From Betaproteobacteria bacterium (GTDB taxonomy: Bacteria; Pseudomonadota; Gammaproteobacteria; Burkholderiales; Rhodocyclaceae), in assembly GCA_009777245.1 (NCBI GenBank), contig WRMF01000001.1, positions 62,001-126,000 on the forward strand: DNA of 64,000 nt. Reading direction: 5' to 3'. The notes beneath the pieces were generated by a model. That model saw only the letters and a list, made by a program, of their open reading frames with translations. It ran no database searches and was not told the origin of the DNA. Positions 1 to 64,000 of this stretch are shown in pieces. The number at the start of each line of letters is the position of its first letter. The first letter of the stretch is position 1. The translations under genes were made by a program, and so were the position numbers.

Positions 1-552
1 GCGTGGTGGTTTGTAATCTTTCCTGTGGCAATCGGCGGCCCAATCGCGTTTTTTTGGACGCTGAAACGCTCCGAAAATCTTCAGAATTCCGTGGATCGCT
101 TCAGCTTGAGGCTGCCGCTCTTCGGCGAACTTATCCGCAAATCCGTCATCGCCCGCTGGACCCGCACCCTGGCAACCATGTTCGAGGCCGGAGTGCCTCT
201 GGTCGAGGCGCTGGATTCCGTCGGCGGCGCATCCGGCAACGCCGTCTATAAAAACGCCACCCGCAGGATACAGTCTTCGGTCAGCACCGGCGTCAGCCTT
301 ACGAACTCCATGCAGATGGTCAACATTTTTCCCAACATGGTTGTCCAGATGGTCGCCATCGGCGAGGAATCAGGTTCGTTGTCCACCATGCTGAGCAAGG
401 TAGCCGACTTTTTTGAGGAAGAGGTGGATCAGGCGGTGGATGCGCTCTCCAGCCTTATGGAACCCGTTATCATGGTCGTCTTGGGCGGCCTTGTCGGGGG
501 CATTATCATCGCCATGTATCTGCCGATCTTCAAAATTGCCTCCGTGGTTTGA
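1..552 (+). CDS. pilC: Type IV pilus inner-membrane platform protein PilC (C-terminal part)
   Basis: The reading frame is open from the first base, so the start lies outside the window and only about 183 residues are seen. They match the second T2SF domain of PilC/GspF proteins: a membrane segment at the very start, then the conserved stretch around LFGELIRKSVIARWTRTL, a cytoplasmic helical domain, and a closing hydrophobic segment ending in YLPIFKIASVV, typical of PilC. PilC is the platform in the inner membrane that couples the PilB/PilT motors to pilin assembly. The prepilin peptidase gene follows directly with a TGATG stop-start overlap, which supports PilC rather than a type II secretion GspF. 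Confidence 0.93.
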   Translation, partial: AWWFVIFPVAIGGPIAFFWTLKRSENLQNSVDRFSLRLPLFGELIRKSVIARWTRTLATMFEAGVPLVEALDSVGGASGNAVYKNATRRIQSSVSTGVSLTNSMQMVNIFPNMVVQMVAIGEESGSLSTMLSKVADFFEEEVDQAVDALSSLMEPVIMVVLGGLVGGIIIAMYLPIFKIASVV

Positions 553-1418
553 TGCCTCCCTCAACCTTGCTGGAAATCCTGTCCGCGCCGGAATTTTTCA
601 TCGGCGCGGCCTTGCTTTTTGGCCTTGCCATCGGCAGCTTTCTCAACGTCGTAATCCATCGCCTGCCTAAAATGCTAGAGATGGAATGGCAACAGGAATA
701 CGCCGCATATCGGGAAGAAACGCCGCCTGAGCCGAAAGAGCCGTTCAATCTTGCCGTGCCCCGCTCGCATTGTCCACATTGCGGGCGCTTGATTCCGGCG
801 TTGGAAAATATTCCCCTCTTGAGCTACCTCGTCCTGCGCGGCAAATGCCGAACCTGCCGCGCTCCGATCAGTTTGCGTTATCCGCTGATTGAGGTCGCTG
901 CTTCCATATTTGCAGGCATTGCCGCCTGGCATTTCGGGTTTGGTCTGACTGCTGTCGCCGCCATGATCTTTCTCTGGACATTGCTGGCTTTGGCCATGAT
1001 TGACGCGGACACCCAACTCCTGCCTGATCGCCTGACCCTGCCGCTCCTCTGGCTTGGATTGCTCGTCAATCTTTTCGGCATGTTTGTTCCCCTGGCGGAT
1101 GCCGTGATCGGCGCGATGGCGGGGTATCTTTTTCTGTGGTCGGTCTATTGGCTGTTTCGCCTTGTCACCGGCAAGGAAGGCATGGGCTACGGCGATTTCA
1201 AGCTGCTTGCCGCGCTCGGCGCCTGGATGGGCTGGACAATGTTGCCGGTCATTGTGCTGCTTTCCTCATTGGTGGGGGCTATTGTAGGCTCCGGCCTCAT
1301 CATTTTTGCCAGACGTGATCGTCAGGTTCCGATTCCCTTCGGCCCCTATCTGGCCGCAGCCGGAGTTATCGCCTTCTTTTGCGGGAGCAATTTGAACAGT
1401 ATCTACCTGGCTTTCTGA
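552..1418 (+). CDS. pilD: Prepilin peptidase / N-methyltransferase PilD
   Basis: Bifunctional inner-membrane enzyme that cleaves the leader of type IV prepilins and methylates the new N-terminus. The 288 residues contain the cytoplasmic zinc-type CxxC pairs (C74/C77 and C99/C102) and the two aspartate motifs of the aspartyl protease: MIDADTQLLPD near residue 151 and GMGYGDFKLL with D215. About eight hydrophobic segments are visible. The ATG at 552 overlaps the pilC stop; a TTG at 549 is a less likely start. In many relatives coaE follows pilD, but here rsmB comes next on the same strand. Confidence 0.96.
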   Translation: MPPSTLLEILSAPEFFIGAALLFGLAIGSFLNVVIHRLPKMLEMEWQQEYAAYREETPPEPKEPFNLAVPRSHCPHCGRLIPALENIPLLSYLVLRGKCRTCRAPISLRYPLIEVAASIFAGIAAWHFGFGLTAVAAMIFLWTLLALAMIDADTQLLPDRLTLPLLWLGLLVNLFGMFVPLADAVIGAMAGYLFLWSVYWLFRLVTGKEGMGYGDFKLLAALGAWMGWTMLPVIVLLSSLVGAIVGSGLIIFARRDRQVPIPFGPYLAAAGVIAFFCGSNLNSIYLAF

Positions 1419-1446
1419 ACGACGGCAGTTTTTTCTCCTCCGCTTG

Positions 1447-2703
1447 ATGACTTCTCCGCCCTTGCCGCCGGATTCACTGGCTCTTGCCTTTTGGCATGCC
1501 GCTAACAGCCTTGTCCGCGTCATGGCAGGGCAAAGTCTGGCGGATGGATTTTTGCAAAACATTCCGGCAGCGGCGCGCCCGGAAGCGCAGGATATGGTCT
1601 ATGGCTCCTTGCGCCGCTACGGACAGGGCGAGGCTCTGCTTTCGCCACTATTACGCAACATGCCCCGCCCCGGAATTCTGGCGTTGCTGTTGCTGGCAAT
1701 CTACCGGCTGGAGAGCCGCCCCGATACGGCGTACACCATCGTCAATCAGGCGGTGGCGGCGGCGGCCTTTCTGGAAGGCGGTCGTTACAAAAGCCTGACC
1801 AACGGCGTGTTGCGCCAATTCTTGAGGAGACGGGAAGAACTTTTCGCGGCCTTGCCGGAATCTGCACGGCTGTGTCATCCTGACTGGTGGGTCGCCAGAC
1901 TCAAAGTCGCCTATCCAAAAGTATGGTCAGAAATCATTGAGGCGGGCAATCAGCCGCCGCCGATGGCATTGAGGGTAAATCTTTGCCGAACCAACCGGGA
2001 AGCCTCCCTCGAGCGGCTGCAAGAAGCCGGCATTAATGCGGAACCGCGTGAAAAATGCGGCATCTTGCTGAAACGCCCGGTGCCGATAGAACGCCTGCCC
2101 GGTTTTCAGGAAGGGGAATTGTCCGTGCAGGATTTGGGCGCGCAACGCGCCGCGCAAATCCTGATGCCCAGGAAAGGGGGAAGAGTGCTGGATGCCTGCG
2201 CCGCGCCAGGCGGAAAAACCGCCCATCTTCTGGAACAGGACGACAATCTGTCGCTGGTGGCGGAAGATATTGATCCGTCACGATGCCAACGCATCCGGGA
2301 AAATCTTGCGCGTCTGGGTCTGTCTGCGGAAATTCGCGCCGCCTGCGCCACTCGTCCCGCCGGTCAGACAGAAGAACGCTTTGACGCCATTCTGGCTGAT
2401 GTCCCTTGTTCCGCAAGTGGAGTGGCGCGACGCTTTCCTGACGTAAAATGGCTGCGACGGGAAGCGGATATTGTCAGTTTTGCCAAAATTCAGGCGCGTA
2501 TCCTGTCAGCGCTCTGGTTTCGCCTGCAAGCGGGCGGAAAATTGCTTTATGCTACGTGTTCGGTCTTTCCGCAGGAAAACGAAAACCAGATCAGGCGTTT
2601 TCTGAAGCAAAGCCCAAACGCCAGTTTGCAACATGAAGAACATTTGCTGCCCAACGCGGAACACGATGGTTTTTACTATGCGCTGTTGCAAAAACACGAC
2701 TGA
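1447..2703 (+). CDS. rsmB: 16S rRNA (cytosine-967-C5)-methyltransferase RsmB
   Basis: Methylates C967 of 16S rRNA. The N-terminal third is the NusB-like RNA-binding domain, with the stretch around AYTIVNQAVAAAAFLEG. The C-terminal Rossmann methyltransferase has the SAM motif LDACAAPGGKTAHLL, the motif IV cysteine in DVPCSASGV, and the catalytic cysteine in LLYATCSVFPQENE. The length of 418 residues fits the family. The first methionine at 1447 follows a possible TTG at 1444. It overlaps the start of the next gene, and in betaproteobacteria the order rsmB-DUF4390-ntrY is common. fmt and def, often upstream, are absent here. Confidence 0.96.
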   Translation: MTSPPLPPDSLALAFWHAANSLVRVMAGQSLADGFLQNIPAAARPEAQDMVYGSLRRYGQGEALLSPLLRNMPRPGILALLLLAIYRLESRPDTAYTIVNQAVAAAAFLEGGRYKSLTNGVLRQFLRRREELFAALPESARLCHPDWWVARLKVAYPKVWSEIIEAGNQPPPMALRVNLCRTNREASLERLQEAGINAEPREKCGILLKRPVPIERLPGFQEGELSVQDLGAQRAAQILMPRKGGRVLDACAAPGGKTAHLLEQDDNLSLVAEDIDPSRCQRIRENLARLGLSAEIRAACATRPAGQTEERFDAILADVPCSASGVARRFPDVKWLRREADIVSFAKIQARILSALWFRLQAGGKLLYATCSVFPQENENQIRRFLKQSPNASLQHEEHLLPNAEHDGFYYALLQKHD

Positions 2704-3385
2704 CAAGCCTCTGCCGCCTCGCCACCCTGGATGCGTTCGGTTCGTCCTGATTTTTCTCGCCGCCATTCTTTGCGGCATGGTCAGGGCGGAAGGCATTGAG
2801 ATTCTCAATTCCAGAATCGAAGCGGAGAGCGAAAGGGTTTATCTCCTGTCCGCCGCCGCGAAAATTGATTTCAACCCCCGCCTTGAAGATGTAGTGAAAA
2901 CCGGCATTCCGCTTTTTTTCACCCTGGAATTCGCATTGGAAAGACCGCGCTGGTACTGGAGCGACCAGACCGTCGCCAAAGCCAGTCAGACCGTGCGGCT
3001 TAGCTATCACGCCCTGACTCGCCAATATCGCCTGACTACCGGCTCCCTGCATCAGACCTTCCCTGATCTCGATTCGGCCTTGCGCGCGCTTGCCCGCATT
3101 CATCGCTGGCAGGTAGTGGATAAACGTCTCAAACCGGGCGAGACCTTGAACGCGAGTTTGCGGATACGTCTGGATACCTCGCAACTTCCCAGGCTCTTCC
3201 AGGTGAGCGCCTCCTTTACCGGATCGGCTCGCAACGACTGGATACTGGATTCAGGCAGGCATGTCTGGAAATACACGGCGCCTGACGCCATTGTCGCCCC
3301 GTCATCCGTCGCGCCGGAATCGGACGGAGAAGGCGAAGCCGACATGCATGACATGTCCGATACGACAGAAGAGGGCGAGTCATGA
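2678..3385 (+). CDS. Exported DUF4390 family protein
   Basis: A protein of unknown function that regularly sits between rsmB and ntrY in betaproteobacteria. It has a hydrophobic signal segment (VRFVLIFLAAILCGMVRAEG), then a beta-rich domain with the DUF4390 pattern: an EGIEIL start, FTLEFALERPRWYW, LSYHALTRQYRL, and a closing FQVSASFTGSARNDWILD. The start is uncertain: in-frame ATGs at 2633, 2666 and 2678 all lie inside the 3-prime end of rsmB, and 2678 leaves the shortest leader before the signal. The acidic tail (EGEADMHDMSDTTEEGES) is low complexity. The stop overlaps ntrY by 4 bases, so the two are translationally coupled. Confidence 0.8.
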   Translation: MRCCKNTTDKPLPPRHPGCVRFVLIFLAAILCGMVRAEGIEILNSRIEAESERVYLLSAAAKIDFNPRLEDVVKTGIPLFFTLEFALERPRWYWSDQTVAKASQTVRLSYHALTRQYRLTTGSLHQTFPDLDSALRALARIHRWQVVDKRLKPGETLNASLRIRLDTSQLPRLFQVSASFTGSARNDWILDSGRHVWKYTAPDAIVAPSSVAPESDGEGEADMHDMSDTTEEGES

Positions 3386-5559
3386 GGCGATTCATCGCAA
3401 TTTTAAGCCTCTTCGCCCTTGCGCTTGGCGTTCTGCTCTGGATTTTGCTGCTGACCTCGATTTCGGCAGACGCGATGAGCGAAAACTATCAGCAAATTTT
3501 GTATGCCAGCGTCTTTTTTACCGTCTTGTTGCTGATTCTGACGGGCTGGCAAATCTGGCGGATCTTTGGGGATATTCGCGCGCAGAAATTCGGCTCGCGC
3601 CTGAAATTGAAGCTCACGCTGATGTTCGGCCTGATTGCGATCATTCCCGGAGTCCTGATTTATCTCGTCTCGGTGCAATTCATCACCCACTCAATTGAGA
3701 GCTGGTTTGACGTGCGGGTGGAGGCGGCATTGGAATCCGGCCTTAATCTGGGACAAGCGGCATTTGATTATTTGCGGGGAGACCTGGCGCAAAAAGCGGC
3801 AGGCATGGCGCATGATATCGCCAACCGCCCGGAGTCTGGTCTGCGCGCCCATTTGGCCCAACTTCGCGAGCAGGCCGCAGTAGATTCCGTAGCGCTTTTT
3901 TCGCCTGCCGGACAATTGCTGATAAGCTCCCAGCGCGATTTGACCCTGCCCCTGCCGCCTTTGCCCATGCCCTCGGAATTGAAACAGGCACAAGCATTGA
4001 CAATATCCCTGTCCGGCATGGACGGTCTTACGTCGCTTGTAATTATTGACGAACAAGACTCGAACGAGGCGGAACAAGAATTACGCTTGCGCGTTCTCTT
4101 GCCCGTTGCCGCCCGCAGTTTTTTCGAAGCGCCTCGCGTCCTGCAACTGGCGCAGAACGTGCCGGAAAACCTGCATCAAAACACCGAGGCCGTGCGACTG
4201 GTATATAGCGAATATCAGGAATTGAAGCTCGCCCGCCAGGGCTTGACCCGCATCTATGCCTTGTCCCTGACCCTGACCCTGTTTGTCGTCTTGTTCGTGG
4301 CGTTTGCGCTGGCCTTTTTTTTGGCGCGCCGCCTCTCCGCGCCCCTCTCCATTCTGGCGGAGGGAACCCAGGCCGTCACCCAAGGAGACTATTCGCAACG
4401 GCGAATAGTCAAGGGCGGCGACGAACTGGGCGCGCTTACCCAATCATTCAATCAGATGACCCGGCAACTGTTCGAAGCGCGGCAGGAAAACGAGCGGCAC
4501 AGGAATGAGATGGAAGGCGCGCGCGCCTACCTTGAGTCCATTCTTGCCAATCTCTCCGCCGGAGTGCTGGTATTTGACGCCGACCGCGTGCTTCGCACCC
4601 TGAACGAGGGCGCGCTCTCCATTCTGGGCGAGGCGCTCTCCGACGAGCTTCACGTTCAGGCGACAACATGGCGGCATTTTCCTCTGCTTGGCAAACTCCT
4701 GGAGACGCATTTCACCCGAGCCGGAGAAGATGACTGGCAGGGACAAACGGAAGTCGAGCGTCTGTCCGGGGAAGGCCAGATTCGGCATCTGCTCCTGCGC
4801 GGCAGCCGTCTGCCGATAGTATCGGGCGGCGGGTTTGTGGTGGTATTCGACGACATAACCCGTCTGATCGCCGCGCAGCGAAGCGTCGCCTGGGGAGAAG
4901 TCGCGCGCCGTCTGGCGCACGAAATCAAGAATCCGTTGACCCCCATCCAGCTTTCCGCCGAGAGGTTGCAATTCAAACTTGCCGACAGTCTGGCGGGCAA
5001 AGAGCGGGAAATACTGGAACACGCGACTCAGACCATCGTGAATCAGGTTTTGGCGATGAAGCGGATGGTAGATGACTTCCGCGACTATTCGCGTCTGCCT
5101 GCGCCGGAACTTGCGCCCCTTGACCTCAATGCCCTTATTCTGGAAGTATTGGCGCTTTACGAAAATTCCGGCGTCCGTGTCCGCTCCAGTCTGGCCGACA
5201 ATCTGCCCTGGGTGCGGGGCGACGCGAACCAGTTGCGGCAGGTGATTCATAATCTCTTGCGTAACAGCGAGGATGCGCTGGAAAATGTCTACGGTGCGGA
5301 AATTTTTATCCGCACCGTAGAAAATGGCGTTGTCCTGCTAGAAATAGAGGACAATGGCGACGGTTTCCCAGCAGAAATCTTGCCGCGTTTGTTTGAGCCG
5401 TACATTACGACCAAATCGCGCGGAACCGGCCTTGGATTGCCCATTGTGAAAAAAATCATTGACGAGCATGATGGCGAAATCGCCATCGGCAACAAACCGG
5501 AAGGCGGCGCGCGCATTGTCGTCCGCCTGCCGCAAGCAGAACAGCAGATAAACAGTTAA
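3382..5559 (+). CDS. ntrY: NtrY-type membrane sensor histidine kinase
   Basis: A 725-residue kinase with NtrY architecture: three N-terminal membrane segments (about 5-25, 45-60, 75-105), a long extracytoplasmic part, a further membrane segment near 290-315, a HAMP domain (SAPLSILAEGTQAVTQGDY), a PAS domain (SILANLSAGVLVFDADRV), a HisKA domain with the phosphorylated histidine at about residue 513 in LAHEIKNPLTP, and a HATPase domain with N box (HNLLRNSEDAL), DNGDGFP and GTGLGLPIVKK. It should phosphorylate the downstream regulator. In this family the signal is linked to nitrogen or redox state, but the ligand cannot be read from the sequence. Confidence 0.95.
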   Translation: MRRFIAILSLFALALGVLLWILLLTSISADAMSENYQQILYASVFFTVLLLILTGWQIWRIFGDIRAQKFGSRLKLKLTLMFGLIAIIPGVLIYLVSVQFITHSIESWFDVRVEAALESGLNLGQAAFDYLRGDLAQKAAGMAHDIANRPESGLRAHLAQLREQAAVDSVALFSPAGQLLISSQRDLTLPLPPLPMPSELKQAQALTISLSGMDGLTSLVIIDEQDSNEAEQELRLRVLLPVAARSFFEAPRVLQLAQNVPENLHQNTEAVRLVYSEYQELKLARQGLTRIYALSLTLTLFVVLFVAFALAFFLARRLSAPLSILAEGTQAVTQGDYSQRRIVKGGDELGALTQSFNQMTRQLFEARQENERHRNEMEGARAYLESILANLSAGVLVFDADRVLRTLNEGALSILGEALSDELHVQATTWRHFPLLGKLLETHFTRAGEDDWQGQTEVERLSGEGQIRHLLLRGSRLPIVSGGGFVVVFDDITRLIAAQRSVAWGEVARRLAHEIKNPLTPIQLSAERLQFKLADSLAGKEREILEHATQTIVNQVLAMKRMVDDFRDYSRLPAPELAPLDLNALILEVLALYENSGVRVRSSLADNLPWVRGDANQLRQVIHNLLRNSEDALENVYGAEIFIRTVENGVVLLEIEDNGDGFPAEILPRLFEPYITTKSRGTGLGLPIVKKIIDEHDGEIAIGNKPEGGARIVVRLPQAEQQINS

Positions 5560-5571
5560 GAGGAATTTCAT

Positions 5572-6855
5572 ATGGCTGACATACTGATTGTGGACGACGA
5601 AGTAGGCATTCGGGACCTGCTTTCCGAAATCCTTTCGGACGAAGGACACGCGGTACGCCAGGCGGAAAACGCCGCCCAGGCGCGTAGCGAGCGCAATGAG
5701 CGGGTTCCCAATCTGGTGCTGCTCGACATCTGGATGCCGGATACAGACGGCATCTCCCTGCTGAAAGAATGGAACACGAGCGGGCAGTTGATGATGCCTG
5801 TTGTCATGATGTCAGGGCATGGCACGATTGACGCCGCAGTAGAAGCAACGCGCTTTGGCGCGGTTGATTTTCTGGAAAAGCCAATCGCCTTGCAAAAGCT
5901 GCTCGCCACCGTGCAAAAAGCCCTGAAGCATGACCGTATCGGACAGCGACCGCCCGCTACGCTGGACGCGCTGCGGCATACCACCCTGTTTCGCGACCTG
6001 AAAAAACGGCTGGAGCAATCCGCCGCGCGCGCCAATTCGCTTCTCCTCAAAGGCGGTGTCGGCCTGATTGCCGAACTATCCGCCCGCACCCTGCAAAGGC
6101 CGCGTTCTCCTTGGCTGGATTTGCGCGAATATTCCGGCACTCTTACCCAGGAAGTCCTGCAAAAAACCGCTGGCGGCTTGATTTACGTAGGCGACTTGGC
6201 TGCGCTTGGCAAAATGCAGCAAATGAATCTTGCCTTTGCGCTGGATCGGGCTGGCCGACACAACATTCTGGTCGTCGCCGCCACCGCGCAGCCTCTGGAA
6301 ACATTGGCCGAAAAGGCCTGGGACCTTCACACCTTGAAGCGTATCTCGGAAGTCGTGGTTTTCATGCCGGATCTGCTCCAACATGCCAGCGACCTGCCGG
6401 ATATTTGCAATCTCTTTCTCAATCTGATGGCAGAGCGGGGAGAGACGCCAGCGCGCTGTTTTTCCCCCGGCGCTTTGAGCATGATCCGCGCCAATTGGCC
6501 CGGACGCGACACAAGCGCCATTTTTTCCCTTTGGGATGATCTGCAGGCGCTGATTCGCAGTCTGGCGCTTTCCTCTCTGGATGATGAAGAAATCTGCGAA
6601 GAAGAACTCGCGCGGCTTGTTCCCAACCTGGGGGTTCAACACAATGTCTTACCGGTGGAACTGGAAAATCTGTTTTCCCTGCCCTTGCGCGAAGCGCGCG
6701 ACGCCTTCGAGAAGCGTTATTTTGAGCATCTTCTGCGCGGCGCGCGCGGCAACATGACGCGGGTTTCAGACCATTCCGGCCTAGAGCGCACCCACCTCTA
6801 CCGCAAGATGAAGCAACTGGGCATAGCTGTTGGCAAGCGGCACGGGACAGATTGA
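5572..6855 (+). CDS. ntrX: NtrX-type response regulator with degenerate AAA+ domain
   Basis: Partner of NtrY, 12 bases downstream. The receiver domain is intact: acidic pocket D8/D9, phosphorylated D52 in LLDIWMPDTDG, K103 in DFLEKP. A C-terminal Fis-type helix-turn-helix (NMTRVSDHSGLERTHLYRKM) follows. The middle, which in sigma-54 activators is the AAA+ ATPase, aligns only loosely. The Walker A site is replaced by LLLKGGVGLIAE, the usual GGTLFLDEI has become GGLIYVGDL, and no GAFTGA sigma-54 loop is present. It is therefore unlikely to hydrolyse ATP or activate sigma-54 and probably acts as a phosphorylation-controlled DNA-binding protein. The family call is firm; the loss of ATPase function is inference from missing motifs. 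Confidence 0.93.
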   Translation: MADILIVDDEVGIRDLLSEILSDEGHAVRQAENAAQARSERNERVPNLVLLDIWMPDTDGISLLKEWNTSGQLMMPVVMMSGHGTIDAAVEATRFGAVDFLEKPIALQKLLATVQKALKHDRIGQRPPATLDALRHTTLFRDLKKRLEQSAARANSLLLKGGVGLIAELSARTLQRPRSPWLDLREYSGTLTQEVLQKTAGGLIYVGDLAALGKMQQMNLAFALDRAGRHNILVVAATAQPLETLAEKAWDLHTLKRISEVVVFMPDLLQHASDLPDICNLFLNLMAERGETPARCFSPGALSMIRANWPGRDTSAIFSLWDDLQALIRSLALSSLDDEEICEEELARLVPNLGVQHNVLPVELENLFSLPLREARDAFEKRYFEHLLRGARGNMTRVSDHSGLERTHLYRKMKQLGIAVGKRHGTD

Positions 6856-6865
6856 AGCGGAAGCC

Positions 6866-8290
6866 ATGAAAATCATCATTCTTGGCGCAGGCAGGGTCGG
6901 CACCAGCGTCGCTGAAAATCTGGTTTCTTCAGAAGAAAACGACATCACCGTGATTGACCTTGCCGGCGAGTTGCTCTCCGCTTTGCAGGATCGCCTTGAT
7001 CTGCGCGCGGTGACGGGCGATGGGACTCTGCCGTCGGTATTGAGGGATGCCGGAGCGGAAAATGCCGATCTCATTATCGCGCTTACCCGGAGCGACCAGA
7101 GCAATCTCGTCGCCTGCAAAATCGCGCATCGCGTTTTCAACATTCCAACCCGCGTCGCCAGATTAAGCGCCCATGACTTTTACAGCAACCACGAGTTGTT
7201 TACAAAAGAAAATTTTGCTGTCGATTTTGCCATTTGTCCGGAGCAGACCGTCACCGAATACATATCCCGCCTGGTTGAATTCCCGGAAGCCTTGGAAGTG
7301 CTGGATTTTGCCGGAGGCAGAGTTTCGCTGGTCAGGATTCGGGCGCATGAAGATGGTTTGCTGGTTGCCAAACCAATCCGTAACTTGCGCTCGCATCTAC
7401 TGCCCGGCATGGCTGCCCGTATCGTCGCCCTTTTTCGGCACAACAGGCTCATTATCCCGGATGGCGAATTACGCCTGCAACCCGGCGATGAAGTATTCAT
7501 AATTGCCGCCGCTGAACATATCCGATCGGTGCTGCGCGAAATAAGGCCGCATGAAATTCCGGTGCGCCGCGTCATGATTGCGGGCGGGGGCAATATCGGC
7601 TTTCGAGTCGCTGCCACGCTGGAAGCGTATTATGACGTTAAAGTAATCGAGGCGAACAAAACGCGCGCCGAATTCATCGCGGAAAAATTGAAGAATTCGC
7701 TGGTGCTCTACGGCAGCGCTACGGATGAAGATTTGCTGGAGCAGGAAAACATCGCCGAAATGGATCTGTTTCTGGCTCTTACCGGCTCCGACGCGGACAA
7801 TATCATGACCTCCTCGCTCGCCAAGCGGATGGGTTGTATGCGGGTTGCCGCTCTTATTGACCGGGATGCCTATGCCGACATGACGCAAGGAGGCTCTATT
7901 GACATGGGCATTTCTCCGGCGCATATATCCATCGGCTCGCTTCTTGCGAGAATCAGGAAAGGGGATGTAGCAACCGTCCATTCCCTGCAACGAGGCGAGG
8001 CGGAAGCTCTGGAAATTGTGGCGCACGGCGATCCTGCAAGTTCCCGCATCATCGGGCGTAAAATTGACGACATCCGCTGGCCAAGAGGCGTGACCGTCGC
8101 CGCGCTGGCACGTAATTTCGGCGCTCAGTCATCCAATGGCAGCCCTGCTGCCTGGCGCAACGGAAAGGTCGAGATCGCGCATGGCGACTCCGTTATCCAG
8201 CCCGGGGATCGCGTAATCGTATTTTGCGCCAGTAAAAAACTGGTCAAACAAGTCGAAAAACTTTTTCAGGTCGGGTTTCACTTCTTTTAG
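6866..8290 (+). CDS. trkA: Trk potassium uptake NAD-binding component TrkA
   Basis: Cytoplasmic regulatory subunit of the Trk K+ channel. Two tandem RCK modules are visible: the first Rossmann fold starts with MKIIILGAGRVGTSVAENL, and the second with VMIAGGGNIGFRVAATLE near residue 235. Each is followed by a TrkA-C domain. The start at 6866 is chosen because that ATG begins the nucleotide-binding motif and has GGAAG upstream; the frame opens 12 codons earlier. At 474 residues it is slightly longer than usual. trkH follows 12 bases later, so both parts of the transporter are co-expressed, behind ntrYX as in many betaproteobacteria. Confidence 0.96.
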   Translation: MKIIILGAGRVGTSVAENLVSSEENDITVIDLAGELLSALQDRLDLRAVTGDGTLPSVLRDAGAENADLIIALTRSDQSNLVACKIAHRVFNIPTRVARLSAHDFYSNHELFTKENFAVDFAICPEQTVTEYISRLVEFPEALEVLDFAGGRVSLVRIRAHEDGLLVAKPIRNLRSHLLPGMAARIVALFRHNRLIIPDGELRLQPGDEVFIIAAAEHIRSVLREIRPHEIPVRRVMIAGGGNIGFRVAATLEAYYDVKVIEANKTRAEFIAEKLKNSLVLYGSATDEDLLEQENIAEMDLFLALTGSDADNIMTSSLAKRMGCMRVAALIDRDAYADMTQGGSIDMGISPAHISIGSLLARIRKGDVATVHSLQRGEAEALEIVAHGDPASSRIIGRKIDDIRWPRGVTVAALARNFGAQSSNGSPAAWRNGKVEIAHGDSVIQPGDRVIVFCASKKLVKQVEKLFQVGFHFF

Positions 8291-8302
8291 GCGATACGCC
8301 GT

Positions 8303-9757
8303 ATGGAGCGTTTTTTTCCTGTCATTCGCGCCTTCGGCATGTTGCTGGCGCTTTTTTCCATAACCCTGATCGTGCCGCTTGCGACGGCCTATCTTCGCCA
8401 TGACGGCGCGGAAACCGCTTATAAACTTGCTTTTTTCATAACTGCGGGCAGCGGCCTGTTCCTGTGGTTTATGACCCGACAATACAAGCGCGAACTCAAT
8501 GTGCGCGACGGTTTTCTGCTCGTTGTCCTGATTTGGTCGGGGCTTCCGGTTTTCGCCGCGATTCCTTTTTATACACAGCTTGATATCGGGTTTACCCGCG
8601 CCTATTTCGAGGCTGTCTCCGGCCTTACCTCAACAGGCGCGACAACGCTTCCCGGCCTGGATTTGCTGCCGGTCTCCATAAATCTTTGGCGACATCTAAT
8701 CATCTGGCTTGGCGGCATGGGATTGATTGTGCTTGCCGTCGCCATTCTTCCCATGCTCGGCATCGGAGGGCGGCAAATGTTCAATGCGGAAATGCCGGGA
8801 CCGATAAAAGACACGAAGCTCACGCCGCGCATCGCCCAAACCGCGAAGGGGCTATGGCTGGTCTACCTGGGCATCACCGTCATTTGCGGCATGGCCTACC
8901 ACTTGGCGGGCATGGATGCGTTCGATGCGCTCTGCCACGCCTTTTCCACGGTCTCGCTCGGCGGCTTTTCCACCCACGACGCGAGTTTCGCCTACTGGAA
9001 TTCTCCCCTGATCGAAGGCATTGCCGTTCTGTTCATGCTGATTGCCGGAATGAACTTCGCCACCCATTATGTTGTCATTGCAAACATTGATCTTCGCGCT
9101 TATCTGCGCGATCCTGAAGTTCTCTGGTTTTTGGGGGTTTTGCTTGCCAGCGTTCTGTTTATCACCTTCTACCTTTGGAATTTCCATATTTACGACAGCA
9201 ACTTAACCACCCTGCGCCATGTCACCTTCAATGTCGTTTCCATAGGCACTACGGCTGGCTTTACCTCTGCCGATTACAGCTTCTGGCCTTTCTTCGCCCC
9301 GCTGTGGATACTCTTTTTGTCCAGTTTTGTCCCCTGCGCCGGTTCTACCGGCGGCGGCATCAAAATGATGCGCGCCGTACTGCTCTACAAGCAGGTCTAT
9401 CGGGAACTGCTCCGCGCCATGCACCCTGCCGCAGTGCGTCCGGTAAAACTCGGCGGGCGTTCGATACCGCCCAACATGCTGTCCGCTATTTTGGCTTTCA
9501 GCTTCATTTACATGGTCAGTCTGGTAGTCCTGACCCTTACTCTTTCTTTTTCCGGCATGGAAATCGTAACTGCCTTTTCCGCTACAGTCGCTTCCCTGAA
9601 CAATACCGGCCCCGGCCTTGGAGAAGTCGGACCGTCAGGCAATTACGCAGACCTTAGCCAATTTCAGACTTGGGTTTGCGCCTTTGCCATGCTCTTGGGA
9701 CGCCTTGAAATTTTCACCCTGCTGGTCGTCTTGACCCCGTCTTTCTGGAAAAAATAG
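8303..9757 (+). CDS. trkH: Trk potassium channel subunit TrkH
   Basis: Membrane pore of the Trk system, 484 residues with the four membrane-pore-membrane repeats of the TrkH/KtrB family. The pore loops carrying the selectivity glycines can be read as SGLTSTGATT (first), FSTVSLGGFSTHD (second), VSIGTTAGFTSADY (third) and ASLNNTGPGLGEVG (fourth). The intracellular-loop region PCAGSTGGGIKMMR is also conserved. It needs TrkA, encoded just upstream, for nucleotide control. It ends convergently with ccmI, with about 25 bases between the stops. Confidence 0.97.
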   Translation: MERFFPVIRAFGMLLALFSITLIVPLATAYLRHDGAETAYKLAFFITAGSGLFLWFMTRQYKRELNVRDGFLLVVLIWSGLPVFAAIPFYTQLDIGFTRAYFEAVSGLTSTGATTLPGLDLLPVSINLWRHLIIWLGGMGLIVLAVAILPMLGIGGRQMFNAEMPGPIKDTKLTPRIAQTAKGLWLVYLGITVICGMAYHLAGMDAFDALCHAFSTVSLGGFSTHDASFAYWNSPLIEGIAVLFMLIAGMNFATHYVVIANIDLRAYLRDPEVLWFLGVLLASVLFITFYLWNFHIYDSNLTTLRHVTFNVVSIGTTAGFTSADYSFWPFFAPLWILFLSSFVPCAGSTGGGIKMMRAVLLYKQVYRELLRAMHPAAVRPVKLGGRSIPPNMLSAILAFSFIYMVSLVVLTLTLSFSGMEIVTAFSATVASLNNTGPGLGEVGPSGNYADLSQFQTWVCAFAMLLGRLEIFTLLVVLTPSFWKK

Positions 9758-9782
9758 GGCTTGCAGACGGCAGTAGTCAGAC

Positions 9783-10667
9783 TCAACGCTTGCCCGCAGG
9801 CATTTCCGCGCGAATGCGCTCGATATTGGCAATAAGGAGCGCCTGCACTTCGCTGCCCGGCTCGACGTAAGGCAACAGTTTTTCCCAATGCACCGCCGCT
9901 TCCTGTTTGTCGCCCGCCTCAAACGCGGCAGCGCCCGCCAGAAAGAGCGCCTTGGGGTGCTCAGGTTCGAGTTTCAACGCCTCCAGAAGCAGGCGACGCG
10001 GTTTGCCCTGAAAAGCCGCTGGCTTTTCATCAGGCTGTTGCGGCATAGCCATCGTGGCAAGCGCCTCAGCATAGGCGGTCAGTAAATCCGGGTTAGCGCC
10101 AATACTCGCTTCAATCCTTTCATAAGCGGCAACCGCCTCGGCAGAATGTCCAATCATCTGATTGGCAAGCGCCAGATTCAACCAGGCTTCTTCATCGTCC
10201 GGGTTTGCCTTCAGATGTTCTTGCAATTGTTCAATCGCTGCGGAAATTTGCTCCGGCGTGGGATCGGCGCGCTCGATCGTTTGAACAAGGCGCTCATCCA
10301 GCGCCAGCGGCTCGCCAAGCCAGAAATAGGTGGAAAATCCGCCCACAACGAGAAGAAGCGTCAGCAAGACAGCGGCAAACGGAGAGCTTTGCCCGGAAAC
10401 AACAGCTCCAGTATCCGCCTGCTCCGGCGCGTTTTCTTCGATCAAACGACGCTCCAGATCCGTCCTGGCCTCTTCAAAATCACTATCGCTCAATAAACCG
10501 GCGGCGCGTTCCCTTTCAAGGTCTGCCAACTGTTCGCGCAGGACATGAAGGTTGCGGTCAGCCGCAAGAGACCGGGCAGGAATGTTCCGGCGCTTCAAAA
10601 ACACCGGAAAGAGCAGGGCGACCGGCAGCAGAATGAGGAGAATGGCGGCAATCAGAAAAGCAGTCAT
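9783..10667 (-). CDS. ccmI: Cytochrome c biogenesis protein CcmI (TPR protein)
   Basis: Apocytochrome c chaperone of the system I maturation pathway. The N-terminus has a membrane segment (FLIAAILLILLPVALLFPVFL), then the CcmI signature region LREQLADLERERAAGLLSDSDFEEAR, a second membrane segment (FAAVLLTLLLVVGGFSTYFW), and a periplasmic TPR domain (LKANPDDEEAWLNLALANQMIG and following). The length of 294 residues is on the short side. It follows ccmH after 15 bases. The remaining ccm genes (ccmA-G) are not in this window, so the maturation genes are split between loci. Confidence 0.92.
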   Translation of the reverse strand: MTAFLIAAILLILLPVALLFPVFLKRRNIPARSLAADRNLHVLREQLADLERERAAGLLSDSDFEEARTDLERRLIEENAPEQADTGAVVSGQSSPFAAVLLTLLLVVGGFSTYFWLGEPLALDERLVQTIERADPTPEQISAAIEQLQEHLKANPDDEEAWLNLALANQMIGHSAEAVAAYERIEASIGANPDLLTAYAEALATMAMPQQPDEKPAAFQGKPRRLLLEALKLEPEHPKALFLAGAAAFEAGDKQEAAVHWEKLLPYVEPGSEVQALLIANIERIRAEMPAGKR

Positions 10668-10682
10668 GGGAGCAGGAAAAAA

Positions 10683-11231
10683 TCAGGGTGTTACAGGGGT
10701 GGAAGAATCGGCGGGCAATTCGTCTGCCAGAAGATGCTGCGCTCTCCGTATGGTTTCGGCAGGAAGCGCGGCGGCGGCGGACAACCGGCGGCTACGATGA
10801 ATAAGGTACAGTCTTGCCCCGACAAGACCCAGCAGCAGAAAAAGCGGCGGCAAAAGCCAGAGGAGCCAGGTAGTCGCCTTGAATGGCGGACGATATAGCA
10901 CAAAATCCCCGTAACGCTCCACCATGAAGCCAAGGATTTCCGTATCGCTTTTGCCCGCGCCGATCATGCTCCTGATTTCCCGGCGCAAATCCCTGGCCAG
11001 ATCAGCATTGGAGGCTGCTATCGTCTCGTTCTGGCAAACCAGACAGCGTAATTCGTCGGCAATGGCAAGCATACGCTTTTCCGTCACCGGGTCTTCCGCC
11101 AGAGGCCGCGCCTCTTGCACCATAGGCCGCGCCTCTTGCGTCATAGGCCGCGCTTCCTCTGCCCGAGCCTGCCAGGCAAAGAGCAGAAGGCAGAGACAAA
11201 GCAAGGTCAAAAAGCAATTACGCGCGCTCAT
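10683..11231 (-). CDS. ccmH: Cytochrome c-type biogenesis protein CcmH (CcmL type)
   Basis: Thiol-disulfide protein that reduces apocytochrome c or CcmG before heme attachment. It has a signal peptide, the hallmark LRCLVCQNETIA motif with its CxxC pair, a three-helix bundle, and one C-terminal membrane anchor (TTWLLWLLPPLFLLLGLVG). Between the signal peptide and the active domain lies an unusual low-complexity insert of three 7-residue units (EEARPMT, QEARPMV, QEARPLA), encoded by a 21-base tandem repeat. The start overlaps the hom stop by 4 bases, so ccmH is coupled to a biosynthetic gene rather than to the other ccm genes. Confidence 0.93.
   Translation of the reverse strand: MSARNCFLTLLCLCLLLFAWQARAEEARPMTQEARPMVQEARPLAEDPVTEKRMLAIADELRCLVCQNETIAASNADLARDLRREIRSMIGAGKSDTEILGFMVERYGDFVLYRPPFKATTWLLWLLPPLFLLLGLVGARLYLIHRSRRLSAAAALPAETIRRAQHLLADELPADSSTPVTP
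11104..11166. repeat. Three 21-bp tandem units inside ccmH
   Basis: Units at 11104-11124, 11125-11145 and 11146-11166. The first two differ at two bases and the third is more diverged. In protein terms they give three EARP-containing heptads after the CcmH signal peptide. The unit length is a multiple of three, so copy-number change would keep the frame. Confidence 0.9.
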
Positions 11232-12547
11232 TGCAGGTTTTCCAGGCGGATTTTCGTAACGGAATTTCTGACGGAAGATAGCGCCTCAATCCTGCCGATT
11301 GCGGCATTGGCCTGTTTTTCCCGACATACATGGGTCAGCATAATAATGTCAGCCGTGCCTTCATCTTCTTCCGGCTCCTTTTGCAGCATGGCGTCAATGG
11401 AAATTTCCTCGTTCGCCATGATACGGGTAATGTCGGCCAGCACGCCAGGTTTGTCCTCCACCGTAAGACGAAGATAAAAAGCGGTCTCGGCTTCCTCAAT
11501 CGGCAGAATTACAAGGTCGCGCAGTTGATCCGCCTGAAAAGCCAAATGCGGGACGCGGTTATCAGGATCAATCGTGGCGGCGCGGGTGACATCCACCAAG
11601 TCGGCGATTACGGCGGAAGCTGTCGGCTCCGCGCCCGCGCCCTTGCCGTAATAGAGGGTCAAGCCTATCGCGTCGCCCTTGACCAGCACGGCGTTCATCG
11701 CGCCTTCCACATTGGCGATCAGGCGCTTTTCCGGCACGAGAGCCGGATGCACGCGCAACTCCACGCCGTCTTGCCGACATTTGGCGATCCCCAACAGCTT
11801 GATGCGATACCCAAGTTGTCCGGCATAGCGGATGTCAATCGCTTCCAGTTTCGTAATGCCCTCGACGTGCGCCTTGTCGAACTGGACAGGAATGCCGAAC
11901 GCAATGGCGGCAATCAGGGTCGCCTTGTGCGCGGCATCAATGCCTTCAATGTCAAAGGTCGGATCGGCCTCGGCATAGCCCAGGCGTTGCGCTTCAGACA
12001 ACACTTCCGCAAAGGGCAAGCCTTTCTCGCGCATTTCCGAGAGGATGAAATTGGTTGTGCCGTTGATGATGCCCGCCGCCCATTCGATGCGATTTGCGGC
12101 AAGCCCCTCGCGCAACGCCTTGATGATGGGAACGCCCCCCGCTACCGCAGCCTCGAAGGCGACAATGACTCCCTTTTGCTGCGCGGCGGCGAAAATCTCG
12201 TTTCCATACAGCGCAAGGAGCGCCTTGTTTGCGGTAACTACGTGTTTGCCGTTTTCAATGGCGCGCATGACCAGTTCACGCGCAGCGGTATAGCCGCCGA
12301 TCAGTTCCACGACCACATCAACCGCCGGATCACCGACCACGACAAACGGGTCGTCCGTAACCTGACAGGAACAGCCAACGAGCGAGCGAGCGCGTTTTAT
12401 ATCGCGGTCGGCGACGATGGAAACCTTGATGGGGCGACCGGCTCTGCGGGCTATTTCTTCCGCGTTGCGGGCAAGGACGGTATAAGCGCCGCCGCCGACA
12501 GTGCCGATACCGAGCAAGCCGACGTTGACGGGGTGAATCGAGTTCAT
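11228..12547 (-). CDS. hom: Homoserine dehydrogenase
   Basis: NADPH-dependent reduction of aspartate semialdehyde to homoserine, the branch point to threonine and methionine. The N-terminal Rossmann motif is GLLGIGTVGGGAYTVL. The catalytic domain has GTTNFILSEMREKGLPF, AEADPTFDIEGIDAAHK and the usual lysine and glutamate positions. The C-terminal 85 residues form an ACT domain (FYLRLTVEDKPGVLADIT), the site of threonine feedback in this family. The length of 439 residues fits a monofunctional enzyme. thrC, often next, is replaced here by ccmH with a 4-base overlap. Confidence 0.97.
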   Translation of the reverse strand: MNSIHPVNVGLLGIGTVGGGAYTVLARNAEEIARRAGRPIKVSIVADRDIKRARSLVGCSCQVTDDPFVVVGDPAVDVVVELIGGYTAARELVMRAIENGKHVVTANKALLALYGNEIFAAAQQKGVIVAFEAAVAGGVPIIKALREGLAANRIEWAAGIINGTTNFILSEMREKGLPFAEVLSEAQRLGYAEADPTFDIEGIDAAHKATLIAAIAFGIPVQFDKAHVEGITKLEAIDIRYAGQLGYRIKLLGIAKCRQDGVELRVHPALVPEKRLIANVEGAMNAVLVKGDAIGLTLYYGKGAGAEPTASAVIADLVDVTRAATIDPDNRVPHLAFQADQLRDLVILPIEEAETAFYLRLTVEDKPGVLADITRIMANEEISIDAMLQKEPEEDEGTADIIMLTHVCREKQANAAIGRIEALSSVRNSVTKIRLENLQ

Positions 12548-12735
12548 ATTCGCAATCTCTGAAAGTGGGTGAACCGAAAGACGAAACCCTAGATGATACA
12601 GGATTGCGTTTCTGCCATAGCGAGGCGCACAAGAAAATCCGACGGCAGAGCAGGTTTACCTGTAAAGATAAATCCGTTAGGCTTAAAGGCTTATCCCGCA
12701 TCTGGCGTTAGAATACACATATTTTGGAGAATGTC

Positions 12736-13467
12736 ATGAAGAGACGAGATTTCATTAAAACCCCGCTGATAGTCGCGGGAGCAACCATGCTCGGCAAGGT
12801 CGGCATGGTGTCCGGGCTTTCCGGCGTTGCTCATGCCGCTGATATTGCTTTCACTCCCCAAACCAATGAAGGAACACACATGGAACATACCCTACCCCCG
12901 CTCCCCTACGCGCAGGACGCGCTCGCGCCCCATATCTCGCAGGAGACCATCGAGTACCACTACGGCAAGCATCACAACACTTACGTGGTAAACCTCAACA
13001 ATCTCATCAAGGGCACGGAATTCGAGGCTATGAGTCTCGAAGACATTATCCTGAAAGCACCTGCGGGCGGCATTTACAACAACGCCGCGCAGGTCTGGAA
13101 CCACACTTTTTTCTGGAACGGCATGAAGCCGAACGGCGGCGGCGCGCCCTCCGGCCCGCTGGCTAAAGCCATTACCGAGAAGTGGGGCAGCTTTGAGGAA
13201 TTCCAAAAAGCGTTTCAGGCCGCCGCCGCCGGAAATTTCGGCTCCGGCTGGACCTGGCTTGTGAAGAAGGCGGATGGCTCTGTTGACATAGTCAACACCG
13301 GCGCGGCGGGTAATCCCATCACCAGCGGCGACAAGCCGCTTCTATGCGTTGATGTCTGGGAACATGCCTACTACATTGACTACCGCAACCAGCGGGTCAA
13401 ATTCCTGGAAGCCTTTGCCAATAACCTGATCAACTGGGATTTTGCAGGCGGGAATTTCACGGGTTAG
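12736..13467 (+). CDS. sodB: Fe superoxide dismutase with Tat-type N-terminal extension
   Basis: Converts superoxide to peroxide and oxygen. From residue 49 onward it is a full Sod[11 protein letters not shown] start, [23 protein letters not shown] (the Q typical of Fe enzymes), [10 protein letters not shown] and [11 protein letters not shown] carrying the metal ligands. Ahead of it is a 48-residue extension with a twin-arginine motif (MKRRDFIK), a hydrophobic stretch and an AHA cleavage-like site. Two starts are credible: ATG 12736 with GGAG at 12726, and ATG 12880 with AAGGA at 12869-12873. The gene could thus give an exported and a cytoplasmic enzyme. The stop overlaps the msbA 3-prime end on the other strand. 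Confidence 0.93.
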
Positions 13468-15259
13468 GCGTTTGATCCTGTAATTTACGGGCGTGCAGGC
13501 GAGCGTAGTGACCGTTTCTGGCAATCAGTTCGGCATGAGTGCCGCGCTCGGCGATGCGCCCGTTTTCCATTACCAGAATCATGTCGGCGCGCTCAATGGT
13601 AGATAGCCTATGCGCGATTACCAGAGTTGAACGTCCCGCCATGACCTTTTCCAACGCCGCTTGAATGTGGCGTTCGGATTCGGTGTCAAGCGACGAAGTG
13701 GCTTCGTCAAGAATCAAGAGCGGCGCGTTTTTCAGGAGTGCGCGGGCAATGGCGAGTCGTTGCCGCTGTCCTCCTGAGAGTATGACTCCGTTTTCCCCGA
13801 TTTCTGTATCGAACCCCTGCGGCAAGCATTCGATAAAATCCAGAGCGAAGGCGTCCGCCGCCGCCTGCGCTACTTCCGCGCGGGATTTGCCGACAAGACC
13901 TCCATAGGCGATGTTGTTCAAAACGGTGTCGCTAAAGAGATTGACCTGTTGCGTGACCAGCGCGATATTGCGGCGCAGGGAGCGCAAGGTAAAGTCTTCA
14001 ACAGGTATGTTATCCAGCAGGATTTCCCCTTCGCTGTGGTTGTAAAAACGGGGAATCAGGTTTGCAAGCGTAGATTTTCCACTGCCGGAACGCCCAACCA
14101 ACGCGACCATCTGCCCCGGCTCAATAACAAAATTCACATTCTCCAGCACCGGCTTGTCGCTGCCCGGATAGGTAAAGGAGAGATTACGCACTTCCAGCCG
14201 TCCCGTGGTTTGGTCGCGCTCTATAGCGCCTTCGTCCGGCTCCGGCTTTTCGTCCAACTGTTCGAAAATAGTGGCTGCCCCGGCAATGCCCCGCTGAATG
14301 GTGGAACTTACTTCTGATAGCTGGCGGATCGGCTTGGGCAAAAGACCCGCAGCAGTAATGTAGGCTACAAGGTCGCCTACGGTAGCGTCGCCTCGCATCA
14401 GGAGAACCAGGAACATCAAAACCGCCATGCCGCTGTAGATGACGAGTTGCAGGGTAGGCGTATAAATCGCGCCGATCCGGCTCATCTTCAGCTGGCGTTC
14501 CCGGCTTTTATTGCTGGCTGCCTCAAAGCGTTTTCGCTCGTAAGGCTCGCCGCCGAAGCCGCGCACGACCCGGTAACTCTGAATCGTCTCCGAAGCGACA
14601 TGCGTCAAGTCACCCGCCGCTTCCAGAATCTTGTAGCTGTATTTGCGGAATCGGCGACTGGCGTTGACAACCAATATGGAAACGGGCGGCAGAATGGCAA
14701 CCATGACCATAGTCAGCTTCCAGTTCATCCACAGCAAATAGGCGAAAAGGAAAACCACTGTCATGCCCTCGCGGATCACGACCTTGATCGCTTCAGTCGC
14801 GGCGCCCGTCACCATCCCAACGTTATTGAGGATGCGTGAAAGCAGGCGACCGGAATTGTGTTGGTCGAAATAACGGTTGGGAAGCGACAAAAGATTATTG
14901 AACAGCGTGATCCTCAAGTCATGCACCAATCCCAAGGAAACCCGAGCCAGAAGAAAATTGCCGAGAAAAGACCCCAGTCCCTGCCAGATCGAGATGATGA
15001 AAATCAGGAGCGGGAAGCCTATCAACATATTCATGTCGCGTAGCCATTCCCAAGGAGCGTCCGGCAGGAAGGAGTTTTCCGGCGCGGAGAGACCGTCGAC
15101 AAAATACTTCAATATGCCCGCCAGCATCGGCTGCCCGGAGGAAAACATGACAAAGCCGATCATGCTGAGCGCAAACAATCCCCAGTAAGGCCGCATGTAG
15201 GCGAGCAGGCGAAAATAAATACGCGCTCCCGAAAGAGGTGTGGTTTTATGCTGAGGCAT
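13457..15259 (-). CDS. msbA: Lipid A export ABC transporter MsbA
   Basis: Homodimeric flippase moving lipid A-core across the inner membrane. The N-terminal half has six membrane segments (ABC_membrane domain). The ATPase half shows Walker [11 protein letters not shown]-loop [11 protein letters not shown], signature [17 protein letters not shown], Walker [14 protein letters not shown] and the H-loop IAHRLST. The length of 600 residues and the family-specific motifs fit MsbA better than a peptide exporter. It stands alone here; lpxK and kdtA, frequent partners, are not adjacent. Its end overlaps the sodB end on the opposite strand by 11 bases. Confidence 0.93.
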
Positions 15260-15392
15260 GGATAATAAGGGCGGATTGAATCGGTAAACTATAGCATGGG
15301 TGTTTGCTCAATCGCAGCAGACTGGTCAGGTAGGTTAAAATAAACGCTGATCGAGCGGGCATGACGGCTCAAAATCGGTTTTACGGACACAG

Positions 15393-16616
15393 ATGATGGA
15401 ATTACAGGACAAAACAATTCTGTTGGGCGTTTGCGGCGGCGTGGCGGCCTATAAGGCCGCTATCCTTCTGCGCGACATGCGGCGCGCGGGAGCCAGGGTG
15501 CGGGTGGTAATGACGGAATCCGCGACCCGTTTCATAACCCCGCTTACCTTTCAGGCTCTCTCCGGCGAAGCGGTTTATACCTGTTTGTGGGATGACAGGA
15601 TTCCGAACGGTATGCCGCATATCGAACTCTCGCGCGGGGTGGATGCGATTCTGGTGGCCTCCGCGACGGCGGATTTTCTGGCCAGAATGGCGGCGGGGCG
15701 CGCGGAAGACTTGCTCTCGACCTTGACCCTGGCGCGTAACGCGCCGTTATTTGTCGCGCCCGCGATGAACCGGCAGATGTGGGAACATCCGGCGACACGG
15801 CGCAATGTCGGGCTTCTGCTTGGCGATGGCGTTTGCTTCTTTGGCCCTGCTTTCGGCGAGCAAGCATGTGGCGACGAAGGAGAGGGGCGAATGCTGGAAC
15901 CGGCGGAAATTCTGGAATCCCTGATTGCCGCCCTGACTCCCAAGCGACTGCTCGGAAAAAAAGTTCTTCTGACTGCGGGGCCTACTTTTGAGGCGATTGA
16001 TCCGGTGCGCGGCATTACCAATCTTTCTTCCGGCAGAATGGGCTATGCTCTGGCGCGCGCCGCAATGCAGGCGGGCGCGGAAGTCTCGCTCATCTCCGGC
16101 CCGGTAGAGCTTGCCGCGCCGTATGGAGCGTGCGTAACCAGAGTTACGAGCGCGCTTGAAATGCGTGATGCGGTTCTGAAGGATGCGCCGACTGCCGATC
16201 TGTTCATCGCGGTGGCGGCGGTAGCCGATTACCGGGTGGAAAAAGCCGTTTCGCAAAAGCACAAGAAAGAAAGCGGCAAGCCGCCCGATTTTAAGTTGGT
16301 TGCCAATCCCGACATTCTGGCGGAAGTCGCCGCATTGGCACACGCGCCCTTTTGCGTTGGATTCGCGGCGGAAAGCGAAAATCTGGAAAAATTCGCCGAA
16401 GAGAAGCGCAAACGTAAAAAAATTCCGTTAATTGTCGGCAATCTGGTTCAGGACGGTTTGGGCGGCAAGACAAACCGCGTTACCCTGTTCAGCGAACATG
16501 GGCGTTATCCCATACCGCCGGGAGATAAGAATATAATCGCCCGCCGCTTGATTGAACATATCGCCGATCTTTTGGAGAAAACTGATGCCGGTACGGGTCG
16601 ACGTAAAAATTCTTGA
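15393..16616 (+). CDS. coaBC: Bifunctional phosphopantothenoylcysteine decarboxylase / synthetase
   Basis: Catalyses two steps of coenzyme A synthesis. The N-terminal CoaC flavoprotein domain has [19 protein letters not shown] carrying the active histidine, and the [14 protein letters not shown] substrate loop. The C-terminal CoaB domain begins near residue 190 ([20 protein letters not shown]) with [14 protein letters not shown] and KHKKESG. The length of 407 residues is normal. ATG codons at 15393 and 15396 are equally possible starts. dut overlaps its 3-prime end by 32 bases, a common proteobacterial pairing. Confidence 0.97.
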
Positions 16617-17037
16617 TTCGCGTCTTTATGACGCCATGCCCGAATACGCTTCTCCCGGCGCTGCCGGGCTTGACTTGCGCGCTTGTCTGGACTCGCCCCG
16701 CGAGATCCTTCCCGGAGAGACCGTCCTTGTACCTGCCGGCCTTGCCATTCATCTGGCTGATCCTTCCTTTGCCGCCATGATTTTGCCGCGTTCCGGCCTA
16801 GGGCACAAGCATGGAATCGTGCTTGGCAATCTTGTCGGCCTCATTGATTCCGATTATCAGGGCGAACTCATGCTTTCCGTCTGGAACAGGGGAGGCGAGG
16901 CTTTCGTCATCTCTCCCATGGAAAGACTGGCGCAACTGATTATAGTGCCGGTCATTCAGGCGGAATTGAACGTGGTTCAGGAATTCAGCGAGAGCAAGCG
17001 CGGCGCGGGCGGTTTTGGCAGCACGGGACGGCAATGA
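16585..17037 (+). CDS. dut: Deoxyuridine 5-prime-triphosphate nucleotidohydrolase
   Basis: Hydrolyses dUTP to dUMP, keeping uracil out of DNA and feeding thymidylate synthesis. The five trimeric dUTPase motifs are present: [48 protein letters not shown] and [11 protein letters not shown] at the C-terminus. The ATG at 16585 is chosen because it gives [11 protein letters not shown], the family N-terminus, and 150 residues. The reading frame is open further upstream inside coaBC. Confidence 0.97.
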
Positions 17038-17114
17038 GAACTGTCGTCCTTTTCATCGCAAATTCACACGGGGTAGCAGTGAAAACTGCGCCCTTTTCAT
17101 CGTAGGTTCAAACA
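17037..17114. repeat. Imperfect direct repeat upstream of the lipoprotein gene
   Basis: Two copies of about 32 bases, at 17037-17069 and 17082-17114, share the core CCTTTTCATCG flanked by AACTG and by a T-C-A rich tail. They fill the space between dut and the next gene and end just before its ribosome binding site. No binding protein is recognised. Confidence 0.7.
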
Positions 17115-17126
17115 GGAGATTTTGAC

Positions 17127-17651
17127 ATGAAGGTTGAAGCGGAAATGAAAACAAGGACTGGTCTTGGTATCGCGGGCACTATAGCGGCATTGATCATGTT
17201 GGCGTGGCTTTCCGGATGCACAGGAGAACCGAGAGGCCTTGAGGCCGAATCAGGCGTTGCTGTTGAAGAATCAGGCGTTGCCGATTTGGCTCTGCCGGTT
17301 TCCGATTGCGATCCCGGCCTTGCGACCTGCGTCTATGACATGCCGGATGGCGGCAGTCTGGAGATAGATTTATCCGAGCGTCCGCTCCGGGCGCTACACC
17401 CGTTTACAGCACGCGCCACTCTGGAAGCTGCGCAGGAAGTTCGCGCCATGCGCCTCACGCTGTCTGGGGCTGATATGGATATGGGAACAATCAACCATGT
17501 CCTTGAGCCGGATTCCGAAGGCAATTATCGGGGCGAAGTGGTGCTGCCGATGTGCATGTCAGGAAACGCAATGCGCTGGCGCGCGGACTTTACTGTCGAA
17601 TTTGAAAATAGGCACATGGTCATGCCTTTCATCTTGTCCACCGCCAAATGA
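17127..17651 (+). CDS. Putative lipoprotein, possibly YtkA-like domain
   Basis: Unrecognised at family level. The N-terminus is a lipoprotein signal with the lipobox LSGC at about residue 31. A short repeated segment (two ESGVA units) follows, then a beta-rich domain. Its C-terminal pattern, with methionines in SGADMDMGTINHVL, then GNYRGEVVLPMCMSGNAMRWRADFTVEFENR, recalls YtkA/FixH-type domains that sit near metal or cytochrome-oxidase functions; this similarity is by eye only. ATG 17127 has AGGAG nine bases upstream. The next gene starts 11 bases after the stop, so the two are probably co-transcribed. Confidence 0.65.
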   Translation: MKVEAEMKTRTGLGIAGTIAALIMLAWLSGCTGEPRGLEAESGVAVEESGVADLALPVSDCDPGLATCVYDMPDGGSLEIDLSERPLRALHPFTARATLEAAQEVRAMRLTLSGADMDMGTINHVLEPDSEGNYRGEVVLPMCMSGNAMRWRADFTVEFENRHMVMPFILSTAK

Positions 17652-17662
17652 CGGGATAGGTC

Positions 17663-18064
17663 ATGCGCCTCGCCCTTGTCCTTTCGCTGGCGGTATTTGC
17701 CGGAGTGGCGAATGCCGCCTATAGCGCCCATGACTTGCATGGCGATTGCAAACACGCCGAAGTTCTGTTGGCGGAAAAGCCGGATATGTTGGACGCTATG
17801 GCAGGCGCGCGCTGCCTTGGCTATTTGCAAGGGTTTGCTGATGGGCACGGCATAACCGAAACGCTTGCCAAACGGGTGGACATTGAATTTTCCGTGTTTT
17901 GCCTGCCGCAGGATATTGATATACTCCGCCTAGTTCGCGCGGTATTGTTATATCTGTCGCGCAATCCGTTGCCGCCGGAGACGCTTGCCGCCGTTTCCGC
18001 CGATCGGATAACGATTGCCGCGTTGTCACGGGCTTTTGCCTGCGCGGATGAGCGAGATGACTGA
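17663..18064 (+). CDS. Rap1a/Tai-like small secreted protein
   Basis: A 133-residue protein with a cleavable signal peptide (MRLALVLSLAVFAGVANA). The mature part has the spacing of the Rap1a/Tai immunity family: an early cysteine (GDCKHAE), CLGYLQGFADG, FCLPQDIDILRLVRAVLLYLSRNP, and a final ALSRAFAC. Known Rap1a/Tai proteins are periplasmic partners that block type VI amidase effectors, but many family members stand alone with no known target, as here: no effector gene is adjacent. The 3-prime end overlaps the transporter start by 17 bases. Confidence 0.6.
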   Translation: MRLALVLSLAVFAGVANAAYSAHDLHGDCKHAEVLLAEKPDMLDAMAGARCLGYLQGFADGHGITETLAKRVDIEFSVFCLPQDIDILRLVRAVLLYLSRNPLPPETLAAVSADRITIAALSRAFACADERDD

Positions 18065-19400
18065 GCGGATAACCTGGACCAGTCGCTGGGCGTTTATTCT
18101 GGTGACTATCGGCTCGTCTGTCGGGCTTGGCAATATCTGGCGTTTTCCTTACATTGCCGGAACCCAGGGCGGCAGCGCCTTTGTTGTGATTTATCTCTTT
18201 TTCGTGTTGCTGGTGGGCATACCGCTGCTGATGGCGGAAATAATGATCGGGCGGCGCGGGCGCGGCAATCCGGCGGACGCCGCGCGAAATACCGCGACAG
18301 AATCGGGGCGTTCGCCCTGGTGGAGCCTGATCGGCTGGACCGGTATGATCGGCGCGCTTGTGATCCTCGGCTATTACAGCGTCGTGGCGGGTTGGATTGT
18401 GGATTATTTCTGGAAGATGCTGATCGGTATGCGCTTTGATAGCCAGGAGGTGGCGGTGGCCGGATTTGCCGCGCTCCAGGCCAATCCGATTGAGCTGATT
18501 CTTTGCCACAGCATTTTCATGGCGCTGACGGTGGCTGTTATCGCGCGGGGCGTGGTTTCCGGGATTGAGCGAGCGAACAGGATAATGATGCCGGCGCTGT
18601 TTTTGCTGTTGCTGTTGCTGACGTTATGGGGCGGCATTGTCGGAGATATGAAGCAGGCGGCGCACTTCATGTTTGACTTCAAGCCTGGCGATATAAACAG
18701 GGAAGTCGTGTTGAGCGCGTTGGGACATTCCTTTTTCTCCCTGAGTTTGGGGATGGGCGTCATTATCGTCTATGGCTCTTACTTCAAACGGGGTTCGTCC
18801 ATAGCCTTCGCAAGCGTTTGGGTTGCGCTGGCCGGAATTATGGTCGGATTGCTCGCCGGACTTGCGATTTTTTCCCTTACTTTCGGCTATGGGCTGGAGC
18901 CGGACAGCGGCGCGGGGCTGATTCTGCAAACCTTGCCGCTTACCTTTGCCCATATGCCGGGCGGGCGGATTTTCGGCTCGCTTTTTTTCCTGCTGGTGAT
19001 TTTCGCCGCCTGGACTTCCGCCGTTTCCCTGCTTGAGCCGTTTACCGCCTGGCTTGTCGAGCGCGCTGGTCTTACACGCGCCAAGGCGGCTTTATCTGCC
19101 GGATTGTTCTCATGGCTGCTTGGCATTGGCGTATGTTTTTCCTTCAATATCTGGAGTGAATACCGCTGGTTCGAGAAGAATCTGTTTGAGCTTCTGGACT
19201 TCTGGAGCACCAGTATCGCCATGCCGTTGAACGGTTTGGCGGTGGCTTTCTTTGTCGGCTGGGTTGTAAGGCGGCATGTGGCAAGGGACGAGATTGCGCT
19301 ATCCGACAGGATGTTCAAGGTTTGGCAGGTCGTTTTGCGCTACCTTGCGCCGTTGGCAATCCTGCTTATCTTCGCGCACAGCCTGGGATTGCTGGCTTGA
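18048..19400 (+). CDS. Sodium-dependent NSS family transporter
   Basis: Neurotransmitter:sodium symporter of the bacterial SNF type, likely moving an amino acid with Na+. The first membrane segment has the diagnostic SSVGLGNIWRFPYIAGTQGG sodium/substrate site. About 11-12 hydrophobic segments follow, with LSLGMGVIIVYGSYFKR and SLLEPFTAWLVER in the expected places. The length of 450 residues suits the bacterial branch. ATGs at 18048 and 18057 are both possible; the first overlaps the previous gene. The substrate cannot be told from sequence. rlmE follows after 12 bases. Confidence 0.92.
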   Translation: MSEMTERITWTSRWAFILVTIGSSVGLGNIWRFPYIAGTQGGSAFVVIYLFFVLLVGIPLLMAEIMIGRRGRGNPADAARNTATESGRSPWWSLIGWTGMIGALVILGYYSVVAGWIVDYFWKMLIGMRFDSQEVAVAGFAALQANPIELILCHSIFMALTVAVIARGVVSGIERANRIMMPALFLLLLLLTLWGGIVGDMKQAAHFMFDFKPGDINREVVLSALGHSFFSLSLGMGVIIVYGSYFKRGSSIAFASVWVALAGIMVGLLAGLAIFSLTFGYGLEPDSGAGLILQTLPLTFAHMPGGRIFGSLFFLLVIFAAWTSAVSLLEPFTAWLVERAGLTRAKAALSAGLFSWLLGIGVCFSFNIWSEYRWFEKNLFELLDFWSTSIAMPLNGLAVAFFVGWVVRRHVARDEIALSDRMFKVWQVVLRYLAPLAILLIFAHSLGLLA

Positions 19401-19412
19401 CGGAGGGATGAG

Positions 19413-20030
19413 GTGAGTCAGGGCAGCAAGGCGTGGATGCGCGAGCATGTGGCTGATCCCTTTGTGCGTCTGGCAAAAAAAGAGGGCTGGCGTTCACGGG
19501 CGGCTTTCAAGCTGATGGAGATTGACGACAAGGATCGCCTATTTAGCGCCGGTGATGTTGTGGTTGATCTGGGCGCTGCGCCCGGCGGCTGGTCGCAAGT
19601 GTCTGCCCGAAAGGTAGGCGAGGCGGGGACTGTGGTCGCGGTTGACTCGCTTGAAATGCAGGGCATAGCCGGAGTTTCGTTTATTCAGGGCGATTTTTGC
19701 GAGGCAGAGACGCTGAAACAGCTTGAATCCTTGCTGGCGGGACGGCGGGTGAACCTTGTGCTCTCCGACATGGCTCCCAATCTTTCCGGGGTTAAAGCTA
19801 CGGATCAGGCGCGCGGGATGCATCTTGCGGAATTGGCACTTGATTTTGCAAGGCGTTGGCTGGTTTCCGACGGCGCTTTGCTGGTCAAGGTTTTTCAGGG
19901 CGCTGACTATCCCGCTTTCCTTGCCGCGATGCGGGAAGCGTTTGTCAACGTGGCGACCAGAAAACCCAGGGCTTCCAGAGATCGCAGCGCGGAGCTTTAT
20001 CTCTTGGGCAGAGTTTTGAACACTTGTTAA
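19413..20030 (+). CDS. rlmE: 23S rRNA (uridine-2552-2-prime-O)-methyltransferase RlmE
   Basis: FtsJ/RrmJ family enzyme that methylates U2552 in the ribosomal A loop. Motifs visible are KLMEIDDKDRLF, the SAM-binding VVDLGAAPGGWSQV, LVLSDMAPNLSG, and LLVKVFQGADY with the K-D-K-E tetrad lysines and aspartate. The length of 205 residues is normal. The start is GTG at 19413, with GGAGGGA upstream. ftsH, the usual partner, is not next to it. Confidence 0.95.
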   Translation: MSQGSKAWMREHVADPFVRLAKKEGWRSRAAFKLMEIDDKDRLFSAGDVVVDLGAAPGGWSQVSARKVGEAGTVVAVDSLEMQGIAGVSFIQGDFCEAETLKQLESLLAGRRVNLVLSDMAPNLSGVKATDQARGMHLAELALDFARRWLVSDGALLVKVFQGADYPAFLAAMREAFVNVATRKPRASRDRSAELYLLGRVLNTC

Positions 20031-20113
20031 GCGCAATCCTCGAAATGAATGGCGAGGTGAGCGAGACAGTTGTTTTATGGAGCATTGAGGCTCTCTAACC
20101 GATGTCGAGGAAT

Positions 20114-20133
20114 CCCCGGCCTAAAGGCCAGGG
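20114..20133. other. Short hairpin between rlmE and trpF
   Basis: The inverted repeat GGCC-TAAA-GGCC inside a C-rich/G-rich flank could fold into a small stem-loop. There is no T run after it on either strand, so termination is doubtful. The remaining 126-base gap shows nothing recognisable. Confidence 0.4.
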
Positions 20134-20156
20134 TGACTCAATAAAAGGAAAGCGAC

Positions 20157-20810
20157 ATGACAATCAGAATCAAGATATGCGGCTTGACCTCTGCGGAAGA
20201 TGTAGACGCGGCGGTCGAGGCTGGCGCGGACGCGATAGGATTCGTGTTTTATCCGCCGAGTCCGCGTTATGTTAGCGTCGAGACGGCGGCTGCGCTCATT
20301 CGGCGCTTGCCGCCGTTTGTGCTCTCTGTCGGCTTGTTCGTCAATGCAGCGCCGGATGAGATCGCCGCAGCGTTATCCAGTCTGCCTTTGAATCTGTTGC
20401 AGTTTCATGGCGACGAGTCGGCTGGCGATTGCGAGCGTTGGCAGCGTCCTTATCTGAAAGCGGCGCGGATGAAGCCAGGCGTGGATGCGCGCCTGATAGC
20501 CGCTGAATTTGCCACAGCTCGCGCCTTGCTGCTGGATGCCTTTACGGAATCATACGGAGGTGGCGGCAAGACTTTTGACTGGACGCTGATTCCCGCTGAT
20601 CTTTCCATGCCGATTGTGTTATCTGGCGGTTTGACGCCGGAGAATGTCGGCGCGGCTATAAGACGGGTTCGTCCGCTTGGGGTGGATGTATCCAGCGGGG
20701 TTGAGGCATTGACAGGACGGAAGGATCATCGCCGGATACGGGAATTTGTGGCGGCGGCGCGGGCGGCGGAAGCGGCTATTGCGGGAATGGCGGTGAAGAC
20801 GAATGTGTAG
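20157..20810 (+). CDS. trpF: Phosphoribosylanthranilate isomerase
   Basis: Third step of tryptophan synthesis: isomerises phosphoribosylanthranilate to CdRP. This is a TIM-barrel of 217 residues with the catalytic cysteine in KICGLTSAEDV, the catalytic aspartate in LLLDAFTES, and the phosphate-binding LSGGLTPENV and VDVSSGVE near the end. The ATG at 20157 follows AAAGGAAAG. trpB and trpA, often just downstream, are missing; a convergent tRNA gene lies there instead. Confidence 0.96.
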   Translation: MTIRIKICGLTSAEDVDAAVEAGADAIGFVFYPPSPRYVSVETAAALIRRLPPFVLSVGLFVNAAPDEIAAALSSLPLNLLQFHGDESAGDCERWQRPYLKAARMKPGVDARLIAAEFATARALLLDAFTESYGGGGKTFDWTLIPADLSMPIVLSGGLTPENVGAAIRRVRPLGVDVSSGVEALTGRKDHRRIREFVAAARAAEAAIAGMAVKTNV

Positions 20811-20838
20811 GCAAGTAATAGCGGGCAGCGCCGACCAC

Positions 20839-20860
20839 AAAAAAGGCCGGAAAACCGACC
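20839..20860 (-). terminator. Rho-independent terminator of tRNA-Arg
   Basis: On the minus strand the order is GGTCGG, loop TTTT, CCGGCC, then six T. It starts 4 bases after the tRNA CCA end. Confidence 0.85.
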
Positions 20861-20863
20861 TTG

Positions 20864-20940
20864 TGGCGCGCCCGGAGCGATTCGAACGCCCGACCCCTTG
20901 GTTCGTAGCCAAGTACTCTATCCAACTGAGCTACGGGCGC
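20864..20940 (-). tRNA. tRNA-Arg (anticodon ACG)
   Basis: A 77-base cloverleaf on the minus strand. The acceptor GCGCCCG pairs with CGGGCGC. The D arm carries AGCTCAGTTGG, and the anticodon stem CTTGG/CCAAG encloses the loop with ACG. The T arm GGGCG/CGCTC encloses TTCGAAT, with discriminator G and an encoded CCA. ACG is read as ICG after deamination and decodes CGU, CGC and CGA. Confidence 0.98.
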
Positions 20941-20956
20941 GCAGCGAAAGCTCTGC

Positions 20957-20985
20957 ATTTTGCGGAAGAACCACGGATTTGTCAA
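20957..20985 (-). promoter_or_regulatory. Predicted sigma-70 promoter of tRNA-Arg
   Basis: Minus strand TTGACA (20980-20985), 17-base spacer, CAAAAT (20957-20962). The -10 ends 17 bases before the mature tRNA 5-prime end, a fitting distance for a short leader. Confidence 0.75.
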
Positions 20986-21052
20986 CGGATAGATGTCCCT
21001 AGTATACGACCATGCTAAAATAATCTGTTTTCTTTGTTTTTTTGACGCCACG

Positions 21053-23758
21053 ATGTTTGACTTTCTCAAAAAGATTTTCGGCAGCCGTAATGAACGGTTG
21101 CTGAAGCAATATTCCCGGACGGTAAGGCGTATCAACGAGCTGGAGCCTGCCATTTCCCTGCTTTCCGATGAAGAATTACGGGACAAGACAACGGAATTAA
21201 AAGCGCGGCACACTGCTGGCGAAACGCTGGAAGACCTGTTGCCGGAAGCGTTTGCTGTAGTGCGCGAAGCCGGAAAGCGGGTGTTGGACTTGCGCCATTT
21301 CGATGTCCAGTTGATCGGCGGGATGGCGCTCCATCATGGCAAGATTGCGGAAATGCGAACAGGGGAAGGAAAAACCCTGGTAGCGACATTGCCCGCCTAT
21401 CTGAATGCGTTGTCGGGCAAAGGGGTTCATATTGTCACCGTAAACGACTATCTGGCGAAGCGCGACGCGGAATGGATGGGCGGGGTGTACCGCGCCCTCG
21501 GCCTTTCCGTCGGCGTGATCCTCTCCCGCATGGATCACGCGGACAAGCAGGCCGCTTACGCATCGGACATCACCTACGGCACGAACAACGAATTCGGTTT
21601 CGACTATCTGCGCGACAACATGACCTACAGCGTCGGGGACAGAATGCAACGCCCGCTTTCCTTCGCCATCGTGGACGAGGTGGACTCCATCCTGATTGAC
21701 GAGGCAAGAACGCCGCTTATCATTTCCGGTCAGACCGACGACCATACGGACATGTATGTGCGGATGAGCCAGGTCGTCGCCATGTTGAAGCGCGCGCCTG
21801 AAGAAAAAGCGCCGGGCGATTACTGGGTGGATGAAAAAGCAAGGCAGGTGCATTTTTCCGAAGAAGGGCACGAACACGCCGAGCAGATTCTGGTCAACAT
21901 GGGCTTGCTCTCGGATGGCCGCAGTCTTTACGAGGCGGGAAACATCGTCCTGATGCACTACCTGAATGCGGCGCTACGCGCGCATACCCTGTTCCACAAG
22001 GATCAGCATTACATGGTGCAGAACGACGAGATAATCATCGTTGATGAGATTACCGGACGCATGATGCCCGGCAGACGCTGGTCGGACGGGCTGCATCAGG
22101 CGGTAGAGGCAAAGGAAGGCGTGCCGATCCAGAGCGAAAATCAGACTCTTGCATCCACCACCTTCCAGAACTTTTTCCGCCTCTACGCAAAACTCGCCGG
22201 AATGACCGGCACGGCGGATACCGAAGCCTACGAGTTTCACCAGATTTACGGGCTGGAAACGGTGGTCATTCCCACGCATCGCCTGATGATTCGTGAAGAT
22301 TACAACGACATGGTGTACAAGACCGCCGCCGAGAAGCATCGGGCGCTCATTGCCGATGTCAAGGATTGTCACAAGCGTGGGCAGCCGGTGCTTCTGGGCA
22401 CGACTTCCATCGAGGCTTCGGAATTGCTATCCGATCTGCTTAACAAGGAGAGGCTGCCGCATCAGGTGTTGAACGCCAAGCAACACGCGCGTGAGGCGGA
22501 GATTGTCGCGCAGGCTGGCAGTCCGGGGGTTATCACGATTGCCACCAACATGGCCGGACGCGGCACGGACATCGTGCTGGGAGGCAATATCAGCAAGCAT
22601 ATCGAAGCGTTGAAGGCGGACGAATCCATCAGCGATTCCGAAAAGGAAAAGCGCCTGGAAAAGATGAAATCCGACTGGCAGGAATTGCATGACAGAGTGA
22701 TTGCCGCCGGAGGGTTGCGAATCATCGCTTCCGAGCGGCACGAATCGCGCCGGATTGACAACCAGTTGCGAGGCAGGTCGGGGCGGCAGGGAGACCCCGG
22801 CTCTTCACGATTCTATCTTTCTCTGGATGATCCGCTCATGCGGATTTTTGCGGGCGAGCGCCTTCGCGGCATCATGGACAGACTTAAATTTCCCGAAGAC
22901 GAGGCCATTGAGCATCAGTTGGTCAATCGTACTCTGGAATCCGCGCAGCGCAAGGTGGAAGCCCGCAATTTCGACATCAGGAAGCAGCTGCTCGAATATG
23001 ACGATGTGGCGAATGATCAGAGGAAGGTGATCTATGCCCAGAGAAACGAATTGCTGGAGAGCGAGGATATTTCCGAGACCGTGACCGCCATGCGGCATGA
23101 CGTGCTGGCAGAGTTGTTCCGCCAGTTCGTCCCGGAGGAGTCGGTGGAGGAGCAATGGGAAATTCCCGCTCTGGAGCGGGCGTTGGCAAGCGATTTTCTG
23201 CTTGAAGTCCCGGTCGGCAAGTGGCTGGTCGAGAACAAGGACATGACCGACGATGAGATTCTGATGCGGATTATCGAGATGTCCGACGAGATTTACGAAG
23301 AAAAGGCAGAGGCTGTCGGAGCGGAGATTTTCCGTCAGTTCGAGCGCAGCATCATGCTGCAAAGTCTGGATACGCATTGGCGCGAACATCTGTCCGCGCT
23401 CGATCACTTGCGGCAGGGCATTCATCTCAGGAGTTACGCGCAAAAGAACCCCAAACAGGAATACAAGCGGGAAGCCTTCAACCTGTTTGGAAATCTGCTT
23501 GACACCGTGCGTCGTGAAGTCACCCGGGTTTTGGTCATGGTTCAGATTCGCTCGCAGGAAGACGCCATGCAGGCGACGCGGCCTGAAAAGGTGGGGAATG
23601 TCCAATATCATCACGCAAGTTACGATGAGGCATTGGGCAAGCCTGAGCAGGATATGCCGCAACGGCCTTTCCATGCCACGCCCCGACCGGGCAGAAATGA
23701 CCCTTGCGCCTGCGGCAGCGGCAAGAAGTACAAGCACTGTCATGGCAGATTGGCTTAG
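21053..23758 (+). CDS. secA: Preprotein translocase ATPase SecA
   Basis: Motor that pushes unfolded proteins through SecYEG. The start [18 protein letters not shown] at 21053 is the family N-terminus; the frame is open 20 codons upstream. Landmarks: Walker A in [14 protein letters not shown], Walker [17 protein letters not shown], the preprotein crosslinking domain, [13 protein letters not shown] of the second nucleotide domain, [16 protein letters not shown], and the C-terminal zinc SEC-C motif [14 protein letters not shown] that binds SecB. The 901 residues are full length. In many betaproteobacteria argJ is the next gene; here about 2 kb of foreign-looking genes intervene. Confidence 0.98.
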
Positions 23759-23766
23759 GGCTTTGT

Positions 23767-23795
23767 GTTGTGGTGAGCGTTCCGCTCACCACAAC
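23767..23795 (+). terminator. Perfect 13-bp hairpin after secA
   Basis: GTTGTGGTGAGCG, loop TTC, then the exact complement, starting 8 bases after the secA stop. A T-rich tract comes only some 15 bases later, so it may be a terminator or a transcript-stabilising hairpin. Confidence 0.6.
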
Positions 23796-24019
23796 CGTGC
23801 TAAAAGCGCATTTTTCTCCTTGCCGTTGACATTTTGGAAGTCAGACGTGTTATTCTGATGGATTATGCCGTCTGGCGATAGTCAGTTGTGAGGTGAGGCG
23901 AACCCGAATCCCAATATTGCGCCCCGGCAACTGCTGCGTGTTGGGGTTCGCAAGCTCAACCAACGCGCTATTCTCTGCCTGCTGCTGGCGCTTGACGAAT
24001 CCAACGAAAGGAACATCCC
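23796..24019 (+). other. Intergenic: promoter-like sequence and repeat fragment
   Basis: No gene is seen. TTGACA at 23826-23831 with TATTCT at 23851-23856 (19-base spacer) is a weak promoter candidate for the cassette downstream. Between 23893 and 23976 two arms resembling GCGAACCC(C)AA occur in opposite orientation, a motif also found near 30150 and 50090. AAGGAAC at 24008 is the ribosome binding site for the next gene. Confidence 0.4.
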
Positions 24020-24778
24020 GTGAATGCAGAATTTGAATTTTTCTGGAGAAACAGACCCAGGCGCTGGATGTCGACGCCTGATGTCTATCATGGCTATATC
24101 CCGCATCAATATATCATGGCCTGTCAGGCCGCGCTCAAGGAGTTCGGGCTCTATCATGGTCGCCTCACCGGCGTTATAGACGAATACACGATATCCTGCA
24201 TACGGTCGTATTATGGTATGAAGGGGATGGGCGCAGGGTCTGAACTCAGCTCTCGCTACAGCCCTTATGGAAGTTCTATCACTCTCCGCCCTGACGGCGA
24301 AAACATTGCCGAGGTCTATAACGCAATTCTCCCGATACTAAAAGAAGCCTATCCGGAAGATCATCTCAGGGTGCACTCTACGAAACTCGGTCAGACAAAC
24401 AGGGATGTCGAAAAAATAATTGAGCAGTTTCAAAAAAGTGTTGATGTTCTGACTGAATATGGACGGCGGCGTCCTGGCAAAGGATTATGGAATGGCATAA
24501 AAAACAACGCCAAATATTGGTGCGGAAGCCGTTGTGGCAATACTTATTTTGGATGCAAAGGACAAGCAGCTTGGTTAAAAGAGGATCTTGAGAATTTAGA
24601 GCTGGAAGGTGAGTGGAGGTTTCAGACAATAACCAATATTATCCATTTTTGGGTGGTAGCTTCTTCACCTGATCCGAATGACCCGTATTATATAAAATTA
24701 GATCCTTGGAGAGGTACCTATGAAATTTGGCCAACAACATCCAGACCCTTAATAACTGGAGAGTTCGATGTTGACTGA
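24020..24778 (+). CDS. Unknown protein: peptidoglycan-binding-like N-terminus, cysteine-peptidase-like C-terminus
   Basis: Family not recognised. Residues 30-70 (ACQAALKEFGLYHGRLTGVI then DEYTISCIRSYY) have the rhythm of a PG_binding_1 domain. The C-terminal part orders a cysteine-rich stretch (YWCGSRCGNTYFGCKGQAAW), a histidine (IIHFWVVASS) and an aspartate (IKLDPWRGTYEIW). This Cys-His-Asp order is as in papain/NlpC-type hydrolases, including some secreted toxins. No signal peptide is seen. The start is GTG 24020 with AAGGAAC upstream. Base composition is more AT-rich than secA or argJ, suggesting transfer. The next gene overlaps it by 11 bases. Function is a hypothesis only. Confidence 0.6.
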   Translation: MNAEFEFFWRNRPRRWMSTPDVYHGYIPHQYIMACQAALKEFGLYHGRLTGVIDEYTISCIRSYYGMKGMGAGSELSSRYSPYGSSITLRPDGENIAEVYNAILPILKEAYPEDHLRVHSTKLGQTNRDVEKIIEQFQKSVDVLTEYGRRRPGKGLWNGIKNNAKYWCGSRCGNTYFGCKGQAAWLKEDLENLELEGEWRFQTITNIIHFWVVASSPDPNDPYYIKLDPWRGTYEIWPTTSRPLITGEFDVD

Positions 24779-25214
24779 GATAAAGTCCTTCTTGTCGGCT
24801 TGTGTAGGAATAGTTGTTGCTCTTGTGTGCTTGCTAGTTGCCATAGTTATTCTTCCTAACTATGGCGACGATAGAGCAATATACGAGACAGCCCGATGGT
24901 TTAATAATATTCAGCCCGTACTAAGACTGATTGAGCAAAACGCACTTAAGAATCAGTCTTTGCTAAATGCTGCAAATGACATTGACACAAAAAACCTTCA
25001 GGTGAAGATAGGCAATGGTGTTAAAATTGTGGAAATTACAGAGTCAGGATGGGTAATACTTTCGGGCGGTAGCGAGGAACAACTTTTGATTCTGATACCT
25101 TCGCTTCTGGAAGAGCACGTTACTTGGCGTTGCTTGGGAGCACCAGCAAAAATCTTACCCGTACTTTGTAATGAAGGTAACTTCCGTGCGGCAATTTATT
25201 CACCCAGCCATTAG
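24768..25214 (+). CDS. Unknown single-membrane-pass protein with pilin-like C-terminus
   Basis: A 148-residue protein. A hydrophobic N-terminal helix (VGIVVALVCLLVAIVILPNY) anchors an extracytoplasmic domain. The last third (VKIVEITESGWVILSGG, LLILIPSLL, VTWRCLGAPAKILPVLC) resembles the beta sheet and disulfide-bonded D-region of type IV pilins, where W-x-C and P-x-x-C near the end are typical. No prepilin leader or glutamate-5 motif is present, so it is not an ordinary pilin. It overlaps the previous gene (GGAGAG precedes its ATG), so the two are likely made together, perhaps as effector and membrane partner. AT-rich like its neighbour. Confidence 0.55.
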   Translation: MLTEIKSFLSACVGIVVALVCLLVAIVILPNYGDDRAIYETARWFNNIQPVLRLIEQNALKNQSLLNAANDIDTKNLQVKIGNGVKIVEITESGWVILSGGSEEQLLILIPSLLEEHVTWRCLGAPAKILPVLCNEGNFRAAIYSPSH

Positions 25215-25224
25215 GAGTGTACTT

Positions 25225-25347
25225 ATGAAAACTTTAGTTCCATTTTTGGCGATAAGTGCTCTGGTTGTTGCGGCAGTCAGCCGGAAGGCGGGGGGAAGAG
25301 CCGGGCTTCAAGCAAGGGCAAACAGCGCAGGAACAAGGAGAGCTTGA
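25225..25347 (+). CDS. Small ORF with hydrophobic N-terminus, possibly the frameshifted 5-prime part of the next gene
   Basis: Forty codons from ATG 25225: a signal-like start (MKTLVPFLAISALVVAAV) followed by an arginine-rich tail that does not look like a real domain. A run of six G (25290-25295) lies in its middle. With one G fewer, the frame would continue into the following membrane protein to give one 152-residue product. Its TGA is one base before the next GTG. It may be a small leader peptide, a broken gene, or one half of a slippage-controlled gene. Confidence 0.35.
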   Translation: MKTLVPFLAISALVVAAVSRKAGGRAGLQARANSAGTRRA

Positions 25348-25348
25348 A

Positions 25349-25684
25349 GTGAAGCGCGCCGCACACCTTGCTCTGCGGATTGCCATCGCTGTTGTCCTTC
25401 TCCTGTGGATTGCCATCGCCTCGTTTATTCTGGGCTGGTATTGGGAGGTTCGTCCAGCAATATTTCCTGAGTTTGCAAACCTGCTCGCCAACTACTTTAC
25501 CGATTTCCTTGTTTATTTATTCGGAGCTGACAGTTGCGAAGATGCATATGATATGGAGCAATTGGCCAGGGAGTTGATGAGTGTGCCGATTGTGCTAATC
25601 TTTACCTATCTGGCGTATGTTGTATGCCGTAAATTGGCTAATTTTGCGTATGCTGTGTGGCGGAAATGCGCTAAAAAGCCATGA
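25349..25684 (+). CDS. Small two-segment membrane protein of unknown function
   Basis: 111 residues from GTG 25349, which has AAGGAG eight bases upstream; the frame is open further back to 25256. Two hydrophobic helices ([20 protein letters not shown] and [14 protein letters not shown]) flank a loop with acidic residues ([19 protein letters not shown]). The end is basic (RKCAKKP). No family is recognised. It is the last gene of the accessory cassette and ends about 70 bases before argJ. Confidence 0.5.
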
Positions 25685-25754
25685 TATACTGGTAAGACAA
25701 CAGTTACTTTCCAGACTGAAACCTACCCCAAAAACTTTTCCCCCGGAGATTTTT

Positions 25755-26996
25755 ATGCCTGTTAACTACGCAACCCCTTCGCCAGAAGCTCTCTTTCCCG
25801 TCGCCGGTGTAAAGCTGGGAGTGGCCGAAGCCAACATCAGGAAAGCGGGGCGCAAGGATTTGACCCTGATTGAAATCGCGCCGAATGCTGCCGTGGCGGG
25901 CGTGTTTACCCAAAATAGCTTTTGCGCCGCGCCAGTAAAGGTTTGCATTGATCATTTAAGCCGCAACCCTGACGGCATTCGCGCTCTGGTGATCAATACC
26001 GGCAATGCCAACGCAGGCACGGGCGAAGAGGGATTGCAGGCCGCGCTGAAAAGCTGCGCGGCGGCGGGCGAGCTTCTGGGCGCGCCTCTCGATGCGGTAT
26101 TGCCTTTTTCCACCGGGGTGGTTCAGGAGCCTCTGCCGATTGATCGTCTGATTGCTGGCTTGCCAACGGCATTGGCAAACCTTTCGGAAGATAACTGGTT
26201 TGCCGCCGCGCACGCGATCATGACGACGGACACGGTTGCCAAGGCGGCCTCGAAAAAGGTCATTACCGCAGGTAAAACCATGACCGTGACCGGCATTTCC
26301 AAGGGGGCGGGGATGATTCGCCCGAACATGGCGACCATGCTGGGTTTTATCGCTACCGATGCCGCCATTTCGCCGCCTCTGTTGGCTTCCCTGGTCAAGG
26401 AAGCTGCCGATCAATCGTTTAATTGCATTACCGTGGATGGCGACACCTCGACCAATGATTCTTTCGTCATCATTGCAAGCGGCAAGGGCGCGCTCTCTTT
26501 CGTGAGCGAGGAAGAGTCGGGCTGGGCGGAGGCAAAAGCCGCGATTTTTGCCGTCGCGCTGGAGTTGGCGCAGGCGATTGTGCGCGATGGCGAAGGCGCT
26601 ACCAAGTTCATTACGGTGGCGGTGGAAGGCGGAGTCTCGCAAGAAGAATGCCGGAAAGTCGCCTATGCTGTGGCGCATTCTCCACTGGTCAAAACCGCAT
26701 TTTTTGCCTCTGATCCCAATCTGGGGCGTATTCTTGTCGCGATTGGTTATGCGGGCGTGGATGATCTGGCGGTTGAAGGCGTCAAGGTCTGGCTGGAAGC
26801 GGCGGGCGAATCCGCGCTGGTTTATGATCGGGGATGCCGCGCGGCTCTCTATCGGGAAGAGGACGGCTGCCGTCTCATGCGGGAAGCCGAGATTACCGCG
26901 CGTATCCATCTGGGTAGAGGCAACGCCGCCGCAAAGGTGTATACCTGCGATCTCTCCCACGACTACGTGAGCATCAACGCGAACTATCGTTCGTAA
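25755..26996 (+). CDS. argJ: Bifunctional ornithine acetyltransferase / N-acetylglutamate synthase
   Basis: Transfers acetyl from N-acetylornithine to glutamate, recycling the acetyl group in arginine synthesis. The proenzyme self-cleaves in the motif [16 protein letters not shown], before the threonine that becomes the nucleophile. Other landmarks are [13 protein letters not shown] and [12 protein letters not shown], and the product ends at VSINANYRS. The start is ATG 25755 with CCGGAG seven bases upstream; it gives 413 residues, and the frame opens 46 codons earlier without family similarity. It is convergent with the MFS gene, 18 bases apart. Confidence 0.97.
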
Positions 26997-27014
26997 CGCT
27001 TTCAGGCGTTTGGC

Positions 27015-28337
27015 TCACCTGACGCTTTCCTCACGTGCCGCAGGGGACAGCGAATCTTTCCAAGGCGCGACCTTGAATAGCAACAGCATCCCCGGAATCG
27101 CAAGCAGCGCGCAAAGCAGGAAGAACGACACCCAACCCAACGCCTCTACAAGCCACCCGGCAGAGGCGTTGACCACAGTACGCGGCGCGGTGGCCAGACT
27201 GGTAAACAGGGCGAACTGGGTCGCCGCATAGGCCGGATTAGTGGCGCGGGCAATAAAAGCAATAAAGGCAACTGTACCAAGACCAACCCCCAGATATTCG
27301 GCGGAAACCACTACCGCCAAGGCAATCCGATTGCCAAGAGTAATCCCGCCTTCCTCAAAAGGGCCTAGCCAGGCTAACCAGACGAAACCGAAGATCGTTA
27401 CAAGCTGCACTGCGCCAAACAGCCAGAGCGCCTTGTTGATGCCGATCCGCTGCATAATCAGTCCGCCCAGAATCGCGCCGACAACGGCAGACCACAATCC
27501 CGCGTTTTTGGCAATCAGGCCAACATCGGTCATGGAAAAACCCATTCGCAGATAAAACGGGGTTGCAAGCGCCGTCGCCAGTGAATCGCCCAGCTTGTAT
27601 AAACACAGGAAAGCAAGGATAAGCAACATCCCCTGCCAACCCTGTCGCCGAATAAACTCCAGAAAAGGCTGCACACAGGCTTCCTTCAGATTGCGGGGCG
27701 TATTGCCGACAACCGGCTCAGTAACCAATAACGCCATAATCATGCCCGGCGCCATGAATAGCGCGGTAATCCAGAATACGGCATTCCAGGAAAGGCTGTC
27801 CGCCAGAATCAGGGAAAGCGAGCCGGGAACCAACCCTGCAACGCGATAGGCATTAACGTGCACGGCATTGCCAAGACCCAACTCCGCATCCGACAGAATT
27901 TCCCGCCGATAAGCGTCAATGGCTATATCCTGCGTTGCGGCGCAGAAAGCCAGCAATACCACCAAATACATGATGGTTGATATGTCATCCGCCGGAGTGA
28001 ACGCTCCAAGCGTCCCGATCAAAACCAGCAGCATGACCTGCGCTATCAGCATCCAGCCCCGCCTTCTCCCCAAAGGCGGCGCATAGCGGTCAAGCAGGGG
28101 CGACCAGAGAAATTTCCAATTAAAAGGAAAGGTTGCCAGCGCGAAAAGCCCAATAATCTTGATATCCACCCCGCCTTTTTCCATCCAGGCGGGTATAAGC
28201 TGCAACAGCAGAAAAAAAGGCAGGCCGGAAGAAAAGCCCGTAAAGACGCAAATCAGCATCTTGCGGGTCAAAAGCGGCGCTATCCAGCCATAAAGACGGC
28301 TCCGCCCGCCTTCGCTTCCTTGTCCGGTCGTGTTCAT
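27015..28337 (-). CDS. ampG: AmpG-type MFS permease (muropeptide/peptidoglycan recycling)
   Basis: Major facilitator of 440 residues with about 12 membrane segments. N-terminal GFSSGLPFFLLLQLIPAWM, then KFLWSPLLDRYAPPLGRRRGW and the loop with DIAIDAYRREIL, follow the AmpG pattern. The protein brings GlcNAc-anhydroMurNAc peptides from the periplasm for recycling. The start overlaps the rdgC stop by 4 bases. AmpG is the best family match, but related permeases (acetyl-CoA/drug types) share the fold. Confidence 0.85.
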   Translation of the reverse strand: MNTTGQGSEGGRSRLYGWIAPLLTRKMLICVFTGFSSGLPFFLLLQLIPAWMEKGGVDIKIIGLFALATFPFNWKFLWSPLLDRYAPPLGRRRGWMLIAQVMLLVLIGTLGAFTPADDISTIMYLVVLLAFCAATQDIAIDAYRREILSDAELGLGNAVHVNAYRVAGLVPGSLSLILADSLSWNAVFWITALFMAPGMIMALLVTEPVVGNTPRNLKEACVQPFLEFIRRQGWQGMLLILAFLCLYKLGDSLATALATPFYLRMGFSMTDVGLIAKNAGLWSAVVGAILGGLIMQRIGINKALWLFGAVQLVTIFGFVWLAWLGPFEEGGITLGNRIALAVVVSAEYLGVGLGTVAFIAFIARATNPAYAATQFALFTSLATAPRTVVNASAGWLVEALGWVSFFLLCALLAIPGMLLLFKVAPWKDSLSPAAREESVR

Positions 28338-29245
28338 GCCGCCTCTTTTTCGCCGCCCAAGGCTTCTATAAGAGCTGGCAGGAAACGAACAAACTCGCCT
28401 GTCATCAATGCGAATTTGGCGTCGAAAATTTCTTCGGCCTCTTCAATGTCCTCAAGCTCTTCTTTCAGCATGTTCAGAAACTCCAGCCGCTTGATCTCTC
28501 CTTTTTCGGTCAGGACAAAGGAGAGCCTGTCATCCCATGTCAGCGCAAGGCGGGTCGGAAATTTGCCCGCCTGCAAATGGGCGCGAATCTCCGGCAAGGT
28601 CTCATCCCGCAAGGAATGACGCACATAGCGCACCGCCGCTTGTTCCCCGGTTGCGGACTTCAACTCGCAATCCCGATCAATGGCAAAAGGCGCATCCCCC
28701 GACAATAGCCATTCCGTCATCGCGGAAGCTGGCGAAGTACGCATGGATAAGAGCTTGCAGGGAAAATCTTCCAGACAATCGCCCAGAGCTTCCAATACTT
28801 CTTCCGCTTTCTTTTGACTTCCCGCGTCAACCCCCAGCCAGCCATGCACAGGGTCTATCCATACAACAGTTTTACGCCGACAGGCAAAGGCTCGCGGCAA
28901 AAGTTCGTCCCAAACCTCTGCCTGTAAATCCCTCAATGCCTTACGCCCCGGCGTAAAGCCTTGCTCCTGCGCGATTTTTTCCGCTCGCGCCTGAACTTCC
29001 TGACGAACTACAAGCGAGGGCAGGAGCCTTGTTTCCGTCTCCAGCGCAAGCAGCCATTGCCCGCCGATGGCATGTATCAATGTTTCCGGGTCACGCGCAG
29101 GACGGGGCGAAATCCAGCCCCGGCTTGTCGCCTCGAATGCGCCGCAAGGCTTGAACCGTCCTCGCGCAAGTTGTGCATTCAGCGCCTCGGCGCTTATCTG
29201 CCAGGGCGTCGGCAACCGATAAATCTGTAAATTCCTGAACCACAT
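28334..29245 (-). CDS. rdgC: Recombination-associated protein RdgC
   Basis: Ring-shaped DNA-binding protein that restrains RecA-promoted recombination and supports replication restart. The N-terminus MWFRNLQIYRL is the family signature, followed by FEATSRGWISP, LLPSLVVRQEV and KALRDLQAEVWDELLPRAF. The 303 residues are full length. The C-terminal helical part (LNMLKEELEDIEEAEEIFDA) matches the region that closes the dimer ring. It overlaps ampG by 4 bases and lies 14 bases after trmB. Confidence 0.96.
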   Translation of the reverse strand: MWFRNLQIYRLPTPWQISAEALNAQLARGRFKPCGAFEATSRGWISPRPARDPETLIHAIGGQWLLALETETRLLPSLVVRQEVQARAEKIAQEQGFTPGRKALRDLQAEVWDELLPRAFACRRKTVVWIDPVHGWLGVDAGSQKKAEEVLEALGDCLEDFPCKLLSMRTSPASAMTEWLLSGDAPFAIDRDCELKSATGEQAAVRYVRHSLRDETLPEIRAHLQAGKFPTRLALTWDDRLSFVLTEKGEIKRLEFLNMLKEELEDIEEAEEIFDAKFALMTGEFVRFLPALIEALGGEKEAA

Positions 29246-29259
29246 GTTCTACCTTTCGA

Positions 29260-30039
29260 TTATTTCTTGCGAATGAAAAAAATATCCCACACCCCATGCC
29301 CCAACCGAACGCCTCGGTTTTCAAACTTGGTTTGCGGACGGGAAGAAGGACGAGGCGCAAAGCCTTCCGCACTATTTATTAACAGCGGCTCGGCGCTCAG
29401 GGTTGCCAGCATGTGTAAGGCGTATTCTTCCCAGTCCGTCGCAGCGTGCAGATAACCGCCCGCTACGAGGCGGCTCGCCAGGAGCGCGACAAATTGCGGC
29501 TGAATCAGGCGGCGCTTGTGATGCCGCTTTTTCTGCCAAGGATCGGGGAAAAAAATATGGATGCCGGAGAGGCTATTTTCCGGAATCATGTCCCGCGCGA
29601 CTTCCACCGCGTCGTGCCCGGCTATGCGGACATTTGCCAGACCTTCTTCCGCAACCAGTTTGCAGAGGCTCCCTATTCCCGGCGTATGCACTTCTACGCC
29701 GAGATAGTCCTTGTCGGGATTTTCCCGCGCAATTCGCGCCGTAGTCTCGCCCATGCCGCAACCGATTTCCAGAATTCTCTTCGCTTCTCTACCGAATAGC
29801 AGGGAAAAATCCAGTATTTCTTTGCGATAAGGAACTCCGATTTTCGGCATCATCGCCTGAAAATATCGTTCCTGAGCGGCGGAAAACCTGCCGCCGCGCC
29901 TGACGAAACTACGTATATGGCTATTTCTCGCCTCTCCTGCTTGCGGGTGGGAAAAGGGATAACTCCTCTCTCCCGCTTGTGGCATCAAAGCGAGTGGTGG
30001 AGGGGTCGAGGAAGAGGGTATCTGAGATTCAGGAAGCAT
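29260..30039 (-). CDS. trmB: tRNA (guanine-N7-)-methyltransferase TrmB
   Basis: Forms m7G46 in tRNA. SAM motif [12 protein letters not shown], then [18 protein letters not shown] and [14 protein letters not shown] are diagnostic. The conserved domain begins only around [11 protein letters not shown]. About 45 residues before it (rich in P, S and repeated QAGE) are encoded by an intergenic-type repeat, so the annotated N-terminus is not native to the family. Possible starts are GTG 30066, ATG 30039 and ATG 29985; 30039 has ACGAGAA upstream. Its position next to thiG and thiS is frequent in betaproteobacteria. Confidence 0.93.
29925..30015. repeat. Palindromic C/T-rich repeat forming the trmB 5-prime end
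   Basis: The region holds several pyrimidine-rich and purine-rich arms (CTCTCCTGCTTGCGGG, CCTCTCTCCCGCTTG, GAGTGGTGGAGGG). The 14-base core CCTCTCTCCCGCTT recurs at about 35338 inside the broken mod gene. It adds non-family codons to trmB. Confidence 0.6.
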
Positions 30040-30079
30040 GTAGCGATTCTCGTAATCAAAAATCACGCGCTAACACCTG

Positions 30080-30213
30080 CAAACCCCGCCCTTGCGGGCG
30101 ACCCCTTTGACTCGCGGCGAAGCCAAAAGGGGGATTGGCGACAGTGCAATGTTGGGGTTAGCCCCCTTTTACAAAGGGGGTGGCGGCATCGCCGCCGGGG
30201 GTTTGCCGGATAG
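30080..30213. repeat. MITE-like inverted-repeat element
   Basis: The outer arms (AAACCCC...ACCCCTTTG from 30080; ACAAAGGGGGT...GGGGGTTT to 30213) are imperfect inverted repeats. Inner arms CCAAAAGGGGG and CCCCCTTTT give a second stem. No coding capacity is seen. It lies between trmB and thiG. Confidence 0.65.
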
Positions 30214-30219
30214 CTCCCG

Positions 30220-30249
30220 CTTGCGGCGCAGCCACTTGCGGCGCAGCCA
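30220..30249. repeat. Two perfect 15-bp tandem copies
   Basis: CTTGCGGCGCAGCCA occurs twice in a row just after the element at 30080-30213. No gene overlaps it. Confidence 0.85.
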
Positions 30250-30308
30250 AAAGAATCGTTATTCACGGGCATCAGTTCATATGCCTCGCCCGTTCTTTCC
30301 GTCGCCAT

Positions 30309-31091
30309 TCAGGTTCCGATCATGCCCGCGCGCGGCGAAGAAGGAGAGGCAGAATAGACCTTTTTCTCCATCCGCCCGGCAAGAAAAGCCTCTCTTCCCG
30401 CCTCTACCGATTTTTTCATTGCGGAAGCCATCAAAACCGGATTTTTGGCGGCGGCTATCGCCGTATTCATCAACACTCCGTCGCAGCCTAATTCCATTGC
30501 GATTGTCGCATCGGAAGCTGTTCCCACTCCGGCATCAACCAGCACCGGCACATTGGCGCGCTCGATGATGAGGGAGAGATTCCACGGATTGACAATGCCC
30601 ATGCCGGAGCCGATAAGGGAAGCAAGCGGCATGACCGCGACGCAGCCAGTATCTTCCAGCATGCGCGCCTGAATCGGATCGTCGGAGCAATAGACCATGA
30701 CCTGAAATCCGTCCTTCACCAGAACTTCGGCGGCCTTCAGGGTTTCCGGCATGTTCGGGAACAGGGTTTTATCGTCGCCCAGAACTTCCAGTTTGACAAG
30801 CGCGTGACCGTCCATTAGCTCCCGCGCCAGCCACAGGGTTCGCGTGGCGTCTTCCGCCGTAAAGCATCCTGCCGTGTTGGGCAGGATGGTAAACCTGTCC
30901 GGCGGCAAGGCATCGAGCAGATTAGGGGATGCCGGGTCTTGCCCGATATTCATCCGCCTGATTGCCACCGTAACGATGTTTGCGCCGGAAGCCTCGACGG
31001 CGGCGCGGGTCTCGGCGAAATCACGATATTTGCCGGTTCCGACCAAGAGCCGGGAATCGTATGCGCGTCCTGCTATGACAAGTTGATCCAT
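30309..31091 (-). CDS. thiG: Thiazole synthase ThiG
   Basis: TIM-barrel enzyme that builds the thiazole phosphate of thiamin from deoxyxylulose phosphate, dehydroglycine and ThiS-bound sulfur. The Schiff-base lysine is K100 in [56 protein letters not shown] and [14 protein letters not shown] are all typical. The length of 260 residues is normal. thiS precedes it with a 4-base gap, so sulfur carrier and synthase are made together. Confidence 0.97.
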
Positions 31092-31095
31092 ACGC

Positions 31096-31299
31096 TTACC
31101 CGCCGCCTACCGCGACGACAATTTCCAGCGCGTCGCCGTCAGCAAGCGCCGTTATTGCATAGTTGCCTTTGGGTACAATTTCGCCGTTCAGACCCACGGC
31201 AATGCGTTTGTTCGTGAAGTCCAGCGCCTCGACCAGAAGCGCCACCGTGTCGGCTTCGGGAAAATCCCGATGTTCGCCGTTCAAGAGAAGATTAGGCAT
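31096..31299 (-). CDS. thiS: Sulfur carrier protein ThiS
   Basis: A 67-residue ubiquitin-fold protein ending in the essential Gly-Gly (VAVGGG), which is adenylated and thiocarboxylated before passing sulfur to ThiG. NGE near the start, [14 protein letters not shown] and [10 protein letters not shown] match the family. No TPP riboswitch (THI box) was found in the roughly 150 bases upstream. Confidence 0.95.
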
Positions 31300-31605
31300 G
31301 ACCAGTCAGTTGAAATGAAAAGGGGAGCAGTTTATCAGGTATCAGGGCGCAGGTTTCAGGAATCAGGCATTAGTGGGGCAGCGGTTTGCAGGCAGGGACA
31401 AAGCATAGCGTAATCCCTGCATTTTGTTTGCTGATGATGCTTGAAGCCGGGATTCCATTTCATTCCAGCCTGCGGCTCCTTCCTCTGCCAGGAATAGGAA
31501 ACCACTATGCTGGAAGAAGCAGGCGAGTAACAGTAACGTCTTGCGGTTTTCATAGAAGATCCCCCTTAGAGCTCTCTCTTCAGGGGGATAAGTTTTTGTG
31601 GGGCG
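31300..31605. other. Intergenic region between thiS and the unknown gene
   Basis: No gene is supported here. Short direct repeats of a TATCAGG type occur at 31332-31370. A hairpin with 8-bp arms ATCCCCCT/AGGGGGAT sits at 31560-31590, 15 bases after the stop of the minus-strand gene at 31606-32343, and probably ends its transcript although no clear T run follows on that strand. Confidence 0.5.
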
Positions 31606-32343
31606 CTATTGCCAAACGATCTTCAATTCATGCCCATCAGCAAATTTCACATACGTCGGCTCCCAGACAACACGGAAACGTCCCTTGGTGGAATTGGTAA
31701 TAGAATCACCTTCGCTCAGACTACTGCGGCGTTCGAATGTTAACTCAATGTCGCCGTCTTTCGGGACAGCCAGAGCCAGTTGATCGCTTTCATAAAACCA
31801 GCACAAGGGGATTGATAAGAGGGATTCGCTGTAGACGGCTTTTAATGTGCCTCGTAGTGCAATGATTGCATCGCCGCCGAGATTCTGCACACGTACGAGC
31901 GTGGCGATAATTGCGATATTATCGGACGAGCTAAGCCGTCCTTGGTACTCACTGTGCGGGATTGCTTCGACTTTGACAGCAATCGCCTGTACAACAGCAC
32001 GCAGCGGTGCGAATTTTGCGCTACCTAGGGCAGTCTCACGGTTAGCGGCAGCCATCTTTGCGCCCCATGCGCGTTGCAACTTAATAGCCTCTCCGAAAGT
32101 ACGTGCCGGTAACGAGTCGGTCGGATCAGTGAATTGTGGAGAGAGCACAGTGACGCTGCTCCGTCTAACATAGGCCTGGACGAGCGCACGCTCATCCGCA
32201 GAAAGCTTGGCAAGCTTTTCTTGGACGCTGGTCAAGTCGGTCGTACCAACCGGTAGTTTCGTGTAATGAGGATCGCTGATGTAGCTGTAGAGCATGAATG
32301 CAACACCCGAAACAAGAGCGATTATGAATAGTTTTCGGAACAT
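31606..32343 (-). CDS. Unknown membrane-anchored protein
   Basis: 245 residues, family not recognised. A single N-terminal membrane segment (KLFIIALVSGVAFMLYSYI) is followed by a probably periplasmic helical part (TSVQEKLAKLSADERALVQAYVRR and TFGEAIKLQRAWGAK) and a beta-rich part ending in KFADGHELKIVWQ. The second half has the alternating pattern of a small beta-sandwich. It stands alone between thiS and the M20 gene, with its own hairpin downstream. The ATG at 32343 has AAAGG upstream. Confidence 0.65.
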   Translation of the reverse strand: MFRKLFIIALVSGVAFMLYSYISDPHYTKLPVGTTDLTSVQEKLAKLSADERALVQAYVRRSSVTVLSPQFTDPTDSLPARTFGEAIKLQRAWGAKMAAANRETALGSAKFAPLRAVVQAIAVKVEAIPHSEYQGRLSSSDNIAIIATLVRVQNLGGDAIIALRGTLKAVYSESLLSIPLCWFYESDQLALAVPKDGDIELTFERRSSLSEGDSITNSTKGRFRVVWEPTYVKFADGHELKIVWQ

Positions 32344-32378
32344 AATTTGAGCCTTTCATTTTTGACTGAACCCGATGG

Positions 32379-33557
32379 TTAGCCTTGGGAACTGTGATTC
32401 TTCCCCAAAACCGCCTGAACCAGCGACGCCCAATAGGCTATCCCGATAGGGATTGCCTTGTCGTTGAAATCATAACCGGGGTTATGCAATGGGGCGTTGC
32501 CTTCCTCGCCCGTTCCCAGCCAGACATAACAGCCGGGTCTTTCAAGCAGCATGTAGGAGAAATCCTCCGCCGTCATCGCGGGAGGCATGTCGTGGTATAC
32601 ATGCGCCTCGCCCAGCAAGGCTTTGGCAACGGCAAGGCAGATGTCGCTCTCCGCCTGGCTGTTTATGGTCGGGGGGTAACTCCGTTCCATCCTTGCTTCG
32701 ATTTTTGTTCCGGTTCCGCCCGCGACGCCTTGGCAGATGCGGTGAATGGCGGCTTCGATCTGTTCCTGAACGCTTGTATTGAAACTGCGGATTGTGCCTC
32801 CCAGGGTAGCTTCATCGGGAATGACATTCCAGGTGGAACCGGCGTGGATTTGGGTGATGCTTAGCACTGCCGAATCCAAAGGAGATATTTCGCGGGAGCC
32901 GATTGTGTGCAGAAGGCTGATTAGCTGGCCTGCGGCGACAATCGGGTCAATGCCCTGATGCGGCATGGCGGCATGACAGCCCTGCCCGCGTATCCTGATT
33001 CCCAGTCGGCAGGTTCCCGCCATGATCGCGCCGGGACGAAGAGCCATGTTACCTAGCGGCAAGTCCGGCCAATTATGCAGGCCGTAGACAGACTCAACCG
33101 GAAAACGCTCAAAGAGTCCGTCATCCACCATTTCTTTTGCGCCGCCTTCCGATTCTTCCGCAGGTTGGAAGATGAAAACGACCGAGCCATCGAATTTGGG
33201 ATTTTCCGCAAGATGCCGCGCCGCGCCTAGGAGCATCGCAACATGGCCATCATGACCGCAGGCGTGCATATAGCCGGAACAGGCGGAACGGTGGGAAAAC
33301 TTGTTCCGCTCTTCGATTGGCAATGCGTCCATGTCAGCCCGAAGACCGATCATGCGCCCGCTTTTCCCGGCGCGTAATACGCCCACTACGCCGGTACGCG
33401 CCAGACCGCGATGCACTTCCAGACCATAACTTGCCAGCTCGCGGGCGATTATCCCGGCGGTGCGCGTTTCTTGGAATGCAAGTTCAGGATGTGTGTGGAG
33501 ATCATGACGTAGCGATGTCAATTCCGGCAGGAAGGGAAAATTGGGCAAGTTCAGCAT
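32379..33557 (-). CDS. M20 family amidohydrolase (hippurate hydrolase-like)
   Basis: Zinc metallohydrolase that removes an acyl or aminoacyl group from an amide. The dimetal ligands are visible: CGHDGH near residue 98, the acidic pair in FQPAEESEGGA, the histidine in YGLHNWPDL, and the C-terminal PLHNPGYDFND. The dimerisation domain has RIRGQGCHAAMPHQGIDPI. The length of about 392 residues fits amidohydrolases annotated as hippurate or N-acyl-amino-acid hydrolases; the true substrate is unknown. A TTG four codons earlier is an alternative start. Confidence 0.9.
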   Translation of the reverse strand: MLNLPNFPFLPELTSLRHDLHTHPELAFQETRTAGIIARELASYGLEVHRGLARTGVVGVLRAGKSGRMIGLRADMDALPIEERNKFSHRSACSGYMHACGHDGHVAMLLGAARHLAENPKFDGSVVFIFQPAEESEGGAKEMVDDGLFERFPVESVYGLHNWPDLPLGNMALRPGAIMAGTCRLGIRIRGQGCHAAMPHQGIDPIVAAGQLISLLHTIGSREISPLDSAVLSITQIHAGSTWNVIPDEATLGGTIRSFNTSVQEQIEAAIHRICQGVAGGTGTKIEARMERSYPPTINSQAESDICLAVAKALLGEAHVYHDMPPAMTAEDFSYMLLERPGCYVWLGTGEEGNAPLHNPGYDFNDKAIPIGIAYWASLVQAVLGKNHSSQG

Positions 33558-33576
33558 GTGGTTTTGCAAGCATAAA

Positions 33577-33609
33577 TAGTCTCGCTCACCCTGTCGGCAA
33601 GCGAGACTA
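33577..33609 (-). terminator. Hairpin between PEBP gene and amidohydrolase gene
   Basis: Perfect 10-bp arms TAGTCTCGCT and AGCGAGACTA with a 13-base loop. On the minus strand ATTTATG follows, a weak T tract, so it is a plausible terminator for the PEBP gene. Confidence 0.5.
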
Positions 33610-33640
33610 GCAACAGGCTTAACGGCGAGCCTTGGTCGGC

Positions 33641-33698
33641 GGCGCAGACAAAGGCGTGGAGAGGGTGCGTAACATGTTACTCGCTTGAAACCGCTCTA
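33641..33698. repeat. Dispersed repeat at the PEBP gene 3-prime end (copy 1)
   Basis: The 58 bases match 53220-53281 with a few substitutions and a 4-base gap. Shared blocks include AGACAAAGGC, GGAGAGGGT, CTTGAA and GCTCTA. In both copies the minus-strand gene stop codon TAG is formed by the last bases of the repeat. Confidence 0.75.
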
Positions 33699-34322
33699 AA
33701 TCAGGGCGGGATTTAAGGTGTAAAGGCCGGTTATCTCGGCGCTGGCGAGCACATGCCCGGTCATGGCCTGCCTTAACGCGGCGGCGGTGAGCGGCGAGAA
33801 GGGCGGGAGTTCTTCCACGTCCAGCGCGTACAGGGTGAACACGTAGCGATGTACTCGCTCGTCGTTCCAGGGCGGACAAGGGCCGTCGTAGCCGTAGTAT
33901 TCGCCTTTCATGTCGTTGTCGTTGGCGAACCAGCCCGTATAATCGTTGATGCCCTGACGCGCATCGCGCGGAGCGGCTCCACCGGATTTGCCGCGTGGGA
34001 CGACTTCGCTGGAATAGGCTCCAGCGGCAATTTCGGAAACTTCGGCGGGCAGGTCAAACAACACCCAATGCACGAACTCCGCGCGCGGCAAGCTGTCCGC
34101 TACTGTCCGGCCTTCCTGGTTTACGTCGTCGCCGACGCTTGGCGCGTCAGGGTCATGGCAAATCAGGGCAAGGCTTTTCGCATCCGGCGGCGCGTCTGTC
34201 CAGGCCAGATGCGGATTTAAGTTACTGCTTAAAGCTACGCGATTTTTCGGATCGGGCACGGCAAAAGCGAATTCTCCGGGAATCCGCCCACCGTCGGTAA
34301 AGCTCTGACTATGTAGTTTCAT
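33696..34322 (-). CDS. YbhB/YbcL family PEBP-like protein
   Basis: Phosphatidylethanolamine-binding/Raf-kinase-inhibitor-like fold; the bacterial role is not settled. ICHDPDAPSVGDDVNQEGR and FVHWVLFDLP carry the ligand-pocket residues, and GYDGPCPPWNDERVHRYVFTLYALD is the second family block. The length of 208 residues is a little longer than E. coli YbhB. No signal peptide is seen, so it is cytoplasmic. The start ATG 34322 has GGAGAACG upstream. Its stop lies in a dispersed repeat. Confidence 0.92.
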   Translation of the reverse strand: MKLHSQSFTDGGRIPGEFAFAVPDPKNRVALSSNLNPHLAWTDAPPDAKSLALICHDPDAPSVGDDVNQEGRTVADSLPRAEFVHWVLFDLPAEVSEIAAGAYSSEVVPRGKSGGAAPRDARQGINDYTGWFANDNDMKGEYYGYDGPCPPWNDERVHRYVFTLYALDVEELPPFSPLTAAALRQAMTGHVLASAEITGLYTLNPALI

Positions 34323-34414
34323 GGTTCGTTCTCCTTATACGCAAATTTGCGACAAAACCTTATTATGTCACGCAGAAAAGGTTGATGGGGAAGGAAATTG
34401 CCGAAGTCGAACCG

Positions 34415-35113
34415 TCAGGATTGTTGGTTTCGGTCGGACTGATCCGGGAAAAATGGCGCTTCTTCTCGCAACTCGAAGCGCAGAAAGTCCTGTAATTTCT
34501 TCGGTTCGATGATTTCGTCGTGCGGGATCAGCAAGTATTTCCACGGCTTGCCTCCAACGGCAGCGGCGTAGTCCGAGGCATGTTCGCACCAGCGAACGGC
34601 GACTTTCGCCTTGGCTTCTACTTCCTCGGTTTTCAGGTCATCCCGCTTCTTGGTCTCCGCCATCAGGATTGCGGCCTCGGTTTCGATCACGAAATCGGGA
34701 ATGTATTCCGGCTGTTCCGCGCCCTGTTTGTAATAAATCTGGAATTGTCCTTTTGCGGGCTTGAGTCATTTTACGGTGTCGCGCTCCAGAATTATCGAAA
34801 AGCGGCGTTCCGAATCCGAGTCAAACTTCTGAAGCATGTACAGGCATTTTCTGAAGCCGCCAAATAGCATCTGCCTGACGCCGCCTTTATCTTCCACGGT
34901 TTCGCGGTAATGTCGCGGCGTTTGCTCCGCCGTGTAGTTGCAGGGCTTTAATTCGGTGACCTCCCGGCTTACACCCACCGTGTATCCGGCATCCTCCTCC
35001 CAGAAATGCGCCATCATCTGGGCGTGGATTTCGCTTGCGATCAAGCGGCGATTCTGATCCAGCGCGTTTATGGTTTCATCCTCGGACAGATAGCTACGCA
35101 AATGCCGCGTCAT
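34415..35113 (-). pseudogene. Type III restriction enzyme (Res) C-terminal remnant with an internal stop
   Basis: Only the C-terminal part of a type III Res subunit remains, and none of the helicase motifs. The stretch YLSEDETINALDQNRRLI through RQMLFGGFRKCLYMLQKFDS is typical of Res. The frame is then cut by TGA (34766-34768, minus strand) where the same frame goes on as LKPAKGQFQIYYKQGAEQP and reaches ETEAAILMAETKKRDDL. The stop probably replaced TGG, tryptophan, in a KW-KPAKGQF motif. The 5-prime end is fused to the mod remnant (overlap 35094-35113), so a deletion removed the rest of mod and most of res. Confidence 0.85.
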
Positions 35114-35545
35114 CCGCCATCAATCGCCGGATAATCTCCAGACGGTCGCGCATAAGCCCCTGCCAGATTGAATGCTCCAACCCGTCGTCGTAATGCGAAA
35201 ACGCGCTGCCGGTGTTGTACGGCGGATCAATGAACACGCACTTAACCCTGTCTGTAAACTCCTGCTCCAACGCCTTCAACGCCAGGAGGTTGTCCCCGAA
35301 GATCAAGCGATTGTCGAAGATGTCCGCCCTCTCCCCAACCTCTCTCCCGCTTTTTGACCTTCCTTCGGATTGCAGGTGCGAATCATTATTCGCCCCTGCC
35401 GGGAAGAGGGTTCCGCCATTGGAGAGGGATAACGCCGAAATGCGGCGTGATAGGACTTTTCCGCATCCTCAAGCAAAATCCTCGGCTCCAGTCTTGGCCG
35501 CTTCTCCTTCCCAATCCAGACGAGTTCGAGCTTTTGTTTATTCAC
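35094..35545 (-). pseudogene. Type III modification methyltransferase (Mod) N-terminal remnant with a repeat inserted
   Basis: It begins as MNKQKLELVWIGKEKRPRLE, the usual Mod N-terminus, up to EKSYHA. A repeat of about 120 bases then breaks the frame. Mod resumes as DIFDNRLIFGDNLLALKAL and reaches the catalytic DPPYNTG motif, stopping soon after at MADDAAFA, where it joins the res remnant. The target-recognition and later methyltransferase parts are gone. The pair cannot form a working restriction system. Confidence 0.85.
35325..35445. repeat. Palindromic repeat inserted in the mod remnant
   Basis: C/T-rich arms at one end (CCCTCTCCCC, CCTCTCTCCCGCTT) and G/A-rich arms at the other (GGGAAGAGGG, GGAGAGGGATAACG), with GCGAATCATTATTCGC in the middle. 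It shares the 14-base core with the trmB 5-prime repeat. Boundaries are approximate. Confidence 0.65.
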
Positions 35546-35559
35546 TTCCTGCGAACCTT

Positions 35560-36210
35560 TTAAGGTTTCAAGGTTTCAAGCCTGTGTAACCATGCGTCGA
35601 AATGCGGGCAATCCTTACGCAAGGCATCAAGCCCGATTTCACAAGCAATCAACGGGCCATGAAATGTTTTCCGGTAATTGGGCATAGCGGCCAGAATGCG
35701 CTTGGACGGCGCTGTGCTCGAATCATCGTTTATATCTTCCGGCGCAGAACCTGCCCGCGCCTGCTGTAATGCCTGAACGGTTCGTGTATTCGTCCATTCG
35801 GAAAAACGTGATGCGTCTACGAACAACAGCGCCTCGAATTCATGCGCCTGAATATAAGGGATGAAGTTTGGCTGACCGATGTCGGAAGCCATTTCTTGCT
35901 CAACCAAGGCTGCCTTGTCCGCTCCATTTTTTAATTTTGCCCACTTTGGGCTATTCTTGCCGGGGAAATCACCAGGCAGACCGTACAGGTCAAACATGGT
36001 CGAAACATGCGCGTTGGCATCTTGCCTGCACAATCGTTCGATTTGCGTCTTGGTTTTGGCATAACTGGTCATGCCGCCTTTATGCCCGGAACTCGTTCTG
36101 ACGAGGGAGTACGTGAGATATAACCCTTGAGGCGAATAGTGCGGTTGCAGAAGCTCCCGCACGAAAGTTTCCTCGGTTTGCCCTTCTACCAGCAGATGAA
36201 CCCGGCTCAT
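35560..36210 (-). CDS. DUF4276 family protein, probable Toprim-like partner of an ATPase
   Basis: 216 residues starting MSRVHLLVEGQTEETFVREL. The glutamate of VEGQTEE (E9) and the aspartates of FDLYGLPGDFPG (D74, D81) fit the acidic triad of a Toprim-like nuclease. QAHEFEALLFVD and APSKRI are further DUF4276 hallmarks. The start overlaps the stop of the ATPase gene by 4 bases, so the two are one unit. ATPase-plus-Toprim pairs are the plan of OLD, Gabija and PARIS defence systems; a phage-defence role here is inference from this and from the neighbouring restriction remnants. Upstream in-frame codons to 36276 are unlikely to be used. Confidence 0.85.
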   Translation of the reverse strand: MSRVHLLVEGQTEETFVRELLQPHYSPQGLYLTYSLVRTSSGHKGGMTSYAKTKTQIERLCRQDANAHVSTMFDLYGLPGDFPGKNSPKWAKLKNGADKAALVEQEMASDIGQPNFIPYIQAHEFEALLFVDASRFSEWTNTRTVQALQQARAGSAPEDINDDSSTAPSKRILAAMPNYRKTFHGPLIACEIGLDALRKDCPHFDAWLHRLETLKP

Positions 36211-37304
36211 CGCGTCGGCCTCCCGCCCAACAGGTTTTTCTTCCACAACTCGCCCAGGGTGTACTCGTCCAGCCACTCGCGCAAAATATCAGTATCCAAC
36301 CGCCGCAAGACGGACGCTTCATTCTGCTTATCCGCAACAATCAAATCTTCGGCGTCAAATTCACTGACCAATTCAACAGACTGCGTGGAAACGATCAACT
36401 GGTGCTGTTGTGAAGCCGATTTCATCAAATCGGCTAATACTGTTATGGCAAATGGATGCAGACCAAGCTCCGGTTCGTCTATGAGTATGGTGGCGGGCAC
36501 AAACTTTTCAGGTTGCAGCAACACGGTCGCCAGACACATGAAGCGTAGCGTTCCATCAGACAAGGCGCTGGCTGGAAAAGGGATGTCCTGTCCGAGTTCC
36601 GTCCATTCGAGCTGGATTTTTTCCTTGTTATCTACCGTTGGACGCAAATGAAAATCGCCAAAAAACGGCGCGACAAGCTGAACAGCCTTGACGATACGCT
36701 TGTAGTACGATTCGTTTTGAGACTTCAGCCGATAAAGAAAAGCGGCCAGATTGCGAGCATCATCGCGCAGGCGTTCGTTGTCGTTGATGCCGTGTACCTG
36801 CTTGACCAGTGCGCTGTGACTGGTGTCGTGAAAATGGTAGAGACGCCAGCTACGCATGGCGGGAACAACAAAATTATAGATGTTGGTGCGATTTTTCTGA
36901 TCTTCTGTATACGCTTCAAAATGACCGGAACACGGACGCCAATCGCCATGATCCTTCCACCACAACGCTTCGTGCGCGAACATCATGCGATTGTCCTGCG
37001 TAGGGCGCAGGGTGAAACGATAACCGTTTTCACCAAAATACAGTTCGGCCTGTAGATTTTCCGTTTTTTTGCGCCCGTAATGCAAAAGCGCGTCCGGTCC
37101 ACCCATCTCGCCTACGGCAAGCTGCAACTGCTGATCCAGTATGCGATTGATCAAGCGAAAAAACCCGATGAAATTGGATTTTCCGGCGCCGTTGGCGCCG
37201 ATCAATACATTAAGCCGGGCAAGCGCTATGTCGCACTCGGCAATAGATTTGTAGCCTCGCAGTTTCAGAAGCGAAATCTGCTTCCGATCGGTGACTTCTT
37301 TCAT
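36207..37304 (-). CDS. AAA family ATPase (AAA_21/SMC-like), partner of DUF4276 protein
   Basis: 365 residues with an ABC/SMC-type ATPase core split by a helical insert: Walker A IGANGAGKSN (residues 35-44), signature LSDGTLRF (248-255), Walker B TILIDEPELGLHP (272-284) and a STQS switch (306-309). LLKLRGYKSIAECDIALARL is the usual start of this predicted-ATPase family. It overlaps the DUF4276 gene. In related systems the ATPase senses an invader signal and releases or activates the nuclease; that is inferred, not shown here. Both genes look intact, unlike the neighbouring type III remnants. Confidence 0.9.
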   Translation of the reverse strand: MKEVTDRKQISLLKLRGYKSIAECDIALARLNVLIGANGAGKSNFIGFFRLINRILDQQLQLAVGEMGGPDALLHYGRKKTENLQAELYFGENGYRFTLRPTQDNRMMFAHEALWWKDHGDWRPCSGHFEAYTEDQKNRTNIYNFVVPAMRSWRLYHFHDTSHSALVKQVHGINDNERLRDDARNLAAFLYRLKSQNESYYKRIVKAVQLVAPFFGDFHLRPTVDNKEKIQLEWTELGQDIPFPASALSDGTLRFMCLATVLLQPEKFVPATILIDEPELGLHPFAITVLADLMKSASQQHQLIVSTQSVELVSEFDAEDLIVADKQNEASVLRRLDTDILREWLDEYTLGELWKKNLLGGRPTR

Positions 37305-37458
37305 GGCGGCGTTCCGTCCAAATGCCTAATTGTCATATCAGTTACGGCTTGCTGCGCTCGCCTTCCGGTTTACGCTGCCTCAATTACGCAATGATAGCTT
37401 TTTTCCGGCGCAGGCACTCTGGTTTCGGTCGCCGTTCCTGGCATCCGGCATTCCGCGC

Positions 37459-38550
37459 CTATACGTTGAACAAAAAATTCATCACGTCCCCGTCCTTTAC
37501 CACGTAGTCCTTGCCTTCGGCGCGCATCTTGCCCGCTTCTTTCGCGCCTGCTTCCCCGTTATAGAGAATAAAATCATCGAAGGCGATAGTCTGCGCCCTG
37601 ATAAAACCGCGCTCAAAATCGGTGTGGATGACGCCTGCCGATTTGGGGGCGGTGTCGCCCGCACGAATAGTCCAGGCGCGAACTTCCTTCACTCCGGCAG
37701 TAAAGAATGTTTGCAGGCCAAGGAGCTTGTAACCGGCGCGAATCAGGCGATTCAATCCGGGTTCAGCAAGGTTCATGGCTGCGAGAAAGTCCGTCTTGTC
37801 CGCGTCGTCAAGGTCGGCAATCTCGGCCTCAATCGCGGCGCACAGGGCGACGACTTCCGCTCCTTCAGCCGCAGCGCGTTGTCGCACGGCTTCAAGATGA
37901 GGATTGCCGACAAATCCATCCTCGGCCACATTGGCGGCGTAGAGCACGGGCTTTTCGGTGATGAGACACAACGGCTTTATAAGAGCGCGTTCTTCCTTTG
38001 AGAGAGCCAATGTACGCGCCGCGCCGCCGGAATCAAGCCCTACAAGGCATTTTTCCAGCACGGCAAGCATTGCCTTTGCCTCCTTGTCGCCGGTATTGGC
38101 AGGGCGCCTGAAGCGGTTGATGGCCTTGTCGACAGTGGCAAGATCAGCCAGCAGAAGCTCGGTGTCAATGATTTCAATGTCCCGCGCCGGGTCAATATCG
38201 CCGGAAACGTGGGCGATGTTTTCGTCGGCAAAGCAGCGAACAACATGCACAATGGCGTTGGTTTCGCGGATGTTGGCAAGAAACTGGTTGCCAAGCCCTT
38301 CTCCCTTGGAAGCGCCCGCTACAAGCCCGGCGATGTCTACAAATTCAACAATGGCGGGCTGGACTTTTTGCGGCTTGACGATTTCAGCCAGTTGTTCGAG
38401 ACGCGCATCCGGCACTTCGACGATGCCGATATTGGGTTCTATGGTGCAGAACGGATAATTGGCCGCGTCAATCCCCGCCTTGGTGAGAGCGTTGAAAAGG
38501 GTGGATTTGCCGACATTGGGCAGACCCACAATCCCGCATTTAAGGCTCAT
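37459..38550 (-). CDS. ychF: Redox-regulated ATPase YchF (Obg family)
   Basis: P-loop protein that prefers ATP over GTP and binds ribosomes. [20 protein letters not shown] carries the G1 motif. The G3 region is [22 protein letters not shown], and the altered G4 reads [12 protein letters not shown]. The C-terminal TGS domain ends in [17 protein letters not shown]. The length of 363 residues is exactly the family size. pth, the frequent neighbour, is absent. Confidence 0.97.
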
Positions 38551-38576
38551 GATAAAAATTCCAGATGAAGAAAAAA

Positions 38577-39437
38577 TCAGCGAAAAACAATGGTCTTGTT
38601 GTTATATACCAGCACCCGGTCTTCCAGATGATAGCGTAATCCCCGCGCCAGTACAGCCTTTTCGATGTCCTTGCCGTAATGCACCAGATCATCGGGTTGG
38701 TCAGAATGATCCACGCGCACCACGTCCTGCTCGATGATAGGCCCCTGATCCAGATCGGCGGTAACGTAATGGCAGGTCGCGCCAATCAGTTTCACCCCGC
38801 GCAAAAAAGCCTGATGATAGGGCTTCGCGCCGACAAAACTGGGCAGAAAACTGTGGTGGATGTTGATTATTTGCCCCGGATAACGTTCGCACATTTCGCC
38901 GGAAAGAATCTGCATGTAACGCGCAAGCACCATCACATCGCCTTTTGCTTCCTCAAAAATGAACATGACTTTTCCGTAAGCCGCCGCCTTGTTTTCCGGC
39001 GTTACCGGCACGTAATGGAAGGGGATGCCGTGCCACTCGACAAAGCCCCTTAGCGTCTCATGATTGGAAATGACGCAGGGAATATCAATGTCCAGGTCTT
39101 TGGACTGCCAGCGTCCAAGAAGGTCATAGAGGCAATGTTCCTGTTTCGAGACCAGAAGCACGACCCGTTTTTTGCGGGCGCTGTCGGTTATCTTCCAGGT
39201 CATGCCGAAACGGTCGGCCACGGGAGCGAATTTTTGCCGGAAGGTTTCGAGGTCAAACGGTAAAGAATCCGCCATCACTTCCTCGCGCATAAAAAACTGC
39301 CCGGCGTCTTCGTCGGAGTGGTGGCGGGCTTCGGAAATCCAGCCGCCATGTCCGGCGATAAATCCGCTAACAGCGGCGACAATGCCGACCTGATCGGGAC
39401 AGGAAAGGGTAATGGTATAACGACGGGATGAAGTCAT
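38577..39437 (-). CDS. purU: Formyltetrahydrofolate deformylase PurU
   Basis: Hydrolyses 10-formyl-THF to THF and formate, balancing one-carbon pools. An N-terminal ACT domain ([20 protein letters not shown]) is followed by a formyltransferase-like domain with the catalytic asparagine in CVISNHETL, histidine in [16 protein letters not shown] and aspartate in [12 protein letters not shown]. The ATG at 39437 has GGAGACA upstream and gives 286 residues, the usual length. Confidence 0.96.
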
Positions 39438-39483
39438 GTAAGGTGTCTCCAAAATGCGGCTTATAACCCGTAATGATAAGCCG

Positions 39484-39510
39484 AAGGCTCCGTTTTTCAG
39501 GCGGAGCCTT
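39484..39510. other. Hairpin between purU and phaC
   Basis: Perfect 9-bp arms AAGGCTCCG and CGGAGCCTT with a 9-base loop, 27 bases after the phaC stop. The minus strand lacks a T run after it, so termination is possible but weak. Confidence 0.5.
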
Positions 39511-39536
39511 TGCTATGGTTGCCAGGCAGCCGGGCG

Positions 39537-41390
39537 TCAAACCACCCGCTCTTTCACGTAACGCCCCGGAGCCGGTTCGATCGGACGATATTTGCTGTTG
39601 CCGTAAGTCTTGGTCGCGGCCTTTTCGCCATCGCCAAACCGCTTCAACCAGGCCGACCAGTTGTTCCACCAGCTTCCCTTGTTTTCCGTCGCGGCGGCAA
39701 GCCAGCCTTGCGCGTCGGCTTTCAGATCTTCGTTCGTCCAGTAACTCCGCTTGTTCTTGGAAGCAGGATTTACAACACCGGCAATGTGCCCGGAAGCGCC
39801 GAGAACAAAACGCGCCTCCCCGCTCAAAAGCCGGGTGCTCTGGTAGGCGGTGTGCCAGGGAACGATATGGTCTTCGCGCGAGGCCAAAATATAAACAGGC
39901 ATGTCAAGCTGACCGAGATCAACGCGCACTCCGCACATTTCCAGCTTACCGGGAATGCGAAGGAAGTTGTTGAAATACATGTTCCGCATGTACCAGCAGG
40001 CAAAGGGGCCGGGCAGGTTGGTGGAGTCGGCATTCCAGTAAAGAATGTCGAACGCTTGCGGCTTCTGCCCCTTCAGATAATTGTTGGTGACATAATTCCA
40101 GACCAGATCATTGGGACGCAGCATGGAAAAGGTGTTTTGCAGTTCCATCGCCTGCATCAGCCCGCCCTTGCCGATAGCCGCCTCCTTGGTGGCAAGGAAT
40201 TGCTCGTCAATGAAGAGGCTGATCTCGCCCGTATCGGAGAAATCCAGCATCGTAGTGAGCAAAGTCAGCGAGGCGGCGGGTTTTTCGCCCCGCCCCGCCA
40301 ATACCGCCAACGCCGAGGCAAGCATGGTTCCGCCCACGCAAAAGCCGACTGCGTTCAAATCTTTCCGTTTTGTTATCTCCTGCACGAGGCGAATCGCAGT
40401 GATCGGCCCTTTCTCCAGACAATCGTCCCAGGTCAATGCGCTCTCTTCCTTGCCCGGATTCTTCCAGGACACAAGGAATACCGTGTGGCCCTGCTCGACC
40501 AGAAAGCGAACCATCGAATTGTCCGGCTGCAAGTCCAGGATGTAAAACTTGTTGATACAGGGCGGCACGAAGAGAATCGGACGAGCGGCAACCTTGTCTG
40601 TGAGCGGCGCGTACTGAATCAACTGAATCACGCCGTTTTCAAAGATGACCTGCCCTTCCGTTATGGCAAGATTTCCGCCTACTTCAAAGACCGACTCGTC
40701 AGTCATGGCAATCCGGCCTTTTTCCATGTCGCTGATAAGATTGCCGATTCCGGCGGTGATGCTTTGCCCCTGGGTTTCCACCGCGAGCTTGATGACTTCC
40801 GGGTTGGTCGCCGCAAAATTGGTGGGCGACATGGCATCGGAGTACTGGCGGACGGCAAAGCGCAGCTTATCCTTGGCGCGCGTATCCTCGACCGGCAAGA
40901 CTTCCATCACGTCAAACAAATATTTCGAGTTCAGGAGATAGGTCTGGCGAATAAAGTCGTAAATCGGGCTGGATTGCCATTCCGGCGAGGAAAAGCGGCG
41001 ATCCGTCGCCTCCGCCTGAACGGAAAAGTCCGCCGACTGTCCGACGCTCTTGGCAAGCGTCGCCTGCCATAGCTTCGCCTGATTCTGGAACAGTTCATCC
41101 TGCAAGGCTTTCAGCGCGTCCGCCGTCTCCTTCGGATACTGCATGGAAGGCGGCAGAATTTCCGAAAGATCAGGCAACTGCGGCATTTGCGGCATTGCCG
41201 GAAAAGCCTGCATCTGCGGCATCTGCGGCACGGACTGCATCTGCTGCGCTAATTGCGGCATTTGCTGGAGAAATGAGGAAAACCCCTGCGCCATGCTTTG
41301 TCCAGCCTGGAAAAACTGCTGAAAAAACTCATTTTGCGTATTTTGCTGTCCGCCTTCCGCGCCGCCGGAACTCTTTGCATCCTCTGACAT
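39537..41390 (-). CDS. phaC: Class I polyhydroxyalkanoate synthase PhaC
   Basis: Polymerises 3-hydroxyacyl-CoA (mainly 3-hydroxybutyryl-CoA) into storage granules. The alpha/beta-hydrolase triad reads C351 in GFCVGG (lipase-box variant), D507 in SREDHIVPW and H535 in GASGHIAGVVNP. The PhaC N-domain (FIRQTYLLNSKYL) and the tryptophan-rich C-terminus (SWWNNWSAWLKRFG) are present. At 617 residues it is somewhat long because residues 41-75 are a Met-Pro-Gln repeat. phaA, phaB and phaR are not adjacent. Its transcript would start in the structured region to the right. Confidence 0.97.
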   Translation of the reverse strand: MSEDAKSSGGAEGGQQNTQNEFFQQFFQAGQSMAQGFSSFLQQMPQLAQQMQSVPQMPQMQAFPAMPQMPQLPDLSEILPPSMQYPKETADALKALQDELFQNQAKLWQATLAKSVGQSADFSVQAEATDRRFSSPEWQSSPIYDFIRQTYLLNSKYLFDVMEVLPVEDTRAKDKLRFAVRQYSDAMSPTNFAATNPEVIKLAVETQGQSITAGIGNLISDMEKGRIAMTDESVFEVGGNLAITEGQVIFENGVIQLIQYAPLTDKVAARPILFVPPCINKFYILDLQPDNSMVRFLVEQGHTVFLVSWKNPGKEESALTWDDCLEKGPITAIRLVQEITKRKDLNAVGFCVGGTMLASALAVLAGRGEKPAASLTLLTTMLDFSDTGEISLFIDEQFLATKEAAIGKGGLMQAMELQNTFSMLRPNDLVWNYVTNNYLKGQKPQAFDILYWNADSTNLPGPFACWYMRNMYFNNFLRIPGKLEMCGVRVDLGQLDMPVYILASREDHIVPWHTAYQSTRLLSGEARFVLGASGHIAGVVNPASKNKRSYWTNEDLKADAQGWLAAATENKGSWWNNWSAWLKRFGDGEKAATKTYGNSKYRPIEPAPGRYVKERVV

Positions 41391-41620
41391 AACAAACCTC
41401 CCGATTAATTAAAAGGTGATTCACAGTAAACCCCCGAATTCTCCTAGCCTGACCCTCGCCTGTCAACCGGAGCGTTTTTGCCAAAGATTCACCATTCATG
41501 GGAGCGACTCTTGCGTTTTCTTGCGCGAATCCATCCCTTTTGCGACCGGCACTCGATACGCCAGTTTTTGTTGCGCCGCAACAACGAGGGACGATATTCT
41601 TTTGTGCGGCGCATATAACC
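41391..41620. other. Intergenic phaC upstream region
   Basis: No gene is supported. It contains a perfect 8-bp hairpin TTGTTGCG-C-CGCAACAA at 41568-41584 and, at 41542-41549, one of several GACCGGC motifs that recur in the terminator at 41709-41757. The phaC promoter must be here but no clear -35/-10 pair stands out. Confidence 0.4.
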
Positions 41621-41649
41621 TTGTGCATATGCGGCATTTGGTGAATAAT
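41621..41649 (+). promoter_or_regulatory. Predicted promoter for an intergenic small RNA
   Basis: Plus strand TTGTGC (41621-41626), 17-base spacer, AATAAT (41644-41649). Transcription would start near 41656. It faces away from phaC, and no protein gene follows on this strand. Confidence 0.5.
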
Positions 41650-41655
41650 GCACCG

Positions 41656-41757
41656 CAACAAGGCTAGTCCTTGTGACGTTGTCTCCTCTCCACCTTTGTG
41701 TGGATTTTGCGCCGGTCGCGGTGTTGCTCCTTTCAGCTTGCGACCGGCGCTTTTTTT
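41656..41757 (+). ncRNA. Predicted small regulatory RNA between phaC and hisD
   Basis: About 100 bases on the plus strand, where both neighbouring genes are on the minus strand. The parts in order are: a small hairpin ACAAGG-CTAGT-CCTTGT (41658-41674); an unpaired C/U-rich stretch TCTCCTCTCCACC (41683-41695) complementary to Shine-Dalgarno sequences; and a strong terminator hairpin (41709-41750) whose 20-base loop holds GCTCCTTTC, a second anti-Shine-Dalgarno-like motif, followed by seven T. This plan is typical of trans-acting sRNAs that block ribosome binding. The 5-prime end is inferred from the promoter. No open reading frame of quality is present. Confidence 0.5.
41709..41757 (+). terminator. 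Strong rho-independent terminator on the plus strand
   Basis: Perfect 11-bp arms GCGCCGGTCGC and GCGACCGGCGC, then T7 at 41751-41757. On the minus strand the hairpin is followed by AAAATCC, so it is not a normal terminator for hisD. Confidence 0.85.
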
Positions 41758-41823
41758 GCGAGGCCGTCTGTACGGGCTTCGTTGATTCAAAGCGACAGGC
41801 AAGCCCGTATTCCAGCCCGCATC

Positions 41824-43125
41824 TCATATTTCCATGCGGTATCTGGCCGAAGCTGCGTGGGCGGGCAGACCTTCGCCATCGGCCAGAATGCCTGCCACTT
41901 CTCCCAGATACTTCGCGCCTTCGCTTGATACCTCAATCAGGCTGGAGCGTTTCTGAAAGTCGTACACTCCCAATGGCGACGAAAAGCGGGCGCTGCCAGA
42001 AGTAGGCAGGACATGATTGGGGCCGGCGCAATAATCGCCCAAAGATTCAGAAGTATAAGCGCCGATGAAAATCGAGCCGGCATGGCGGATTTTTGCCACC
42101 CAGGACGCGGCGTCTTCCAGCGCCAGTTCCAAATGCTCCGGCGCTACCCGGTTGGAGACGCTGACGGCCTCTTCAAGATCGCGGACATGAATCATGGCTC
42201 CGCGCCCTTCCAGCGCCGCCCGAATGACCGTCTGACGCGGCATGGTCGGCAACAACCGTTCCATGCTGGCAAGCACGAGGTCAATGTAGTCTCTGTCTGG
42301 ACATACGAAAATACTCTGCGCCAGTTCGTCATGCTCGGCCTGGCTGAACAAATCCATCGCCATCCAGTCCGGATCTACGCTACCGTCGGCAAGCACGAGA
42401 ATTTCCGAAGGCCCCGCCACCATATCAATGCCGACAATGCCGAAAACCCGCCGCTTGGCGCAAGCGACATAGGCATTGCCGGGGCCTACGATCTTGTCTA
42501 CGCGGGGAATGGTTTGGGTTCCATAGGCAAGTGCGCCAATGGCCTGCGCTCCGCCAACGGCAAACATCCGATAAACCCCGGTAAGCTCGGCGGCGGCCAG
42601 CACCAGTAGGTTTCTTTCCCCATCCGGCATGGGCGCAACCATGATAAGTTCTTTCACCCCCGCGACGCGGGCGGGAATCGCGTTCATAAGCACCGAGGAA
42701 GGATAAGCGGCCTTTCCGCCCGGAACATATAGACCGACCCGATCAATCGGCCTCACCACCTGCCCCAGACGGATGCCGTTTTCTTCCGTGTAATCCCAGC
42801 CTTCCTGAATCTGATGCTCGTGAAAACGGCGAATTCGCGCTGCGGCTTCTTCCAGCGCCGACTTTTGCGCGGCTGAAAGTCCGTTCAAGGCGTTTATCCA
42901 TTCGGAACGGGGAATTTCCAACGCCGCCACATCTGGCGCGATAAGCCGATCAAAGCGTTCGGTGTAGGCCAATACCGCCTTGTCGCCCCTGCTTTTTACC
43001 TCGGCGAGAATATCCGCCACGGTTTTTTCGATAGCTTCATCCTGAGCGCTATCGAAAGCCAGAAGTTCATCCAGCCGCGCCGAAAAATCGGATTGGCTGC
43101 TGCAAAGTCGCCTGATATTCAACAT
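41824..43125 (-). CDS. hisD: Histidinol dehydrogenase
   Basis: Last two steps of histidine synthesis, oxidising histidinol to histidine with NAD in a zinc-dependent reaction. Key blocks: [62 protein letters not shown] and, near the end, [13 protein letters not shown], holding the zinc and catalytic histidines. The length of 433 residues is normal. It overlaps hisG by 7 bases; no other his genes lie in the window. Confidence 0.97.
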
Positions 43126-43775
43126 GGGTTTTTCCCCCCGACGCTCCGAAAAGCGTCAATAATTGGTTGCAAGAGAGGATGTTTCAGTTTGAGCGCGGCT
43201 TGATTGACAATCAGGCGGGCGGAAATATCCATGATGTGTTCTACCGCGACCAGACGATTGGCTTTCAGGGTCGCGCCGGAAGCGACCAGGTCGACAATGG
43301 CGTCCGAGAGGCCGACCAAAGGCGCAAGTTCCATGGAGCCGTAGAGTTTTATCAGGTCTACATGCACGCCCTTGGCGGCGAAATGTTCGCGGGCGGCGTG
43401 AATGTATTTGGTCGCCACTTTCAGCCTTGCCCCTTGCCGCACCGCGTTGGCGTAATCGAATCCTTCCGGCGCGGCGACCATCATCCGGCAATGCGCGATA
43501 CCCAGGTCAAGCGGCTGATAGAGTCCCATGCCGCCATGTTCGATCAGCACATCCTTGCCCGCCACGCCCATATCAGCCGCGCCGTACTGGACATAGGTCG
43601 GCACATCGGCAGCCCGCACAATCACGAAACGCACATCCGGGCGATTGCTTTCGATCACGAGCTTTCGCGAAGTTTCCGGGTCTTCGTCCGGCACGATCCC
43701 CGCCGCCGAAAGAAGCGGCATGGTTTCGGAAAAAATGCGCCCTTTTGCAAGCGCGATGGTGATACTGGTCACGGA
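43119..43775 (-). CDS. hisG: ATP phosphoribosyltransferase, short form HisG
   Basis: First step of histidine synthesis, joining ATP and PRPP. The short form (218 residues) lacks the regulatory C-terminal domain and needs HisZ, which is not in this window. Motifs are [39 protein letters not shown], and the PRPP loop near [18 protein letters not shown] at 43775 is preferred as start because GAGG lies six bases upstream and the family begins there; a TTG three codons earlier is possible. Confidence 0.96.
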
Positions 43776-43882
43776 AAACCTCAAAATGCGTGGAAATGAC
43801 GCATTCTAGCGCGATAGCGCATTCCGATGTGTCTTGCAGACGGCAAAATTGCTCACCTCTCCGCGCTTGAATCGAAACAGCT

Positions 43883-44554
43883 TTAACGCAGCAGAACCAG
43901 CAACGCGCCGGAACCGCCATCGCATGGCCTTGCCGGGCAAAAGGCCAGAGTCAGTGCGTGTCGAGTCAACCATTGGCGTGTGAGAGGACGCAATACCGGC
44001 TGCCCGCCGGGGGAAGAGCGCCCTTTGCCGTGGATAACGCGAAGGCAACGCAAGCCGCGCTTTTTGCATTCGTCCAGAAAGTCGTTCAGCAAAATACGCG
44101 CTTCTTCGCGGGTAGCTCCGTGCAAATCAAGTTCCGCCTGAATCACCCAACGCCCGCGCCGTAAATCGGAAAGAGTCCTCCTTGATACGCCATGCGCGAG
44201 GAAAACATCATCTTTCTCTCCTTCCGGCGCAATATCCGGTTCATCCGACGCAGACAGGCTCTCCGCCAATGCCCTTGCTTCTCCGAGTTCACGCTGGCGG
44301 GCAATGGGCGGCAAAGGCTTGGGAAAAAGCGCGACACGATCATTTCGCTGGGGCAATACATCCCGAACAGCGTCCTGCCAGAGTGTTGCGTCCCGCTCTG
44401 CCATAGAGGCGGTCTCCGGCTCCGTTGCCTCATTCCGCACAGGAATCTCATCCCGCGCAGGATCGTTTGCCTTCGCCGCCACCGCACCTTCAGCTTTTCC
44501 CCGCCGCAATTCGCCAAGCGCGGCAAAAGCAGGATGCCCCGCCCGACGGCTCAT
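43883..44554 (-). CDS. Smr domain protein
   Basis: 223 residues. The C-terminal 90 residues form an Smr domain: ELDLHGATREEARILLNDFL and CLRVIHGKGRSSPGGQPVL with the DLHG and HGKG motifs. Such stand-alone Smr proteins (SmrA/SmrB type) are nucleases; E. coli SmrB cuts mRNA on collided ribosomes. The N-terminal 120 residues are charged and poorly structured. Its ATG touches the trxB stop (TAA directly followed by ATG), so it is the last gene of the bio-trxB unit. Confidence 0.9.
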   Translation of the reverse strand: MSRRAGHPAFAALGELRRGKAEGAVAAKANDPARDEIPVRNEATEPETASMAERDATLWQDAVRDVLPQRNDRVALFPKPLPPIARQRELGEARALAESLSASDEPDIAPEGEKDDVFLAHGVSRRTLSDLRRGRWVIQAELDLHGATREEARILLNDFLDECKKRGLRCLRVIHGKGRSSPGGQPVLRPLTRQWLTRHALTLAFCPARPCDGGSGALLVLLR

Positions 44555-46184
<1,630 letters not shown>

Positions 46185-46188
<4 letters not shown>

Positions 46189-47000
46189 TTCTGCGCGTAA
46201 CCGAGCACAACCTGATATGTCAGGGGAAGTCCGCGCGGAGTGCGCCGTCTTTCATAGGCTTCTTCCAGCTTTTGCCAAGCGTCGCGCCCCATAAGGCCGG
46301 GACGGCGGGCAGGGCCGATCTGGTTTGCGCCGATGGCCTTGATGGCTTTCATAAGGCTTTGCAAATCACGATAATGGGCGATGCAAGGCTCAATGTGCAG
46401 GCGAATATCCTGAAACCCCGCGACTTCCAGCGCCTGGCGCACCGTTTCCAAAGGTCTTAACGGCAGGACATGGCGGTAGTTGTCAACCCTGGAAAAAGAT
46501 TCCTCCAATTCACGGAACGTTCCGGGCGCAAGGCTGGAAAACGCCAGCATTCCGCCCTGCCAGAGCACCCGCCGCGCCTCGCGGCAAAGCGCGAATATGT
46601 CGCACCATTGCATGGTCAGATTCGACCAGTAAAGTCCTACTACTTCATTACGCAGGGGCAGTTTTTCCACATCGCCCGCCACGCCGAATTCCAGTTTTTT
46701 GATTCGGGAAAGCATCGCCGGGGAAAAATCAAGCGCAATCGTTCGCGCCGCAGGAAAACGCCTTTCCAGAATCTCCATGCCGAAACCCGTGCCGCAACCT
46801 GCGTCAAGAATCACCGCTGAGACCAACATGGGCGGCAGACCGCTTATCAGGCGGGCGCAAATCCAGCGTTGCGCCTTGGCGGCTGAATCATAGGTAGTGG
46901 CAGCGCGTTCAAAAGTCCGGCGCACAGAAGCCTTGGGCGGAAAGATGCCGATTCCGTCCGACAGATTTTGTCCGCGCATCTCGCGTGTCTCGATATTCAT
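46185..47000 (-). CDS. bioC: Malonyl-ACP O-methyltransferase BioC
   Basis: Methylates malonyl-ACP so that the fatty acid machinery can build pimeloyl-ACP methyl ester. SAM-dependent class I fold: VILDAGCGTGFGMEILE motif I, ALDFSPAMLSRIKK, and the family-typical VGLYWSNLTMQWCD and LAFSSLAPGTFREL. N-terminal RRTFERAATTYDSAAKAQR is also BioC-like. The start overlaps the bioH stop by 4 bases, which supports the joint bioH-bioC function. Confidence 0.95.
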
Positions 47001-47713
47001 GACGATAATAATTCCTGTAAAAATCCGGCATCATCGCCCGCGAACAGCGCGTGCGCACGTCCAGGCAAAATGACAAGCCGGGATGAAGGGATACGATCCG
47101 CCAGCCAGCGCGACGCATCCGGAGAAACAAGCGGATCGTTCCCGCCATGCAGTATGGTAGCGGGACAGGAAATTTTCTCCGCATCCCGGCGCAAATCCGC
47201 CTCGTAAAGCCAGGCAAGCCCCGCTTCCAGCGCCGCCTGCGGCATGGGCGAGGCGTTGCTTATGACGTATTCCGCCGCGTTCGGGACGGAGTCTCCACGG
47301 CAGAAGCTGCCGATAAATCGGGGGAAAAGCGCCTCGTCTTCCTGTTTGATGGTGTGCATGAAAGCCTGTAATTCAGCGGGCGGACGCCCAATGTCCCAAC
47401 CTTTCCGGCTGATGAAACTGGGAGTCGTCGCCATGAGAAAAAGGCTTAGTATACGCTTAGGCGCGGCAATGGCACAGGCCATTGCCAGAATCCCCCCCAA
47501 TGACCAGCCGCCAAGGTGGCAGACTTCCGGCAGGTCTTGCAACAGGCAATCCCTTGCTGCCGTGATGGTTCGTGGGATTGTCCCGCCTGTTGCGCCCGGC
47601 AGGGGCATGGGACGCCAGCTGGTTTTTTCCAGACTTTTTTGTAACGGCCCGGTTCCGACGCCCCAGCCAGGCAAAAAGATACGGGGCGCGCCAGCAAGTG
47701 TGCTTTGGTTCAT
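46997..47713 (-). CDS. bioH: Pimeloyl-ACP methyl ester carboxylesterase BioH
   Basis: Alpha/beta-hydrolase that removes the methyl group added by BioC and ends the pimelate chain. Nucleophile motif GGWSLGGILAMA, catalytic aspartate in LHGGNDPLVSPDAS and histidine in LPGRAHALFAGDD. The oxyanion region is FLPGWGVGTG. ATG 47713 starts the family-like part (238 residues); codons upstream to 47749 lack similarity. It is the first gene of the overlapping bioH-bioC-bioD run. Confidence 0.92.
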   Translation of the reverse strand: MNQSTLAGAPRIFLPGWGVGTGPLQKSLEKTSWRPMPLPGATGGTIPRTITAARDCLLQDLPEVCHLGGWSLGGILAMACAIAAPKRILSLFLMATTPSFISRKGWDIGRPPAELQAFMHTIKQEDEALFPRFIGSFCRGDSVPNAAEYVISNASPMPQAALEAGLAWLYEADLRRDAEKISCPATILHGGNDPLVSPDASRWLADRIPSSRLVILPGRAHALFAGDDAGFLQELLSS

Positions 47714-47789
47714 ATGGTCATTCCCGTAGATAATTGTGCTTTTTCGCATAATGTGCGGGAGAGGGAGAACCTTGCTCCCACGCCGAATT

Positions 47790-47938
47790 ATTCGTCATTC
47801 CCGCGAAGGCGGGAATCCAGACAAGCCTTTCCGTTCCTCTGGCGTTTCCGCATGGGAATATCGCTCCTGTCCTGTTCTGGAAATCTGTCGTGACTTTCAG
47901 CGCCGTACTGGATTCCCGCCTTCGCGGGAATGACGAAT
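47790..47938. repeat. Element with perfect 31-bp inverted ends (dRS3-like core)
   Basis: Copies at 47790-47820 and 47908-47938 are exact inverted repeats built around ATTCCCGCGAAGGCGGGAAT, itself a palindrome. This resembles the ATTCCC-N8-GGGAAT dRS3 repeats described in Neisseria. They enclose 87 bases without coding signs and lie between bioF and bioH. A separate small hairpin GACTAT-GCCTG-ATAGTC at 47963-47979 is 13 bases after the bioF stop and may end its transcript. Confidence 0.85.
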
Positions 47939-47992
47939 GTGCTAAAGTCCGTGCGAAAGAATGACTATGCCTGATAGTCGTTGCGGCAAGCA

Positions 47993-49162
47993 CTATAAAA
48001 TCTCCCGACCGGCTTCATGCAGGGCTGTTGCCAGCCTCAAGACATCTTCCTTACTGTGCGCGGCGGAAAGCGAGATTCTGAGCCTTGATGCGTCAGTCGG
48101 CACAGTGGGCGGACGAATCGCGGGAACCCATAAGCCGCGCTTCCTCAGAGCTTCGGCAAGCGACAGGGTCGCATCGCCGGTCATCAGCGGCTGGATTGCC
48201 GTCCCGGACGGCAGGAGCGACCAAGGCAAGCCGGAAAGCGATGTTTGCAAAAGCGCAATCAAATCGTTCAGGTGGGAGCGTCGTTCGTCGCTATCATTAA
48301 TCAGGGAGAGGCTCGTCAATGCCGCGACCGCCAGCGCGGGCGGCTGGGCGGTCGTGAAAATGAAGCTCCGCGCCTTGTTTTGCAGGTATTCGATTACTGT
48401 TTCCGAAGCTGCGACGAACGCGCCGCCCACTCCCGCCGCCTTGCCCAATGTTCCCATCAGGATGATCCCTGGGTGCGGCGGCAAGCCGCAATGGGAAAGG
48501 CTGCCCGCGCCCCGCTCGCCCAGAACGCCGAAGCCGTGCGCGTCATCAACTACCAACCAAGCATCGAACTGTTCCGCCAGTTCAAAAAGTCCTGCAAGCG
48601 GCGCAATGTCCCCGTCCATGCTGAACACCGCGTCGGTCACGATAACCTTTGTTTTGGCGGAGCTTGCCGCGAGCAGTTTTGCAAGCGCCTTCAAGTCGCC
48701 ATGCCGGTAGCGATGCTGGCGGGCGCGGGATAAGCGGGCGGCGTCAATCAGCGAGGCGTGATTCAAGCGATCCGAGAAAATTTCATCATCCCTGCGGGCA
48801 GCCAAGGTTGGCGTCACCGCAAGATTGGCCAGATAACCGCTGGAAAAGGTAATACAGCGGGCAAATCCGAGAAAATTCGCCAATGCTTCTTCCAGCATCG
48901 CATGCGGCTTTAAGTGTCCGCTGATGAGGTGCGAGGCTCCGCTGCCGCTACCCCAGGCAAACGAGCCTTCCGCGAGCGCACGCGATAAAGCCGGATGCGC
49001 GGTCAATCCCAGATAATCGTTGCTGGCGAATGAAAGCAGTTCCTGCTCTCCTGCCCGCGCGCGCGGCGAACAGGGCGTATCCAACACGCGCAATTCCCGC
49101 AACAAGCCCTGTTCGGCAAGGCTTGACAATTCAGTACGCAGGGCACTTTCGAGGGAGAACAT
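47993..49162 (-). CDS. bioF: 8-amino-7-oxononanoate synthase
   Basis: PLP enzyme joining pimeloyl-ACP and alanine. Typical blocks are LLSFASNDYLGLTAHPAL, FSSGYLANLAVTPTLA, NHASLIDAARLSRA, VTDAVFSMDGDIAPL, VVDDAHGFGVLGERG, and the PLP lysine in LMGTLGKAAGVGGAFV. The length of 389 residues is normal. It lies upstream of bioH on the same strand but is separated by 279 bases containing a repeat element. bioA and bioB are not in the window. Confidence 0.96.
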   Translation of the reverse strand: MFSLESALRTELSSLAEQGLLRELRVLDTPCSPRARAGEQELLSFASNDYLGLTAHPALSRALAEGSFAWGSGSGASHLISGHLKPHAMLEEALANFLGFARCITFSSGYLANLAVTPTLAARRDDEIFSDRLNHASLIDAARLSRARQHRYRHGDLKALAKLLAASSAKTKVIVTDAVFSMDGDIAPLAGLFELAEQFDAWLVVDDAHGFGVLGERGAGSLSHCGLPPHPGIILMGTLGKAAGVGGAFVAASETVIEYLQNKARSFIFTTAQPPALAVAALTSLSLINDSDERRSHLNDLIALLQTSLSGLPWSLLPSGTAIQPLMTGDATLSLAEALRKRGLWVPAIRPPTVPTDASRLRISLSAAHSKEDVLRLATALHEAGREIL

Positions 49163-49210
49163 ACTGGTAGCAGGAAATAATGCGAGAATGAAATTTTAGG
49201 CCAGAAATAA

Positions 49211-49276
49211 TGCAGGGGCGCGATTTATCGAACCCTAAGCATTGCTTCTGCAAGACAGGCAAACCGCGCCCCTACA
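49211..49276. repeat. Inverted repeat pair between bioF and the toxin gene
   Basis: TGCAGGGGCGCGATTT (49211-49226) and AAACCGCGCCCCTACA (49261-49276) are near-perfect inverted arms around 34 bases. Likely a small mobile-type repeat or hairpin; no gene is seen here. Confidence 0.6.
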
Positions 49277-49338
49277 GTAATCGTTGCGTGTTGAGGGAGC
49301 GGTTTGCTTTTCCCAAAATTGTGCCGCATCGGAGGTCA

Positions 49339-49752
49339 TCAATCCCATGGATCAATGACGGCTACGCCGACGGCCTCATATGGCGCGGTATCGCGTGAGG
49401 CAACGATGAAATTACGCGACGCTGCTATTGCCGCGATATAACCGTCAGGAGCGGGAAAACCTCGCCCTATGTTTTTTGCGGTAACAGCCAATTCAGCATA
49501 GCGTCTGGCGGAATCATGGTCGAATGGCAACACCCGATCCTTGAATAACAGCATCAACCCGTCGAGAGCGTTTGTCAGCATGTCTTTGCGCTTGCCGCTC
49601 GGCAATGAGGCTATACCGAACAGCAATTCGGCCAGAGTCACGCTAGACAGGTACAATGTTTCGGCAACCTGAGCGTTCAGCCAGCCTCGCACGGTTGGGT
49701 GCGGCACAGGCTTCATCGCTTCGGAAACGACATTGGTATCAAGAATTATCAT
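49339..49752 (-). CDS. fitB: PIN-domain toxin, FitB/VapC family
   Basis: 137-residue predicted ribonuclease. The four acidic residues of the PIN site are in place: D5 (ILDTNVVSE), E42 (TLAELLFGI), D103 (APDGYIAAIA) and D121 (VASRDTAPYE). The ending VAVIDPWD is typical of the FitB branch. The antitoxin gene overlaps its start by 4 bases. In this family free toxin cuts RNA and bound toxin sits in a DNA-binding complex. It looks intact. Confidence 0.93.
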   Translation of the reverse strand: MIILDTNVVSEAMKPVPHPTVRGWLNAQVAETLYLSSVTLAELLFGIASLPSGKRKDMLTNALDGLMLLFKDRVLPFDHDSARRYAELAVTAKNIGRGFPAPDGYIAAIAASRNFIVASRDTAPYEAVGVAVIDPWD

Positions 49753-50003
49753 TCAAACCTCATCGGCTCAGCCTGTGTTTTAGCTCTCAACTGATCGAAA
49801 ATCTCGAAATCTTCATTCGTCAAGCCAAGTTTGCGCCCCAATGCTGCAAGGGCGTCGCCCATGTGGATACGCGCTTCAGGGTTTACCGCGTTAGCCAAAA
49901 TCTCACGGACTTCGGCCTCGGCGCTGTGTCCTTTCCGGGCGGCTCGCACACGCAATGCCCTGTGTACTCCGTCGGGCAGATTGCGAACAGTCATCATAGC
50001 CAT
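49749..50003 (-). CDS. fitA: Ribbon-helix-helix antitoxin, FitA family
   Basis: 84 residues: an N-terminal Arc-type ribbon-helix-helix (MTVRNLPDGVHRALRVRAAR then KGHSAEAEVREIL), then a tail that would wrap the toxin (EDFEIFDQLRAK). ATG 50003 has GAGGTG upstream; in-frame ATGs at 49997 and 49994 are alternatives. It precedes and overlaps fitB. Inverted repeats across its promoter suggest autoregulation. Confidence 0.92.
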   Translation of the reverse strand: MAMMTVRNLPDGVHRALRVRAARKGHSAEAEVREILANAVNPEARIHMGDALAALGRKLGLTNEDFEIFDQLRAKTQAEPMRFE

Positions 50004-50028
50004 AGCATCACCTCATCAAAATGCAGTC

Positions 50029-50066
50029 TACGCATTCATTTTAATCTTTTGTATGCGTAAATGCAA
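50029..50066 (-). promoter_or_regulatory. fitAB promoter overlapped by an inverted-repeat operator
   Basis: Minus strand TTGCAT (50061-50066), 17-base spacer, TAAAAT (50038-50043). The arms TACGCAT (50029-50035) and ATGCGTA (50053-50059) flank the -10, as expected for binding by the FitAB complex. Confidence 0.65.
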
Positions 50067-50121
50067 AGCGCCTGTCTCCCGGTGCGCGAACCCCAACATT
50101 ACGCTACAGAACTTCCACGCC

Positions 50122-51522
50122 TTATCCTGCCGTCTTGACATTCTGGATCACGTCGGCGATTGCTTTTTGCGCGCTGCCGTACAGCATGTGGCAATTTTCC
50201 TTGTAGAACAGGGCGTTTTCGATACCGGAATAACCGGCCCCCTGACCGCGCTTGACGACGATAACCTGAGCCGCATAGTCGGCATTCAGAATCGGCATAC
50301 CGTAGATCGGGCTGGATTTATCGGCTCGCGCCACAGGATTGACGACATCGTTGGCGCCAATTACCAGCGCGACATCGGCCTGGCTGAAATCGGAATTTAT
50401 TTCTTCCAGATCGAAAATCTTTTCATAAGGCACACCGGCCTCGGCCAGCAATACGTTCATATGCCCCGGCATCCGCCCTGCAACCGGATGAATGGCAAAT
50501 CGGACATCCACCCCGGCGTCTTCCAGGAGCTTGGTCATTTCCCAGACTTTATGCTGCGCGCCAGCCACAGCCATGCCATAGCCGGGAATGATGATGACCT
50601 TGCCGGAGTAGCGCATCATCATTGCCGCATCAAGCGCCAGAATTTCTTTCATCGTGCCGTCAATCGCGCCTCCCGCCTGCGCTTCGCCGCTGATCGGCTG
50701 GAACAGGATATTGGCGATTGGGCGGTTCATCGCCTTGGCCATCAACTGCGTAAGCAACGTGCCTGCCGCACCGACGACAATACCGGCGATTATCAGCAGA
50801 GGATTTCCAATGACATAGCCTTCAAAGCCGACCGCAAGACCAGTAAGCGCGTTGAACAGCGAAATTACCACCGGCATGTCGGCTCCGCCGATCGGCAGGG
50901 TGACGATAACGCCCAATACCAGCGCGGAGATGAAAAATGCAATCAACATCCAGGCGGGAGCCGATTGTCCAAGCCATACGATGGCAATCCCCAATCCAAA
51001 CGTCGCAAAAGCCAGAACAATGTTGACCGCGTTTTGCGCCGGTAGGCGGAATGCCTTGTTCATCAATCCCTGCAATTTGGCGAATGCGACAATTGAGCCG
51101 GAAAATGAGATCGAGCCGATCAATGCTCCCAGCGTCGCCAGCGCGAATATCACCGCTCCTTCCATGTGTCCGCGAGCGAATTCGACGGCGGCAATCCCCG
51201 CCGCCGCGCCGCCGCCCATGCCGTTATAGATGGCCACCATCTGCGGCATATCGGTCATTGCCACTCTCTTGCCGAAAATCCAGGCGACGGAGCCGCCGAT
51301 GGCGATTGCAATCGCCATCAGAATGATATTGTCAAGCGGCATGAACAGCGTTGATTCGCCCGGCGTCAGAAAAGTGACCGCCGTTGCCAGAACCATGCCC
51401 ACCCCGGCCCAGACAATGCCTTTACGCGCCGTGGACGGCGAACTCATCTCTTTCAGTCCGAAGATGAAGAGAACGGCGGCAACAAGGTAGCTCGCGCCAA
51501 TCAGCCATCTGATTTCATCCAT
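50122..51522 (-). CDS. pntB: NAD(P) transhydrogenase subunit beta
   Basis: Proton-translocating transhydrogenase, membrane plus NADP(H)-binding subunit. About nine membrane segments are followed by the soluble domain III with VIIIPGYGMAVAGAQH (nucleotide fold), IHPVAGRMPGHMNVLLAEA and VIGANDVVNPVARAD. The 466 residues are full length. It is the last gene of the pntAa-pntAb-pntB operon, overlapping pntAb by 8 bases. The enzyme uses the proton gradient to make NADPH from NADH. Confidence 0.97.
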   Translation of the reverse strand: MDEIRWLIGASYLVAAVLFIFGLKEMSSPSTARKGIVWAGVGMVLATAVTFLTPGESTLFMPLDNIILMAIAIAIGGSVAWIFGKRVAMTDMPQMVAIYNGMGGGAAAGIAAVEFARGHMEGAVIFALATLGALIGSISFSGSIVAFAKLQGLMNKAFRLPAQNAVNIVLAFATFGLGIAIVWLGQSAPAWMLIAFFISALVLGVIVTLPIGGADMPVVISLFNALTGLAVGFEGYVIGNPLLIIAGIVVGAAGTLLTQLMAKAMNRPIANILFQPISGEAQAGGAIDGTMKEILALDAAMMMRYSGKVIIIPGYGMAVAGAQHKVWEMTKLLEDAGVDVRFAIHPVAGRMPGHMNVLLAEAGVPYEKIFDLEEINSDFSQADVALVIGANDVVNPVARADKSSPIYGMPILNADYAAQVIVVKRGQGAGYSGIENALFYKENCHMLYGSAQKAIADVIQNVKTAG

Positions 51523-51808
51523 GACTTTGTTCCTTGCCGTTCTTGAACATGGCCAACATGCGCTCGGTCACCACATAGCCGCCTGCCGCATTGGCCGCGC
51601 CGAGCAAGACGGCGACAAAGCCGATGGCTTGTTCGAGCGGCGTTTCGGCATGACCCAACGCTACCATTGCGCCGACCAGGATTACCCCGTGGATGAAATT
51701 GGAACCGGACATCAAGGGAGTGTGCAGGATGACCGGCACCCGTGAAATGACTTCATAGCCGGTGAAAGCGGCTAACATGAAGATATATACTGCAATAAAA
51801 CCGTCCAT
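51515..51808 (-). CDS. pntAb: NAD(P) transhydrogenase subunit alpha part 2 (membrane)
   Basis: 97-residue membrane subunit with three hydrophobic segments: IAVYIFMLAAFTGYEVISRV, FIHGVILVGAMVALGHA, and AIGFVAVLLGAANAAGGYVV. The start MDGFIAVYIFML at 51808 is preferred; the frame extends upstream to 51889 without similarity. Corresponds to the C-terminal membrane part of E. coli PntA, split off as in many alpha- and betaproteobacteria. Confidence 0.95.
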   Translation of the reverse strand: MDGFIAVYIFMLAAFTGYEVISRVPVILHTPLMSGSNFIHGVILVGAMVALGHAETPLEQAIGFVAVLLGAANAAGGYVVTERMLAMFKNGKEQSHG

Positions 51809-51839
51809 GATTTTTTCCTTGCTATTGCCCGCCTTGGTC

Positions 51840-52973
51840 TTACAAACCGAGAGCCTGTTTGACGCCGCCATGCCGGACTTCTCCGGCATGGGTCAGACAG
51901 GAGTCGGCAAGAGTCTCGTCTTGCCAGTCGAGCGTCAATACGCCTTCCTTGATGAAGGGCGAAATGAAATTGAACAAATTTTTGGCCAACATCTCCGAAG
52001 CATGCACCGGCATACGGCTGGCGATGTTGGTCGGGCCTATGATGAGAACCTGATTATCAGTTAGCGCCTTCTCGCCAGCGACAGTTCCCGCGACATTGCC
52101 GCCGGTTTCGGCTGCCATATCAACGATAACCGCGCCCGGTTTCATGGCGGCAACCATCTCACTGCTGATAATCTCCGGCGCGCGTTTGCCCGGAATCGCC
52201 GCCGTGGTAATCAGCACGTCGCATTGCGCTACGGCTCGTCCCAGTTTTTCTGCTTGCTGGCGCTTTTCGTCATCGGTCAATTCACGCGCATAGCCGCCCG
52301 CGCCTACAGCCGAGACGCTTGTATCAACAAACTTTGCGCCCAATGATTCGATTTGTTCGCGTGTCTCCGGGCGAACATCGTAAGCCTCGACTATCGCTCC
52401 CAGGCGTTTGGCCGTCGCTATGGCCTGCAATCCCGCGATACCGGCTCCGATGACCAGCGCCCGAGCCGGACGAATAGTTCCGCCCGCATAAGTGAGCATC
52501 GGAAAAAATTTCGGACAATGATCCGCCGCAATCAGCACGCATTGATAGCCGGCAATCGCGCCCTGCGAGGAAAGAATATCCATGCCTTGCGCCCGCGTGA
52601 TCCTCGGCAGAAGCTCCAGTGAGAAAGCCGTGATGTTCTTCGCCTGCAACATCCTTACCCGCTCAATATCGGTATAAGGCTGTAACAGGCCGATCAAAAC
52701 GGCCCCATCTTTCATCGCCGACAGCTCATCGGCGCTTGGCGCTTGCACTTTCAGCACAATGTCCGCCTGCTGCAAAACCTCGCGCCCGGAGGCCGCAAAA
52801 TGCTCCAGCGGAAAAGCGTCGTCGGCCAGAAACGTAGTGGTTCCGATGCCTATTTCCAGCAACAATTCCGCGCCCAACGCCTGATAGCGTTTGGCAATGT
52901 CCGGCGTCATCGTGATGCGCCGCTCGCCTGCCACGGTCTCGCGTAACGCGCCGATCTTTATTTGTTCCGACAC
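51840..52973 (-). CDS. pntAa: NAD(P) transhydrogenase subunit alpha part 1 (NAD-binding)
   Basis: Soluble NAD(H)-binding domain I of the transhydrogenase. IGALRETVAGERRITMTP starts the family domain. The nucleotide fold is ALVIGAGIAGLQAIATAKRLG, followed by VEAYDVRPETREQIESLGAKFV and VDMAAETGGNVAGT. The start is most likely GTG 52973 (VSEQIKIG), giving 377 residues; the frame is open to 53081. pntAb follows 31 bases downstream. Confidence 0.95.
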   Translation of the reverse strand: MSEQIKIGALRETVAGERRITMTPDIAKRYQALGAELLLEIGIGTTTFLADDAFPLEHFAASGREVLQQADIVLKVQAPSADELSAMKDGAVLIGLLQPYTDIERVRMLQAKNITAFSLELLPRITRAQGMDILSSQGAIAGYQCVLIAADHCPKFFPMLTYAGGTIRPARALVIGAGIAGLQAIATAKRLGAIVEAYDVRPETREQIESLGAKFVDTSVSAVGAGGYARELTDDEKRQQAEKLGRAVAQCDVLITTAAIPGKRAPEIISSEMVAAMKPGAVIVDMAAETGGNVAGTVAGEKALTDNQVLIIGPTNIASRMPVHASEMLAKNLFNFISPFIKEGVLTLDWQDETLADSCLTHAGEVRHGGVKQALGL

Positions 52974-53127
52974 ATGACCCCCGCCAAATGTTTGACAATA
53001 ACATAAAACAGCGTAGCGTAACAACCGCCAACCTGTTTTTTTGAGGAGCGAAATTTTCCTTGATAATGCCGATTTGAGCAATAAGTTTTTTTACCATCCT
53101 GCCGCTGTTGTTATGGAGCTTTCCGCA

Positions 53128-53156
53128 AATAATGCGACTATAAGGGGGTTGGTCAA
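53128..53156 (-). promoter_or_regulatory. Predicted sigma-70 promoter of the pnt operon
   Basis: Minus strand TTGACC (53151-53156), 17-base spacer, ATTATT (53128-53133). It would give a leader of about 150 bases before pntAa. No riboswitch fold was recognised in that leader. Confidence 0.45.
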
Positions 53157-53164
53157 GCTGATTT

Positions 53165-53188
53165 AGGGGTTAAAAACTTTTAACCCCT
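53165..53188. other. Hairpin downstream of the frameshifted lipoprotein gene
   Basis: Near-perfect palindrome AGGGGTTAAAA-AC-TTTTAACCCCT. It may end the lipoprotein transcript, although no T run follows on the minus strand. Confidence 0.5.
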
Positions 53189-53219
53189 GCGCCGCAAGCG
53201 CGAGAGTGTGGTCACTCGC

Positions 53220-53281
53220 GGCGTAGACAAAGGCCGGGAGAGGGTATGTAAAAAGTATCCACTTGAACCGAACACGCTCTA
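53220..53281. repeat. Dispersed repeat at the lipoprotein gene 3-prime end (copy 2)
   Basis: Matches 33641-33698. It ends in CTA, which is the TAG stop of the restored lipoprotein frame, as copy 1 does for the PEBP gene. Confidence 0.75.
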
Positions 53282-53982
53282 GTTGGGATGTCCTCCGATA
53301 AATATGGCGACTACTTTATCCTGATCAGAAAGCGTAAAAAAAATACCGCCATGAATAGTGCCTACCACGATGCCACTTTCATCATCAACCATTTCCCCCC
53401 TTTTAACCTTTCCGCCCTATAACTTTCCGACATTCTCAAGACTTCGTAATCAATATCATCTTTGTACGCATCGAAAATTTCCTGCCTTGTGCTCCCGATA
53501 CGAATTCCCTTGTCAGTGCTGCCATCGAACACATCAGAATAGATAGTAATCCACCATACACGGCTGACATAATTTTCATCCATTTCTCCCTTTTCATAAC
53601 CTAACTTTAATCCAATTTTCACATAATCAGCTTCCCACATCTCCGATCCTGTAGCATCTGAAAACATAGCATCAGTTTTTTTCTCCGGCTCTCCCAAAAT
53701 CCTGACGACATCTTTTTCCAGCATGGATAAATGGATTCCGCCCGGCCTTTCATTTGTGATGATCTCCCATCCTCTATCGTATAACTCCTCTTCACGCTTT
53801 TCACGCAATTGGTCATCTACCACAGCGGAAGCATCTTCTTTGGAGTTCTTCTCGCCATTCATTACATCGGCAGATGCAACAGGCATCAAGTCCGTTTCTC
53901 TCGACGCGCCAGATTCTGCCGCAGCGCCATTGGCGCAGCCTACTAAAAACAGAGCTAGAATAATCAAAATTTTACGCAGCAT
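53279..53982 (-). pseudogene. Lipoprotein gene with a frameshift at a C6/G6 tract
   Basis: A lipoprotein signal (MLRKILIILALFLVGC) and acidic linker lead to a domain resembling SmpA/OmlA-type folds (IHLSMLEKDVVRILGEPEKK, then IRIGSTRQEIFDAYKDDIDY). The frame from 53982 ends early at 53362 (KVASW). If the run of six C on the plus strand (53395-53400) had seven, the protein would continue as EMVDDESGIVVGTIHGGIFF and SDQDKVVAIFIGGHPN to a TAG at 53279. The continuation reads like real protein, so this is a frameshift, a phase-variable tract or a sequencing error. Family unknown; AT-richer than its surroundings. Confidence 0.75.
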
Positions 53983-53993
53983 TTTGGTTCTCC

Positions 53994-54036
53994 AAAAAAA
54001 CCTATCCCCCTGAAAAGCAATCTTTTCAGGGGGATA
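53994..54036 (-). terminator. Terminator of the alpha ribosomal operon
   Basis: Minus strand: perfect 15-bp stem (arms TATCCCCCTGAAAAG and CTTTTCAGGGGGATA at 54003-54017 and 54022-54036), 4-base loop, then a run of T (T7 at 53994-54000). It begins 26 bases after rplQ. Confidence 0.92.
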
Positions 54037-54062
54037 AAACGCGCTATCTCGTCGCTGCCTCG

Positions 54063-54470
54063 TTACAACGCGCCCGCCTCTTCCATGCCGGTTTCTGTCG
54101 TTGCTTCCGTAACCGGACGATCCAGCAATTCGACATAAGCCATCGGCGCATTGTCGCCAACGCGAAAACCGCATTTCAGAATGCGGAGATAACCGCCCGG
54201 ACGGTTCGCGTAGCGCGGCCCCAAAACATCAAAGAGCTTGACGACCATATCACGGTCGCGCAGGCGATCAAAGGCCAGACGACGATTGGCAAGACTGGGC
54301 TTTTTGCCCAGCGTGATCAAAGGCTCCACGACCCGGCGCAATTCCTTGGCCTTGGGGAGAGTCGTCCTGATAGCCTCGTGTTTAAGAAGCGAGACCGACA
54401 TATTACGCAGCATCGCCAAACGATGGCTGCTCGTGCGATTCAGCTTTCTCAAGCCTAAACGGTGACGCAT
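54063..54470 (-). CDS. rplQ: 50S ribosomal protein L17
   Basis: 135 residues; [20 protein letters not shown] is the family start. The core resembles E. coli L17, and an acidic threonine-rich tail of about 15 residues is extra. Last gene of the alpha operon, behind rpoA, with a strong terminator following. Confidence 0.98.
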
Positions 54471-54514
54471 GGTTAATTCCTTTCGTTATACAAGCGTCCC
54501 TTGCGGGGTAAAAA

Positions 54515-55489
54515 CTATAGCCGCTCCAGTCCGGCAGGCGGCCAGTTATCCAGTTTCATGCCAAGGGTCAGACCTCGCTTGGCAAGCACTTCCTTGATTT
54601 CGGTAAGCGACTTCTTGCCCAGATTCGGAGTTTTCAAAAGTTCATTTTCAGTGCGCTGAATGAGATCGCCAATGTAATGGACGCTCTCCGCCTTCAAGCA
54701 ATTGGCCGAACGCACCGTCAACTCAAGGTCGTCTACCGAGCACAAAAGAAGCGGATCAACCTGCGCCGGCTTGGCGGCCTCAATGATGGGCAAGGTGCCT
54801 TCCAGCTCGGCAAACACTTCCAGTTGACTGACCAGAATACGGGCAGCCGCGCGAATCGCCTCTTCTGGCTGAATTACGCCATTGGTTTCAATCTCGACTA
54901 TCAGCTTGTCAAGATCGGTATGCTGCTCGACCCGCGCGGACTCGACAAAATAAGCCACCCGCCTGACCGGAGAAAACGAAGCATCCAGCGCCAATTTTCC
55001 GATATGCTTGCTGTCGCCCAAATTACGCATGTTGCCGGGAACATATCCGCGCCCTTTTTCCACGCGAATCTCCATTGACAGTTTGCCGCCGGATTGCAGG
55101 TGGGCAATGACATGCTCCGGGTTGATGATTTCCACATCATGCGTCAATTCAATATCTTCGGCGCGGACTTCGCCCTTGCCTTCCTTTTTCAGAATCAGGG
55201 TGACATCGCTGCGATTGTGCAGCTTGAACACAACACCCTTAAGGTTCAGAAGAATATCCACCACGTCTTCCTCCACGCCGTCCAGCGCGGAATATTCATG
55301 CAATACCCCATCAATGGAAACCTGGGTCGGCGCATAACCGTCCATGGAAGAAAGCAAGGTGCGGCGCAAGGCGTTCCCAAGGGTATGCCCGAAGCCCCTT
55401 TCAAAAGGCTCCATCACAACCTTGGCTTCCGTCGGAGAGATGCTTTGCACGTCAATAATGCGCGGTTTCAAGAGAGAGGCGTTCTGCAT
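54515..55489 (-). CDS. rpoA: DNA-directed RNA polymerase subunit alpha
   Basis: 324 residues. N-terminal assembly domain with [20 protein letters not shown] and [20 protein letters not shown] region. C-terminal domain with [20 protein letters not shown] and [19 protein letters not shown], which contacts UP elements and activators. It lies between rpsD and rplQ as in most proteobacteria. Confidence 0.99.
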
Positions 55490-55520
55490 GAGTTATCCTT
55501 TTCCAAAGTTCGGAAGTTCT

Positions 55521-56150
55521 TTACTTGGAATAAAGTTCGATGACCAGACCTTCGTTCAGGGTCGGGGAAAGTTCGGAACGCATCGGCATTGCCTTGAACG
55601 TGCCCTTGCCTTCCTTCAGGTCGACTGTTATCCATTCCGGGAACCCGCGCGACTCGGCGGCTTCCATCGCGGCTTTGACGCGCAGTTGCTTCCTGGCGCC
55701 CTCGGAAAGCGAAACGATGTCGCCCGGACGGACGGTATAAGAAGGAATGTTGACGCGCTTGCCATTGACGAGCACACCATTATGACGAACCACCTGACGA
55801 GCCTCGGCGCGGGAAACGCCAAAGCCCATGCGATAGGCGACAGAATCCAGCCGCGCCTCAAGCAGTTGCAACAGGTTTTCGCCAGTCTGGCCTTTCCTGC
55901 GCTCCGCTTCCGCAAAGGTGCGGCGAAACTGGGATTCCAGGACGCCATACGTCCGGCGGATTTTCTGCTTCGCGCGCAGATGCACTCCGTAGTCGGACAG
56001 GCGCGCGCCCGATTTTTGACCATGCTGGCCGGGCGCATGCGCGCGGTGCTCCAGAGAGCATTTATCGGAAAAGCACTTTTCGCCCTTGAGGAACAGTTTT
56101 TCCCCTTCGCGGCGACATTGACGACATTTGGGATCAAGATTGCGAGCCAC
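55521..56150 (-). CDS. rpsD: 30S ribosomal protein S4
   Basis: 209 residues. The N-terminal zinc-type cysteines [23 protein letters not shown] are kept (C-plus form), and the S4 RNA-binding domain follows ([20 protein letters not shown]). S4 nucleates 16S folding and in E. coli represses the alpha operon; a similar control here is possible but no pseudoknot was traced. Confidence 0.98.
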
Positions 56151-56160
56151 GTTCTACTCC

Positions 56161-56550
56161 TTAAATACGACGCTTTTTAGGCGGACGGCAACCGTTATGC
56201 GGAACCGGGGTAATGTCGGAAATTCCGGTAATTTTCATCCCCAGGGCATTCAAGGCGCGTACTGAGGATTCCCTGCCGGGGCCGGGGCCGCTGATGCAAA
56301 CTTCCAGATTCTTGACGCCGAATTCCTGCGCGGATCTGCCAGCGGCTTCCGCCGCTACCTGGGCGGCAAAGGGAGTGGACTTGCGCGATCCCTTGAAACC
56401 GGCGCCGCCGGAAGTCGCCCAGGCAAGGGTATTGCCCTGGCGATCGGTAATGGTAATGATCGTGTTGTTGAAAGAAGCGTGAATGTGGGCAATGCCCTCG
56501 ACCACATTCTTTTTGACTTTCTTTCGGACTTTTTGCGAGATTTTGGCCAT
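56161..56550 (-). CDS. rpsK: 30S ribosomal protein S11
   Basis: 129 residues; [20 protein letters not shown], then [20 protein letters not shown] and the end [15 protein letters not shown] are diagnostic. Platform protein next to mRNA. Between rpsM and rpsD. Confidence 0.98.
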
Positions 56551-56559
56551 GATTATTCC

Positions 56560-56925
56560 TTACTTCTTCTTGCCCGCGATTGCCTTGCGCGGCCCTTTAC
56601 GGGTGCGCGCATTGGTGCGGGTGCGCTGGCCACGGCAAGGCAAGCCCTTGCGATGGCGCAGACCGCGATAACAGCCAAGATCCATCAGACGCTTGACGTT
56701 CATGGTGACTTCGCGTCGCAAATCGCCTTCGACGGCAAATTTGCCGACTTCGTCGCGCAACCTGTCCATGTCGGCGTCCGACAAATCCTTGATTTTTGCG
56801 GAACGAACCACGCCAGCCGCATCGCAGATTTTCTGCGCCCGCGAACGACCAATGCCATAAATGGCGGTCAACGCGATTTCCGCGTGCTGGTGATTCGGAA
56901 TGTTTACCCCTGCGATACGGGCCAT
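56560..56925 (-). CDS. rpsM: 30S ribosomal protein S13
   Basis: 121 residues; [20 protein letters not shown] start, [16 protein letters not shown], and [20 protein letters not shown] with a lysine-rich tail. Contacts the P-site tRNA and the 50S central bridge. First gene of the classical alpha operon. Confidence 0.98.
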
Positions 56926-56965
56926 TGCTTCACTCCAACTATGTTGAAAAAAGGGACGACAAAAA

Positions 56966-57079
56966 TCAACCCTGACGTTGCTTGTGGCGCGGATCCTTGC
57001 ACAGGATGCGTACCACGCCTTTACGGCGAATCACCTTGCAATGGCGGCAGATTCGCTTGACCGAAGGCATTACTTTCAT
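56966..57079 (-). CDS. rpmJ: 50S ribosomal protein L36
   Basis: 37 residues, [20 protein letters not shown] and onward to [10 protein letters not shown]. The zinc ligands C-x2-C, C and H are all present, so this is the zinc-binding (C-plus) form. Located between infA and rpsM. Confidence 0.97.
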
Positions 57080-57158
57080 TCGACGACTCCTAAAATCAGG
57101 AAGATGGGGAAAGCAGCCGCGCTCCCGTCCCTTCCGGGGTTTTTGCGTAGAGAATCAT

Positions 57159-57377
57159 TCATTTCGTTCGGAACGTAATCCGCCCTCGCGTCAAATCATA
57201 CGGCGTCATTTCCACCGTTACCTTGTCGCCGGGCAAAATACGGATGTAGTGCATCCGCATCTTTCCGGAAATCGTGGCATGAATTTCATGTCCGTTATCA
57301 AGCCTGACCCTGAAGGTCGCGCTGGGGAGGTTCTCCAATACCTCGCCCTGCATTTCAATGGATTCTTCTTTCGCCAT
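57159..57377 (-). CDS. infA: Translation initiation factor IF-1
   Basis: 72 residues of S1/OB fold; EGEVLENLP-like start (here [20 protein letters not shown]), [20 protein letters not shown] and the end [12 protein letters not shown]. It binds the ribosomal A site during initiation. Its place between secY and rpmJ is common in betaproteobacteria but not in E. coli. Confidence 0.98.
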
Positions 57378-57384
57378 CTTTAAG

Positions 57385-58725
57385 TTAACGCGCGGGCGAG
57401 CCGCCGCCCTTGAAATTGACTTTCTTCTTCAGCAGTCCCTCGTACTGCTGCGTCATTATATAGGCTTGCACCTGCTGCATGAAATCCATGGTGACAACCA
57501 CAATAATGAGTAGTGAAGTTCCGCCAAAGTAGAAAGGAACATTCCATTCCAGAATCAAAAACTCAGGCAACAGGCAGACCAGAGTGATGTAAATCGCCCC
57601 CACCATGGTCAACCGCAGCAACACCCTGTCAATGTAGCGCGCCGTCTGTTCGCCGGGACGGATTCCGGGAATTACCCCGCCGCTTTTTTTCAGGTTGTCC
57701 GCCACCTCCCTGGAATTGAAAACCAGCGCGGTATAGAAAAAACAGAAGAAAATGATAAAGGCGGCATAAAGCAGCACATAGGGGGGCTGACCGGGCGACA
57801 AGGTAGCGGCAATGTCTTTCAGCCAAGTCATGGAGTCGCCGGAGGCAAACCAGCTTGCCGCCGTCGCCGGAAAAAGAATTATGCTGGATGCGAAAATCGG
57901 CGGAATGACCCCGGACATATTGAGCTTCAGGAAGATGGGAGAAGACTGCCCCTCATAGAGACGATTGCCCACCTGCCGCTTCATGTAATTGACCGGAATC
58001 TTGCGGATGCCGCGCTCGACAAAAATAACACAAGCCGTTACCAAAGCCACCAGCAAGCAGATCAAGATGGCTATCAGCGGGTGCATGGCTCCTTCATTAA
58101 CCAGCGTCAGCGTGCCGCCAATGGCGCTGGGCAAGCCTGCCACAATCCCCGCGAAGATGATGATGGAAATGCCGTTGCCCAAACCGCGCTCGGTAATTTG
58201 TTCACCCAGCCATACCAAGAACATGGTTCCGGTCGTGAGCGTCGTAACAGCGGTGAGCCGGAATACAAAACCGGGGTCATAGACCAGTCCCGATTGAGAC
58301 TCCATCGCAACGGCAATGCCGAGCGACTGGGCGCAAGCAAGCAACAGCGCGCCGTAACGGGTGTACTCGGTAATCTTGCGACGCCCGGCTTCGCCTTCTT
58401 TTCTCAACGCTTCCAGTTGCGGCACGGTATAGGTCATCAGTTGCATGATGATGGAAGCGGAAATGTAGGGCATGATTCCCAGCGTAAAAATGGCGAATCG
58501 GCTTAACGCGCCGCCGGAAAACATGTTCAGCATCCCCATGATGCCGCCTTGCTGCGATTGGAACAATTCCGCAAGCGCAATCGGGTTGATGCCCGGCACG
58601 GGAATATGCGCGCCGATGCGAAACACAACCATTGCGCCCAGCAGGAACAGCAAACGGCGACGCAAATCGCCGAATTTCCCGCCGGAAACCCGATTCATCA
58701 GAGTATTGCTTGCCGGATTCGCCAA
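57385..58725 (-). CDS. secY: Preprotein translocase subunit SecY
   Basis: 446 residues and ten membrane segments. ISxxLIRKVR-type N-terminus ([19 protein letters not shown]), plug region [20 protein letters not shown], the cytoplasmic loops [20 protein letters not shown] and [20 protein letters not shown] that bind SecA and ribosomes. Pore of the Sec channel driven by the SecA encoded at 21053. Confidence 0.99.
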
Positions 58726-58743
58726 GATATTCTCCCCTGAAAA

Positions 58744-59175
58744 TTATTCCACGCTGCCGCCTGCGGCAAGAATTGCGGCCTTCGCGCCCTTGGTCGCGGC
58801 AACGCCCTTCAAGATTACCTTACGGGTAATTGCCCCGGAAAGAATCACCTTGGCGACAAGAATATCCTGCCCGACAAGACCCGCCTGTTTCAAGGCGAGC
58901 AGATCAATTTCCTCAATCGGCAGGACGTTAAGCGCGGACAAGCGCACTTCGGCGCGAGTGGATTTGGTCATGGAGACAAAACCGCGCTTGGGCAGACGGC
59001 GATAAAGCGGCATTTGCCCGCCTTCAAAACCTACCTTGTGAAAACCGCCGGCGCGGGCTTTTTGCCCCTTGTGGCCGCGACCACAGGTTTTGCCAAGACC
59101 GGAGCCAACTCCGCGCCCGACCCGCTTGCCGGACTGCTTGGCGCCTTCGGCTGGCTTGATGGTATTCAAACGCAT
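58744..59175 (-). CDS. rplO: 50S ribosomal protein L15
   Basis: 143-144 residues; [20 protein letters not shown] then [20 protein letters not shown] and [21 protein letters not shown] 59175 has GAGGA six bases upstream and is preferred to the in-frame codon at 59190. Precedes secY by 18 bases. Confidence 0.98.
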
Positions 59176-59177
59176 GG

Positions 59178-59360
59178 TCATTCCTCGCATTTCAAGAGAT
59201 AGGCAACCTTCTGGATCATGCCGCGAATCGCGGGCGTATCCTCCAGGGTCACGGTGTGATTCAGGCGTCTTAGCCCCAGGCCGCGCACTGTGGCGCGATG
59301 AGATTCCTTGGTTCCGATAATGCTTTTTATCAGCGTCACCTTGAGAGATTTTTCAGCCAT
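59178..59360 (-). CDS. rpmD: 50S ribosomal protein L30
   Basis: 60 residues, [20 protein letters not shown], then [20 protein letters not shown]. The ATG at 59360 (MAEKSLKV) follows GGAG; the frame opens five codons earlier. Between rpsE and rplO. Confidence 0.97.
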
Positions 59361-59371
59361 TCGCCGCTCCT

Positions 59372-59893
59372 TCAAGCCAGAATATCCTCCACCCGCTTAC
59401 CGCGCTTGGCGGCAATCTCGGCTGGAGTATTCATACGCGCAAGACCGTCCAGGGTAGCGCGCACGATGTTGTAAGGATTGGTGGAACCGTGCGCCTTGGC
59501 TACCACATTGGTAATGCCGACCACCTCGAAAACCGCGCGCATGGCTCCGCCCGCGATGATGCCGGTTCCGTCCGGCGCGGGCTGGATCATGACCTTGGTA
59601 GCGCCATGCTTGCCGGTGACAGTGTGATGCAGGGTTCCGCTTTTCAGGCTTACCTTGAACATTCTGCGGCGGGCTTCTTCCATCGCCTTTTGCACCGCGA
59701 CCGGCACTTCACGAGACTTGCCCTTGCCCATGCCGACTCTGCCGTCGCCATCGCCCACCACGGTAAGCGCCGCAAAACCAAGAATCCGTCCGCCCTTTAC
59801 CACCTTGGTAACGCGGTTTACGGCAACCATTTTCTCCCGAAGACCGTCGCCTTGTTCTTCGGCTTGCTGTACTTTCTTGCTTGCTTTAGCCAT
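59372..59893 (-). CDS. rpsE: 30S ribosomal protein S5
   Basis: 173 residues: double-stranded-RNA-binding-like N-domain ([40 protein letters not shown]) and C-domain ([20 protein letters not shown], then [20 protein letters not shown]). Involved in decoding fidelity. Between rplR and rpmD. Confidence 0.98.
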
Positions 59894-59907
59894 TTCTTCC
59901 TCGCGCC

Positions 59908-60264
59908 TTAGAACTTCAAACCGTTTTCACGGGCTGCCTCGGCCAGCGCCTCGACGCGACCGTGATACTGAAAGCCGGAACGGTCAAACGCCACAGCCTC
60001 GACGCCTGCCGCCCTGGCTCGCTCGGCGATCAGCTTGCCGATAACGGAAGCCGCCGCCTTGTCTCCGCCGTTAGCGACATTCTTTTTGATTTCCGCCTCT
60101 AAAGTGGAAGCGGCAGCCAGCACCCTGCCGCCACAGGCGCTGATGATCTGCGCGTAAATGTGGCTGTTCGTACGATTGACGGACAAGCGAACGGCTTTCT
60201 GTTCGGCAATCCTGGCTCTTGTTTTCGCGGCGCGGCGCAAACGCGCCTGTTTTTTGTTCTGCAT
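59908..60264 (-). CDS. rplR: 50S ribosomal protein L18
   Basis: 118 residues; [20 protein letters not shown], then [16 protein letters not shown] and the end [19 protein letters not shown]. Binds 5S rRNA with L5. Between rplF and rpsE. Confidence 0.98.
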
Positions 60265-60273
60265 ATGTCCTCC

Positions 60274-60807
60274 TTACTTCTTCTTGGTTTCCTTGAGGAC
60301 AATGACTTCATCGGCATAACGCACACCTTTGCCCTTGTAGGGTTCGGGACGGCGGTACGCGCGAATATCGGCGGCCACCTGGCCTACCTGCTGCTTGTCC
60401 ACGCCCTTGATTATGATTTCGGTCTGGGTAGGCGTCTCAACCTTCACTCCGGCAGGCATCTTGTGCGCCACCGGATGCGAGAACCCAAGGGTCAGATTGA
60501 GCGCATCGCCCTGTGCCTGAGCGCGATAACCAACGCCTACCAGAATCAGCTTTTTCTCAAAGCCTTTGCTTACGCCGATTACCATGTTGTTCAGATTGGC
60601 GCGTACTGTTCCCCACAGGGCAGGGCTGTTTTCCACGCCCTCGACACGTTCGCAGCGCACAATACCGCCTTCCTGCACAATGGAAACCGCCGAATTCGCC
60701 GCCATCTTCAGGGAACCCAAAGGCCCCTTGACATTGATCTCCCGCTCATCCGCACGGACTTCAACTCCGGCGGGAAGGGAAATCGGGTTTTTACCAACTC
60801 TGGACAT
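60274..60807 (-). CDS. rplF: 50S ribosomal protein L6
   Basis: 177 residues; [17 protein letters not shown] start at 60807 with GGGGAGGGG upstream, [20 protein letters not shown], and the end [20 protein letters not shown]. Lies near the sarcin-ricin loop and factor-binding site. Between rpsH and rplR. Confidence 0.98.
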
Positions 60808-60818
60808 GACCCCTCCCC

Positions 60819-61217
60819 TCAAGCGACCAAACAGAGCACTTCGCCGCCCACACGGGAAGCGCGCGCGCTGCGATCCGTCATTACGCCCCTGGGCGTCGAC
60901 ACAATGGCAATCCCCAGACCATTCATGACGCGGGGAATGTCATCAAAGCCCTTGTAAATCCGAAGGCCGGGTCTGGAGACCCGTTCAATGCGCTCAATCA
61001 CCGGACGACCGGCGTAGTATTTGAGCACGATTTCAAGGGTCGCCTTGTTGCCCGGAAGAGTCTTGACGGCAAAATCGTCAACATAACCCTCAGCCTTCAG
61101 CACAGCGGCAATCGCTGCTTTCAGCTTGGAGGCGGGCATTGCCACAGCGGATTTTTCCGCCAACTGGGCGTTGCGGATGCGGGTCAGCATGTCCGCTATC
61201 GGATCGCTCATTGCCAT
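60819..61217 (-). CDS. rpsH: 30S ribosomal protein S8
   Basis: 132 residues; [20 protein letters not shown], and the end [23 protein letters not shown] 61217 has GGAGG at good distance, so two residues (MA) precede the usual start. In E. coli S8 represses the spc operon by binding near the rplE start; the same loop was not traced here. Confidence 0.98.
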
Positions 61218-61235
61218 ATTTCAATCCTCCCCGGC

Positions 61236-61541
61236 TTACCAACTGGCCTTGACAACCCCCGGAATCTGACCCTCAAAGGCCAATTCCCGGATTTTGTTGC
61301 GGCACATGCCAAATTTGCGGAACACGCCACGGGGACGCCCCGTGAGCTGACAACGATTACGCAAGCGCGAGGGACTTGAATTGCGGGGAAGCTGCTGCAA
61401 TTTGAGCCGCGCCTCATAACGCTCGGCATCGGAGAAAGTCGCGTCGTTAATGATCTCAAGAAGAGCGTCGCGCTTTTTCGCGTACCTGGCCACCAGGGCG
61501 CGGCGCTTGTCTTCACGGTTAATCAGGGCAAGTTTCGCCAT
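61236..61541 (-). CDS. rpsN: 30S ribosomal protein S14
   Basis: 101 residues, the long zinc-free form: no CxxC pairs; [20 protein letters not shown], then [20 protein letters not shown] and the end [11 protein letters not shown]. Between rplE and rpsH. Confidence 0.98.
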
Positions 61542-61548
61542 GTCAGTC

Positions 61549-62088
61549 TCAATTCTTGAAAGGAAATTTGAACGCGGCGAGCAGAGCTTTTGCCTCCTCG
61601 TCCGTTTTCGCTGTTGTAGTGATGCTGATGTTCAGTCCGCGAAGCGAGTCAATCTTGTCGTACTCGATTTCGGGAAAGATGATTTGCTCTTTCACGCCCA
61701 TGTTGTAGTTGCCGCGTCCGTCGAAACCTTTGACCGCCATGCCGCGAAAGTCGCGGATACGGGGCATGGCCACGCTGATCAAACGGTCAAGAAATTCATA
61801 CATGCGTACTCCGCGTAGCGTCACCATGCAGCCGATCGGGTAATTGTCCCGAATCTTGAAGCCAGCAATGGATTTTTTCGCCTTGGTGACCACTGGCTTC
61901 TGACCGGCGATTTTCTGCATGTCGCCCACCGCGTTTTCCAGAACTTTCTTGTCTGCCGCCGCTTCGCCCACGCCCATGTTGAGCGTCACCTTGGCAATGC
62001 GCGGCACTTCCATAACGGACTTGTAGCCAAAGCGCGTTTTCAGCGCCTCGGTAACATCCGTCCTGTATAAATCAAGCAAACGAGCCAT
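61549..62088 (-). CDS. rplE: 50S ribosomal protein L5
   Basis: 179 residues; [40 protein letters not shown], and [20 protein letters not shown]. Binds 5S rRNA and contacts P-site tRNA. Between rplX and rpsN. Confidence 0.98.
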
Positions 62089-62097
62089 GTCGTATCC

Positions 62098-62433
62098 TTA
62101 CAGCTTCACCAACTCGCCGTTCGACTTGAACACGCGGGTACGTTGAAATTTCTTGCGACCGCCCTCGACCTGCTCCACCTTGACGCGGACGCGATCAGCC
62201 TTGCCGGTGGCCGGATTGAAAATTGCCACATTGGAAATGTGGATTGGCATTTCCTTGTCGGTAATGCCGCCCGGAATGCCTTTCATGGGGTTGGGGCGGG
62301 TATGCTTTTTGACGACGTTTACGCCCTCGACCAGCAGACGCTCCGAATCAACGCGCGCGCGCACCGTGCCGCGCCGTCCCTTATCCTTGCCGGCAATTAT
62401 GATCACTTCGTCGCCCTTGCAAATCTTTTCCAT
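62098..62433 (-). CDS. rplX: 50S ribosomal protein L24
   Basis: 111 residues with a KOW motif near the start: [20 protein letters not shown], then [20 protein letters not shown]. An assembly initiator of the 50S. The C-terminal tail [14 protein letters not shown] is a few residues longer than in E. coli. Between rplN and rplE. Confidence 0.98.
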
Positions 62434-62443
62434 CGGGAACTCC

Positions 62444-62812
62444 TTACAGCACTTCCGGCGCGAGCGACACGATCTTCATGTAACGCTCGGTACGCAACTC
62501 GCGCGTCACCGGCCCGAAGATACGAGTGCCGATCGGCTCCAACTTGTTATTCAAGAGCACTGCGGCGTTGCCGTCGAACTTCACCAGCGAGCCGTCGGGA
62601 CGACGCACGCCCTTGGCAGTACGCACCACGACCGCGTTGTAGACATCGCCTTTTTTGACGCGACCGCGCGGGGCGGCGTCCTTGACGCTCACCTTGATGA
62701 CATCGCCGATACCGGCATAGCGGCGCTTGGAGCCGCCCAGCACCTTGATACACATTACCGAACGCGCGCCGGTGTTATCGGCCACGTTCAGAACCGTTTG
62801 CATCTGAATCAT
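62444..62812 (-). CDS. rplN: 50S ribosomal protein L14
   Basis: 122 residues; [40 protein letters not shown], and the end [14 protein letters not shown]. First gene of the spc operon. rpsQ, rpmC and rplP, which usually precede it, are absent: the opposite-strand gene at 63041 lies there instead. Confidence 0.98.
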
Positions 62813-62911
62813 GTAAAAAACTCCAACTTATTCCGCTTGAACGGACAGTCTTGGAACCCGTAAAGGGAGAAAAATCTGTATCCGTACCCGAAAGAGCACG
62901 AAAGAGGCGGA

Positions 62912-62940
62912 ATTATCCATAGTTGTCCAAAGCCTGTCAA
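62912..62940 (-). promoter_or_regulatory. Near-consensus promoter of the spc/alpha operon
   Basis: Minus strand TTGACA (62935-62940), 17-base spacer, GATAAT (62912-62917). Start of transcription near 62905, leaving a leader of about 90 bases before rplN. Ribosomal operons normally have such strong promoters. Confidence 0.85.
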
Positions 62941-62969
62941 CAGGATTTTTCTTTATTTTCAATTTTTAC

Positions 62970-62997
62970 TTGCATTTGGAGCAGGCTATGCCATAAT
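62970..62997 (+). promoter_or_regulatory. Predicted promoter of the pseudo-receiver/GGDEF-like gene
   Basis: Plus strand TTGCAT (62970-62975), 16-base spacer, CATAAT (62992-62997). Back to back with the spc promoter, about 40 bases before the ATG at 63041. Confidence 0.55.
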
Positions 62998-63040
62998 CAA
63001 CGGATAATTCTGTCGCTTTTTCTGGAACAGGTAATCGAAT

Positions 63041-63991
63041 ATGGGAAACATTCTTTTGGCGCACGAATCCAAGACCGTGCGCGCAACCTTGAAAACCTAC
63101 CTCAAACCGTCGCACAAGGTGTTGGAAGCGTCAGACAGCGATGCTGCCTGGCACTTGCTGGTTCTTCGCAACGACTTGAACGCAGTCGTTGCAGGGCCTG
63201 ATCTGGGCATGTCGACCGGCATGTCCCTGTTGGAGCGCGTGCGCAAAAACGCATTGTTGCGCCTGAAGAACATGCCCTTTTACTTCATCGGCTCGGAGAC
63301 GCGAATCGCGGAACTGATCAAGGACGCCAAAAGAGCCGGAGCAAACGGTTTTCTGCATACCGGCATGAAAAGCCAGGAAGTGCTGGACATTCTGAATCCC
63401 GCAATCGGCGATCCAACGGAATCAGCCTCTGAAGATGCTCCCGAGCCGGAAGCCATAGCGAAGTCTTCCGAGCCGAAAGAGGCTCCTGAGCCTAAAAAGA
63501 CCGCCGGCAAACGCGCCATCAAAACCGGCCTGATCGAAAGCGCGCCAATGTCGCCCAAGCTCTTTGAGGAGGCGGTTTTGCGCCAGTATTCCGTGCCGGG
63601 GCAACGAGGCGCGATTCTCTGTTGCGCGATCGCAAATTATCACGATATGGTCAAAAATCTTGGCGAGGACACCGCTACCCGCATTGTCTCAAAACTGACC
63701 AAACTGGCGCAGACCAGAATCGGCAGCAGCGACATCATCAGCATCTACGCTCCCGGCGTATTTGCCATCTCTACGCTTGGCGGAACGCTCTTGGCCTGCG
63801 ATAAATTCGCAACCCAGCTTAAAAAGAATCTGGCTGCCGCCAAAATCGCGGTACAAGGAAAGCCTTTGTCCATTTCGATTATCTCGGCCTTTGCCGCCAT
63901 TCCGGAGGATGGCGATCTTTCCGGCAAGGAGATACTCGAACTGGCAAAATACCGGCTTGTGAAGACCTTGCATGAGGCGAAAAAACGCTGA
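63041..63991 (+). CDS. Pseudo-receiver protein with degenerate GGDEF-like domain
   Basis: 316 residues. The N-terminal 120 have a CheY-like layout (MGNILLAHESKTVRATLKTY, LLERVRKNALLRLKNMPFYF, AKRAGANGFLHTGM), but the phosphorylated aspartate position reads AVVAGPDLG, so ordinary phosphorylation is doubtful. A Pro/Glu/Lys-rich linker of about 45 residues follows. The last 140 residues resemble a GGDEF fold (AILCCAIANYHDMVKNLGED, IVSKLTKLAQTRIGSSDIIS), but where GGDEF should be there is YAPGVFAIST. It is probably not a cyclase and may be a binding or signalling scaffold. Target unknown. Confidence 0.75.
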   Translation: MGNILLAHESKTVRATLKTYLKPSHKVLEASDSDAAWHLLVLRNDLNAVVAGPDLGMSTGMSLLERVRKNALLRLKNMPFYFIGSETRIAELIKDAKRAGANGFLHTGMKSQEVLDILNPAIGDPTESASEDAPEPEAIAKSSEPKEAPEPKKTAGKRAIKTGLIESAPMSPKLFEEAVLRQYSVPGQRGAILCCAIANYHDMVKNLGEDTATRIVSKLTKLAQTRIGSSDIISIYAPGVFAISTLGGTLLACDKFATQLKKNLAAAKIAVQGKPLSISIISAFAAIPEDGDLSGKEILELAKYRLVKTLHEAKKR

Positions 63992-64000
63992 CGGCGTCCG

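Follow-up and report, generated by a model that had tools for sequence, protein, structure and literature searches.

PhaR-type sites in the promoter of a divergent RF02278 small RNA suggest a link between PHB storage and ribosome-site masking in betaproteobacteria

Described relatives and precedents

The Burkholderia RNAs ncS03, ncS05, ncS27 and ncS62 are double-hairpin RNAs of Rfam family RF02278, “Betaproteobacteria toxic small RNA” (PMC5688073). They share with the RNA analyzed here a UGUCUCCUC lead, a hairpin with GUGGAUU, a terminator, and CU-rich sites that face ribosome binding sites. Unlike these RNAs, the copy in our window (the whole 64,000-nucleotide stretch of Rhodocyclaceae DNA that was analyzed) falls below the gathering cut-off of the family, lacks CUCC in the loop of hairpin 2, and has CUCCUUUC within its terminator loop of 20 nt. 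The same conserved lead is found in S17 of Bordetella pertussis, which is transcribed from a sigma-A promoter and represses BP2158 and two other targets, with translation repressed through its Sites 1 and 2 (PMC11722255). RNase E cleavage of the 190-nt S17L yields a 67-nt RNA (PMC11722255), whereas the window RNA is approximately 102 nt and has an altered Site 2. The family itself is not new, having already been described in Rfam and in the Burkholderia and Bordetella literature.

The NmsR siblings of Neisseria (NmsRb, RF02877; RcoF/NgncR_163), which mask the ribosome sites of TCA-cycle mRNAs, resemble the window RNA in having three stem-loops, an exposed UC-rich anti-Shine-Dalgarno (anti-SD) sequence between stem-loops 1 and 2, and a second anti-SD motif. 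They are nearly identical tandem siblings under RelA control; in contrast, the window has a single copy at the locus, with PhaR boxes, and a partial copy on another contig.

For PhaR control of a small RNA (sRNA), the closest precedent is MmgR of Sinorhizobium meliloti (alpha-r8 group), a 77-nt sRNA that limits PHB, is repressed by PhaR/AniA, and is transcribed from a promoter containing a putative PhaR box (PMC12542648, PMC8401924, PMC9049629). MmgR belongs to another RNA family and another bacterial class, and its known targets are phasin genes. PHB riboregulation in Cupriavidus necator has been described in a review as undeciphered (PMC8401924), and our literature search, in which subscription journals were largely missing, turned up no previous account of a betaproteobacterial sRNA being controlled by PhaR.

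The RNA unit between phaC and hisD and its family

An earlier note, made from the sequence of this DNA, proposed an unannotated sRNA between phaC and hisD. Its reading of the basic elements was borne out: both flanking genes are on the minus strand, and the plus strand has the promoter TTGTGC-17-AATAAT, a perfect 11-bp terminator hairpin followed by T7, and a CU motif in the terminator loop (Table 1). Along the predicted transcript the order is 5' hairpin, exposed UGUCUCCUCU, hairpin 2, and terminator, and none of 200 shuffled sequences folded as stably (z = -4.76). The note had described a small hairpin followed by an unpaired CU stretch. The hairpin and the exposed UGUCUCCUCUCCACC stand; however, part of the CCACC is paired: UCCAC (41689-41693) forms a stem with GUGGA (41700-41704), giving a second hairpin that had been overlooked and that is a hallmark of the family.

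Table 1. Positions of genes, promoter elements, palindromes, and RNA features at the sRNA locus (window coordinates)
Feature	Position	Strand	Basis or remark
phaC	39537-41390	-	
phaC promoter candidate TTGACA-17-GAGAAT	41438..41466	-	Promoter scan; separate from the sRNA promoter
PhaR-type palindrome A, TTGTTGCGCCGCAACAA	41568..41584	.	17/17 to YTKNTGCRNYGCANMAR
PhaR-type palindrome B, TTTGTGCGGCGCATATA	41601..41617	.	16/17, 1 mismatch; centre 12 bp upstream of -35
-35 element TTGTGC	41621..41626	+	Sequence
-10 element AATAAT	41644..41649	+	Sequence; 17-bp spacer from -35; sigma-70-like promoter, 41621-41649
Weaker palindrome C, ATAATGCACCGCAACAA	41645..41661	.	2 mismatches; over -10 and start site
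Predicted sRNA, ~102 nt, divergent RF02278 member	41656..41757	+	Start inferred from promoter
5' hairpin ACAAGG-CUAGU-CCUUGU	41658..41674	+	Fold; also present in paralogue
Exposed anti-SD site 1, UGUCUCCUC (UGUCUCCUCUCCACC from 41680)	41680..41688	+	Invariant in genus/family alignment
Hairpin 2, UCCAC-CUUUGU-GUGGA	41689..41704	+	Fold, alignment; short-loop subtype, loop without CUCC
Intrinsic terminator, perfect 11-bp stem (41709-41719/41740-41750), T7 (41751-41757)	41709..41757	+	Sequence, fold
Second CU motif GCUCCUUUC (GCTCCTTTC) in terminator loop	41726..41734	+	Sequence, fold
hisD	41824-43125	-	

In a focused scan the RNA scored 31.9 bits against RF02278 (E 1.1e-4), short of the 50-bit gathering cut-off, and a scan of the window at Rfam thresholds listed no match at the locus. 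The focused scan also gave 24.9 bits (E 0.082; threshold, 52 bits) for NmsRb (RF02877), the hairpin layout of which is shared by the window RNA. We also built a covariance model exclusively from relatives, using 24 genus and family members and omitting the window; it matched the window RNA at 40.5 bits (E 1.6e-8 when the window was searched, 5.2e-7 for the whole genome). The window RNA was the sole match to that model in the genome and the only credible RF02278 member found there. The layout is that of RF02278, namely, a UGUCUCCUC lead, a hairpin, GUGGAUU, and a terminator with a U-run; no position of UGUCUCCUC or GUGUGGAUU varies when genus and family members are aligned, and 8 of the 15 predicted pairs are changed on both sides among the relatives, nearly all of them in the terminator stem. 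The predicted RNA is a divergent member of RF02278, a betaproteobacterial sRNA family able to mask ribosome binding sites: divergent because the curated cut-off is missed, and a member because the structure, the lead sequence, and the relatives-only model all agree. The earlier note had left identity with a known family unclaimed, and the Rfam search now supplies one, albeit below the cut-off. The trans-acting, NmsR-like anti-SD plan that it favored is well supported by these two Rfam comparisons and by homologues in most same-family genomes: at an E of ≤1e-4, RF02278 was found in 108/121 genomes of the family and 134/250 of the order, and in 0/14 control genomes.

The unit was not flagged by simple promoter and terminator scans, the terminator being missed as its loop is longer than the 8 nt allowed. 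Taken alone, that result would suit a hairpin and promoter brought together by chance, without an RNA gene, a reading made barely credible by the whole-genome match to the relatives-only model, the folding score, and the conserved geometry, with TTG-17-ATAAT adjoining a palindrome in most relatives examined. Searching by DNA similarity alone across 61 relatives returned nothing beyond the RNA's own copies and a coincidental lipoprotein signal-peptide match. Named plasmid records searched with the consensus lead gave no match either, perhaps because low-complexity filtering removed the lead. The terminator-loop region (41712-41745) can be read as VAVLLLSACDR, resembling the end of a lipoprotein signal, and matches a lipoprotein-type gene in one genome (G035) with 87% identity over 36 nt, probably by coincidence.

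The second CU-rich site expected in the loop of hairpin 2 is absent from the window RNA, in which that loop is CUUUGU and the terminator loop holds the second CUCCU motif; without the usual CUCC, this copy may act weakly. The genus is mixed in this respect, with CUCC in the hairpin-2 loop of some members and not of others. It could be argued that the window copy is a decaying family member whose promoter survives but whose RNA has lost its regulatory function, as the subthreshold score, the loop without CUCC, the enlarged terminator loop, and the partial copy elsewhere in the genome might indicate. We consider such decay unlikely, since the promoter, the PhaR boxes, UGUCUCCUC and GUGUGGAUU, and the perfect terminator are all intact, the same short-loop form occurs in four genus members (L010, L011, L013, and L026), and no other credible RF02278 member was found in this genome.

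The placement of the RNA between phaC and hisD is not kept in relatives. By its phaC matches, the genome is close to Zoogloeaceae/Rhodocyclaceae MAGs, Azonexus, and Dechloromonas; in the nearest match (L208, phaC 84% identical) no RNA of this kind precedes phaC, and conserved synteny was rejected across L208-L216. In other species, RF02278 RNAs occupy varied positions, often beside an OsmC gene (26 of the 67 upstream neighbors scanned), and neither phaC nor phasin families were reported among those 67. The adjacency of sRNA and phaC is thus a local feature. We also rejected an action of the sRNA on phaC itself, as the pairing with the phaC ribosome site reaches only about -9 kcal/mol, which we take to be no more than any CU-rich RNA could achieve. 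Upstream of RF02278 loci in many genera, the neighbor found most often is an OsmC-type gene, an apparently conserved context in the order. Elsewhere in the window, on the minus strand, Rfam identified an Alpha operon ribosome binding site (RF00140, 45.8 bits) at 56893-57000.

PhaR-type sites in the promoter and across the order

The PhaR site of Ralstonia eutropha, deduced from footprint and EMSA work, is YTKNTGCRNYGCANMAR (PMC12849132). Three palindromes of this type lie in and around the sRNA promoter (Table 1), in the same arrangement as in the PhaR-repressed phaP1 promoter, where one box is located just upstream of the -35 element and another around the start (PMC12849132). Only four perfect matches to YTKNTGCRNYGCANMAR exist in the 2.15-Mb genome: at this locus, before the partial second sRNA copy, before an enoyl-reductase-type gene, and before a zinc-ribbon gene. 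The same genome encodes PhaR (PF07879, E 9e-30), and a one-mismatch box precedes an SDR gene, probably phaB, approximately 1 kb from the PhaR gene. The earlier note had found the position upstream of a carbon-storage gene suggestive. That adjacency is absent in L208; however, the hunch about carbon storage is probably right, because PhaR-type sites are present in the promoter, and it is there, not in the proximity of phaC, that the link probably lies. Boxes in this genome before the enoyl-reductase-type gene, two porins, and the probable phaB mark out a candidate PhaR regulon.

The association was examined across species by scoring a box as present when a sequence with ≤2 mismatches to YTKNTGCRNYGCANMAR occurred within 300 bp upstream of an RF02278 locus and by taking the PhaR DNA-binding domain (PF07879) as evidence of PhaR in the genome. 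A box was found at 37 of 41 loci of the genus and family. Among the 126 loci of the order-level sample, boxes occurred at 55/88 in PF07879-positive genomes versus 2/38 in PF07879-negative genomes (Fisher p 7e-10), a locus-level value that overstates independence because loci share ancestry. Counted by genome, the proportions were 50/70 and 2/30; counted by family, which is the safer test, they were 18/20 and 2/10 (p 3e-4). Box density was 2.5/kb upstream of the RNAs versus 0.08/kb in the flanks, and none of eight control palindromes was comparably enriched upstream of RF02278 RNAs. At loci with a callable promoter, the box was centred 12 to 16 bp upstream of the -35 element in 22 cases and lay over it in 10.

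The fit is not complete. One third of the loci in PhaR-positive genomes have no recognizable box, including all six in one family (f21, 0/6). On the other side, one of the two PhaR-negative exceptions with a box (G258) is 85% complete and has sister genomes in which PhaR is present, and a family member with no PhaR gene detected (G032) keeps a degenerate box, which may reflect recent loss of PhaR or an incomplete assembly. Binding of the palindromes by some other regulator that recognizes a PhaR-like site is improbable: the palindrome is short and PhaR binding here is putative, but the sites match the full 17-bp consensus and co-occur with PF07879 across families.

The palindromes might also serve phaC or another neighbor, with the RF02278 sRNA being real but not their object, since those in the window lie between the divergent phaC and the sRNA, and in some relatives another box, located some 155 bp farther upstream, could belong to the divergent gene. 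We regard this, too, as doubtful. Boxes A and C recur without phaC at the paralogue, before an ammonium-transporter-like gene; in relatives the box keeps a fixed distance from the sRNA -35 element whatever the neighbor; and the absence of the unit upstream of phaC in L208 and of reported phaC or phasin neighbors among the 67 argues in the same direction. Control of OsmC was rejected because the sites persist without that gene (in PhaR-positive genomes, 36/54 loci with OsmC and 19/34 without it have a box).

Taken together, the site evidence from approximately 165 related loci suggests that the RF02278 family is switched by PhaR, the PHB-granule sensor. RF02278/S17/double-hairpin sRNAs are probably direct PhaR targets in PHB-making betaproteobacteria, paralleling PhaR and MmgR in alphaproteobacteria, with lineages that have no detected PhaR gene keeping the RNA but not the site. 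It is the PhaR link, not the known family, that is new.

A second PhaR-type box, approximately 155 bp or, in some cases, 177 bp farther upstream than the first, was observed at seven loci (L004-L006, L009, L035, L045, and L059) and at others, about 240 to 280 bp upstream of UGUCUCC. Its recurrence suggests looping or the control of a divergent gene.

A model of induction by PHB and a partial second copy

We propose, with a probability of roughly 75%, that the window encodes a trans-acting RF02278 (double-hairpin/S17/NmsR-like) sRNA with a PhaR-blocked promoter, made when PHB accumulates and lowering the translation of selected mRNAs. From the sequence features, sigma-70 RNA polymerase would start at about 41656 and stop at 41757. 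When polymer is lacking, PhaR would occupy palindromes A, B, and C, which surround the -35 and -10 elements, and block the promoter. PhaR is known to give up its binding sites on DNA in favor of nascent PHB granules (PMC12849132), and by this known action granules would titrate PhaR away as PHB accumulates, so that the sRNA would be made. A promoter that is shut in the absence of polymer and open in its presence is the simplest interpretation. The sign of the effect is uncertain, because PhaR is also able to activate, as at phaP3 (PMC12849132). The exposed UGUCUCCUC, aided by GCUCCUUUC in the terminator loop, would then pair with purine-rich ribosome binding sites and, by analogy with tested relatives, lower the translation of selected uptake and catabolic mRNAs. 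The RNA would thus report the fullness of the carbon store to the translation machinery.

The Burkholderia double-hairpin RNAs rise 4- to 8-fold in glucose medium (PMC5688073), which is consistent with an inducing effect of excess carbon; that study called the reason for their accumulation unknown. For S17, repression of the promoter by an unnamed factor has been postulated (PMC11722255), and the PhaR sites in many species supply a named candidate for the factor behind these RNAs. If the proposal is true, a widespread RNA that blocks ribosome binding sites is under the control of a repressor that senses PHB granules, and polymer storage is connected with wide translation control, which would be useful for bioplastic production too.

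The partial copy (L002) lies on contig C21 of the same genome (G000:C21, approximately 42427-42555, minus strand). It carries the promoter, boxes A and C (the latter a 2-mismatch box at the equivalent position), hairpin 1, and CUCCUUUCC, and it forms the 5' leader of an ammonium-transporter-like gene, so labeled by eye from the translation and not by a family search. In the predicted fold of this leader, CGUUGUCUCCUU pairs with AAGGAG and with the start-codon region ACAAUG. The partial copy may be a former sRNA that now acts in cis as a PhaR-controlled leader, an arrangement that would be sensible for an ammonium transporter because PHB and nitrogen supply are linked.
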